Below, piece by piece: positions 1-34,500 of a DNA stretch of 34,500 nt (positions within the stretch are counted from its first letter, which is position 1; each line of letters opens with the position of its first letter). Under the pieces are notes generated by a model. It worked only from the letters and a program-made list of their open reading frames with translations, had not been told where the DNA came from and did no database searches. Where the stretch lies: the IMG/VR virus record IMGVR_UViG_3300018424_000003, positions 1 to 34,500 of that record, one strand, 5' to 3'. The position numbers were made by a program, and so were the translations under genes. This DNA comes from a virus.

Positions 1-28
1 CGCGAACGAAAGTTCGCTTGCGAAATAA
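1..28 (+). CDS. C-terminal end of the replication-type protein (duplicate of 34378-34405)
   Basis: These bases are the second copy of the last codons (ending L-A-K-stop) of the gene starting at 33845. On the circle they are one gene, with its stop here. The DNA folds on paper into GCGAAC-GAAA-GTTCGC (2-17), a six-base-pair stem with a GNRA-type loop inside the coding end. No T-run follows, so I do not call it a terminator. Confidence 0.75.
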
Positions 29-123
29 AAGACGTTGAAAATAATTGTTAATAACCCCCCTAGTTATCAACAAGTTATTAACAGGTTTTTAACATACCTT
101 CTATCTTAGAAGCTCTAAGGCTA
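1..123. repeat. Terminal direct repeat, left copy (circle overlap)
   Basis: Bases 1-123 are identical to 34378-34500. The repeat contains the last codons and stop of the gene that starts at 33845, then the start of the iteron-like region. A repeat that cuts through a gene is what a circular or circularly permuted genome gives when assembled as a linear contig; unit length would be about 34,377 bp. As the window stops inside the right copy, the true overlap could be longer. A short packaged terminal repeat is the alternative. Confidence 0.93.
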
Positions 124-189
124 ATAAGGTAAAAATAGGTGAGTTATTAACAATTTGATGAGGTTTCCTTATATTATATTATATTATAT
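46..189. other. Candidate replication origin: iteron-like repeats plus AT-rich pentamer run
   Basis: Three head-to-tail 11-bp units lie at 62-72 (AGTTATCAACA), 73-83 (AGTTATTAACA) and 84-94 (GGTTTTTAACA). Another AGTTATTAACA is at 142-152 and an inverted copy at 46-55. The core TTATCAACA (64-72) is one base from the DnaA box TTATCCACA. Four tandem TTATA pentamers follow at 169-188 and look like a DNA-unwinding element. A small inverted repeat (CTTAGA-AGC-TCTAAG, 105-119) lies between. Repeats plus an AT-rich stretch between two replication-type genes (33845 and 1192) is the usual plan of a theta origin; the function is inferred. Confidence 0.6.
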
Positions 190-307
190 CTTTGAAAGGG
201 GTGTGGGGAAAACTTTAAATTTTTTATCAATGAAAAAAACGAACTTTGGGACTTTCGCAATTTTCTTTTTGATTGTGATTTTTTTATTAACTCTTTGAGA
301 AAAAACC

Positions 308-448
308 ATGGAACTAAAAACCTTTTTCATCATCGTCGTTTGTGTGATTGTTTTTTTGGCAATCGTGTTTATGATTTTTAACACGATCGATCAAGAAAAA
401 AATCTCACAAAGGACTTGCGCAATAATAACAAAAACTTTTGGGATTAA
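308..448 (+). CDS. Small single-span membrane protein, 46 aa
   Basis: An ATG opens a 46-codon frame ending in TAA. Residues 5-26 are almost all hydrophobic (Phe, Ile, Val, Leu), a clear membrane segment, followed by a charged, Asn-rich tail ending F-W-D. It is followed after two bases by another tiny membrane frame (451-552) and then by 557-787, which looks like a short early operon. No family recognised; small membrane peptides are common near phage early promoters, but I assign no function. Confidence 0.5.
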   Translation: MELKTFFIIVVCVIVFLAIVFMIFNTIDQEKNLTKDLRNNNKNFWD

Positions 449-450
449 CT

Positions 451-552
451 ATGAGCTACGAACAATTCTTCAACAAGATTATTTTCAGATTGGTAATTTT
501 TGTTTTTTTGACCCACAGCGCCTTCTTTACATTTTTATGTATATGGGGTTAG
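451..552 (+). CDS. Tiny membrane peptide, 33 aa
   Basis: A 33-codon frame begins M-S-Y-E-Q-F-F and becomes hydrophobic from about residue 10 (I-I-F-R-L-V-I-F-V-F-L), ending W-G. It starts two bases after the upstream frame stops and ends four bases before the ATG at 557, so the spacing is typical of an operon. It is short, with no homology I can name, and could be a chance frame. Confidence 0.35.
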   Translation: MSYEQFFNKIIFRLVIFVFLTHSAFFTFLCIWG

Positions 553-556
553 AAAA

Positions 557-787
557 ATGATTTACCCTACCTTAGGATTAAAATTAGGTGGGTTTATTAA
601 CGAATTAAAATATAAAAACTTTCTTAAATTGCAGATTAGAAAAAATCAAAAATACAGAGACAAAGAAACGAAAATTATTTACACCTTAACAGAAATAAAA
701 AATGACAATGCAATTTTGGTTTGTGAAAATCGTTTGCAGGAAATTGGTGTGGAAAGTTTTTGGAAAGTTTTTGAAGTTTTAAAATGA
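557..787 (+). CDS. Hypothetical early protein, 76 aa
   Basis: A basic 76-residue protein (start M-I-Y-P-T-L-G-L), rich in Lys and Asn. The second half (Y-R-D-K-E-T-K-I-I-Y-T-L, then N-A-I-L-V-C) alternates hydrophobic and polar residues and looks like a small beta-rich fold. It is the third frame of the cluster starting at 308. I do not recognise the family. About 100 AT-rich bases follow before the next gene. Confidence 0.6.
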   Translation: MIYPTLGLKLGGFINELKYKNFLKLQIRKNQKYRDKETKIIYTLTEIKNDNAILVCENRLQEIGVESFWKVFEVLK

Positions 788-890
788 AACAGTTTTGAAA
801 AAAAAGAAAATTGTTGTTGCAAGTTAGTTTTAAAAAGTGTTTATTTGTAATATGTGTAATTAACTTTTTAACCCTTTAAAAAATCTGGAA

Positions 891-1166
891 ATGAACTCCC
901 CCTCCCGCCTACGGCCAGAAGTGCTGAATGTCATAGAAAACAACCTAATAGACGTTAAATTAAAAACAAGAAAAAAGCTTACTAGAGGCAAGATAAAAGG
1001 CTGTATATTAAGCAATAAAGAGATTATGGACAAAATGGATGTTGCTCCGAATTCTGTGAATTATTTAAGTGAATTAATAAGCGGATTGTGTAAAGAAGGT
1101 TTAGTGAAATCTAGAATGGAATTTTTAGAGGACCATGGGTATAGAAGATTAATAATTGTTTTATAA
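891..1166 (+). CDS. Small helix-turn-helix-like protein, 91 aa
   Basis: The protein is basic at its N-terminus (residues 1-36). It then has S-N-K-E-I-M-D-K-M-D-V-A-P-N-S-V-N-Y-L, which reads like the first helices of a winged helix, followed by a second helix (L-I-S-G-L-C-K-E-G-L-V) and a short strand pair ending R-R-L-I-I-V-L. That is the pattern of a winged-helix DNA-binding domain, so a regulator or replication accessory role is possible. It lies 25 bases before the larger replication-type gene. No operator can be linked to it from sequence alone. Confidence 0.6.
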   Translation: MNSPSRLRPEVLNVIENNLIDVKLKTRKKLTRGKIKGCILSNKEIMDKMDVAPNSVNYLSELISGLCKEGLVKSRMEFLEDHGYRRLIIVL

Positions 1167-1191
1167 AAACTAAAGTAGGACTTAGTTAATT

Positions 1192-2070
1192 ATGACAGTA
1201 ATTTATAACAGAATACAAAATAACTTTACTCAAGTTACCAACAATGTATTGCTGGATGCCAGACTATCTGGAAAAGCTTTTAAGCTTTATAGCTATATGG
1301 TTTTTAGAATAGGAACATCCCCCAATTGGCAGTTCAACGAAAAAGAAATATTAAAGCATTTCTCAGAGGGAAGAGATGCATTAAGAAATGCTTTTAAGGA
1401 GTTGATTGATGCCGGATGGTTAAAGAGAAGACAGATGAGAAATAAGAATGGTACATTAGGACAAAAAGAATATGAGATATTCTCAGAGCCTGCAGAGACT
1501 GATTTAGAACCGTCGCCTGAAAATCCGTCGACGGATAAGCCGTCAGCGGATAAACCGTCGACGGATAAGCCGTCATATAATAATATATACAATACTAATA
1601 AAGAAAAAAATAATAAAGAAACTCTCTCTAAGAAAAAAACCAGAATTACAGAAAAAGAAGTTAGACAAACTGTTGATGAAATAATTGGAGAGGGAGATTT
1701 TGATAAAGATTTTGATATAAAAAATATAAAAGAGTTAACAAACTACATCAATGATCAAGATAAATTAAGAAATAGCCCTAGGAGCATAATAAGAAAATGG
1801 GTCAATAATCCAAACAACAGTGGAACTAAAACTCCACCAAAACCAACAGAATCAATAGAGCCTGTTGAACAAGAATCTGAAGAAATAAAAAACTTACGTA
1901 GTAAAATCAAATTTATTGTTGGAAATATTAAGCACGAAGATTGTCAATATTTTGCCAACTGCAAAATCGAAAAGAAAGGTAAAAAATTCACCCTACTCGT
2001 TAAAAACAAGAAAGCTCTGGAATATGAGGATGTTTTGAAGGGGTTGGGGGTTGTTATTAAGGTTGAGTAG
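1192..2070 (+). CDS. Replication-initiation-type protein with N-terminal helix-turn-helix, 292 aa
   Basis: Residues about 15-90 carry a winged-helix pattern typical of phage and plasmid replication proteins (D-A-R-L-S-G-K-A-F-K-L-Y-S-Y-M-V, then F-S-E-G-R-D-A-L-R-N-A-F-K-E-L, then A-G-W-L-K). A Pro/Ser/Asp/Lys-rich linker of repeats (residues 107-128) follows, then a charged C-terminal half. Proteins with this helix-turn-helix, low-complexity linker and variable C-terminus are commonly annotated as phage replication proteins. The gene lies about 1 kb from the candidate origin. There is no helicase or polymerase motif, so it would rely on host enzymes. A transcriptional regulator is the alternative. 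Confidence 0.65.
   Translation: MTVIYNRIQNNFTQVTNNVLLDARLSGKAFKLYSYMVFRIGTSPNWQFNEKEILKHFSEGRDALRNAFKELIDAGWLKRRQMRNKNGTLGQKEYEIFSEPAETDLEPSPENPSTDKPSADKPSTDKPSYNNIYNTNKEKNNKETLSKKKTRITEKEVRQTVDEIIGEGDFDKDFDIKNIKELTNYINDQDKLRNSPRSIIRKWVNNPNNSGTKTPPKPTESIEPVEQESEEIKNLRSKIKFIVGNIKHEDCQYFANCKIEKKGKKFTLLVKNKKALEYEDVLKGLGVVIKVE
1510..1575 (+). repeat. In-frame tandem repeat encoding a P-S-x-D-K linker
   Basis: The segment encodes P-S-P-E-N, then P-S-T-D-K, P-S-A-D-K, P-S-T-D-K and P-S. In DNA the units are about 14-15 bases and contain two copies of the palindrome CCGTCGACGG (1528-1537 and 1556-1565). It forms the flexible linker of the replication-type protein. Being short, in frame and ungapped, it is not a CRISPR array. 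Confidence 0.75.
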
Positions 2071-2074
2071 AATG

Positions 2075-2094
2075 TGGTGAAAAAAACTTCACCA
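2075..2094 (+). other. Short inverted repeat after the replication-type gene
   Basis: TGGTGAA and TTCACCA pair perfectly around a six-base loop, four bases after the stop at 2070. No T-run follows, so it may stabilise the 3' end of the mRNA rather than terminate it. Apart from this hairpin I see no gene in 2071-2170. Confidence 0.4.
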
Positions 2095-2170
2095 GGGTGA
2101 TGGAACGAAAAAAGAAAGGGGTACGGATGAAGAATTTAAGAAAAATATGGATAGAAAATGAAAAATTATA

Positions 2171-2199
2171 TTGACTTAGATAATAAAAATAATTATTTT
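2171..2199 (+). promoter_or_regulatory. Candidate promoter of the partition operon
   Basis: TTGACT at 2171-2176 and TATTTT at 2194-2199 are separated by 17 bases. The -10 match is modest, but the -35 is good. The -10 lies in the first unit of the tandem repeats described next, which would let the repeat-binding protein repress the promoter. Confidence 0.5.
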
Positions 2200-2225
2200 A
2201 CTATTTTACTATTATCATATTTTAA
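2194..2225. repeat. Four tandem 8-bp repeats: candidate partition operator/centromere
   Basis: The units are TATTTTAC (2194-2201), TATTTTAC (2202-2209), TATTATCA (2210-2217) and TATTTTAA (2218-2225). They end 17 bases before a gene for a ribbon-helix-helix protein. RHH partition proteins (ParG, omega, ParR) are known to bind arrays of short direct repeats upstream of their own genes. Role as parS/operator is inferred from this arrangement. Confidence 0.55.
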
Positions 2226-2242
2226 TGTTAAACTAAGTTATT

Positions 2243-2419
2243 ATGACAAAGAAAGACACTAAGCAACTTAATGTCGAACTACCTGTTGATTTAATTGAGA
2301 AGATCGAAGCCTTTTATGTTAGGCACAAAAGGAAGAAATTCAGATCTCAAAAGGAAGCTGTCGCTATGCTGATAGAGGTTGGTATAGAGATATGTAATGA
2401 AAAATTAAAAGATAATTAA
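2243..2419 (+). CDS. Ribbon-helix-helix DNA-binding protein, 58 aa (ParG/CopG-type)
   Basis: The short protein has the RHH order: a strand (K-Q-L-N-V-E-L-P), helix 1 (V-D-L-I-E-K-I-E-A-F-Y), a basic turn (H-K-R-K-K-F-R-S), then helix 2 (Q-K-E-A-V-A-M-L-I-E-V-G-I-E). It ends one base before the parA start, so the two form one operon, and it lies just downstream of four tandem 8-bp repeats. RHH proteins next to ParA ATPases are the centromere-binding and autorepressor partners of type Ib-like partition systems. Here the RHH gene precedes parA, the reverse of ParFG. Confidence 0.78.
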   Translation: MTKKDTKQLNVELPVDLIEKIEAFYVRHKRKKFRSQKEAVAMLIEVGIEICNEKLKDN

Positions 2420-2420
2420 C

Positions 2421-3095
2421 ATGGAAAATTATGTTTTAGCAATTGTAGGTAATAAGGGGGGCATTGGTAAAACAACCTTGGCTTATAATTTTCTTTATTG
2501 GCTAACCCAGCAAGATATTTCTGCTATATTGATAGATTGTGATAATGATCAATATAGTTCCGCTGATTTTGCTCTTGAGCGAAAAGAGGCTGGAATTAAG
2601 CCAGAGCTTGTTGTCAAAAATATGCCAACAAAAGATTTGAGAAAAAACATTGTAAAGCTTGGTAAAAAATACGAGGTTATTATAATAGAGTTTGGTAAAG
2701 CGAATGAAGATATAGAAGAAGTAGACAGAAATTCAGCACTTGAATTGGCAATAAAATTGGCTGATAAGGTCGTGATGCCAATTCAACCCTCCCCTGTTGA
2801 TGTTAAAACTATAGAAAAGGTAGAAGCAAAGCTTCCTTTAAAGGCAAGAGATGTTGAGACTGTTTTGGTTCCTAACCGAATTAAAAGTAAGGATCAACTA
2901 AATGCGCTTCTACGTATTCAGCCCGATTTAGAGTATTTTGAATTTTCGAAGTCTTTTATAAAAGATAGAGTGTGCTATCAAGATTCGCTTGGCGATGAAG
3001 GTAGGTCAGTGCTTGAGATAAAGGCAAAATCAAAATCTGAAAAAGAGGCAAAAAAAGAATTTAGACAACTTTGTAAGGAGATATTTTATGGCTAG
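2421..3095 (+). CDS. parA: ParA-family partition ATPase, 224 aa
   Basis: The deviant Walker A motif G-N-K-G-G-I-G-K-T-T is at residues 10-19, with signature Lys12 and nucleotide-binding Lys17. The Walker A' motif (L-I-D-C-D) is near residues 37-41 and a Walker B-like strand (V-I-I-I-E-F-G) ends with Glu90 where Asp is usual. Length fits the small ParA group lacking an N-terminal DNA-binding domain. With the RHH protein directly upstream, the role is segregation of the circular prophage by ATP-driven movement over the nucleoid. No other segregation gene is visible. The odd point is Glu in the Walker B position. Confidence 0.9.
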   Translation: MENYVLAIVGNKGGIGKTTLAYNFLYWLTQQDISAILIDCDNDQYSSADFALERKEAGIKPELVVKNMPTKDLRKNIVKLGKKYEVIIIEFGKANEDIEEVDRNSALELAIKLADKVVMPIQPSPVDVKTIEKVEAKLPLKARDVETVLVPNRIKSKDQLNALLRIQPDLEYFEFSKSFIKDRVCYQDSLGDEGRSVLEIKAKSKSEKEAKKEFRQLCKEIFYG

Positions 3096-3474
3096 AAGGA
3101 CTTTAAAAACAAAATCAAAGGTACTACCCTTGAAAAAGAGGATTGGCAAAAGTGTTGAGGATAGAATGCCTAAAGAGGATAGTCAAGAGACCGTTGTTAG
3201 GCATGAGCAAACAGGAACTATTGCTGATAAACCGGTTGATAAGAAAATAGACGAAATTATTTCATCTAGAGCTGATGCAATGAATAAGTTTGACCTTATG
3301 CCAAAGACTGTTGGTATAAAGGCCCTACTCCAGCCCAAAGAGGACAATCATTTGGAAATAGCTGCCAGAATTAACAGAATGAATAAACAGGAGCAGGCTA
3401 CTCAATACATAGTAGAGGGTTTAAAGCGTGATAAAAAGCATATCGAGGCATATTTAAATAATTTGTTAAAATAA
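3088..3474 (+). CDS. Basic protein of the partition operon, 128 aa
   Basis: The start overlaps the end of parA by eight bases and has a good ribosome-binding site (AAGGAG about eight bases upstream). The N-terminus is very basic (R-R-T-L-K-T-K-S-K), followed by a polar low-complexity stretch and a helical C-terminus (E-I-A-A-R-I-N-R-M-N-K-Q-E-Q-A). A C-terminal helical domain with a basic tail would suit a DNA-binding partition adaptor, and translational coupling to parA supports a joint role. No ParB/KorB motif is visible and I cannot name a family. Confidence 0.65.
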   Translation: MARRTLKTKSKVLPLKKRIGKSVEDRMPKEDSQETVVRHEQTGTIADKPVDKKIDEIISSRADAMNKFDLMPKTVGIKALLQPKEDNHLEIAARINRMNKQEQATQYIVEGLKRDKKHIEAYLNNLLK

Positions 3475-3477
3475 GTG

Positions 3478-3508
3478 TTGACAATAAAGTATATTTTCCT
3501 AGGATAAT
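3478..3508 (+). promoter_or_regulatory. Candidate promoter of the early recombination operon
   Basis: A perfect TTGACA is at 3478-3483 and GATAAT at 3503-3508, with a long spacer of 19. It precedes the gene at 3581 after an AT-rich leader and fits the start of a new operon after the partition genes. An AACCGGAGTAAAA leader with a weak Shine-Dalgarno leads into the ATG. Confidence 0.5.
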
Positions 3509-3580
3509 ATTAATATAGTTTCCTTATATAATAAGTAAGTACTATATAACTAGATTATCTAACTAACAACCGGAGTAAAA

Positions 3581-3985
3581 ATGTACAACATTCAATTAGA
3601 ACCTAACTCCCCTACTCAAGAAGTAGTTATATCAAACGATAACAACCTACCCTCTTTAGTAGATAACCAACTCCTCTACCAAGAATTCACCTCTATCTTT
3701 GATGAATTAGTTGAAGAGTTTCTAGAAGAACAATGTATGCCCGTATATGAGACCAAACGTTACGGTGTAATGTATGTACCACATTATTCTGGATATAGTG
3801 AGTTAGATAAGGTTCGTAGTGAGTATAATGCTTTGCACAGAATTAAAGACGAATTTGAGGCCCTCGCTTATGACTATATTGGTAACTGTGATCTGGCTGA
3901 ACTTTGTTATGACAATGAAGAGTTGCGTGAAGATATATTGGTTTTCTTGGCTAATAAATATCAACTCAACTATCAAACAAAATGA
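3581..3985 (+). CDS. Hypothetical acidic early protein, 134 aa
   Basis: Strongly acidic (many Glu/Asp, for example F-D-E-L-V-E-E-F-L-E-E) with a Tyr-rich middle (R-Y-G-V-M-Y-V-P-H-Y-S-G-Y). The stop overlaps the ATG of the next gene (ATGA, 3982-3985), so the two are translationally coupled. It is the first gene behind a strong -35. Small acidic early proteins of phages often act on host enzymes, but nothing here shows a target. No family recognised. Confidence 0.65.
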   Translation: MYNIQLEPNSPTQEVVISNDNNLPSLVDNQLLYQEFTSIFDELVEEFLEEQCMPVYETKRYGVMYVPHYSGYSELDKVRSEYNALHRIKDEFEALAYDYIGNCDLAELCYDNEELREDILVFLANKYQLNYQTK

Positions 3986-4167
3986 ACACAATTAGTACAC
4001 AAGATTTTGAGAATAAACTAGGTAAGGTCGATTTCTCATATGATTATTTAGAAGATTATTGTCAATGGAAGGACGCTCATGATTTCTTTTGGGAGGTTAA
4101 AAAATTGGCAGATTCTAATCCTGATTTCAAAGAACTTTTTGAAAAGAGGAATATTTTTAGTAACTAA
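3982..4167 (+). CDS. Hypothetical protein, 61 aa
   Basis: The protein is acidic and aromatic (Y-D-Y-L-E-D-Y-C-Q-W, then H-D-F-F-W-E-V-K-K-L-A). It overlaps the upstream stop by four bases and ends 12 bases before the recT frame, so it belongs to the early operon. No recognised domain. Confidence 0.55.
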   Translation: MNTISTQDFENKLGKVDFSYDYLEDYCQWKDAHDFFWEVKKLADSNPDFKELFEKRNIFSN

Positions 4168-4179
4168 AAAAGCACACAA

Positions 4180-4353
4180 ATGACTAAAGAAACAGAAAAA
4201 ACACAAATATCTATCAATGGTTTTGCAGGAAGTAAAGCGTTAACTCCTGCAACAATAGAGGATGCTTATAGAATAGCTTAGGCTTTTGCAAGAACTGACT
4301 TTGTTCCAAAAGAATATAAAGGACAACCAGATAACGCATTCGCTGCTATTAAC
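4180..4353 (+). pseudogene. 5' part of recT, interrupted by an in-frame amber codon
   Basis: ATG at 4180 opens a frame (M-T-K-E-T-E-K) that meets TAG at 4279-4281 (codon 34) and continues in the same frame into the RecT-like frame ending at 4845. Without the TAG the protein would be 221 codons. Sequence after the stop, A-F-A-R-T-D-F-V-P-K-E-Y-K-G, fits the RecT N-terminal pattern (small residue, then S/T-D-x-V-P-K), so the reading frame is real on both sides. CAG (Gln) to TAG is a single change. A sequencing variant, true inactivation or readthrough are all possible. Confidence 0.7.
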
Positions 4354-4845
4354 TTGGGAATGGAAGTAGGGCTTCCTCCTATGAGAGCGCTTCAATCAAT
4401 TGCAACCATTAATGGTAAACCTGCAATTTATGGAGATGCTCAATTAGCATTAACAAGAAAGTCGGGCTTATTAGAGGTGTTTGAAGAATCTTACGAAGGC
4501 GAAGAGGGTTCAGACGGCTTTACTGCAATTTGTACGGTTAAAAGAAGGGGTGACGCGGAGGCTACGGTAGAGAAATTTAGCGTAGCTGATGCAAAGAAGG
4601 CCAAATTGTGGGGCAAGGTTGGGCCATGGGTAACTCACCCAAAAAGAATGCTTAGATATAAAGCAAGAGCTTTTGCATTAAGAGATAAGTTTGCTGATGT
4701 TTTATTAGGCCTTTGTCATTCTGTGGAGGAAATGCAAGGTGAAGAAATGATAAACGTTACGCCAACCTCAAAAACCGCACCTTTTGCACAATTAGATGCA
4801 ATTGATGCAAATTTACAAACAACACAAAATAAGGAAACTAATTAA
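4354..4845 (+). CDS. recT: RecT-family single-strand annealing protein, C-terminal part (163 aa)
   Basis: The frame contains the RecT core: G-M-E-V-G-L-P-P-M-R-A-L-Q-S-I near the start, N-G-K-P-A-I-Y-G-D-A, then A-K-L-W-G-K-V-G-P-W and P-K-R-M-L-R-Y-K-A-R-A-F-A-L-R-D. RecT proteins coat and anneal single strands made by the partner exonuclease, which here is the next gene (one-base overlap). The first ATG after the amber codon at 4279 is 4354; starting here would lose about 58 N-terminal residues including part of the conserved fold, so activity from this start is doubtful. See the upstream fragment. Confidence 0.82.
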   Translation: MGMEVGLPPMRALQSIATINGKPAIYGDAQLALTRKSGLLEVFEESYEGEEGSDGFTAICTVKRRGDAEATVEKFSVADAKKAKLWGKVGPWVTHPKRMLRYKARAFALRDKFADVLLGLCHSVEEMQGEEMINVTPTSKTAPFAQLDAIDANLQTTQNKETN

Positions 4846-5930
4846 TGATAAAACAGCACACGCAAGAATGGTTAGACGCCAAATTAAATACAATCGGAGG
4901 ATCGGAAATCTGGTCCCTAGTTTGGCACTACAAAAAAGAAGAGCTAAGAAAGATAGAGGAGCAACATAATATTAACATACTATCAGAAAAGCCCTTCAAA
5001 TCTCCTATGGAGCTCTTTATTAAGATAAAGCATAATTTACAGGATGATAGTTTTAGTTCTGTTAATAGAGAGTTTGGCCTTGCTATGGAGCCTTATATTA
5101 CATCTAGACTAAATACTATTGAGTTAAGAGACTGCGTTTCAGCTGTTCAATCAGAAGATTTTATTCAAAACAAGGAAATACATTCTCTTGCTAGCTGCTC
5201 TCCTGATGGATATGTTAATTTTGTGAGCCCTATGGAATATTTGATAGATGATAAGGGTCTTAAAGTGTCCAGTGATTGGGGTGTTGGTGTATTGGAGCTT
5301 AAAACAACAAGATATTTTGACTCCCTAACAGCAGAACAGGGGGCGCGCTATCAATATATTTTTCAGATACAATATCAAATGATGGTTCTTGGTCTTAAGT
5401 GGGGTATATTGGCTACAATAAATCCTAAACAGGCTGACTTAGATAATGAGTTCCAAAAAGGTAAGTCTGTACAAGCGATGGAAGTTTTATTGATCGATTA
5501 TCTAAATGAGATTTATGATTGTAACTACTATGTTTACTCTGCAATTCCTGCAATACAAAGAATGATCAAAGAATCTTTAGTTGCATTTCAAGAAGATTTA
5601 GATAATGATAACTACGCCTCATTAATATATGGAGAAGATCCTATGTTAATAAAGAAGGACAGAAAGGCTCTCTCATTAGCGTTTCCTGACAGATATGGTA
5701 CTTTGCAATTAGATCTAAATAAAGAAGAAGATAAAGCTATAAATGATTTAATAAATCAAAGAATGTATGCAAATATAGAAGAAAATAAAATCAAAGCAGA
5801 AAAAGATCATATTTATAATCAACTACTAGAACAAACTAGAAAATATAATCGAGTTATTGGCTCTGATTATGAGTTTAGCTATGTCTCTACAAAAAAATGC
5901 TCTTATTTAAAATTTAAGGAAATCAAATAA
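4845..5930 (+). CDS. YqaJ-type (lambda exonuclease-like) recombination nuclease, 361 aa
   Basis: Motifs of the YqaJ viral recombinase family in order: I-G-G-S-E at 17-21, G-L-A-M-E-P at 78-83, S-P-D-G at 119-122 with catalytic Asp121, G-V-L-E-L-K-T with Glu151 and Lys153, and Q-I-Q-Y-Q-M at 174-179. That is a full PD-(D/E)XK set. The enzyme would resect double-stranded ends so that RecT can anneal the strand. The start overlaps the recT stop by one base, giving the classic exo/annealase pair. The C-terminal third (Lys/Glu-rich, coiled-coil-like) is longer than in minimal members. Confidence 0.88.
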   Translation: MIKQHTQEWLDAKLNTIGGSEIWSLVWHYKKEELRKIEEQHNINILSEKPFKSPMELFIKIKHNLQDDSFSSVNREFGLAMEPYITSRLNTIELRDCVSAVQSEDFIQNKEIHSLASCSPDGYVNFVSPMEYLIDDKGLKVSSDWGVGVLELKTTRYFDSLTAEQGARYQYIFQIQYQMMVLGLKWGILATINPKQADLDNEFQKGKSVQAMEVLLIDYLNEIYDCNYYVYSAIPAIQRMIKESLVAFQEDLDNDNYASLIYGEDPMLIKKDRKALSLAFPDRYGTLQLDLNKEEDKAINDLINQRMYANIEENKIKAEKDHIYNQLLEQTRKYNRVIGSDYEFSYVSTKKCSYLKFKEIK

Positions 5931-6217
5931 TGACAATTAATAAAATAATATTGTCAGTGGAGTTTTACTCAAACAATGCTTCTAGTGGGGATTGCTCAAG
6001 AAACGAGGCAAGTGGCAAAAACTTTGTCATTGTTTGTGCTGGTAAAGATAGCCAAGCGAAAGGGGTTGATGGTACGTTGATAGCTTTAACTCATTATGTC
6101 GATAACTTACCAGAAAAGATTGTAACTGGTAAAATAGGAACAGATGGGTTAAAAGTTGATACTTGGTATTCTTTAGATAATAATGGTAAATTTATTGAGG
6201 TAAATTATGACGATTAA
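5930..6217 (+). CDS. Hypothetical protein between exonuclease and SSB, 95 aa
   Basis: Begins M-T-I-N-K-I-I-L-S-V, very like the SSB start (M-T-I-N-R-V-I-L-V-G), and its strands (F-V-I-V-C-A, then L-I-A-L-T-H-Y, then W-Y-S-L-D-N-N-G-K-F) could be a small OB-type barrel. It overlaps the upstream gene by one base and ssb by eleven, so translation is tightly coupled. An SSB-related or recombination accessory protein is possible, but I recognise no family with confidence. Confidence 0.6.
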   Translation: MTINKIILSVEFYSNNASSGDCSRNEASGKNFVIVCAGKDSQAKGVDGTLIALTHYVDNLPEKIVTGKIGTDGLKVDTWYSLDNNGKFIEVNYDD

Positions 6218-6656
6218 TAGAGTAATTTTAGTAGGGAATTTAGGAAACGATCCTGAAATTAGGATAACTCCAGAGGGAAAAGAGATAGCAACTTTTTCTC
6301 TAGCAACTTCTGAGAACTGGAGGGATACATCAACTGGCGAACGTAAAGAAAGAACAGAATGGCACCGCGTGATTGTGTTCTCTCAAGGTTTAGTCGGTAT
6401 AGTAAAGAGTTACGTCAAAAAAGGCACAAAACTCTACCTAGAGGGTTCACTTCAAACCAGAAAATGGACCGATAAGCAAGGAGTTGAGAAATATACAACC
6501 GAAGTAGCTCTTAATAATTTCAATTCAACTTTACATATTCTTGACTCCAAGAATACTGACACACATTGGCAGGAAAAGGCAGAAGATAAAAGCTGGAAAG
6601 ATGCTTTACCCAGTAATAAAGAAAAGGCAGAAGTTGATGATGAGATTCCATTTTAA
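6207..6656 (+). CDS. ssb: Single-stranded DNA-binding protein, 149 aa
   Basis: A standard OB-fold SSB: N-R-V-I-L-V-G-N-L-G-N-D-P-E-I-R at 3-18, F-S-L-A-T-S-E-N-W-R at 30-39, E-W-H-R-V-I-V-F at 51-58 and G-T-K-L-Y-L-E-G-S-L near 73-82. The acidic tail ends D-D-E-I-P-F, the tip that binds partner proteins such as recombination and repair enzymes. Length is slightly below bacterial SSBs, as usual in phages. It sits in the RecT/exonuclease operon and would protect single strands made there. Confidence 0.95.
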   Translation: MTINRVILVGNLGNDPEIRITPEGKEIATFSLATSENWRDTSTGERKERTEWHRVIVFSQGLVGIVKSYVKKGTKLYLEGSLQTRKWTDKQGVEKYTTEVALNNFNSTLHILDSKNTDTHWQEKAEDKSWKDALPSNKEKAEVDDEIPF

Positions 6657-6712
6657 CTAATCCTGAATTAAAGAAAGACTAAGAATATCAACTTAATAAA
6701 ATTAACGGGAAA

Positions 6713-6970
6713 ATGACAAAAATTACAAATATTAAAGATATTGAAGTTTTTGATGGTTATAGTTGGACAATTTATGATAAAGCCACGAACACAATAAGTT
6801 ATGCATGTTCGGATAGAGGCTTTGTTTCTGAGGAGCCTAACGATTACTGGCAGCTTTGGATTAAACGAAATACCTTTGGCACAAAAGAATATGAAGAAGA
6901 GCAGCTTGGTTGGAAAGAGTATCAAAAAAGAAATATAGAGGCAGAACAACAATGGCAAGAAGAGGCCTAG
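6713..6970 (+). CDS. Hypothetical protein, 85 aa
   Basis: Acidic and Trp-rich (Y-S-W-T-I-Y-D, N-D-Y-W-Q-L-W-I, W-K-E-Y-Q-K-R), with a helical Gln/Glu-rich end. Its last 19 bases overlap the start of the VRR-NUC gene in another frame. The Trp/Tyr pattern with beta-like spacing suggests a small folded domain. No family recognised. Confidence 0.6.
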   Translation: MTKITNIKDIEVFDGYSWTIYDKATNTISYACSDRGFVSEEPNDYWQLWIKRNTFGTKEYEEEQLGWKEYQKRNIEAEQQWQEEA

Positions 6971-7338
6971 GAAAGGAAGACTATTTTCACAAAAACTTAG
7001 CATCCATAATAAAAGGATATGAATCTTACGGCAAGTTAAATTGCTCTTGGTGGAGTTATGATGCTAGCGGAGAGAATAGAGCGCTCAAGACAGGACAATT
7101 ATTAAAGGCAAAAGGGCTGCGTCCAGGAAAGGCGGATTATGAGTTTAGAAAACTAAAGGGTGAGATAATGTACCATATATACCTTGAATGTAAAACTGAA
7201 ACAGGAAAGCAATCAAGTAGCCAGAAAGAATTTGAAGAAACTTGTAAGGAGTCTATGAATGATAAGTATTACATAGCAAGATCGATGGAAGATGCCATGA
7301 GTATTTTAGAAAAAGAAGGAATAATAGATTTGTTATAA
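6952..7338 (+). CDS. VRR-NUC domain nuclease, 128 aa
   Basis: From the ATG at 6952 (M-A-R-R-G-L-G-K-E-D), the PD-(D/E)XK set of VRR-NUC proteins is visible: R-P-G-K-A-D at 57-62 with Asp62, Y-L-E-C-K-T at 77-82 with Glu79 and Lys81, then G-K-Q-S-S-S-Q-K at 85-92 with Gln91. Stand-alone VRR-NUC proteins of phages cut branched or flap DNA, consistent with the recombination operon. An upstream in-frame ATG at 6910 would add 14 residues lying inside the previous gene; I prefer 6952 because the family starts close to here. Confidence 0.85.
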   Translation: MARRGLGKEDYFHKNLASIIKGYESYGKLNCSWWSYDASGENRALKTGQLLKAKGLRPGKADYEFRKLKGEIMYHIYLECKTETGKQSSSQKEFEETCKESMNDKYYIARSMEDAMSILEKEGIIDLL

Positions 7339-7340
7339 AG

Positions 7341-7568
7341 ATGACAGCCCAGATAATTAACATAAAAGATCTAAGGGAAATAAAAAACTTAAAAGATGAA
7401 ATGAAAAAAGCAGATGAACCACATTATCAAGGTGAATTAATATGCCTAAACTGCCATGATAGAGCGCAGAACGTTTGGAACCAAAAGATTCCGCTAAGAT
7501 ATCTAATATGTCAACAATGTCGTGTTCAGGGCATGTTAATTGCTACAGGGGCAGAGTGGTTTTTATAA
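7341..7568 (+). CDS. Zinc-ribbon-like protein, 75 aa
   Basis: Two Cys pairs, C-L-N-C-H-D and C-Q-Q-C, are spaced about 30 residues apart in a basic-to-hydrophobic context, a zinc-ribbon pattern. The N-terminus is a charged helix (L-K-D-E-M-K-K). It begins two bases after the VRR-NUC stop and is the last gene of the early operon. It may be a small nucleic-acid-binding accessory, but no family is recognised. Confidence 0.65.
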   Translation: MTAQIINIKDLREIKNLKDEMKKADEPHYQGELICLNCHDRAQNVWNQKIPLRYLICQQCRVQGMLIATGAEWFL

Positions 7569-7582
7569 TAAAAATTAATAAA

Positions 7583-7608
7583 TTGACACTTAACCACAAC
7601 AATATAAT
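7583..7608 (+). promoter_or_regulatory. Candidate promoter, consensus boxes but short spacer
   Basis: TTGACA (7583-7588) and TATAAT (7603-7608) both match the consensus, but only 14 bases separate them, below the usual 16-18. It is followed by a 170-base leader with strong pairing and then the gene at 7782. Either a weak or activator-dependent promoter, or coincidence in AT-rich DNA. Confidence 0.4.
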
Positions 7609-7654
7609 TTAGAAAATAATGTAGGACTAAAATAAGGCTTTCTTTTTGAATCAT

Positions 7655-7772
7655 CTCCCCCTTTTTTATCCTGCGTTGTTTTCTAGTTTTTTGCATTGCT
7701 AGATCTATATTGATGTGAATAGGGCCTAGCCTCTTTCTTTGGAAGGGGGAGGGGGTTAGGCTTCAATTAAAT
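7655..7772 (+). other. Structured leader with two competing pairings
   Basis: GCCTAGCC (7724-7731) pairs with GGTTAGGC (7755-7762), and the inner CCTCTTTC can pair with a G-run by G-C and G-U pairs. The same G-rich strand AAGGGGGAG (7743-7751) is perfectly complementary to CTCCCCCTT at 7655-7663. The two folds exclude each other, like an attenuator or switch. No T-run follows the hairpin. The segment stands out as G/C-rich in AT-rich DNA. Function inferred. Confidence 0.4.
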
Positions 7773-7781
7773 TTATTATTA

Positions 7782-7970
7782 ATGGACGCTGAAGAGAAGA
7801 TAGTCGAAATAAAGAGAAAAAATGCTTTCAGTAATCATAAAAATATTTATATTTTAAAGCTAAGAATTAAGGAACTTGAAGAAGAGAATAAGTCATTAAA
7901 ACAAAATTATGCTGTGGCTATAGGTACCATTGAGGATTTGATTAACAATGATGAAAACTACAGTGAGTAA
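7782..7970 (+). CDS. Small coiled-coil protein, 62 aa
   Basis: The centre is a heptad-like helix (L-K-L-R-I-K-E-L-E-E-E-N-K-S-L-K-Q-N-Y), as in leucine-zipper scaffolds; the start is basic and the end acidic. It is alone between two gene-poor regions and follows a structured leader. No family recognised; possibly regulatory. Confidence 0.5.
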   Translation: MDAEEKIVEIKRKNAFSNHKNIYILKLRIKELEEENKSLKQNYAVAIGTIEDLINNDENYSE

Positions 7971-8277
7971 GCGCCAGACAAGAATATGGCATTGTACATA
8001 AGAAATGTTATGTAAACTTATTTCCTTGAAAAATAAAAAATAAAATACTATGTTACGCATTAACTGTAGCAATACAGTTACTTTTATTTTAGTCCAAAAT
8101 AAGCCAACTATGGTAATGTATACTAAATTATGAACTTAGTGTACATTGCTATAAGGATGTGTACTAAATAAAGATAGTGTAAATACGTTATAACCCATTA
8201 TACGACGATAAACTTGTTATAAGTTTAATCTACAGTAGAATTCTTTTAGATTAAAAATAACAAACAAATTACATAAA
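7971..8277. promoter_or_regulatory. 307-base intergenic region with five inverted repeats
   Basis: No gene is seen. Inverted repeats: TACATAA/TTATGTA (7995-8014); TAACTGTA-GCAA-TACAGTTA (8061-8080), followed by a T-rich CTTTTATTTT, a possible terminator; an 18-base-pair stem at 8109-8126/8136-8153 with three G-U pairs and a nine-base loop; AAACTT/AAGTTT (8210-8226); TTTAATCTA/TAGATTAAA (8224-8255). Motif TACTAAAT occurs in the long stem and again near 8163. It lies where early genes end and late genes begin, so it may hold the late control region or a structured RNA. Confidence 0.55.
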
Positions 8278-8799
8278 ATGAAAATAATACAAGCATTAAA
8301 AGAGATTCCTTTAATTGAGAAAAGGATTGAAAAAAATAATCAAGATATTCAGAAATATGCATCTTATTGTAACAAGATAGGCCCTTCTTTCAAAGATAAA
8401 AATGAACAAGAAAAACAGGTATTAGGCTTAATACAATCTACTATAGATCTTTGCAATAGAAGATTAGCTTTAAGAAAAGCTTTAGCTAAAACTAATGCAA
8501 CCCTAACTTTGAAGATTGAAGATAAGGAGCTAACCATTGTAGAATGGCTTGAATATAATAACAAGGTAGGGCAACTTATTATTAATGCCTATAATGGCCT
8601 TAATAATGTTAACGGCATTAAGCAGATGAATGAGTCTGGAGGTGTTAATCAAAATGATGTTGAGCAGGCCTTAGTTGTAAGGTGCTTTGATGAAAAGAAA
8701 AAAAATTCTGGCTTAGAAGAAGCTCAACAAATTCTTGATAAAATTACTGGGGCTCTAGAGGTATTTAATGCTACAAATGATTTAATAGAACCGGTATAA
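8278..8799 (+). CDS. Hypothetical helical protein, 173 aa
   Basis: Mostly helical: a charged coiled-coil N-terminus (I-P-L-I-E-K-R-I-E-K-N-N-Q-D-I-Q), a middle L-C-N-R-R-L-A-L-R-K-A-L-A-K-T-N-A-T and a C-terminal acidic helix. The middle pattern (R-L-A-L-R-K-A-L-A-K-T-N-A-T-L-T-L, then W-L-E-Y-N-N-K) loosely resembles DIP1984-type small helical proteins, a weak similarity only. Position just ahead of the terminase genes. Confidence 0.6.
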   Translation: MKIIQALKEIPLIEKRIEKNNQDIQKYASYCNKIGPSFKDKNEQEKQVLGLIQSTIDLCNRRLALRKALAKTNATLTLKIEDKELTIVEWLEYNNKVGQLIINAYNGLNNVNGIKQMNESGGVNQNDVEQALVVRCFDEKKKNSGLEEAQQILDKITGALEVFNATNDLIEPV

Positions 8800-9058
8800 T
8801 GAGATTTATATTCAGTGTAAATTGAGAATATAAGGACGTTTTGGAGGTGAGCGTTATCATCTCTATAATTATACTGCAAACGAAATAGCTTAGGGAGCTA
8901 TTATTACTTCAAGACTCAAGTTTTAAGTTTTAAGTTTTTTTTATAGTAAGACCCAAGACTAAAGTAGTAAGCATTATGGAAATCCAGGTTTAGTTAAGCC
9001 CTCTTTATGGCAACTCTATAACTACTGGCTGCTGAATATATTTAATTTAAAATGAAAA
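8800..9058. other. Intergenic region with hairpins and a 7-bp tandem repeat
   Basis: No gene seen. GAGGTGA/TCATCTC (8844-8863) and AATAGCT/AGCTATT (8884-8902) form short hairpins. AAGTTTT is repeated three times head to tail (8918-8938) and runs into a T-tract. GACTAAA near 8951 could pair with TTTAGTT near 8991. It precedes the terminase operon and may be an untranslated leader or small RNA. Confidence 0.4.
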
Positions 9059-9328
9059 ATGGCAAAGAAAAAAGGATCTCCAAAAACAGGTGGTAGAAAA
9101 AAAGGAACGCCAAACAAAGTTTCAACTAACGGCAAGAAAGCAATTCAAGAAGTATTTGAAAACCTAGGTGGCGCTGAAGGATTAAAGATGTGGGCAATGA
9201 AGGATGAAAGAAATTTGGAAGCCTTCTATACTAAAATCTTCCCAAGAGTTGTGCCAACTGCTCTTGCTAATGATGAAGAAAGACCCCTACTCCCTTCTCT
9301 TAACATTATGTTAAGTTCTGATGGATAA
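9059..9328 (+). CDS. Small terminase-like protein, 89 aa
   Basis: Starts with a basic, flexible G-G-R-K-K-G-T-P-N-K motif (residues 11-20) typical of small phage DNA-binding and terminase-small-type proteins. A helical segment (A-I-Q-E-V-F-E-N-L-G-G-A-E-G-L-K-M-W-A) and a short tail (F-Y-T-K-I-F-P-R-V-V-P) follow, as in proteins annotated as terminase small subunits of podoviruses. Its end overlaps terL by eight bases. Packaging recognition role inferred from position and motif; an ATG at 9052 in another frame is not used. Confidence 0.7.
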   Translation: MAKKKGSPKTGGRKKGTPNKVSTNGKKAIQEVFENLGGAEGLKMWAMKDERNLEAFYTKIFPRVVPTALANDEERPLLPSLNIMLSSDG

Positions 9329-11951
9329 TACGGCTGAGGAAATTAACCTAAGCTTACATCCCAAGCAATCACAATGTTTTCTAAGTGATGCAACAGAGAT
9401 ATTATATGGTGGTGCTGCAGGAGGTGGTAAAGCAGAGAGACTAACTAATCTTATAGCAACTCCTTCTAAATTTACTCAAATAGGCGATCTAAAAGTAGGT
9501 GATGAGGTTTTTAATAGCAAAGGCCAGATAACAGAGATTACTGCTGTACATGAGGTAAATCAAAATCCTGATTGTTACAGTGTGATATTTAATACAGGAG
9601 AATCTATAGATTGTGATGCAAATCACCTCTGGGTTACGATGAATGATAAAGAAAGGGAGCAGGCATTAAGATTAACCCCAGAGTTTAGGCAAAGAAGAAG
9701 AAAAAATAGAGCAAGTAGAGCGTTAGAGAATCCTAAAAAAAAATCATCTCAAATAAATATAACTAACTTAAATCAAGAAAGAGAGTATATTTATAAAGAA
9801 CCTCCATTGGGAAAAGAAAGAACAACGAAAGAAATTCTAAAAACTTTAAAGATAAAGCATGGTAAAATAGAAAGACCTAATCATTCAGTAGATGTTTGTG
9901 GCGCATTAGATTTGCCAAGACAAGATTTATTAATATCGCCTTATTTACTAGGCTTATGGTTAGGTGATGGTTGTAAATCTACAGGGTTAATGGGTATGTT
10001 GGAGTCTGATCTTAGAGAATGCTTAAAACATGCTCCAGAAGAAATTGAGTATGAAAGATTGCTTAAAGGCTATAAGCAGCCTTATCTTAGAGTTAAAATT
10101 AAATATTTTAAAGATTACCTTAAATTATTAGGGATTCTAGGTAAAAAAAGAATCCCAACCCAATATCTAAGAGCATCAATAGAGCAGCGAAAAGAGCTTC
10201 TACAAGGTATAATGGATACAGACGGCTCTTGCGATAAGAGGGGTCAGTGTGAATTAGGATTATCAGATAGAGATTTAATAGAAGATGTACATGAACTAAT
10301 ATCATCATTAGGAATAATAGCAACCATAAGAACTAAAGAGTTAAGTAAAAAAAATCCAAAATATAAAGATAGCCATAGGCTTAAATTTGTAGCAGATTTT
10401 CCAGTATTTAAGATCAAGAGAAAGCTAAATAGACAAAAGATGACAGATCTAAGGGCAACTACAAAAAGAAGATATATTGTAGATGTGAAGCCTATTCCAA
10501 CAGTACCTATGCGCTGTATTACCGTAGCATGTCCAACAGGAACATATTTAACAGGCAGATCTTTTATTCCCACTCACAATTCCCACGCAATGCGCGTAAT
10601 AGCGCTAGCATATGCATTAGAAATTCCTAATATACAAATATATCTTTTCCGTAGACTATCAGAAGATCTTAAGAAGAACCATTTAGATGGGCCAAGTGGT
10701 TTTGCTAACCTACTCTCCCCTTTTGTTAACTCTGGTGGCGTTAAAATTAACTACAGCTCTAACCAAATAGTTTTTAGTAATGGTAGCAAAATACATCTAT
10801 GTCACTGCCAACACGAAAAAGATAAAAATAAATATCAAGGTGTAGAAATTAATGTATTGCTAATAGATGAGCTTACACATTTTACTGAAGATATATATAA
10901 ATTCCTAAGATCACGTGTTCGTCTTGGGTCATTAGACGTTCCTGAAAAATATAAAAGCAAGCTTCCTAAGATAATTGCCTCCTCTAACCCTGGTGGCATA
11001 GGTCATGACTTTGTAAAGCACACCTTTATTGACAATAAGGATCCTATGAAGGTTTACCAAGTTCCTGATGAAGAAGGTGGAATGTTAAGGCAATTTATTC
11101 CTGCTAAATTGATTGACAATCCAACAATGCAGGAAAACGATCCTCTATATTCAGCCAAGCTTCTTGGTTTAGGTGGGGCTATGGCTAAGGCTATGCTTGA
11201 GGGTGATTGGGATGCAATAGAAGGTGCCTATTTTGATAGATGGGATAAAGATAAACATGTGATAGATTCATTTATCATCCCTGCTGGTTGGTTTAAGGTC
11301 AGGGCCTTTGATTGGGGATATTCTGCGCCGTTTTGTACGTTATGGGGAGCAATAAGTGATGGCAGCATTATAAATATCAATGGAAAGCCTATAGTTTATC
11401 CACGTGATTCAATAATAATTTATAGAGAATACTATGGAACCACAGGAAAACCGAACCAAGGAATAAAGTTAACCGCAGGAGAAGTTGCAAAAAACACGAG
11501 GCAGATGCAAATAGGAGAAGAGATGGGAATACAGGTTGCTGATCCTGCTATATTTGATGTAAGTAGTGGTATTTCACTTGCTGAACAGATGGCTAAAGAA
11601 GGAGTTTTGTACCATCCAGCTGATAATAAGCGTATTGCAGGATGGCAACAAATTAGAGATAGACTTATGGGAGTTGATGGAAAACCCCTACTCTACATTA
11701 TGAATACATGCAAGAACCTAATTAGAACTTTACCAATAATGCAATATGACAATACTCGTCCTGAGGATTTAGATACTAAAATGGAGGATCATGCGGTGGA
11801 TACATTAAGATATTTATGTATGAGTCGCCCTATTACTATTGATTTACCAAAAGGTCCTCTGGAGATCGCTGATCAGTGGCATAAAGATTTCAATCCTAAG
11901 AATGTGCGTGCTCAAATCAAAAGAAAAAACAATAAGAAAAGCTTTGAATAG
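9321..11951 (+). CDS. terL: Terminase large subunit containing an intein, 876 aa precursor (about 493 aa spliced)
   Basis: The precursor starts with an N-terminal ATPase segment ending G-G-A-A-G-G-G-K (residues 30-37). A 383-residue intein (38-420) follows, and the P-loop resumes as S-H-A-M-R-V at 421. Downstream are a Walker B-like V-L-L-I-D-E-L-T and a nuclease half with F-D-W-G-Y-S and a final D-H-A-V-D-T-L-R-Y. This is the packaging motor and headful-type nuclease that fills the capsid through the portal. Without splicing the ATPase would be broken, since the Walker A motif is split exactly between Lys and Ser. The start overlaps the upstream gene by eight bases and the TAG stop abuts the tRNA gene on the other strand. 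Confidence 0.92.
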   Translation: MDNTAEEINLSLHPKQSQCFLSDATEILYGGAAGGGKAERLTNLIATPSKFTQIGDLKVGDEVFNSKGQITEITAVHEVNQNPDCYSVIFNTGESIDCDANHLWVTMNDKEREQALRLTPEFRQRRRKNRASRALENPKKKSSQINITNLNQEREYIYKEPPLGKERTTKEILKTLKIKHGKIERPNHSVDVCGALDLPRQDLLISPYLLGLWLGDGCKSTGLMGMLESDLRECLKHAPEEIEYERLLKGYKQPYLRVKIKYFKDYLKLLGILGKKRIPTQYLRASIEQRKELLQGIMDTDGSCDKRGQCELGLSDRDLIEDVHELISSLGIIATIRTKELSKKNPKYKDSHRLKFVADFPVFKIKRKLNRQKMTDLRATTKRRYIVDVKPIPTVPMRCITVACPTGTYLTGRSFIPTHNSHAMRVIALAYALEIPNIQIYLFRRLSEDLKKNHLDGPSGFANLLSPFVNSGGVKINYSSNQIVFSNGSKIHLCHCQHEKDKNKYQGVEINVLLIDELTHFTEDIYKFLRSRVRLGSLDVPEKYKSKLPKIIASSNPGGIGHDFVKHTFIDNKDPMKVYQVPDEEGGMLRQFIPAKLIDNPTMQENDPLYSAKLLGLGGAMAKAMLEGDWDAIEGAYFDRWDKDKHVIDSFIIPAGWFKVRAFDWGYSAPFCTLWGAISDGSIININGKPIVYPRDSIIIYREYYGTTGKPNQGIKLTAGEVAKNTRQMQIGEEMGIQVADPAIFDVSSGISLAEQMAKEGVLYHPADNKRIAGWQQIRDRLMGVDGKPLLYIMNTCKNLIRTLPIMQYDNTRPEDLDTKMEDHAVDTLRYLCMSRPITIDLPKGPLEIADQWHKDFNPKNVRAQIKRKNNKKSFE
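9432..10580 (+). mobile_element. Class 3-type intein with LAGLIDADG homing endonuclease, 383 aa, in terL
   Basis: The inserted segment begins Ala-Glu-Arg-Leu (no Cys, Ser or Thr at position 1) and ends P-T-H-N before Ser+1. It has a block A (I-G-D-L-K-V-G-D-E-V-F, 17-27), block B with H65-L-W67, block F with R-C362-I-T-V and Thr381 in T-H-N. Trp, Cys and Thr at these places make the WCT motif that defines class 3 inteins, which splice without residue 1 as nucleophile. The endonuclease motifs L-L-G-L-W-L-G-D-G (intein 172-180) and L-L-Q-G-I-M-D-T-D-G (256-265) are both present with their Asp residues, so the homing enzyme looks intact. Confidence 0.88.
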
Positions 11952-12023
11952 CTGGGACGGCAGGATTCGAACCTGCGCATGGCGGGATCAAAACCCGCTG
12001 CCTTACCGCTTGGCTACGTCCCA
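11952..12023 (-). tRNA. tRNA-Gln (anticodon UUG)
   Basis: On the minus strand the 72 bases fold into a full cloverleaf: acceptor TGGGACG/CGTCCCA with discriminator G, D-arm AGCCAAGCGGTAAGGC, anticodon stem GCGGG/CCCGC around loop TTTTGAT (anticodon TTG), and T-arm GCAGG-TTCGAAT-CCTGC. CCA is not encoded. U1-A72 and G73 are Gln identity features. The gene abuts the terL stop on the opposite strand and is antisense to late transcription. It reads CAA and CAG; it is not an amber suppressor. Its sequence is close to alphaproteobacterial tRNA-Gln as I remember them. Confidence 0.93.
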
Positions 12024-12096
12024 AAATTTACTTGCAAATTAAAATTTTTCATATAATAATAACACGCAAATCCTAATTGTACAAGGCTGACATGCG

Positions 12097-12137
12097 TTGT
12101 TTATCGTAAAGGATGATAAAAGAAGAACGATAAACAA
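12097..12137 (+). promoter_or_regulatory. 11-bp inverted repeat just before the portal gene
   Basis: TTGTTTATCGT (12097-12107) and ACGATAAACAA (12127-12137) pair perfectly around a 19-base loop holding GGATG. The stem ends six bases before the portal ATG at 12144. It could be an operator or an mRNA hairpin near the start codon. No T-run follows. Confidence 0.55.
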
Positions 12138-12143
12138 GCTTTA

Positions 12144-14297
12144 ATGTCAGAAGTACAAGTAGAATCTCAACAAGACCTTACCACTAGTAAAGGCGATTCA
12201 GCCTTAGTTGATATCTGGACAAGAGAAATAGAAAGCGCTGATAAGAATGAAAAAACATGGCGTGCTGAAGCTGCAAAATATTTAGATATCTACAAAGATC
12301 AACACGGTAATAACAAGCGTTATAATATTTTCTGGGCCAATACTCAGACCCTACGCCCTCTTGTATTTTCTAAACTTCCTGATCCAAACATAACTCGTCG
12401 ATATTTAGATAAAGACGAAGATGCTAGAATTGCATCAGAAATGATGGAAAGAGCTGTTAGTTATTGTTTAGAAGATGGTGATGTGAAGTCAGTATTTAAT
12501 AAAGTTAGAGATGATTTTCTAATTTGTGGCCGTGGTATTTCAAGAGTTGTTTATGATCCAGGTGAGATTGTTGAAATTTCTAAAAAAACAATTGATGAAG
12601 AAGGTAATGAAATAGAGTCTGTAGAAGAAGATGTAGATTATAGCTCAAAAAAGGTTCGTGTTGAATATGTGAAGTGGGAAGATTTTAGAATTTCTCCAGA
12701 GACAGTATGGGAAGATGTAAGATGGATTGCCTTTAGACATAAAATGACTAGAGAGCAATTAGTTGATAAATTTGGCTCTATTGGTAGTGAAGTTAATCTG
12801 ACTCAAAGTAGCATAAAAACAGAAGAAGGCTATGTTAAGGATGAAAGTGATTTATTTAAATTTGCTGAAGTTTGGGAAGTATGGGATAAGAACAAAAGAG
12901 AGGTTGTTTGGTTAACAACTGGCCTAGCCGGTCAAGTTCTTAGTAAAGATGAAGATCCATACAATTTAGATGATTTCTTCTGTATTTCTAAACCTTTGGG
13001 CTGTGATTCTGACCCTTCTAGTTTAATTCCTGTGCCTTTGTATAGAATGTATAAATCGCAGGCAGAAGAATTAAATGAGATCGATGATAGAATTAGATCT
13101 CTAGTTGAGCAGGTAAAATATACCGGTGTTTATAACTCAATTGCTGAAGGCTCTGATATTGAGAACTTATTAAATGGCGATGATGGTGAATTTTCCCCTC
13201 TGAAAGGCGTGCAGCCTGGAAGCAATATTAAAGATGCAATCTTTACCAAGCCCATTGTTGATATTATTAATACTATTGCACAGTTAAACGATCAGAAAGC
13301 TCGTGTTATTAATAACATTAGAGATATTACTGGCCTTTCTGATATTGTTCGCGGCACTAGTTTTGCAAGTGAAACTGCAACTGCTCAAAGATTAAAGGGT
13401 GATTTTGCAATTTCTCGCATTCAACCACTACAAGAAGAAGTTGAAATTAATATAAGAAATACAATTCGTCTAATGGCAGAATTAATTGTCGAGAATTACT
13501 CGGCAGTTGAGTTGGCTAAGATGACAAACCTTAAGATAGTAGATATTCAAAGTATTCAGGAAGTTGCTGCAGCTAAACAAAATGCATTGTTAGGTGAAGC
13601 ACAATCTCTGATTGACCCTCAAGACCCAGAGGCACAGCAAAAAATGGCGAGGCTGCAACAAGAAGCAGCCGAAGGTATGAGAAAAACTCTCAAGAAACCT
13701 CTGGAAGATCTTAAGGGATATGCAGTAACTCCTGAACAGCTAGAGAAGCTGGACGTTATTATCAAGAATGATAGGCTCCGTGATTTCTCAATTGATATTG
13801 AAACTGAAAGTACTGTAAGAGTAGATCAGTCTCAAGAAAAGCAAGACAGAATAGAGTTCGTCAACGCTGTTACCAGTTTCTCTAGCGCCCTATTCCCTCT
13901 TTTACAAAATAACATAATTAACAAATCTGCATTTAATGAATTTCTAGGTTTTATTAGCCGTCCATTCAAAGTTGGGCGTAATTTAGAAGAGTTCTTGGTG
14001 CCAGAAGAGGAAGAAGAAGCCCCTCAACAACCATCAGCTGAAGAAATACTAGCGCAAGCTGAGAATCAGAGAAGAGATTTAGAGATGCAATTAAAGGCCC
14101 AGGAAGTCGATATCAAACAGCAAGAAGTAAATATTAAGAAGGCTGAGCTCCTTCAAGATCAAATTCAATTTGAAGATAAAATAGAATTTGAAGATGTAAA
14201 TAAAGAGGCTGACAGAAGAGCTAAATCTGCAGATCAACTTGCTAAAGTCGCTAATGACAGAGTATCAAACTTAATTAGGGAGAGTGATCTAGTATGA
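12144..14297 (+). CDS. P22-like portal protein, 717 aa
   Basis: The N-terminal half has the podovirus portal pattern: Y-N-I-F-W-A-N-T-Q-T-L-R-P near 60-73, R-R-Y-L-D-K-D-E-D-A-R-I-A-S-E near 84-99, and D-F-L-I-C-G-R-G-I-S-R-V-V-Y near 128-141. A helical, Glu-rich C-terminal segment (from about 640) would form the crown or barrel. Length matches P22 gp1 (about 725). The ring of 12 copies sits at one capsid vertex, docks the terminase and passes DNA. It opens the late structural block after the inverted repeat. Confidence 0.9.
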   Translation: MSEVQVESQQDLTTSKGDSALVDIWTREIESADKNEKTWRAEAAKYLDIYKDQHGNNKRYNIFWANTQTLRPLVFSKLPDPNITRRYLDKDEDARIASEMMERAVSYCLEDGDVKSVFNKVRDDFLICGRGISRVVYDPGEIVEISKKTIDEEGNEIESVEEDVDYSSKKVRVEYVKWEDFRISPETVWEDVRWIAFRHKMTREQLVDKFGSIGSEVNLTQSSIKTEEGYVKDESDLFKFAEVWEVWDKNKREVVWLTTGLAGQVLSKDEDPYNLDDFFCISKPLGCDSDPSSLIPVPLYRMYKSQAEELNEIDDRIRSLVEQVKYTGVYNSIAEGSDIENLLNGDDGEFSPLKGVQPGSNIKDAIFTKPIVDIINTIAQLNDQKARVINNIRDITGLSDIVRGTSFASETATAQRLKGDFAISRIQPLQEEVEINIRNTIRLMAELIVENYSAVELAKMTNLKIVDIQSIQEVAAAKQNALLGEAQSLIDPQDPEAQQKMARLQQEAAEGMRKTLKKPLEDLKGYAVTPEQLEKLDVIIKNDRLRDFSIDIETESTVRVDQSQEKQDRIEFVNAVTSFSSALFPLLQNNIINKSAFNEFLGFISRPFKVGRNLEEFLVPEEEEEAPQQPSAEEILAQAENQRRDLEMQLKAQEVDIKQQEVNIKKAELLQDQIQFEDKIEFEDVNKEADRRAKSADQLAKVANDRVSNLIRESDLV

Positions 14298-14617
14298 CAA
14301 AAGAACTAATGAGAAACATGGAAGGTCGCTACGAATATATTGAGAAGAAGGATCAAGAAATAAAGGACTGGAATGATCCTGAGTTAATTAATTTTATGAG
14401 ATCTGTTACAGCTGGAAACTTTGTTTCTGATGAACAAAAAGCGGAAGAAATAAAGAATTATAAAAGTAAGAAGAAACAAGGTGAGGATCTAACTGTAGAT
14501 GGATATATTAATAAACATGGTGGCATAGAGAGTAATGTTGATGGTAGTATACATACCTCAAAATCCTCTTATATGGAGCACCTAAAGGCAAATAATTGCA
14601 CAATAAAGGATTGGTAA
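14294..14617 (+). CDS. Small protein following the portal, 107 aa
   Basis: Overlaps the portal stop by four bases (ATGA). A charged N-terminal half is followed by V-D-G-Y-I-N-K-H-G-G and V-D-G-S-I-H-T-S-K-S-S-Y-M-E-H-L-K, ending N-C-T-I-K-D-W. The D-G-x-I-x-(S/T)-x-S-x-x-x-E-H-L element resembles a short conserved end found in small proteins placed after portal genes of other podoviruses. Function unknown. Confidence 0.65.
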   Translation: MTKELMRNMEGRYEYIEKKDQEIKDWNDPELINFMRSVTAGNFVSDEQKAEEIKNYKSKKKQGEDLTVDGYINKHGGIESNVDGSIHTSKSSYMEHLKANNCTIKDW

Positions 14618-14618
14618 T

Positions 14619-14951
14619 ATGGCAACAAACCAAGGAAACATAATAGCAGCGATTGAAACTTTAGTCTCAAAGACGGGGCTTAATTATAGTGAAGCTATAT
14701 TAGAGCTTGCCGCCAACCAAAGTATAACAAACACCAATGTTACAGGTGCCTTAACAGAATATTTACAAAGCAACCTTTCTAGCTCCAAAACCAATATCAA
14801 TGAATTACTGGCTGAATATTCAGCTACTCATTTTGATGGAAACATTAATTCTATCAATGACTTAACTTTGGGCATAGGTAGCTCCAATAATTGGAATAGC
14901 ATTTCCACAAATTGGGAGAGCCTATCAAGCAATTGGGAAAGTTTAACTTAA
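14619..14951 (+). CDS. Hypothetical protein with NW(E)SL repeats, 110 aa
   Basis: Ser/Asn/Thr-rich, with an N-terminal helix (I-I-A-A-I-E-T-L-V-S-K) and a C-terminal repeat N-W-N-S-I, N-W-E-S-L, N-W-E-S-L. This composition is typical of virion appendage proteins, and it lies just ahead of two fibre-like genes. It begins one base after the previous stop. I cannot assign a fold or role. Confidence 0.6.
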   Translation: MATNQGNIIAAIETLVSKTGLNYSEAILELAANQSITNTNVTGALTEYLQSNLSSSKTNINELLAEYSATHFDGNINSINDLTLGIGSSNNWNSISTNWESLSSNWESLT

Positions 14952-14970
14952 ATTAATAAATTTTTTAGCT

Positions 14971-16164
14971 ATGGCAGCACTTACAGGAAATACAGTAGCA
15001 AATACATATAAAGACTTACTACAAGTTAGTAATAGCAACTCGGGTATCGATGCAACCCTTAGAGCAGTATCCGATGGAGAAGATACAAGTAGCCCACTTC
15101 AATTATCGTCTTCTGACGTAGCACATACCGGTCTAACAGCATCAGAACTTGTGGCGACTGGCGCTTCAAAGGAATTTGTTTCTCTTGCGGTGGCAACCTA
15201 CCCTTCTCTAGCAGAATTAGCTTATGTTAAAGGTGTTACAAGCGCTATCCAAACTCAGATGGATGCAAAAGTATCAACCACTCTAACAGATACTAATATC
15301 TTAGTTGGTAACGGCTCAAATGTCGCAACAGGAGTGGCAATGTCCGGAGATGCAACACTTGCCAATACTGGTGCCATAACAATTGCTTCAGATGCAGTTA
15401 CTTATGACAAGATGCAAGATACTTCTGGTACTGACGTTATATTAGGTAGGTCAACCGCTGGGGCTGGAACTATAGAAGAAATTACTTGCACCTCAGCTGG
15501 TCGAGCACTTTTAGATGATGCTAATGCTGCTGCCCAAAGAACAACTTTAGGACTAGTACCTGGGACAGACGTTTTGGCTAATGTTGTAGAAGATACAACT
15601 CCTCAATTAGGTGGACAATTAGATGTAAATGGTAACGCTTTAGGTGATGGTACTAACGAATTATTAAAATTCACTGAAACTGGAAGCGCGGTAAATGAAT
15701 TCACAATTGTAAATGCTGCAACTGGTAATGCACCAGCTTTACAGGCAACGGGTGACGATACAAATATTGATATCCAATTAACCCCTAAGGGAACCGGCGT
15801 TGTTAAAGGCGTTTCTATCCCTTTCACATTTGCTCTTTCTGATGAAACGACAGCAATTGAAACAGGAACTGCTAAATTAACTTGGAGAACTCCTTATGCC
15901 TGCACAGTTAATGATGTTAGAGGCTCTCTTTCAACAGCTTCTTCCTCAGGCACCCCGACTTTCGATATTAATGAAGGTGGCGTATCTATTCTTTCTACAA
16001 AATTAACAATCGATGCTAATGAAAAAACTAGCACTACAGCTGCGACTCCCGTTGTTATTAGTGACTCTTCATTAGCAGATGATGCTGAAATTACTTTCGA
16101 TATTGATACAGCTGGAACTGGGGCAACTGGCGCTAAAATAACAATGTATTTAACTAGGACTTAA
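14971..16164 (+). CDS. Tail fibre/appendage-type structural protein, 397 aa
   Basis: The start (A-L-T-G-N-T-V-A-N-T-Y-K-D-L-L-Q-V) and next segment (S-G-I-D-A-T-L-R-A-V, S-P-L-Q-L-S-S) are the pattern seen at the N-terminus of many phage fibre-like proteins. The centre is Gly/Ala/Thr-rich beta sequence (V-L-A-N-V-V-E-D-T-T-P-Q-L-G-G-Q-L-D) and the last third (G-T-A-K-L-T-W-R-T-P-Y) resembles a C-terminal adhesin-type beta domain. It is likely a virion surface fibre, unusual in lying between portal and scaffold. Confidence 0.7.
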   Translation: MAALTGNTVANTYKDLLQVSNSNSGIDATLRAVSDGEDTSSPLQLSSSDVAHTGLTASELVATGASKEFVSLAVATYPSLAELAYVKGVTSAIQTQMDAKVSTTLTDTNILVGNGSNVATGVAMSGDATLANTGAITIASDAVTYDKMQDTSGTDVILGRSTAGAGTIEEITCTSAGRALLDDANAAAQRTTLGLVPGTDVLANVVEDTTPQLGGQLDVNGNALGDGTNELLKFTETGSAVNEFTIVNAATGNAPALQATGDDTNIDIQLTPKGTGVVKGVSIPFTFALSDETTAIETGTAKLTWRTPYACTVNDVRGSLSTASSSGTPTFDINEGGVSILSTKLTIDANEKTSTTAATPVVISDSSLADDAEITFDIDTAGTGATGAKITMYLTRT

Positions 16165-16167
16165 TTT

Positions 16168-17001
16168 ATGCCTTATTTAGTAAATCCATATCTATTTGTT
16201 GATGTTTCTGTTACCTGGCGAGCAGGTGGATCATTATCTACTGGTAGAAACAACCATGTTGCAGGTGGAACATTATCTGCTAGCTTTGTTGCAACAGGCA
16301 GGGTTACTGGCGGTAGTAATACTACTTCTACCGAAGAATATAATGGTTCTAGCTTTTCAAGTGGAGGAGCCGTTTCAACTGCGGTAAGGGGGCTATCTGG
16401 ATTTGGAACATTAACTGCTGGTGTAAAAGCTGCTGGTTGGACGGGCGCTGTTTCTAGTGATGTAACTGAAGAATATGACGGTACAAGCTGGAGCGGTGGC
16501 GGAACTTTAGCAACCGGCATTGCAAACCCCACAGGATTTGGAACATTGTCAGCAGGTGTTAGCACTGGAGGTAATGGAACAAACGCAACAGAAGAATATA
16601 ATGGTACATCATGGAGTAGTGGCGGTGCATCATCATCTAATCATGAAAGTCCCGCTGGAGCAGGAACATTATCTGCTGGTCTTGTTATTGCTGGTGCTAG
16701 TGGCGCAAGAATTACAACATGTGAAGAATATAATGGTACAAGTTGGAGTAGTGGCGGCTCTATTACAACTGCAACTAGAGATCTTGGAGCATTTGGGACA
16801 CAGACGGATTCTATTATGTTTGGGGGAAATGATACTGGTGGAGAATTAACTACAGCTGAATCTTACGATGGTAGTACTTGGTCTGGTATTGATTCTTTAG
16901 CTACAGCTAGAAGCGATACTTATGGATGTGGTAGCACTACAGCAGGGTTTGCTACAGCTGGTGGTGCCAGTTATTTAGCTTCAACGGAGGAGTATTCTTA
17001 A
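16168..17001 (+). CDS. Kelch-like six-repeat beta-propeller protein, 277 aa
   Basis: Six repeats of 41-45 residues each hold (T/A)-E-E-Y-(N/D)-G-x-S-(W/F)-S-x-G-G followed by a glycine/alanine-rich strand set ending A-(T/A)-G. Repeat starts in DNA are near 16333, 16468, 16591, 16723, 16858 and 16986. This spacing and Gly-Gly doublet is the kelch/galactose-oxidase pattern, giving a six-bladed propeller. Next to a fibre-like gene it would be a receptor-binding or decoration protein; no enzyme active site is visible. No signal peptide is expected in a virion protein. Confidence 0.75.
   Translation: MPYLVNPYLFVDVSVTWRAGGSLSTGRNNHVAGGTLSASFVATGRVTGGSNTTSTEEYNGSSFSSGGAVSTAVRGLSGFGTLTAGVKAAGWTGAVSSDVTEEYDGTSWSGGGTLATGIANPTGFGTLSAGVSTGGNGTNATEEYNGTSWSSGGASSSNHESPAGAGTLSAGLVIAGASGARITTCEEYNGTSWSSGGSITTATRDLGAFGTQTDSIMFGGNDTGGELTTAESYDGSTWSGIDSLATARSDTYGCGSTTAGFATAGGASYLASTEEYS
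16333..17001 (+). repeat. Tandem DNA repeats (about 123-135 bases) encoding propeller blades
   Basis: The string GAAGAATATAATGGTAC and near versions recurs at 16333, 16468, 16591, 16723, with more diverged copies at 16858 and 16986. Periods are 135, 123, 132, 135 and 128. DNA identity between central copies is high enough for recombination, which could vary blade number. Confidence 0.7.
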
Positions 17002-17246
17002 TGAAAGTTTTTGAATTAAAAGAAAAAGTAATCTCTGGCTTAATTAGTCATGAGGATAAAGAGTCTTTAGGCTTATCTTTCCGATTATTTGTAGATAAGT
17101 TTTTGGTTGTAGAAGGTGAGAACGAAAATTCCTGGACGCCTAGTATTTCTTGCGACGAAGTATCTAAAGAATACGCGCAATCTGAATTGGATAAAAATAC
17201 ATATACAGATCCAGAAACCGGAGAAGTAGTAAATTTAATTATATGA
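17001..17246 (+). CDS. Hypothetical acidic protein, 81 aa
   Basis: Starts one base inside the previous stop (TAATG). Acidic, with pieces such as S-L-G-L-S-F-R-L-F-V-D-K-F-L-V-V-E-G and D-P-E-T-G-E-V-V-N. It overlaps the next gene by four bases. Possibly a chaperone for the fibre or propeller protein, by position only. No family recognised. Confidence 0.6.
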   Translation: MKVFELKEKVISGLISHEDKESLGLSFRLFVDKFLVVEGENENSWTPSISCDEVSKEYAQSELDKNTYTDPETGEVVNLII

Positions 17247-17953
17247 TTACATTAAATAAATACGCAAGCGATTCGCTACAAAGCATAAAGAATAGTAACT
17301 TCTTATCAGAAGAAGATTTCAACGCTATTCAAACCATGCAAGAAGAGCTTCAAGATACTTATGAGAAGCGTCAAATCTGGAGAACAGAAACAGAGATGAT
17401 GGTTTCTGTTTTAAATAATGTTAAATTCCCTACTAAGGCATCTAAATATTGGCAAGCTGTTAAGGAGCAAGCTGTATTCTTTGAGAATCTTGCTACCCTA
17501 AGTTTCGAGTATCAACGCAATATATTACAAGTAAAACGCATTCTAAAGAAGTTGGAAACAACTGAAGATGAACTAGATAGAGAAGAATTAGAAATAGATT
17601 TAAAAGAAGCTGAGTTTAAGAAGAAGAATATGGAGATTGCAGCAAAAGACAGAATGAGAGAGCTTAAACTTTGGAGTAAAATAAAGGATGAATTAAACGA
17701 TGGGAGTTTTGATGATAAGGATGTTAACAATCATCAATTAATAAGTTACGGACAAAGATTTATCAACGAGGCTTTACTTGCTGGAAACAATGGCAGCCCT
17801 TCTGAGAATAGAAATATACAAGGATTGGTACAAACAACTCTAAAGGCTTGTCAGGAAAAAGGTGTTATGGATAAGGTACTCGAAGGATTACCTGAGGAAC
17901 ATTTAAAGATTTTAGAGCGTTCAAACGTGCTAAAATCATTAGATAATTCTTGA
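17243..17953 (+). CDS. Hypothetical coiled-coil protein, 236 aa
   Basis: Long helical protein; residues about 95-150 are a charged coiled coil (L-K-K-L-E-T-T-E-D-E-L-D-R-E-E-L-E). It begins with an ATGA overlap with the upstream gene, so it closes the fibre/propeller cluster. The C-terminus (L-E-R-S-N-V-L-K-S-L) is followed at once by the 19-bp inverted repeat before the scaffold gene. An internal or scaffold-type virion protein is possible; no family recognised. Confidence 0.6.
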   Translation: MITLNKYASDSLQSIKNSNFLSEEDFNAIQTMQEELQDTYEKRQIWRTETEMMVSVLNNVKFPTKASKYWQAVKEQAVFFENLATLSFEYQRNILQVKRILKKLETTEDELDREELEIDLKEAEFKKKNMEIAAKDRMRELKLWSKIKDELNDGSFDDKDVNNHQLISYGQRFINEALLAGNNGSPSENRNIQGLVQTTLKACQEKGVMDKVLEGLPEEHLKILERSNVLKSLDNS

Positions 17954-17957
17954 CTTT

Positions 17958-18009
17958 TAACACTATATATAGTAGTTTTTTCTTATAATTACTACTACAT
18001 ATAGTGTTA
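17958..18009 (+). promoter_or_regulatory. 19-bp inverted repeat enclosing TATAAT, before the scaffold gene
   Basis: TAACACTATATATAGTAGT (17958-17976) and ACTACTACATATAGTGTTA (17991-18009) pair at 18 of 19 positions. The 14-base interval contains TATAAT at 17984-17989. TTGACT lies at 17950-17955, too far for that -10. As DNA it could be an operator over a promoter for the capsid genes; as RNA it is a stable hairpin 22 bases before the scaffold start. Confidence 0.65.
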
Positions 18010-18031
18010 ATGATTAAAAATAGTATTTTAT

Positions 18032-19063
18032 ATGAATCAAGAAACTCTACAAGAAAATTCAGCTGATTTAGCTATGGAGCAAGCGGTTACTCAGATGTTT
18101 GAAAACCAGGATACTCCTACGCAAGAATCTAAAGAAGAATCTGCAGAGGTAGAAGAAATAAATACTGAAGCTGAAGATGATAATATAGAGCCTCAAGAGA
18201 CAGTAGGGGCTAATAATGATGAACAAGAGATAACTGATGTTGAGGAAAGTGACCTTGATAAAGAGCTTAGCGGCCATGTTAAGGAATTTAAAGATCTCGT
18301 CAAATCAGTAGAGGACCCTGAACTAAGAGAAAAGCTAATAAATGCAGGCAAGAAATCGCGTGCTGATTTAGATAGAAAGCGCTTAGAATTAGGCGAATCA
18401 AAAAAAATTATAGATGTTTTGGAAGATGCAATTCAAGCAAATAATCTTGGCTATTCTAAGCAACAATATGCTCAGATGGTTAAGAATTATGCAGATTTTG
18501 AAGCGCTGACTGCAAGAGATCCTAGACAGGCAATAGAGTTGTTAGCAAAACAAACTAATGTTGACCTAACAAACTTTGGTAAATCTACTGTTTCGGAAAG
18601 TGAAATTGATGATGAAGATTACAGAACTCCGGAAGAGATTAGATTATCAAATGAATTATCAGATATTAGAAATAAACTCGAATCATTTGAACAGCAAAAA
18701 CAAAAAGAGCAGCAAATCTCAGCTAAGAAAGAAATAGAAAATTTCTCTCAAGCGAAAGATGCCAATGGAAATCTTAAGCATCCTTATTTTGATAGAGTAA
18801 GGCATAATATGGCCCTATTCTTCAATGATTCCAATCCTGATATGACGATGGAAAAAGCCTATCAAAAAGCTGTGCTTCTTGATGACGAGCTTGCGTCTGT
18901 TAGAGAGGAAGAGATCTTAAGAAAAGCTGAAGCAAAAAGACAAGCTGAAATACAGAAGGCTAAAAAATTAAAAAAACAGTCTTCTAAAGGCAGCTCTGTC
19001 AAAGCTTCAACTACTGATCCTGAGGCCGCTACTGAAGCTTTTATTAGAAGCTTGTATAGCTAA
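18032..19063 (+). CDS. Scaffolding-type protein, 343 aa
   Basis: A very acidic N-terminal third (strings of Glu/Asp from residues 30-80), a helical middle with repeated charged heptads (R-A-D-L-D-R-K-R-L-E-L-G-E) and a basic C-terminal helix (K-K-L-K-K-Q-S-S-K-G) before A-F-I-R-S-L-Y-S. Acidic-helical proteins with a basic tail directly before the coat gene are scaffold proteins that guide procapsid assembly and then leave. Size is near P22 gp8 (303). Assigned by position and composition. Confidence 0.75.
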   Translation: MNQETLQENSADLAMEQAVTQMFENQDTPTQESKEESAEVEEINTEAEDDNIEPQETVGANNDEQEITDVEESDLDKELSGHVKEFKDLVKSVEDPELREKLINAGKKSRADLDRKRLELGESKKIIDVLEDAIQANNLGYSKQQYAQMVKNYADFEALTARDPRQAIELLAKQTNVDLTNFGKSTVSESEIDDEDYRTPEEIRLSNELSDIRNKLESFEQQKQKEQQISAKKEIENFSQAKDANGNLKHPYFDRVRHNMALFFNDSNPDMTMEKAYQKAVLLDDELASVREEEILRKAEAKRQAEIQKAKKLKKQSSKGSSVKASTTDPEAATEAFIRSLYS

Positions 19064-19086
19064 GAAATAATTTGAGTGAAACTAAT

Positions 19087-19112
19087 ATCTATTAAGACAA
19101 TTTTTAATAGAT
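19087..19112 (+). promoter_or_regulatory. 9-bp inverted repeat just before the major capsid start
   Basis: ATCTATTAA (19087-19095) and TTAATAGAT (19104-19112) pair perfectly around an eight-base loop; the stem ends eight bases before the coat ATG. It resembles, in placement, the stems before portal and scaffold. It may affect mRNA stability or start selection; no good Shine-Dalgarno follows it. Confidence 0.5.
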
Positions 19113-19120
19113 AAGTAAAA

Positions 19121-20077
19121 ATGACTAATCCAAACGTTTCACAAATTTTGACTACTACCTTGGATAATTACAAGGCTAGTATTACAGATAACGTTATCAA
19201 TAATCACCCGCTTTTAGTTAAAATGCAGGAGAAAGGTAACATTATCAAAGAATCAGGTGGTGCTTCTTTCCAAGAAAAACTATCTTATGCATCTAACGGA
19301 ACTGTTCAATTCCAAGGCGAGTATGATACTTTTGACACAACTGTTCAAGACGTATTAACTTCTGCTGAATTCTCTCAGAAAATCCTTACTGGTACAGTAA
19401 CTATGTCTGGTAAAGAAATGAAGCAAAACGCAGGCGCTGAAAGAATCGTTCCTCTTCTTAAAAACAAAATGAAAGTTTTAGAAGCTTCTTTGAAAAACCA
19501 ATTAGGTTCTTCAATTTACGCTGATGGAACTGGATCTGGTGGAAATGAAATCGGCGGTTTACAATCTTTAGTTGCTGATGATCCAACTACTGGTACTGTT
19601 GGTGGCATTAACAGAGCTAGCTACTCTTTCTGGCAGAACAAGTTGTATGACTTCTCTGTAGAAACAGTAACTCCTTCTGCTACTACTATCCAAAGCGCAA
19701 TGAACACTCTTTACATTCGTTGCCAAGTACAATCAGGTGAATTACCAGATTTGATTGCAGCTGACGCTACTTACTTCGGATACTACGAAGATTCTCTTCA
19801 AACTATCCAAAGAATCACTGATGGTAAACTTGGTCAATTAGGCTTCGCTGTTGTTAAATACAAAGGCGCTGACGTATTCTACGATCCTGAGGCTCCATCT
19901 GCGCACATGTACTTTATCAATTCAGATCATATCTTCCTTAAATACTTAGGTGATTCATTATTTGAAACTGGTGAAACTACTCGTCCTGTTAACCAAGACG
20001 TGTATGTAACTCCACTTGTATTTACTGGAAACATGACAATTGATAACGCTCGTGTACACGGTGTAATGATTGCATAG
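19121..20077 (+). CDS. Major capsid (coat) protein, 318 aa
   Basis: Placed after the scaffold gene. The protein begins V-S-Q-I-L-T-T-T-L-D-N-Y and has V-Q-F-Q-G-E-Y-D-T-F-D (a strand pair) and E-A-S-L-K-N-Q-L-G-S-S-I-Y-A-D-G-T-G-S-G-G-N, the pattern of a class of HK97-fold coat proteins (P22-like and related podoviruses). Many codons end in C (TTC, TAC, GAC, AAC) compared with the neighbours, consistent with very high expression. Several hundred copies would form the shell. Confidence 0.87.
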   Translation: MTNPNVSQILTTTLDNYKASITDNVINNHPLLVKMQEKGNIIKESGGASFQEKLSYASNGTVQFQGEYDTFDTTVQDVLTSAEFSQKILTGTVTMSGKEMKQNAGAERIVPLLKNKMKVLEASLKNQLGSSIYADGTGSGGNEIGGLQSLVADDPTTGTVGGINRASYSFWQNKLYDFSVETVTPSATTIQSAMNTLYIRCQVQSGELPDLIAADATYFGYYEDSLQTIQRITDGKLGQLGFAVVKYKGADVFYDPEAPSAHMYFINSDHIFLKYLGDSLFETGETTRPVNQDVYVTPLVFTGNMTIDNARVHGVMIA

Positions 20078-20107
20078 GTTATTAACTAATAAATAAGGAT
20101 TAAAGAA

Positions 20108-20611
20108 ATGTCTGATTTTAAAAGCATTGAACAAACAGTTTATAGCCAAGCTATAGACGAAACTTCATCAACTGCTCAAGTTCAACTAGGAACTATTATT
20201 CGCGCTGTGGATAAAGCTTCTACTGACTATGGCGTTGGTGAGTTTATTTACTTAAAAGGCGTTGCTTCAACTGTTGTTGGTTCAACTGTTACTTATAACG
20301 CTGACGACTTCTCAACTGCCTTAGCTGTTGCTGATGCTGTTGGACCAGTTGCTTTTGCAATGTCTGCAAACGTTGCCGACCAGTATGGTTGGTATCAAAT
20401 CAGTGGTAAAGCTGTAGGTAAAGTACTTGCCAGCTTCGCTGATAATGCTGATTGCTACCTAACTGCAACTGCCGGCTCTATTGATGATGCTGACGTTGCT
20501 GGTGATTACATCAGAAGATGTAAAGGTGCGTCTGCAATTGACACTCCTTCAACTGGACTTGCTGAGTTAGAAATCGCTCGTCCTGAAGTTGCTGATGGCA
20601 AAGATAACTAA
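20108..20611 (+). CDS. DUF2190-like capsid decoration/head fibre protein, 167 aa
   Basis: Ala/Gly/Val-rich beta protein directly after the coat gene, with I-R-A-V-D-K-A, G-E-F-I-Y-L-K-G-V-A-S-T-V, then P-V-A-F-A-M-S-A-N and Y-G-W-Y-Q-I-S-G-K-A. This matches small proteins (DUF2190-like) that decorate capsids. Spacing of 30 bases with AAGGA upstream; followed by a terminator hairpin, so it ends the coat transcript. Codon use is also C-ending, as in the coat gene. Confidence 0.68.
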   Translation: MSDFKSIEQTVYSQAIDETSSTAQVQLGTIIRAVDKASTDYGVGEFIYLKGVASTVVGSTVTYNADDFSTALAVADAVGPVAFAMSANVADQYGWYQISGKAVGKVLASFADNADCYLTATAGSIDDADVAGDYIRRCKGASAIDTPSTGLAELEIARPEVADGKDN

Positions 20612-20627
20612 TCTTTAGCTATTCACT

Positions 20628-20656
20628 GGGAGGGGGGAGAAATCTCCTCTCCTTTT
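20628..20656 (+). terminator. Intrinsic terminator after the coat/decoration genes
   Basis: A G-rich arm GGGAGGGGGGAGA (20628-20640) pairs with TCTCCTCTCC (20643-20652) through G-C and G-U pairs and is followed by TTTT (20653-20656). Placed 17 bases after the decoration gene stop; it would make the coat and decoration genes the most abundant late messages. Confidence 0.6.
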
Positions 20657-20684
20657 AATAATAACAAATTAAATAAATAAGACT

Positions 20685-21167
20685 ATGACAGAAAAACTAG
20701 TGTTAGATATAACAAATCCTCAGGAACAATTGGCAATTTATGGTAAGCAAAGAGTAGGCTTTTATGATGGCTTTAAGAATGGTGAACCACGCTTATACAT
20801 ATATATTGAATCAGGTGAGGATAGATATTCTGTTGTAAGAAGAAGATCTGGTGAAAGAAAAGTTCCAGATAGTTATGGTGATAAAGTAGCTGTAGATGAA
20901 AAAACATTATTCAAAAGAGCTTATGACAAGTATGTAGCTTTTAAAGCTGTTAATGGCGTTGAGCAAGAGCCTGCTGTCAAAAAAGTAAAAGAAGCCCCAG
21001 CAGAAAAACCAACCATTGAAGAAGCTACTATTGAAATCAAAGATTCTGAAGAAAAAAGAAGTGCTGCTGAGCTAAAAGCTGAGCTAGATAAGCTTGGAAT
21101 TGAATATAAAGGAAATGCCTCAAAAGCATCTTTAATAGAATTATTAAATAAATTTAAAGAGGAATAA
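20685..21167 (+). CDS. Head-associated protein with C-terminal HeH/LEM-like motif, 160 aa
   Basis: The N-terminal half is mixed (Y-G-K-Q-R-V-G-F-Y-D-G-F, R-L-Y-I-Y-I-E-S-G). A Lys/Glu/Pro-rich linker is followed by R-S-A-A-E-L-K-A-E-L-D-K-L-G-I-E-Y-K-G-N-A-S-K-A-S-L-I-E-L-L, a helix-extended loop-helix (HeH/LEM-type) motif of the sort found in phage head-completion-region proteins. It could bind DNA or host termination factors. Follows the terminator, so it needs its own promoter or readthrough. Confidence 0.62.
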   Translation: MTEKLVLDITNPQEQLAIYGKQRVGFYDGFKNGEPRLYIYIESGEDRYSVVRRRSGERKVPDSYGDKVAVDEKTLFKRAYDKYVAFKAVNGVEQEPAVKKVKEAPAEKPTIEEATIEIKDSEEKRSAAELKAELDKLGIEYKGNASKASLIELLNKFKEE

Positions 21168-21173
21168 ATATAA

Positions 21174-21878
21174 GTGACTCTGCTATCAATTGCACAAGAC
21201 ATTTTAAAAGAAACCAAGAGCTCTAGTGTACCAAGCACTATTATTGGTAATAACGAAGATTCTGCTAAGCAGGTTTTACAAGCTATAACAATAGCTATCA
21301 CTAATTTGTCTAGATCATTTGATTGGCAAGAGTTACAAAAAGAACACACGTTTTCTAGTGTTGCCTCAACTGCCACATATGCCCTACCGAGTGATTTCGA
21401 TAGATTTATTGATAATACTTTTTGGAATACAACACAACAAAGAAACGTTATTGGCGCTATGACTCCTGAAGAATGGAGAATATTAAATAACGCCACAATC
21501 ACTGGAGCAACAGTTAATGACTACTTTAGAATAAGGCAGGATTTAATTGTTTTATACCCTACTCCATCAGCTGTAGAAAGCTTCATTTTTGAATATATTT
21601 CTAATGAAATTGTAGAAGATAGTGGTGGAACTGGCCAAACAGGATGGCAAGCTGATACTGATGTTCCTGTTATTGACGATTACATATTAAGATTAGATGC
21701 GACTTGGAGGCTGCTTGCTATGCAAGGGCGTCCTTATGCGGAAAAGCAGAGGGAGCTAGATTTAGCCTTGGCAGAACGAGTCTCAATTAATGGTGCTAAC
21801 AAAACTATTACACATGTGAGAAGATCTACCTTTGATAAATCTAGAATTGGTTATCCAACTCTAGTTACAACTTCATAG
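21174..21878 (+). CDS. Neck/adaptor-type protein, 234 aa (GTG start)
   Basis: Helical N-terminus (L-L-S-I-A-Q-D-I-L-K), then N-L-S-R-S-F-D-W-Q-E-L, A-T-Y-A-L-P-S-D-F-D-R-F, W-N-T-T, and a tail D-D-Y-I-L-R-L-D-A-T-W-R-L-L. This set is typical of podovirus head-to-tail adaptor proteins located after the capsid genes (gp4/neck-like role). GTG at 21174 is the first start after the previous stop, with AGAGGA about 11 bases upstream. It ends with a one-base overlap with the next gene. Confidence 0.62.
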   Translation: MTLLSIAQDILKETKSSSVPSTIIGNNEDSAKQVLQAITIAITNLSRSFDWQELQKEHTFSSVASTATYALPSDFDRFIDNTFWNTTQQRNVIGAMTPEEWRILNNATITGATVNDYFRIRQDLIVLYPTPSAVESFIFEYISNEIVEDSGGTGQTGWQADTDVPVIDDYILRLDATWRLLAMQGRPYAEKQRELDLALAERVSINGANKTITHVRRSTFDKSRIGYPTLVTTS

Positions 21879-23407
21879 TGGTAGTATTTACAAGACGAGA
21901 TTATTTAGGTTTAGAGCAAGAAAGAAGTGGTCAGGCTGCAAGAGTCAATGTTTCCTCACCTTCTGGAGGTTTGAATACTAGAGACGCAGAAAGCCAGATG
22001 GAGGCAACAGATGCTGTATTAATGGAAAATTGGTTCCCTGATCAAGGTTCAGTTAGTACAAGAAAAGGCTTTAGTGAACATGCAACTGGATTAACTGGCG
22101 AAGTTGAAACCCTGATGGAATATAATTCAGGTACTACAAGAAAATTCCTTTGCGCAAATTCTGATGAAATCAATGATATTACAAATCCAGCAAGCATCTC
22201 AAATCTAGCTTCAGGTAAAAGTAATGCTAGATGGCAATATGTTAACTTTAACGCTCAGTTATTGATGCTTAATGGTAACGACACCCCGCTTACTTATGAT
22301 GGCTCTACATTATCTAATAGTACAATTTCAGGATCAGGATTAACCCCTAGCGATCTAGACGGCGTTAATGTTCATAAAAACAGGGTTTATGTTTGGGATT
22401 CTGACGCACAAGATTTTTGGTATGGCGCAACAAATGCAATTGGCGGCACATTTACTAAATTCCAATTATCAAGAGTGGCTCCTTTTGGAGGTAACTTAGT
22501 TTCTATGGTAACTTGGAACTTAGATGGCGGCGATGGCGTTGATGATTATGCCCTATTCCTAATGTCTAGTGGTGATGCAATTCTTTACCAAGGATCTGAC
22601 CCTGGAGATGCCTCTAATTGGTCATTAGTTGGAACATATAAGATTGGAAGGCCGCTATCAATTCGTGGCGTTAAGAAAGTCGCTGGTGATGTGGTAATTA
22701 TTACAGATCAAGATTTTGTATTCTTTTCAGAAGTATTTAAAAATGATGGCGCCGTTACTAATCGCTCTAAATTATCTGGAGCAGCATTAGAAGCGGCCAC
22801 TCTATATTCAAGCAATTATGGATGGGAAGTTGAATTATATCCAAAAGGTGGTTGGTTACTATTTAATGTACCCAAAGCTACTAATTCTAACTATGTTCAA
22901 TATGTAATAAATACTATTACCGGCGCTGCAACTAAATTTACCGGAATGAATGCCAGAACATGGGGCCTTTATAATAACGATCTTTATTTTGGCGTTCAGG
23001 GTAAAGTTTATAAAGCTGATGATGGATTTGATGACGATGGCAACTTTATTGTATGTGATATTCAAGCAGCCTATAGCAATTTAGGAACTCCAGCAGAAAA
23101 AACAATGAATTCTTTCAGGAATGTAATTCAGATAGATGGAAATGTAAGTCTAAACACAATTGTAAATTTTGATTATGGTATTGGCACAACAAGCCAAACC
23201 ACATCATCAACTTCATCAGGAAGCCCATGGGATACGTCCGCTTGGGATGTAACTCCATGGTCTCCTGAAAATCAAACAAGAAGTAATTTAGTTTTATCCT
23301 CTGGCGAAGGCGTAGCTATTGGCATGAGGATTAAAACAAGTTTAAAAGGGCAACAGCTGTTCTGGTTTAGAACAGACTATAGTGTTAACGTTAATAATAT
23401 AATATAG
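21878..23407 (+). CDS. P22 gp10-like tail hub/DNA stabilisation protein, 509 aa (GTG start)
   Basis: The GTG shares one base with the upstream TAG. The sequence is a repeated beta structure rich in Gly/Asp: S-P-S-G-G-L-N-T-R-D-A near 28-38, M-E-N-W-F-P-D-Q-G-S near 51-60, R-K-G-F-S-E-H, then G-N-L-V-S-M-V-T-W and V-G-T-Y-K-I-G-R-P. The pattern N-W-F-P-x-x-G-x-x-x-x-R-K-G is characteristic of phage proteins in this position that plug the neck after DNA packaging. It would be the hub connecting adaptor to tail. Confidence 0.7.
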   Translation: MVVFTRRDYLGLEQERSGQAARVNVSSPSGGLNTRDAESQMEATDAVLMENWFPDQGSVSTRKGFSEHATGLTGEVETLMEYNSGTTRKFLCANSDEINDITNPASISNLASGKSNARWQYVNFNAQLLMLNGNDTPLTYDGSTLSNSTISGSGLTPSDLDGVNVHKNRVYVWDSDAQDFWYGATNAIGGTFTKFQLSRVAPFGGNLVSMVTWNLDGGDGVDDYALFLMSSGDAILYQGSDPGDASNWSLVGTYKIGRPLSIRGVKKVAGDVVIITDQDFVFFSEVFKNDGAVTNRSKLSGAALEAATLYSSNYGWEVELYPKGGWLLFNVPKATNSNYVQYVINTITGAATKFTGMNARTWGLYNNDLYFGVQGKVYKADDGFDDDGNFIVCDIQAAYSNLGTPAEKTMNSFRNVIQIDGNVSLNTIVNFDYGIGTTSQTTSSTSSGSPWDTSAWDVTPWSPENQTRSNLVLSSGEGVAIGMRIKTSLKGQQLFWFRTDYSVNVNNII

Positions 23408-23409
23408 AT

Positions 23410-24480
23410 ATGGGATTTGGAAGTAGTTTTAAAAAAGCAGCTGGAGGTATTTTAGGCTCAATTCCGGGCGGCGAATCACTAGCAGCAACCGGTGCACTAG
23501 ACACTTTAGGAATAGGAGAGTCTATTGAAGATTTTAATGCAAGAAGAAAGGCTAAAGGATTATCAACAATATCGACTCCTGAGCAATTAACCGCAATGAA
23601 TGTATTTAAAAATTTATCAAGAGAACAACAAAAAGACTTATTAATAAATAATCCCAACATCGAAACGGCCTTAGGTAGTCAATTCTTCGATCCGTCAACC
23701 AATACTATCCGATTAGAGGAAAGTCCGTTTACAGAAAGCCAAAGATTAAGACAAGAATCTTTGGCTTCTGCACTTTCCTCTTCCCTTTCTGGCAACCTGC
23801 CGGGAGTTGATGCTGAGGCGCGATTTGAAGAAGGAAGACAATTGTTCCAAAGAGACTTTGATGAACAAAGAGATAGGTTAAAACAAGAGCTTGCTGATCA
23901 AGGAATCCCTGCTGGTAGTGAGGCATATAATCAAGAATTTAATCGTTTAGAAGGACAGCAAAATAGACAGTTAAGAGAATTGCAAAGAGAAAGTGTTGCC
24001 ACAGTTGAGGCACAAAGGGCTGCAAGGTTTAACGAAATCGCCTCCTTGCTTAATACCCAGCAAGTTGGAGGTATTGGCTTTAATCAGTTCCAGCCAAGAG
24101 CAAGCGGCTTAGATTTATTTGGTGCTGAACAGGCTGGATTAAATAGAGCTTTCCAAGCTGATCAAGCAAGAAAAGATAGAAGAGAGCAAAGAAATGCTGC
24201 ATTAATTGGCGCCCTAGGAAGTACTGGTAGCTCCGCTATTGCAGCGGCGTTTTCTGACATACGCCTAAAAGAAAATATCGAACAAGTAGGAGTCTCACCA
24301 AGCGGAATACCAATCTTTGAATTTGAATATAAGGATAAGAAATATGGCGAATTCCGCTATGAAGGCGTAATGGCTCAAGACGTAGAAGAGATAAACCCTG
24401 ATGCCGTAATAACTCTAGAGAACGGCACTAAGGCAGTTATTTACGCTATGATTGACGCAGATTTCAGGAGGGTCCAATAA
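23410..24480 (+). CDS. Virion protein with C-terminal S74 (chaperone) domain, 356 aa
   Basis: The N-terminal part is helical and Gln/Arg-rich (about 110-270, for example L-R-Q-E-S-L-A-S-A-L and R-R-E-Q-R-N-A-A), more like an ejection protein than a fibre. Residues 281-352 match the peptidase S74 intramolecular chaperone: F-S-D-I-R-L-K-E-N-I, G-I-P-I-F-E-F-E-Y, Y-E-G-V-M-A-Q-D-V and N-P-D-A-V. S74 domains trimerise and are usually cut off at the start (near Ser282-Asp283). Placement with the ejection genes is unusual. It overlaps the next gene by one base. Confidence 0.75.
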   Translation: MGFGSSFKKAAGGILGSIPGGESLAATGALDTLGIGESIEDFNARRKAKGLSTISTPEQLTAMNVFKNLSREQQKDLLINNPNIETALGSQFFDPSTNTIRLEESPFTESQRLRQESLASALSSSLSGNLPGVDAEARFEEGRQLFQRDFDEQRDRLKQELADQGIPAGSEAYNQEFNRLEGQQNRQLRELQRESVATVEAQRAARFNEIASLLNTQQVGGIGFNQFQPRASGLDLFGAEQAGLNRAFQADQARKDRREQRNAALIGALGSTGSSAIAAAFSDIRLKENIEQVGVSPSGIPIFEFEYKDKKYGEFRYEGVMAQDVEEINPDAVITLENGTKAVIYAMIDADFRRVQ

Positions 24481-25532
24481 TGACAGTAGATAGAAGAGTA
24501 TTACAACAAGCTTTAGCTGAAGCGGGTCAAATCTCACAAAGAGCTGAGCAAGGCATTGGATTTGATCCAAGGGGTGGATATGGTGTATTAGCCGCGCAAC
24601 TTGGAAATGCAGCTATTGGGGCTTTTGCACAGAACAGAGCTCGTAAGAAATTAGCTGAACAAGAAAGACAAAGTCAACTAGCTTTTGCTTCAAATGCTGG
24701 CATTGATCCTGAGTTAGCTAAACAATTATCTCCAGAAACTAGAGAGGCTTTTGTGGCTAAACAGTTGCTTGGTAGCCTAGAATCCCCTACTCCGCTTAGT
24801 AATATTGGTAAAATTCAATCTGACTTAGATGCTGGCCTAATTAGCCCTGAACAAGCTGATTTAGCAGTACAAAAAGCAACTTCAACAAAACCTTTGGTAG
24901 AAGTAAAAACCGGCGAATTGGAATCATCTTTCAAGAAAGAATCTGGCAAAAGTAAAGCTGTTAGACTGAATAATATTCTAGAGCAAGGTGATAATGCCGC
25001 TAAATTTAATATTAACCTAGATGCTATTGAAAGTGCTTTAGATGACGGTGCTTTTGTTGGACCTGGCGCTTCTAAGGTTGCAACTCTTAATGAATTTTCT
25101 GCAGCATTTGGCCTTCCATCTGATTTAGATAAAGCTGCTAATACTAGAATCATTCAACAAAGAGTCTCTGACTTAACAATCCAGGCTACTGGTAAGCTAA
25201 AAGGTGCAATTTCTGAGAAGGAATTGGATCTAGCTAAGAAAACTATATTTGAATTAGGCACTTCTGAGTTAGCAACCAAAAAAGCAATAGGCGTTCTTAG
25301 AACTTTAAGTAGTTATGACCAAAAACTTGCTGACCTTGCATCTGACCTAGAATCTGAAGGTAGGTTTACTACTGACTTTAGAGCTGAGAAGAAGAAGTTT
25401 GATCGTCAGTTTAGGAAGGATTTTAGGGCGCAGCTTAAGGAGGCTGGTAAGTCTGAGAAGGGTCGCAATCTAAAAAGTTTATCAAATGATGAAATAAACC
25501 AGAAATTAATTGAATTTGGAATAAGGCCTTAA
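24480..25532 (+). CDS. Ejection-type internal virion protein, 350 aa
   Basis: Ala/Gln/Lys-rich helical protein beginning V-D-R-R-V-L-Q-Q-A-L-A-E-A, with Q-L-G-N-A-A-I-G-A-F-A-Q-N-R-A-R-K-K-L near residues 40-58, and a charged C-terminal half. Overlaps the upstream stop by one base and precedes another internal-type protein. In P22-like phages three ejected proteins follow the hub and form a conduit for the DNA; these three genes occupy that slot. Assignment by position and composition only. Confidence 0.6.
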   Translation: MTVDRRVLQQALAEAGQISQRAEQGIGFDPRGGYGVLAAQLGNAAIGAFAQNRARKKLAEQERQSQLAFASNAGIDPELAKQLSPETREAFVAKQLLGSLESPTPLSNIGKIQSDLDAGLISPEQADLAVQKATSTKPLVEVKTGELESSFKKESGKSKAVRLNNILEQGDNAAKFNINLDAIESALDDGAFVGPGASKVATLNEFSAAFGLPSDLDKAANTRIIQQRVSDLTIQATGKLKGAISEKELDLAKKTIFELGTSELATKKAIGVLRTLSSYDQKLADLASDLESEGRFTTDFRAEKKKFDRQFRKDFRAQLKEAGKSEKGRNLKSLSNDEINQKLIEFGIRP

Positions 25533-25533
25533 A

Positions 25534-26994
25534 ATGACAACACTCTCAAGAACACAAATTTTACAAGAAGCGGTTAGACGAGGTTTAGTAACTCCTGAGA
25601 AAGCTGCCGTAATAAAAGAAGCAGAAAGACGCGGCCTACTACAAGGCGCAGGCACTAAAGTTGCACAAGCTGGAACCGCCGCAACATTTATCGATAGCCT
25701 AAAAGAAGGAATCCTAGAAATAGGCCCTGGCTTAGGTGAACTTGCAGCTGGCGCATTCCAAAGAGGCGCTGAACTTGCAGGAAGAGAAGATCTTTCAAGA
25801 AAGGTTGGGGCTCAGGTTGCTAGAGAAAGAGAAGGCCTGACTACCGCTCAAAAGATTGGTAGAGGTGCTGGTCAAATAATTGGAACAGCTCCTGTTGGTG
25901 CAGGACTTGGCGCATTAAAAGGTGCTGCCCTTGCGGGAGGCACAGTTGCCGGCTTAACTCCAACTCAAGAAGGTACTTTAGAAGCGGCTGCAAAACAAGC
26001 TGCTATTGGCGCTGCTACTTCTGTAGCAACTGCTGGCGCCCTTAGAGGTTTAGGTAAAACAGCCAAAGGAGTTAAGAAGCTTGTTAAAAAAGAAGTTAAT
26101 CCAAAAGTTACCTCCGATGATCTAAGAAATATAGCAAGTGCTACATATAAAGAAGCTAATGATAAGGGTGGAGTTTTAAGAGAAAACGTCACCAATAAAT
26201 TCATTAACAATGTTAAGAAGCTAACTCCTCAAACAAAAGAAGCTAGATTATTAACTGGAGATGATAGCTTCACAAAATTAGTTAATGATATTGACCAATT
26301 AAAGAATAGAAAAATATCCCTACAAGCCGCTCAAGAAATCGATGAAATCTTAGGCGATAGAATTGATTCTTTGGTTGATAAAACAACTGGAAAACTAACA
26401 AAAGAAGGTTTTAAGATGCAAAAGATTCAAGATGCTTTCAGAAAATCCATAGAAGATGTTAAGGCAGAAGATGTGGTTGGAACTAAAGAGGGATTTGAAG
26501 CATTAAAAAGAGGCAGAAAGATCTGGGCTAAATCAGCAAAACTTAGAGATATTGAAAAAATCATAACAAGAGCTGAGCTTAGTGATAACCCAGCAACTGC
26601 AATTAAGAGTGGCTTTAGAACATTAATTAGCAACCCTAATAGATTAAGAGGATTTTCTGCACAAGAGAAAAAGTTAATTAAAGAAGCGGCTCAAACTGGT
26701 GTTGTCGGTGATACCCTTAGAACTTTTGGAAGCAGATTAATTCCAATTGGAACATTTGCAAGTGGCAGCGGTATTGCATCTACTACAATGAGTCAAGCTG
26801 CAAGCTCTGCTATTAGAAATGCTTCTTCAAGATCTCAGATATTAAAAGCTGATAAAGTAGCTGAAGAAATAGTGAAATCCGCCCTACCTCAAAAAGCAAG
26901 TAAGGCAATTATTAATGAAAAAACAAGACGCATTGTTGATCTTCTAACTAAAGGTGCAGCAGTTGGGTCGTCTAGTTTCGTAACAAACCAATAA
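25534..26994 (+). CDS. DNA transfer/ejection protein, 486 aa
   Basis: It starts T-L-S-R-T-Q-I-L-Q-E-A-V-R-R-G-L. Residues about 95-185 form a long Gly/Ala-rich stretch (G-A-G-Q-I-I-G-T-A-P-V-G-A-G-L, V-A-T-A-G-A-L-R-G-L-G) able to cross a membrane, followed by a coiled-coil-like charged helix region. Such hydrophobic, glycine-rich helices are typical of podovirus proteins that enter the host envelope during ejection. Two bases separate it from the previous gene. Confidence 0.65.
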   Translation: MTTLSRTQILQEAVRRGLVTPEKAAVIKEAERRGLLQGAGTKVAQAGTAATFIDSLKEGILEIGPGLGELAAGAFQRGAELAGREDLSRKVGAQVAREREGLTTAQKIGRGAGQIIGTAPVGAGLGALKGAALAGGTVAGLTPTQEGTLEAAAKQAAIGAATSVATAGALRGLGKTAKGVKKLVKKEVNPKVTSDDLRNIASATYKEANDKGGVLRENVTNKFINNVKKLTPQTKEARLLTGDDSFTKLVNDIDQLKNRKISLQAAQEIDEILGDRIDSLVDKTTGKLTKEGFKMQKIQDAFRKSIEDVKAEDVVGTKEGFEALKRGRKIWAKSAKLRDIEKIITRAELSDNPATAIKSGFRTLISNPNRLRGFSAQEKKLIKEAAQTGVVGDTLRTFGSRLIPIGTFASGSGIASTTMSQAASSAIRNASSRSQILKADKVAEEIVKSALPQKASKAIINEKTRRIVDLLTKGAAVGSSSFVTNQ

Positions 26995-27009
26995 CAGGAG
27001 AAAATTTAA

Positions 27010-28710
27010 ATGGCATTTAACGGATCAGGAACATTTGAAAGATTGTATAATTGGGTAACCGACTTAGGTAATTCAGTAAATATTACAGCATCAAGAATGG
27101 ATGGTGAGATGGATGGTATGGCAACCGGCTTATCTAATTGTATTACAAAGGATGGTCAAACTACTATCACTGCCAATATTCCAATGAACTCTAAGAAGCT
27201 CACTGGATTAACAAACGGTAGCGCAAGAACAGATTCTATAGCGTTAGGTCAGGTTCAAGATGGTACTTATACTACCCTTGGAACAGCTGGTGGATCTGCT
27301 GATACTTACACAGCAACACCCTCTCCTGCTATAACTGCTTATGCTACTGGATCTAGATTCAATATTAAAATAAATGCTGATAATACAGGCGCTTCTACTT
27401 TAAATATTTCAGCTGTTGGTGCCAAGAATATGAAAAAATATGATGGTGCTGGAGCTAAAGTTGATGTAGAATCTGGTGATTTACAGCAAGACCAATATTA
27501 TGACTTACTTTATGATGGCACAGATGTTGTTGTTCTAAACCCTCAGAAACCTTATATTGATGCACTAAACTTTTCTGACCCTTCTTTTAATCGTAACTAT
27601 GTTACTAACGGTCAGGCTTCTGTTTCAACCAGAGGAACAACTTTTGATTCAACAACAACTCCAGCCAATAATGACGATACTATTTTATTTGATGGTATTC
27701 GCCTATTATCAGATGGGAATGACATTGCTGATGTCTCTCAAGAAACTACTACAGTTCCAACTGGCGCTTATTCGGCAATTAAGTTCGACCAAGAAACAGC
27801 TAACAAACAATGGGCTTGCCTTCATGTGCTTAGCGCTGCTGATTCAGCAGCAATGATTGGAAGCACAGCTTCTTTATCATTTAGCGCAAGAAAAGGTGGA
27901 TCAAACGCAACCCTAGAAACATTAAGGGCTGCTGTTATTTCTTGGACTGGTACTGCTGATTCTGTAACAACTGATGTTGTTGCAACTTGGAATGGAGCAG
28001 GAACTGATCCTTCCCTTGCAACTAATTGGACCTATGAGAACACTCCAAGCGACCTAACATTAACAACTTCTTATCAAACTTTTTCTATTGCCAATGTTTC
28101 GATTGATACCTCTTCAACGGCAAATGTTGCTGTATTAATCTGGCTAGATGATACAGATGCAACAGTTGCTGATACTGCATTTATCACTAATATCAAATTA
28201 GAAAAAGGCACATCAGTTACAGCTTTTGATCCGAGGTTATTTAATGAGGAAAGAAGTGCGGTTGGTATTGGTCTAGTTCAAACAGATAGCTCATTATCTT
28301 CAACTTATACAAATACATCAACAGCCATTCCTTTTGACAATACTATTCCTCAAAATACTGAAGGAGCAGAATTTACCACTCTAGCGTTTACTCCAAAATA
28401 TGCTACTTCAACATTAAAAATAACTATTAATGCTGTTCTAGCTGCCAATGGTACGCAACAAATGGCTATAGCGCTATTTAAAGATAGTGACGCAGATGCT
28501 ATTGCAGCTTCAGCATCACATGATGACACAGGGGGAAGAAATAGAGTTCTAACAGCTATATACTTTGAGAGCTCTGGCTCAACTTCATCTAGGACATATA
28601 AATTGAGATATGGCTCTAGTGCCGGATCTTGTTATATTAATGGAAACACTTCTACTGCATACTTTGGCGGAGCACTGAAGAGCGGAATAATTATTGAGGA
28701 GATTTTATAA
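27010..28710 (+). CDS. Tail fibre/tailspike protein, 566 aa
   Basis: The N-terminal head-binding-like segment (F-N-G-S-G-T-F-E-R-L-Y-N-W-V-T-D) and I-P-M-N-S-K-K-L-T-G-L-T-N-G-S, a common phage fibre motif (P-M-N-x-x-x-K-x-x-G-L), are followed by Thr/Ser/Ala-rich beta domains with N-T-E-G-A-E-F-T-T-L-A-F-T-P-K. An AACAGGAGAAA ribosome-binding site precedes the ATG. It likely trimerises and binds the host surface. The next gene looks like its assembly chaperone. Confidence 0.75.
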   Translation: MAFNGSGTFERLYNWVTDLGNSVNITASRMDGEMDGMATGLSNCITKDGQTTITANIPMNSKKLTGLTNGSARTDSIALGQVQDGTYTTLGTAGGSADTYTATPSPAITAYATGSRFNIKINADNTGASTLNISAVGAKNMKKYDGAGAKVDVESGDLQQDQYYDLLYDGTDVVVLNPQKPYIDALNFSDPSFNRNYVTNGQASVSTRGTTFDSTTTPANNDDTILFDGIRLLSDGNDIADVSQETTTVPTGAYSAIKFDQETANKQWACLHVLSAADSAAMIGSTASLSFSARKGGSNATLETLRAAVISWTGTADSVTTDVVATWNGAGTDPSLATNWTYENTPSDLTLTTSYQTFSIANVSIDTSSTANVAVLIWLDDTDATVADTAFITNIKLEKGTSVTAFDPRLFNEERSAVGIGLVQTDSSLSSTYTNTSTAIPFDNTIPQNTEGAEFTTLAFTPKYATSTLKITINAVLAANGTQQMAIALFKDSDADAIAASASHDDTGGRNRVLTAIYFESSGSTSSRTYKLRYGSSAGSCYINGNTSTAYFGGALKSGIIIEEIL

Positions 28711-29069
28711 TGACATTACAAAAAGGAACTTATTGCTATGTTGACTCTAATGGCAAGGCCGTTGAAGTATCAACCGTTGATTTAAATAGATCTGACATAA
28801 CCTTTGTCGGTGAAGCGCCTATTGATTTTCCGATAAGAAAATGGGATTTTGGCAGCAATCAATGGGTTGATGATATAGATCCACAAAAAGATGCCTTAAT
28901 CAAAACAGAGCAAGAATATCTAAACTCAACTGATTGGTATATCATAAGAGAAGTTGATAATGGCACAGCATGTCCACAAAATATTAAGGATGCACGTGCA
29001 GCAGCGCGCTTAAAAATCAACAATATTAAGCAAGCCGCTAATCAATCAGAATTAGATCAACTTAATTAA
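28710..29069 (+). CDS. Tail fibre assembly/chaperone-like protein, 119 aa
   Basis: Overlaps the fibre stop by one base. The pattern E-Q-E-Y-L-N-S-T-D-W-Y-I-I-R-E-V-D-N-G-T-A, followed by I-K-D-A-R-A-A-A-R-L-K, is found at the end of many small proteins that follow phage tail fibre genes. Inferred role: fold or trimerise the fibre. Confidence 0.65.
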   Translation: MTLQKGTYCYVDSNGKAVEVSTVDLNRSDITFVGEAPIDFPIRKWDFGSNQWVDDIDPQKDALIKTEQEYLNSTDWYIIREVDNGTACPQNIKDARAAARLKINNIKQAANQSELDQLN

Positions 29070-29320
29070 TGGAAAAACAATTTCAAAAAGTAGCAGAAAC
29101 CGCCTCTGATCCATCTCATTGGACCACTATTGGTATTATTGCTGGTATTTTTGGAATTGTTGTAAAGGGACTTAGATATTTGATTACTGCAGAAGTTACT
29201 AAAGCGTTAGAAATTAAAATAGAAGAACTCAATAAAAAAGTTGAGGAATCTAATAGAGAGACTAACGAAAAAATTGATAAGTTAATACACGTAATAATAA
29301 GCAATAATGGCAAAAAATAA
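29069..29320 (+). CDS. Membrane-anchored coiled-coil protein, 83 aa (lysis-region candidate)
   Basis: A single membrane segment (I-G-I-I-A-G-I-F-G-I-V-V, about 21-32) is followed by a charged coiled coil (L-E-I-K-I-E-E-L-N-K-K-V-E-E-S). It starts one base inside the fibre-chaperone stop. Holin-region proteins of this form (one span plus charged tail) occur in phages; it could be a holin partner. No family named. Confidence 0.6.
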   Translation: MEKQFQKVAETASDPSHWTTIGIIAGIFGIVVKGLRYLITAEVTKALEIKIEELNKKVEESNRETNEKIDKLIHVIISNNGKK

Positions 29321-29498
29321 CAAAAAAAGCGTAATAGCAGAAGTTTTTGCCGAATGGCTTGCATATTTAGATCATCATCGCATACAAGCTCGCATTTGGG
29401 TATCTATATTAAGTATAGCTATTGGAATCTCCTTAATAACTATTTCTATAGTAGTTGGCAAGGCAGTAGGACAAGCAGCTGTTAAAATGTTTATATAG
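29307..29498 (+). CDS. Small membrane protein, 63 aa (holin candidate)
   Basis: One hydrophobic span at about 31-56 (W-V-S-I-L-S-I-A-I-G-I-S-L-I-T-I-S-I-V-V) preceded by a charged N-terminus with H-H-R. Overlaps the upstream gene by 14 bases. Size and hydrophobicity suit a pinholin/holin or antiholin, but with several membrane proteins here I cannot say which forms the hole. Confidence 0.6.
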   Translation: MAKNNKKSVIAEVFAEWLAYLDHHRIQARIWVSILSIAIGISLITISIVVGKAVGQAAVKMFI

Positions 29499-29500
29499 TT

Positions 29501-29737
29501 ATGAGTAAAAATACTGTACCTCAAATATTACAAGACCGCTGGGGATCGTTCAGTTCAAAGAGATTAACTGGAATGATTTGTACTGGCTTTGGTTTGATGG
29601 AGAAGTTCGCTCTATTTGTAACTGGTCTTATGGGTGATGTTACTAATTTTAGTGAGCTAGATGCTTCAGCTAATTGGTTGATTGGCTTTGGTGTTGGCTT
29701 ACTTGGTACATCTGTTCTTGAACAAAAGAAAAAATAA
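29501..29737 (+). CDS. Two-segment membrane protein, 78 aa (holin candidate)
   Basis: The segments G-M-I-C-T-G-F-G-L-M-E-K-F-A-L-F-V-T-G-L-M and W-L-I-G-F-G-V-G-L-L-G-T-S-V-L are hydrophobic, separated by a polar loop (D-V-T-N-F-S-E-L-D), with a basic C-terminus (K-K-K). This topology matches class II-like holins. Located three bases after the previous gene and upstream of the spanins and endolysin. Confidence 0.6.
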   Translation: MSKNTVPQILQDRWGSFSSKRLTGMICTGFGLMEKFALFVTGLMGDVTNFSELDASANWLIGFGVGLLGTSVLEQKKK

Positions 29738-29738
29738 T

Positions 29739-29846
29739 ATGCCAGACTTGGTGATGGACTCAATAGTTAATAGCTATTGGATAGGATTTTTTGTAATAGC
29801 TACAATGATAGCTTTGTGGCTTAATAATGATTTTGATAGATGGTAA
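29739..29846 (+). CDS. Tiny membrane peptide, 35 aa
   Basis: ATG at 29739, one base after the previous stop; one hydrophobic span (I-G-F-F-V-I-A-T-M-I-A-L-W) between short polar ends. It overlaps the following spanin start (29840) by seven bases in another frame. Could be an antiholin or a lysis regulator, or an incidental frame. Confidence 0.45.
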   Translation: MPDLVMDSIVNSYWIGFFVIATMIALWLNNDFDRW

Positions 29847-30043
29847 AAATTATAAAAGCAATATTTGGTTTCTTTTTAGTGTTTCTAGGTTTTTTCGTAG
29901 GCAAAACACAAAGAGAAAATAATAAACTAAACGAAACCTTGAAGAATGTTAGAAAGGCAAAACAAATCGATTCTGATATTTCTGCTCTTAGCGATCCTGA
30001 GCTTGATCGTAAGTTGCAAAAATACGGACGCAAGCAAAAGTAG
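29840..30043 (+). CDS. i-spanin (Rz-like), 67 aa
   Basis: N-terminal membrane segment (A-I-F-G-F-F-L-V-F-L-G-F-F-V-G, about 7-21), then a charged coiled-coil periplasmic part (R-E-N-N-K-L-N-E-T-L-K-N-V-R-K-A-K-Q-I-D) ending Q-K-Y-G-R-K-Q-K. With the lipoprotein frame overlapping out of phase (29946-30191), it forms an Rz/Rz1-type pair that joins inner and outer membranes in Gram-negative lysis. Shorter than most Rz proteins. The ATG overlaps the preceding small frame. Confidence 0.8.
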   Translation: MVKIIKAIFGFFLVFLGFFVGKTQRENNKLNETLKNVRKAKQIDSDISALSDPELDRKLQKYGRKQK

Positions 30044-30191
30044 TTTTTGCATAATATCAACCCCTATTACCCAATATGACAATGAATTTTCTGCGCTTTC
30101 TCGAAGAACTAAAGAACAAATTCTTCAACACAACGAGAAATACTGCACCTTGTGCGGAGATGAACTTATACAGTGTAGAGGAGGAATATAA
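29946..30191 (+). CDS. o-spanin (Rz1-like) lipoprotein, 81 aa, overlapping the i-spanin
   Basis: Signal segment S-I-L-I-F-L-L-L-A-I-L-S-L-I-V-S-C, with lipobox Cys24, followed by F-C-I-I-S-T-P-I-T-Q-Y-D-N-E-F and Q-I-L-Q-H-N-E-K-Y-C-T-L-C, the (F-C...P-I...H-N...C) pattern of Rz1-type o-spanins. The frame begins inside the i-spanin in another phase and runs past its end. It would anchor in the outer membrane and pair with the i-spanin. Its stop is one base before the GTG I assign to the endolysin. Confidence 0.82.
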   Translation: MLERQNKSILIFLLLAILSLIVSCKNTDASKSSFCIISTPITQYDNEFSALSRRTKEQILQHNEKYCTLCGDELIQCRGGI

Positions 30192-30192
30192 A

Positions 30193-30654
30193 GTGTCTAG
30201 TAACGTAAGAACCAATCCAGGGGCAAGTTTATTGAAAAGAAAAAACTTTAGCCCCGAAGAGTTCTTTCATTCAGACACAGCAGAAAGGCACAATATTGAC
30301 AATTCAACTGATAGTATTGTTATTCTATCAGATCTATGCACAACGGCAGATAAAATACAAGAAATAAGGGATTTCTTAGGTCATCCCATAAGAATTACTT
30401 CAGGCTACAGATGCTCAGAACTTAATGATCTAGTTGGAGGAAGTAAGAACTCTCAACATATGGAAGGTCAAGCTGTTGACTTCATTTGCTTTAAGTTTGG
30501 CACCCCAGAAGATATTGTAAGGGCGATTAAAAAAGAAGGAATAGAAGTTGACCAATGCCTCATTGAAAAAACCTGGGTACATCTTTCAATCAAAGATAAA
30601 GATAACCGAAATATGTTCGGTTTTTATTTGAATAATAAATTTAGACCCCTATAA
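30193..30654 (+). CDS. M15-family peptidase endolysin, 153 aa (GTG start)
   Basis: Zinc-peptidase motifs from the GTG: I-T-S-G-Y-R-C-S-E-L-N-D at 68-79, S-Q-H-M-E-G-Q-A-V-D-F (His89, Asp96) at 87-97 and W-V-H-L-S (His130). It would cut peptidoglycan cross-bridges (L,D- or D,D-peptidase of M15). I choose GTG at 30193 because GAGGAGG lies at 30178-30184, nine bases before it, and because the longer ATG start at 30076 would add 39 residues lying fully in the o-spanin frame. No signal peptide, so a holin is needed. Confidence 0.85.
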   Translation: MSSNVRTNPGASLLKRKNFSPEEFFHSDTAERHNIDNSTDSIVILSDLCTTADKIQEIRDFLGHPIRITSGYRCSELNDLVGGSKNSQHMEGQAVDFICFKFGTPEDIVRAIKKEGIEVDQCLIEKTWVHLSIKDKDNRNMFGFYLNNKFRPL

Positions 30655-30924
30655 ATGCTACTCAACACAAGAATAAAGCTAGAAAATAGGCCTAGATGCC
30701 TTAGTTGTGACTCTTTTTATACTCCAACAAAAGATTGCTTAGCTGCAGAATATCCTTATTGCACATCTTGTAACCTTAAACAGACTAAAAAACTTATTAA
30801 GCTGCAGGAAAAGAGGATTGATCCTTATTATAAAAAAATAAGAAAACAAAAAAGGAGGGACGTAAATGTTCAGGAAAATGATAAATGCTCTGAAGAAAAA
30901 AAAGAAAGTAATCAGAAAGTTTAA
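30655..30924 (+). CDS. Cys-rich, basic hypothetical protein, 89 aa
   Basis: ATG immediately follows the endolysin stop. Two Cys pairs (C-L-S-C near 15-18, C-T-S-C near 36-39) plus a Cys between them suggest a zinc ribbon; the second half is very basic (K-K-I-R-K-Q-K-R-R). A nucleic-acid-binding role is possible. No family recognised. Confidence 0.6.
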   Translation: MLLNTRIKLENRPRCLSCDSFYTPTKDCLAAEYPYCTSCNLKQTKKLIKLQEKRIDPYYKKIRKQKRRDVNVQENDKCSEEKKESNQKV

Positions 30925-30997
30925 AATTAGAAAAGAATTAACCCCAATTAATCAACAAACAGCTCTATTAATATGGCACAAGACGACGAAAATCTAA
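30866..30997 (+). CDS. Very basic peptide, 43 aa
   Basis: ATG at 30866 has a strong Shine-Dalgarno (AAGGAGGG, ending eight bases upstream) inside the previous gene; the frame (M-F-R-K-M-I-N-A-L-K-K-K-K-K-V-I-R-K-F) overlaps both neighbours. The ribosome site makes translation likely; the function is unknown. Confidence 0.4.
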   Translation: MFRKMINALKKKKKVIRKFKIRKELTPINQQTALLIWHKTTKI

Positions 30998-31317
30998 TAG
31001 TAATAAAGAAATCAAGCGCAAAGAAATTAATTGCCAAGATCTCGCTAAAATTATACGATCACTACCTCAAGGCCCAAAAGGAGCTAACAATGTTTTGGCG
31101 TAAGGTATTTAGAAGTGAATCCAGAATAATGACTCTTCTTAACTCTCCTGCCATAGTATTATTCTTTAACACCGTATTGTTTGGATTTGTGGGCAGAGTT
31201 TTTGAGGGCCTTATATCACAAATGCTTTTATATGCCGCAACAATTAACATCTTCATGTTCTTGTTTGAGAAGATGGGTTGGATTGAGAAGATGAGGAAGT
31301 GGGTGGCTACTGAATAG
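30973..31317 (+). CDS. Hypothetical membrane protein, 114 aa
   Basis: Basic N-terminus (K-K-S-S-A-K-K-L-I-A-K-I-S-L-K-L-Y-D), then hydrophobic segments (S-P-A-I-V-L-F-F-N-T-V-L-F-G-F-V-G and I-S-Q-M-L-L-Y-A-A-T-I-N-I-F-M-F-L-F), and a C-terminal amphipathic helix (W-I-E-K-M-R-K-W-V). Two membrane spans. It is the last plus-strand gene before the minus-strand cassette, with which its end overlaps by 11 bases. Could be a lysis timing or exclusion protein. Confidence 0.6.
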   Translation: MAQDDENLIVIKKSSAKKLIAKISLKLYDHYLKAQKELTMFWRKVFRSESRIMTLLNSPAIVLFFNTVLFGFVGRVFEGLISQMLLYAATINIFMFLFEKMGWIEKMRKWVATE

Positions 31318-31672
31318 ATGCTGGGTTTGTCCAGATTATTGTAGCTTTGCCGTTTATGTAGGCCATGGCTTTGGCTATGTGCAGCCTTTTCCCATTGAAT
31401 TCTTGCATATAAGATTCTATGACAGCAGCTTTGTAAGGCTCCTTACTAGACCATACACATCTTTTTTTATCAAATACCTTTTCTAATGCTGTTCTTTTAC
31501 TAGGGTCAGCCATAAAAGATTGGCTAGTTTTAACAAATTTCTTGAAACTTTTTTCTGACTTACAAAAAATAGACCCCTCCTTCAAAACCGTCTCAACAAC
31601 CTTCCCTTTCCCAAAACTAGCACAACTAGCCGCAATCAAAAGCAAAGTAACCGCTATATCTATTCTTCTCAT
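31307..31672 (-). CDS. Secreted lipoprotein, 121 aa
   Basis: The protein begins M-R-R-I-D-I-A-V-T-L-L-L-I-A-A-S-C, a short signal segment with lipobox Cys17. The mature part (F-C-K-S-E-K-S-F-K-K-F-V-K, then K-K-R-C-V-W, and K-A-T-I-I-W-T-N at the end) resembles small secreted proteins with a conserved Cys pair and beta core. Last gene of the minus-strand operon, after the secreted nuclease-like protein. A periplasmic or outer-membrane anchored role such as immunity or exclusion is only inferred. Confidence 0.7.
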   Translation of the reverse strand: MRRIDIAVTLLLIAASCASFGKGKVVETVLKEGSIFCKSEKSFKKFVKTSQSFMADPSKRTALEKVFDKKRCVWSSKEPYKAAVIESYMQEFNGKRLHIAKAMAYINGKATIIWTNPASIQ

Positions 31673-31681
31673 ATCTCTCTC

Positions 31682-32065
31682 CTATTTATAAATTTCAATG
31701 ATTTTTAAATCAAGGTTATGCTTAGACCTTATTTTGTAAAGCCTTTTTAGGTATTTTTGGTCATGTTCTTTATTTTCCATAATTAATGCTACAGTTGCCT
31801 TTTTTCCTGTTTTAGCGCTGTAGTATAATGCCTGCCCTACTCCTTCGGCCCATTTGTTAGCGAAATCGAATTCTATAGCCAAATCTTTAGTTAGGCAGTC
31901 TACCCTTGTATTATCATCTAACTTGTACTCTACGTGGCCCTTACAGTGTTTATTTTGGTAATAGCTTTCTGGGTTAGCTCTTTTTGCTAAGGATGGTTTT
32001 GGTATTAATAAAAGCAAAGCGGCTAGGAAGGCTATTAGTAATGGGATTATGTATGTGGATTTCAT
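31682..32065 (-). CDS. Secreted PD-(D/E)XK nuclease-like protein, 127 aa
   Basis: A signal peptide (residues 1-27, ending P-S-L-A) precedes a mature part with H-V-E-Y-K-L (Glu46), T-R-V-D-C-L-T (Asp56), A-I-E-F-D-F-A-N-K-W (Glu65, Lys71) and E-G-V-G-Q-A-L-Y-Y (Gln78). The E-D-ExxK-Q order is that of PD-(D/E)XK nucleases, and a secreted family with R-V-D-C-L-T and E-F-D-F-A-x-K-W is common in proteobacteria as uncharacterised proteins. Exported by a phage, it may degrade DNA outside the cytoplasm or act on competitors. Activity is inferred. Confidence 0.72.
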   Translation of the reverse strand: MKSTYIIPLLIAFLAALLLLIPKPSLAKRANPESYYQNKHCKGHVEYKLDDNTRVDCLTKDLAIEFDFANKWAEGVGQALYYSAKTGKKATVALIMENKEHDQKYLKRLYKIRSKHNLDLKIIEIYK

Positions 32066-32068
32066 GAT

Positions 32069-32413
32069 TTAGAGATACTGCGATAGTTTTATTATAGCAA
32101 CGGCAATACCTAGCCATACTGTCATAACCGCAGGTATTTTTATTAATAGATCTTTTTGAAGTAATTCAAACTTCATATCTATATGCTCTATTTTCAGATC
32201 AAAATATTCCCTTGTTACCAGATCTTCTTGACTTTCTATTATTGCATCAGCAACAACTTCAGCTTGAGCTGTCGCTAGTTCGTCACCCTTAAGGCCCGCC
32301 GTCTTTTCTCTATAGCGTTTTATTACCTCATGCTTATCAAAGCTACTTTTGTTACTTTTAACCCCTGCGGATTTTGTAGTGCTTTTTGTGGATCTTTTGC
32401 TTATTTTTGTCAT
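32069..32413 (-). CDS. Coiled-coil protein with C-terminal membrane span, 114 aa
   Basis: Basic Ser/Lys-rich N-terminus, then a helix (A-T-A-Q-A-E-V-V-A-D-A-I-I-E-S-Q), the segment L-V-T-R-E-Y-F-D-L-K-I-E-H-I-D-M-K-F-E-L-L-Q and a hydrophobic end (I-P-A-V-M-T-V-W-L-G-I-A-V-A-I-I-K-L). This is the layout of DUF1640-like proteins (coiled coil plus tail anchor), frequent in alphaproteobacteria. Similarity is by pattern only. It lies one base after the upstream gene. Confidence 0.65.
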   Translation of the reverse strand: MTKISKRSTKSTTKSAGVKSNKSSFDKHEVIKRYREKTAGLKGDELATAQAEVVADAIIESQEDLVTREYFDLKIEHIDMKFELLQKDLLIKIPAVMTVWLGIAVAIIKLSQYL

Positions 32414-32414
32414 A

Positions 32415-32660
32415 TTAAAACTCCAATTTGTCGAATTTCTTCAATTTACCTTCTAATGATGTCTTTTTAGCTTCAACTACTTTCTTGGCAAACGCCCTTC
32501 TCACACGCTTCTTGTTTAATCTTAAAAACATAGCCTGCCTGGTATTATCTAGGCCTTCGATATCAATTAATTCTTGCGCACCTATACCCATCTCATCCAA
32601 AAATTCTGCAAATTTATCAAATTCTTCTGTGTTTAGAAATTTCTCTCTTTTATTCGTCAT
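32415..32660 (-). CDS. Small helical protein, first gene of the minus-strand operon, 81 aa
   Basis: The first in-frame ATG after the promoter (-10 at 32701-32706) is 32666 or 32660; I use 32660 (M-T-N-K-R-E-K-F). A longer frame to 32768 begins upstream of the promoter and is therefore not real. Acidic helices (E-F-D-K-F-A-E-F-L-D-E-M-G-I-G-A-Q-E-L) are followed by a basic half (N-K-K-R-V-R-R-A-F-A-K-K-V-V-E-A-K-K). Function unknown; size and charge suit a regulator of this operon. Confidence 0.6.
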   Translation of the reverse strand: MTNKREKFLNTEEFDKFAEFLDEMGIGAQELIDIEGLDNTRQAMFLRLNKKRVRRAFAKKVVEAKKTSLEGKLKKFDKLEF

Positions 32661-32700
32661 AATCATAGATTTTTTATAAAATATTAAAAAACTTGACGAT

Positions 32701-32729
32701 ATGGTAAGATTTTCTTTATATAATGTCAA
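32701..32729 (-). promoter_or_regulatory. Promoter of the minus-strand cassette
   Basis: On the minus strand TTGACA (plus coordinates 32724-32729) and TACCAT (32701-32706) are 17 bases apart. The start of transcription would be near 32694, about 35 bases before the ATG at 32660. The -35 is covered by an inverted repeat (see next entry). Confidence 0.7.
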
Positions 32730-32748
32730 TAGTGTATTATTTTGACAT
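32723..32748. promoter_or_regulatory. Inverted repeat over the minus-strand -35 (candidate operator)
   Basis: ATGTCAA (32723-32729) and TTGACAT (32742-32748) are perfect inverted repeats with a 12-base interval. The left arm is the -35 of the minus-strand promoter. A bound repressor or activator would control the cassette. It is the only obvious regulatory site at this promoter; the protein is not identified. Confidence 0.55.
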
Positions 32749-32784
32749 AGTATAAATATTTTTAACATCTAGTTAAAAAAATTG

Positions 32785-32813
32785 TTGACTTAGCAAGATT
32801 ATCATATTCTAAT
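32785..32813 (+). promoter_or_regulatory. Promoter driving the structured RNA at 32820
   Basis: TTGACT (32785-32790) and TCTAAT (32808-32813, five of six consensus) are separated by exactly 17 bases. Predicted start near 32820. It is divergent from the minus-strand promoter, with about 55 bases between the -35 boxes. Confidence 0.65.
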
Positions 32814-32819
32814 ACCATC

Positions 32820-32966
32820 AACCATAAAAAAAGCGACCACAAATTGAGAGAAGTTTTCGCACACACAACTCAATTTATGATCGCCCGATTTTCCTTACTT
32901 ATTGTCCTATTGGTTAATAAGTAATTCGGTTAGCATTTTTTGTGGAGCAATACTAACCCTTTTTTT
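32820..32966 (+). ncRNA. Putative small RNA or attenuated leader (about 147 nt)
   Basis: Between the promoter and a T-run three hairpins are visible: SL1, GCGA...AAATTGAG (32841-32848) with CTCAATTT...TCGC (32869-32884); SL2, CCGA and TTACTTATT (32895-32903) with AATAAGTAA (32916-32924) and TCGG; SL3, GGTTAG with CTAACC (32928-32958) followed by seven T. No frame fits in the interval. A promoter, compact structure and terminator form a complete small RNA unit. The 44-aa frame starts 10 bases after the T-run, so an attenuator is the alternative. Confidence 0.6.
32928..32966 (+). terminator. Intrinsic terminator with seven-base T-run
   Basis: GGTTAG (32928-32933) pairs with CTAACC (32953-32958); after one mismatch three more pairs extend it inward. 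T-run at 32960-32966. Typical rho-independent terminator ending the structured RNA. Confidence 0.75.
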
Positions 32967-32975
32967 ATTAAAACT

Positions 32976-33110
32976 ATGTTTAACGAAAATATCAAGAAAG
33001 AAATAAATGATTTCGCAAGAATGAACTTTATAGAACAAGTCGCAATCTCTTTATCAACCCTAGCATTTAGCCTGTTCCCTGTCTACTGTTTAATTGCTGG
33101 ATTAAAATAA
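32976..33110 (+). CDS. Small membrane peptide, 44 aa
   Basis: A frame of 44 codons (M-F-N-E-N-I-K-K-E-I-N-D-F-A) with a hydrophobic C-terminal half (V-A-I-S-L-S-T-L-A-F-S-L-F-P-V-Y-C-L-I-A-G). It begins just after the terminator and ends eight bases before the next start, which has GGAGA. No family recognised. Confidence 0.5.
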   Translation: MFNENIKKEINDFARMNFIEQVAISLSTLAFSLFPVYCLIAGLK

Positions 33111-33118
33111 GGAGAATA

Positions 33119-33280
33119 ATGAAAGGTTTTATAATATTTTTGTTTTATGTATTTCAAATTGCTTCCTTTGTATTTTTTTCATTAAAAGAATTTGAATTTG
33201 CATTAATTTTTTTAACTTTAGCTACAGTTTGTTTTTTAATTTGGTATATTTCTTTAAAAATCAGACAGTGGTTTAACTAA
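33119..33280 (+). CDS. Small membrane protein, 53 aa
   Basis: Preceded by AAGGAGAATA, a good Shine-Dalgarno. Two hydrophobic segments (I-I-F-L-F-Y-V-F-Q-I-A-S-F-V-F-F and A-L-I-F-L-T-L-A-T-V-C-F-L-I-W) flank K-E-F-E, and the end is basic (K-I-R-Q-W). Very Phe-rich. Partner of the peptide upstream. Function unknown. Confidence 0.5.
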   Translation: MKGFIIFLFYVFQIASFVFFSLKEFEFALIFLTLATVCFLIWYISLKIRQWFN

Positions 33281-33309
33281 ACAGAGAGTAAAAGAGAGTG
33301 AGAAAATAT

Positions 33310-33324
33310 GTATCAGCGTGATAC
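33310..33324. promoter_or_regulatory. Palindromic operator-like site 1 (GTATCA-N3-TGATAC)
   Basis: GTATCA-GCG-TGATAC, a perfect six-base palindrome with a three-base centre, identical in arms to the site 67 bases downstream. Paired identical palindromes are typical repressor operators. The binding protein is unknown. Confidence 0.6.
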
Positions 33325-33385
33325 AAAATTTAATCATTCCTTTTTATAACAAAGAACTTTCTGGATTTTTAGAGATAGTATCTTT

Positions 33386-33410
33386 AAAGTGTATCATAAT
33401 GATACACTTT
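33386..33410. promoter_or_regulatory. Palindromic operator-like site 2 (11-bp arms)
   Basis: GTATCA-TAA-TGATAC lies at 33391-33405 and the symmetry extends to 11-base arms with a three-base centre over 33386-33410. Same core as site 1. Upstream of the rep-type gene, it may control rep transcription. The rest of 33281-33440 holds no gene I can support. Confidence 0.65.
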
Positions 33411-33439
33411 TACACCACAAAAGAATTATGATGTTAACA

Positions 33440-33574
33440 AAGATATCAGGGATAAAAACCTGATTAGTGTTGGGAAGTTTGTTCCTGGCATCGGCCAGGG
33501 GGGTTTCGTTTCGTAGGACTGACCCCCCCTGACTGACCCGTATCTCGGTGCTACCCTCTAGTGAAGAGTAGGTG
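33440..33574 (-). ncRNA. GC-rich structured segment; candidate antisense RNA upstream of the rep-type gene
   Basis: This is the most GC-rich stretch of the window. Stems: ATCAGG/CCTGAT (33445-33464), CCTGG/CCAGG (33484-33499), CAGGGGGG with CCCCCCCTG (33496-33531), and a long hairpin 33547-33579 of three four-pair helices with a TA bulge and one mismatch. The second and third share bases and exclude each other. A minus-strand promoter (33580-33607) points into it, so I draw the RNA as antisense; a plus-strand leader is equally structured. Ends are approximate. Confidence 0.5.
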
Positions 33575-33579
33575 TCACC

Positions 33580-33607
33580 ACAATATAAAAATCTAAAATT
33601 ATGTCAA
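33580..33607 (-). promoter_or_regulatory. Minus-strand promoter pointing into the structured segment
   Basis: On the minus strand TTGACA (plus 33602-33607) and TATTGT (33580-33585) are 16 bases apart. Start would be near 33573. The -35 overlaps the first codons of the 67-aa frame at 33601, so it is antisense to the leader of the rep-type gene. Confidence 0.6.
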
Positions 33608-33804
33608 TAGAAAATAATATTGTTGCAAATAAACAACAAACCAATATTTTAATCCTCAACCACATCGATCTACCAAGTGCAAACCCGGAGTCTTATCTTA
33701 CAGCAAATCAGCTTGAAATGCTGCAATCTCATAAAATGAAATTGCTAGAAAAAGAATGGGAAAAAACACTCAATAAAGATCAGTGTTTTTCCGTTTCTCG
33801 TTAA
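33601..33804 (+). CDS. Hypothetical protein upstream of the rep-type gene, 67 aa
   Basis: Polar N-terminus (E-N-N-I-V-A-N-K-Q-Q-T-N), a short hydrophobic strand (I-L-I-L-N-H-I-D-L) and a charged helix (Q-L-E-M-L-Q-S-H-K-M-K-L-L-E-K-E-W). It lies between the structured segment and the rep-type gene, where a leader peptide coupling translation could sit. The final codons contain CACTCAATAAAGATCAGTG, a weak inverted repeat. No family recognised. Confidence 0.55.
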   Translation: MSIENNIVANKQQTNILILNHIDLPSANPESYLTANQLEMLQSHKMKLLEKEWEKTLNKDQCFSVSR

Positions 33805-33844
33805 TTTTTATTAATTCTAGTGAACATTTTAGGAGATTTTATAA

Positions 33845-34405
33845 ATGGCAGAATATAGGAAGCTTAGCTTTAGATTTTGGACCGATCCAAGAGTGCATAG
33901 TTTAGATGTATATCAAAAAATAATATTATCATACTGCATCACAGGAATACATCCTTGTAAATTTACAAATGTTAGTGGTATCTACGAGATGCCCCGCGGA
34001 TCACTTTGCGATGCAGTGCGTCTTGATATAAAGCAAGTAGCAGAAGCCCTAGAATTCTTTAACCAAGAAAGACCAGACCTTTTAGAATATGATTCAGAAA
34101 ATCATATGGTCTTCGTCAAAAGTTTTTTTAAACACAATTCTAAATACAGAAAAGATATATCTGGGTTAATGGATGATTTTGAAAATACATTTCACAAGAC
34201 CCCTCAATTTTGGGCAGAATTTGGTGAGAAAAATAGATCATATATTTGTAAACATTTTAAAAATATTACAGATGAAAATCAGATAAATTTCTTAGAAAGA
34301 TTGTTTAATTTAAAAAATGAAATTAGCGAAATTCCATCAAAAAAACCTATAATTATTGATAAAAAAAATCTCTCTCTCGCGAACGAAAGTTCGCTTGCGA
34401 AATAA
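33845..34405 (+). CDS. Replication-initiation-type protein with N-terminal winged helix, 186 aa (crosses circle junction)
   Basis: R-F-W-T-D-P-R-V-H-S-L, then K-I-I-L-S-Y-C-I-T-G-I, S-G-I-Y-E-M-P-R-G-S and Y-D-S-E-N-H-M-V-F-V-K-S-F-F-K form the N-terminal pattern of phage replication-initiator or replisome-organizer proteins (a winged helix with S/T-D-P-K/R-V start and G-I-Y-x-(L/M)-P). Preceded by TTTTAGGAGATTTTATAA, a good ribosome site. It lacks a DnaD-like second domain. On the circle its 3' end lies directly next to the iteron-like repeats, the usual place of an initiator gene. Confidence 0.68.
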   Translation: MAEYRKLSFRFWTDPRVHSLDVYQKIILSYCITGIHPCKFTNVSGIYEMPRGSLCDAVRLDIKQVAEALEFFNQERPDLLEYDSENHMVFVKSFFKHNSKYRKDISGLMDDFENTFHKTPQFWAEFGEKNRSYICKHFKNITDENQINFLERLFNLKNEISEIPSKKPIIIDKKNLSLANESSLAK

Positions 34406-34500
34406 AAGACGTTGAAAATAATTGTTAATAACCCCCCTAGTTATCAACAAGTTATTAACAGGTTTTTAACATACCTTCTATCTTAGAAGCTCTAAGGCTA
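34378..34500. repeat. Terminal direct repeat, right copy
   Basis: Identical to bases 1-123. Includes the end of the replication-type gene and the first iteron-like repeats (34423-34471). See the left copy. Confidence 0.93.

What the first reader, a model, noticed from the sequence alone, without database searches (positions are those of the whole stretch)
31307..32729. Opposite-strand operon with a secreted nuclease-like protein and a lipoprotein: possible undescribed effector or exclusion system
Seen: four tightly packed minus-strand genes behind a TTGACA-17-TACCAT promoter with its own inverted repeat. One is a signal-peptide protein with the E-D-ExxK-Q order of PD-(D/E)XK nucleases, another has a lipobox, and another is a tail-anchored coiled coil. 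Known: phage moron operons are often opposite-strand, independently regulated and act in the carrier cell. Inferred: an exported nuclease that degrades incoming or extracellular DNA, with the lipoprotein as partner or inhibitor. I know of no described system of this form.
Basis: partly seen in the sequence, partly recalled or inferred. Interest (0 to 1): 0.72.

Follow-up and report, generated by a model that had tools for sequence, protein, structure and literature searches.

The report
Phage-borne exported nuclease, uncatalogued family
A small phage gene next to the cell-bursting enzyme encodes an exported protein with the fold of a DNA-cutting enzyme; it belongs to a widespread family that three major reference libraries do not list, and it probably destroys foreign DNA outside the cell's inner membrane.

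Summary
The operon is real: four tightly spaced minus-strand genes, a consensus-like promoter, an overlapping inverted repeat, and a strong upstream terminator. Only one gene has detectable relatives.

The 127-aa protein belongs to an uncatalogued family: no Pfam, PHROG or NCBIfam match, yet 73 relatives in viral contigs and at least 244 in bacterial genomes. Its model (pLDDT 92.9) has the PD-(D/E)XK nuclease topology; the best structural match is the NucS nuclease (Z 9.4, 2.2 Å over 86 residues). Catalytic-type residues E33, D56, E65, Q78 and Y82 are (nearly) invariant. The usual lysine is replaced by aspartate (D67), and an almost invariant K71 sits one helix turn away. Nearly all members carry a signal peptide. 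Two cysteines are kept together or lost together, as expected of a disulfide in an exported protein.

The lipoprotein-partner idea fails: neither the 121-aa protein nor the other two genes recurs beside any of 153 relatives.

Best explanation: an exported nuclease carried as an accessory gene by phages and bacteria, acting on DNA outside the inner membrane (transforming DNA, incoming phage DNA, or lysis debris). Activity and role are inferred. Mobile-element secreted DNases that block transformation are known; this fold, family and breadth appear undescribed. It is a new variant of a known kind.

The parts
32833..32884 (-). Intrinsic-terminator-like hairpin with a U7 tail, upstream of the operon; would stop minus-strand read-through into it
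   Evidence: 16-nt arms 88% complementary; MFE -25.8 kcal/mol, z -5.3, 0 of 200 shuffles as stable
32701..32729 (-). Promoter-like site TTGACA-17-TACCAT
   Evidence: 10/12 consensus match, best of 8 in the region, but 8.8 expected by chance
32715..32756 (.). Operator-like inverted repeat overlapping the -35 element
   Evidence: 15-nt arms, 87% complementary; 9 of 300 shuffles hold one as good
32415..32663 (-). Gene 1: 82 aa, charged, unknown; no detectable relatives
32069..32413 (-). Gene 2: 114 aa, putative coiled coil with C-terminal hydrophobic anchor; no detectable relatives (one chance-level plasmid match annotated CCDC90 family)
31682..32065 (-). Gene 3: 127 aa exported PD-(D/E)XK-fold protein; signal peptide residues 1-27, mature 28-127
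   Evidence: family alignment, AlphaFold model pLDDT 92.9, NucS Z 9.4
31307..31672 (-). Gene 4: 121 aa, N-terminal hydrophobic segment with a loose lipobox; no detectable relatives; overlaps the end of the convergent plus-strand gene 30973-31317
   Evidence: single-sequence model unusable, pLDDT 49
30076..30654 (+). Neighbouring phage endolysin (peptidase M15_3)
   Evidence: Pfam PF08291 E 5e-20; phrog_894 E 4e-37

Best explanation
The 127-aa protein is a Sec-exported, disulfide-stabilised nuclease of PD-(D/E)XK fold with a variant active site: metal ligands D56 and E65 (probably with E33 and D67), the RecB/NucS-type helix residues Q78 and Y82, and K71 standing in for the canonical lysine. Phages carry it as an accessory gene that moves between positions in their genomes, and some bacteria keep their own chromosomal copy. 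Export puts it in the periplasm or outside, away from the carrier's chromosome, so it needs no immunity partner. There it most likely degrades DNA that is entering or near the cell, transforming DNA first and incoming phage DNA second. This protects a resident element from being replaced or superinfected. Shown here: the family, the predicted fold, residue conservation, the predicted export signal, and mobile carriage. Inferred: metal-dependent DNA cleavage, disulfide formation, and the barrier role.
For: Fold: 127-residue model, pLDDT 92.9, order helix-strand-strand-strand-helix-strand-helix-strand. NucS 2vld Z 9.4, 2.2 A over 86 residues; the next ranks are mostly nucleases of this fold (CdiA-CT toxin, PaqCI, Can1, BamHI, OkrAI, Card1, BstYI). 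Residues over 154 sequences: E33 153, D56 153, E65 154, D67 153, K71 151, E74 154, Q78 154, Y82 154. P. abyssi NucS has E127, D160, E174, K176, Q187, Y191 (PMC7343888): E65-Q78-Y82 has the same spacing (13, 4) as E174-Q187-Y191. Export: 137 of 154 members pass a crude signal-peptide rule and most of the rest have one by eye; in non-redundant viral loci 48/58 members vs 87/579 other ORFs. Cysteines C41 and C57: both in 148, neither in 5, one alone only in a truncated member. Carriage: phages with repressors, Mu-like phages, a 440-kb phage. One viral locus has PD-Lambda-1 (SNIPE-type) beside it. 71 of 117 genomes of one host order carry it, and 115 of 117 have the ComEC channel family. Precedent: mobile-element secreted DNases cut transformation 10- to 1000-fold (PMC4774983).
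Against: No activity data. The canonical catalytic lysine is missing, and K71 is N, Q or G in 3 members. Sequence profiles do not link it to NucS (hhalign E 0.16), and Foldseek alone finds nothing significant in the PDB. Association with repressors is weak: within 3 genes 9 of 58 vs 4.5 expected (P 0.01), not significant within 1 or 2 genes. Some copies sit among portal and head genes, which suggests late, lytic expression rather than expression in the lysogen. ComEC is near-universal in many bacteria, so it does not single out transformation.
Confidence: 0.5

Rival explanations
1. Late lytic helper: the exported nuclease is made with late or lysis genes and clears host or debris DNA outside the cell during lysis, freeing progeny from viscous DNA, or salvages nucleotides.
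For: In the window it lies next to the M15 endolysin. In several Mu-like relatives it lies near an amidase or between portal and head-morphogenesis genes on the same strand; 42 of 54 viral loci have it on the strand of most large genes.
Against: In the window it is on the opposite strand with its own promoter and terminator. In others it lies beside CI/LexA-type repressors. Bacterial chromosomal copies in conserved gene order exist outside phages.
Confidence: 0.25
2. Exported DNA-binding or structural protein with a degenerate nuclease fold, without catalysis.
For: Canonical ExK lysine absent; K71 not fully invariant.
Against: Seven other active-site-type residues are invariant or nearly so over 154 divergent sequences; pseudo-enzymes normally lose them.
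Confidence: 0.12
3. Nuclease effector plus lipoprotein inhibitor (exclusion or toxin system).
For: The 121-aa gene follows directly in the same operon; +-1 neighbours of relatives are more often exported than other genes, 23/78 vs 87/579, P 0.003.
Against: No relative of the lipoprotein near any of 153 relatives or in viral contigs; neighbours differ from locus to locus.
Confidence: 0.06
4. Nutrient-type extracellular nuclease of the host that phages picked up; its value to phage is incidental.
For: Widespread in gut Gastranaerophilales with conserved gene order and a small secreted Cys-rich neighbour.
Against: Repeated presence in phages of many unrelated lineages suggests selection on the phage; the tree needs 23 changes between viral and cellular labels, though few are firmly supported.
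Confidence: 0.07

Closest known systems
NucS/EndoMS C-terminal nuclease domain (PF01939; P. abyssi NucS, PDB 2vld)
   Same: Closest solved fold (Z 9.4, 2.2 A over 86 aa); same acid, Q and Y positions and the same E-Q-Y spacing
   Different: No significant sequence match; lacks the N-terminal DNA-binding domain; exported with two conserved Cys; ExD instead of ExK
Mobile-element secreted DNases that block natural transformation (Dns of CJIE1/2/4, IdeA, YokF, streptodornases; PMC4774983)
   Same: Secreted or exported nuclease carried by a prophage or other mobile element; likely target is incoming or extracellular DNA
   Different: From my own knowledge those have other folds (endonuclease I, DNA/RNA non-specific, SNase types); effect on transformation untested here
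SNIPE / PD-Lambda-1 membrane nuclease (PMC13190303)
   Same: Nuclease placed at the envelope so that location separates foreign from own DNA; one SNIPE-type gene lies beside a relative (L005)
   Different: SNIPE is GIY-YIG plus DUF4041, inner-membrane anchored with the nuclease in the cytoplasm; this one is exported, single-domain, PD-(D/E)XK fold
CdiA-CT nuclease toxin (PDB 4zqu)
   Same: Same fold class (Z 6.7)
   Different: No delivery domain and no immunity gene here
HK97 gp15-type superinfection-exclusion morons (cited in PMC13190303)
   Same: Phage accessory gene acting at the envelope
   Different: Not a nuclease

Membership tests
PD-(D/E)XK nuclease superfamily | alpha-beta-beta-beta-alpha-beta core | tested here: met
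   AlphaFold2 model pLDDT 92.9 and matches to NucS, BamHI, Can1, PaqCI; predicted, not solved
PD-(D/E)XK nuclease superfamily | Conserved Asp on strand 2 and Glu on strand 3 | tested here: met
   D56 in 153 and E65 in 154 of 154 sequences
PD-(D/E)XK nuclease superfamily | Canonical Lys two residues after the Glu (ExK) | tested here: not met
   Position holds D67 (153 of 154); K71 on the next helix is a candidate substitute (151 of 154). Hence 'PD-(D/E)XK-fold with variant active site', not a canonical member
RecB/NucS-type PD-(D/E)XK branch | QxxxY on the helix after the Glu strand | tested here: met
   Q78 and Y82 in 154 of 154; NucS Q187, Y191
NucS/EndoMS (PF01939) | Sequence-profile match to the family | tested here: not met
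   No Pfam match to NucS for any of 15 members; hhalign with a NucS-like protein E 0.16
Mobile-element secreted DNase | Export signal | tested here: met
   Signal peptide in nearly all members; residues 1-27 in the window protein
Mobile-element secreted DNase | Carried by a phage or other mobile element | tested here: met
   Window phage plus 73 viral-contig relatives and annotated phages
Mobile-element secreted DNase | DNase activity that lowers transformation | not testable with these tools
   Needs bench assay
SNIPE (PD-Lambda-1) | GIY-YIG nuclease with DUF4041 and membrane anchor | tested here: not met
   No Pfam match to these domains; different predicted fold
Toxin-immunity pair | Conserved adjacent immunity gene | tested here: not met
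   121-aa neighbour absent beside 153 relatives and from viral contigs

The most novel reading that the evidence does not exclude
An undescribed, widely spread class of exported, disulfide-locked PD-(D/E)XK nuclease with a relocated catalytic lysine that works as a stand-alone envelope barrier: resident phages use compartment alone to tell foreign DNA from self and block both transformation and superinfection.
Probability: 0.3. Interest if true: 0.75.

Novelty: new variant of a known kind. Interest (0 to 1): 0.5.

Why it matters
Exported PD-(D/E)XK nucleases outside delivered toxins are, to my knowledge, hardly described. A family this conserved (seven or more near-invariant active-site residues over several bacterial phyla and many phages) is missing from Pfam, PHROGs and NCBIfam, so each copy is called 'hypothetical'. 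If it cleaves DNA in the envelope it gives phages a simple way to protect a lysogen against other DNA, comparable in logic to SNIPE but on the other side of the membrane. It is small and testable, with clear mutants (D56, E65, K71, C41/C57).

Tried and rejected
Family libraries: no match for the 127-aa protein, and only chance-level matches for 14 relatives, in Pfam, PHROGs or NCBIfam. PDB sequence search: only chance matches. Foldseek against PDB: best E 0.27; the NucS match came from VIA-align re-scoring of Foldseek's candidates. Relatives of the 121-, 114- and 82-aa proteins: none. Fold of the 121-aa protein: pLDDT 49, not used. Operator elsewhere in the window: not found. Strong link to repressors: tested and weak. 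Opposite-strand 'moron' as a family rule: rejected, 12 of 54. Profile comparison with NucS: not significant. Plasmid collection: no relative.

Full report
What is there. The window is a 34.5-kb virus record. Plus-strand genes run from replication and recombination functions (initiator, ParA, RecT, RecE, SSB) through terminase and portal to an M15-type endolysin at 30076-30654. Shortly after it lie four minus-strand ORFs, 32663 to 31307, with gaps of 1, 3 and 9 nt; the last overlaps the end of the convergent gene 30973-31317. Strand skews flip over this stretch. The promoter TTGACA-17-TACCAT is the best site in the region, though such sites are expected there by chance. What makes it more convincing is an inverted repeat spanning its -35 (9 of 300 shuffles as good) and a very stable terminator hairpin just upstream on the same strand (z -5.3).

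The 127-aa protein. It has no match in Pfam, PHROGs or NCBIfam, and 14 diverse relatives have only chance-level ones. Yet 73 viral contigs and at least 244 stretches in 84,980 bacterial and archaeal genomes encode relatives. The 80 genome loci kept come mainly from Gastranaerophilales, with Desulfobacterota, Campylobacterota, Nitrospirae and others. Among named phages: Nitratiruptor NrS-2 to NrS-5, Rhizobium RR1-A, Salicola SCTP-2 and Dulem virus 31, all 'hypothetical protein'. In one host order 71 of 117 genomes carry it.

Fold and active site. AlphaFold2 with 15 sequences gave mean pLDDT 92.9. The order of elements is that of the PD-(D/E)XK core. Re-scoring of Foldseek's candidates ranks NucS first (Z 9.4, 2.2 A, 86 residues), clear of the rest, and nucleases of this fold fill most of the next places; plain Foldseek gave no significant PDB match. 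Among viral models, the top match (A0A248SKB8, 161 aa, the length of SCTP-2 gp426) and proteins of giant and phaeoviruses (KilA-N proteins, FirrV-1-A34) match (E 1e-8 to 4e-4). Over 154 sequences E65, E74, Q78 and Y82 never vary, and E33, D56, D67 and K71 vary in 1 to 3. E65-Q78-Y82 has the spacing of NucS E174-Q187-Y191; the aligned ranges start at 32 and 126, which puts E33 on NucS E127 if there is no gap (inferred). The departure is the lysine: NucS K176 corresponds to D67. K71, E74, Q78 and Y82 are spaced 3, 4 and 4 along one helix and so share a face (sequence reasoning). I infer that K71 takes over. In three members K71 is N, Q or G, so this is not certain.

Export. A crude signal-peptide rule is met by 137 of 154; most of the others have one by eye, and three clearly lack it (L035, L140, L143). 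In non-redundant viral loci, 48 of 58 family members have an N-terminal hydrophobic core versus 87 of 579 other ORFs. C41 and C57 occur together in 148 and are both absent in 5; the one exception is a truncated ORF. Four of the five losses are near-identical sequences, so this is about two independent events. Such pairing is what a disulfide in an oxidising compartment would give.

Context. Neighbours vary. Repressors are the commonest named families at +-1 and +-2, as in NrS-4 and Dulem virus 31. The statistical excess is small: within three genes 9 of 58 versus 4.5 expected, P 0.01; closer, not significant. Other copies lie between portal and head genes or near amidases in Mu-like phages. 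Only 12 of 54 lie against the main strand. Neighbours at +-1 are somewhat enriched in exported proteins (23/78 vs 87/579, P 0.003), but of different kinds. In Gastranaerophilales a chromosomal copy sits in conserved gene order, with a small secreted CSHHGGVCGC protein directly upstream in 10 loci. One viral locus has a PD-Lambda-1 (SNIPE-type) gene beside it and another a patatin-type effector. So the gene is a mobile single unit; the lipoprotein, coiled-coil and 82-aa genes are local company without detectable relatives.

How it most likely works. An exported nuclease can cut only DNA outside the inner membrane: transforming DNA, phage DNA in transit, or DNA from lysed cells. Prophages and other elements are known to carry secreted DNases that lower transformation 10- to 1000-fold (YokF, Dns of CJIE1/2/4, IdeA; PMC4774983), which can protect the element from removal by recombination. 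SNIPE shows that placing a nuclease at the envelope can separate foreign from own DNA (PMC13190303). I give export about 0.9, nuclease activity about 0.8, and the entry-barrier role about 0.5, with a lysis-time role as main rival (0.25).

Novelty. The principle is known; the fold, variant active site, disulfide, size and breadth of this family appear undescribed in the libraries and papers I could search. It is a new variant of a known kind. I do not call it a NucS or a canonical PD-(D/E)XK enzyme, because the profile test and the lysine test were not met.

Noticed in passing
window 2243-3095 and 1192-2070: RHH-like 58-aa ORF, ParA-like gene and a replication initiator, with no integrase seen: the phage may live as a phage-plasmid.
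   Followed up: partly
window 32833-32884 (minus strand): Very stable intrinsic-terminator-like hairpin (z -5.3) with no obvious minus-strand gene upstream of it.
   Followed up: partly
window 11951-12023: tRNA-Gln (TTG) on the minus strand between terminase and portal genes.
   Followed up: no
L005:6400-7773: PD-Lambda-1 (SNIPE-type) protein encoded next to the exported nuclease in a viral contig.
   Followed up: partly
L019, L021, L025, L028, L030, L032, L042, L049, L053, L066: Small secreted Cys-rich CSHHGGVCGC protein directly upstream of the nuclease in Gastranaerophilales; no Pfam family matched the one tested.
   Followed up: partly
BFVD Q6XM53, L7Y5M1, A0A6G6ADR0: Giant-virus KilA-N proteins and a phaeovirus protein share the predicted nuclease fold.
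   Followed up: no
L155 (PP511318.1): Dulem virus 31 is labelled Microviridae but is a 35.8-kb CI-bearing genome; probably a taxonomy error in the record.
   Followed up: no
L143:6046-6333, L140, L035: Family members without a signal peptide.
   Followed up: no
L144, L147-L149, L153: Members that lost both conserved cysteines.
   Followed up: partly
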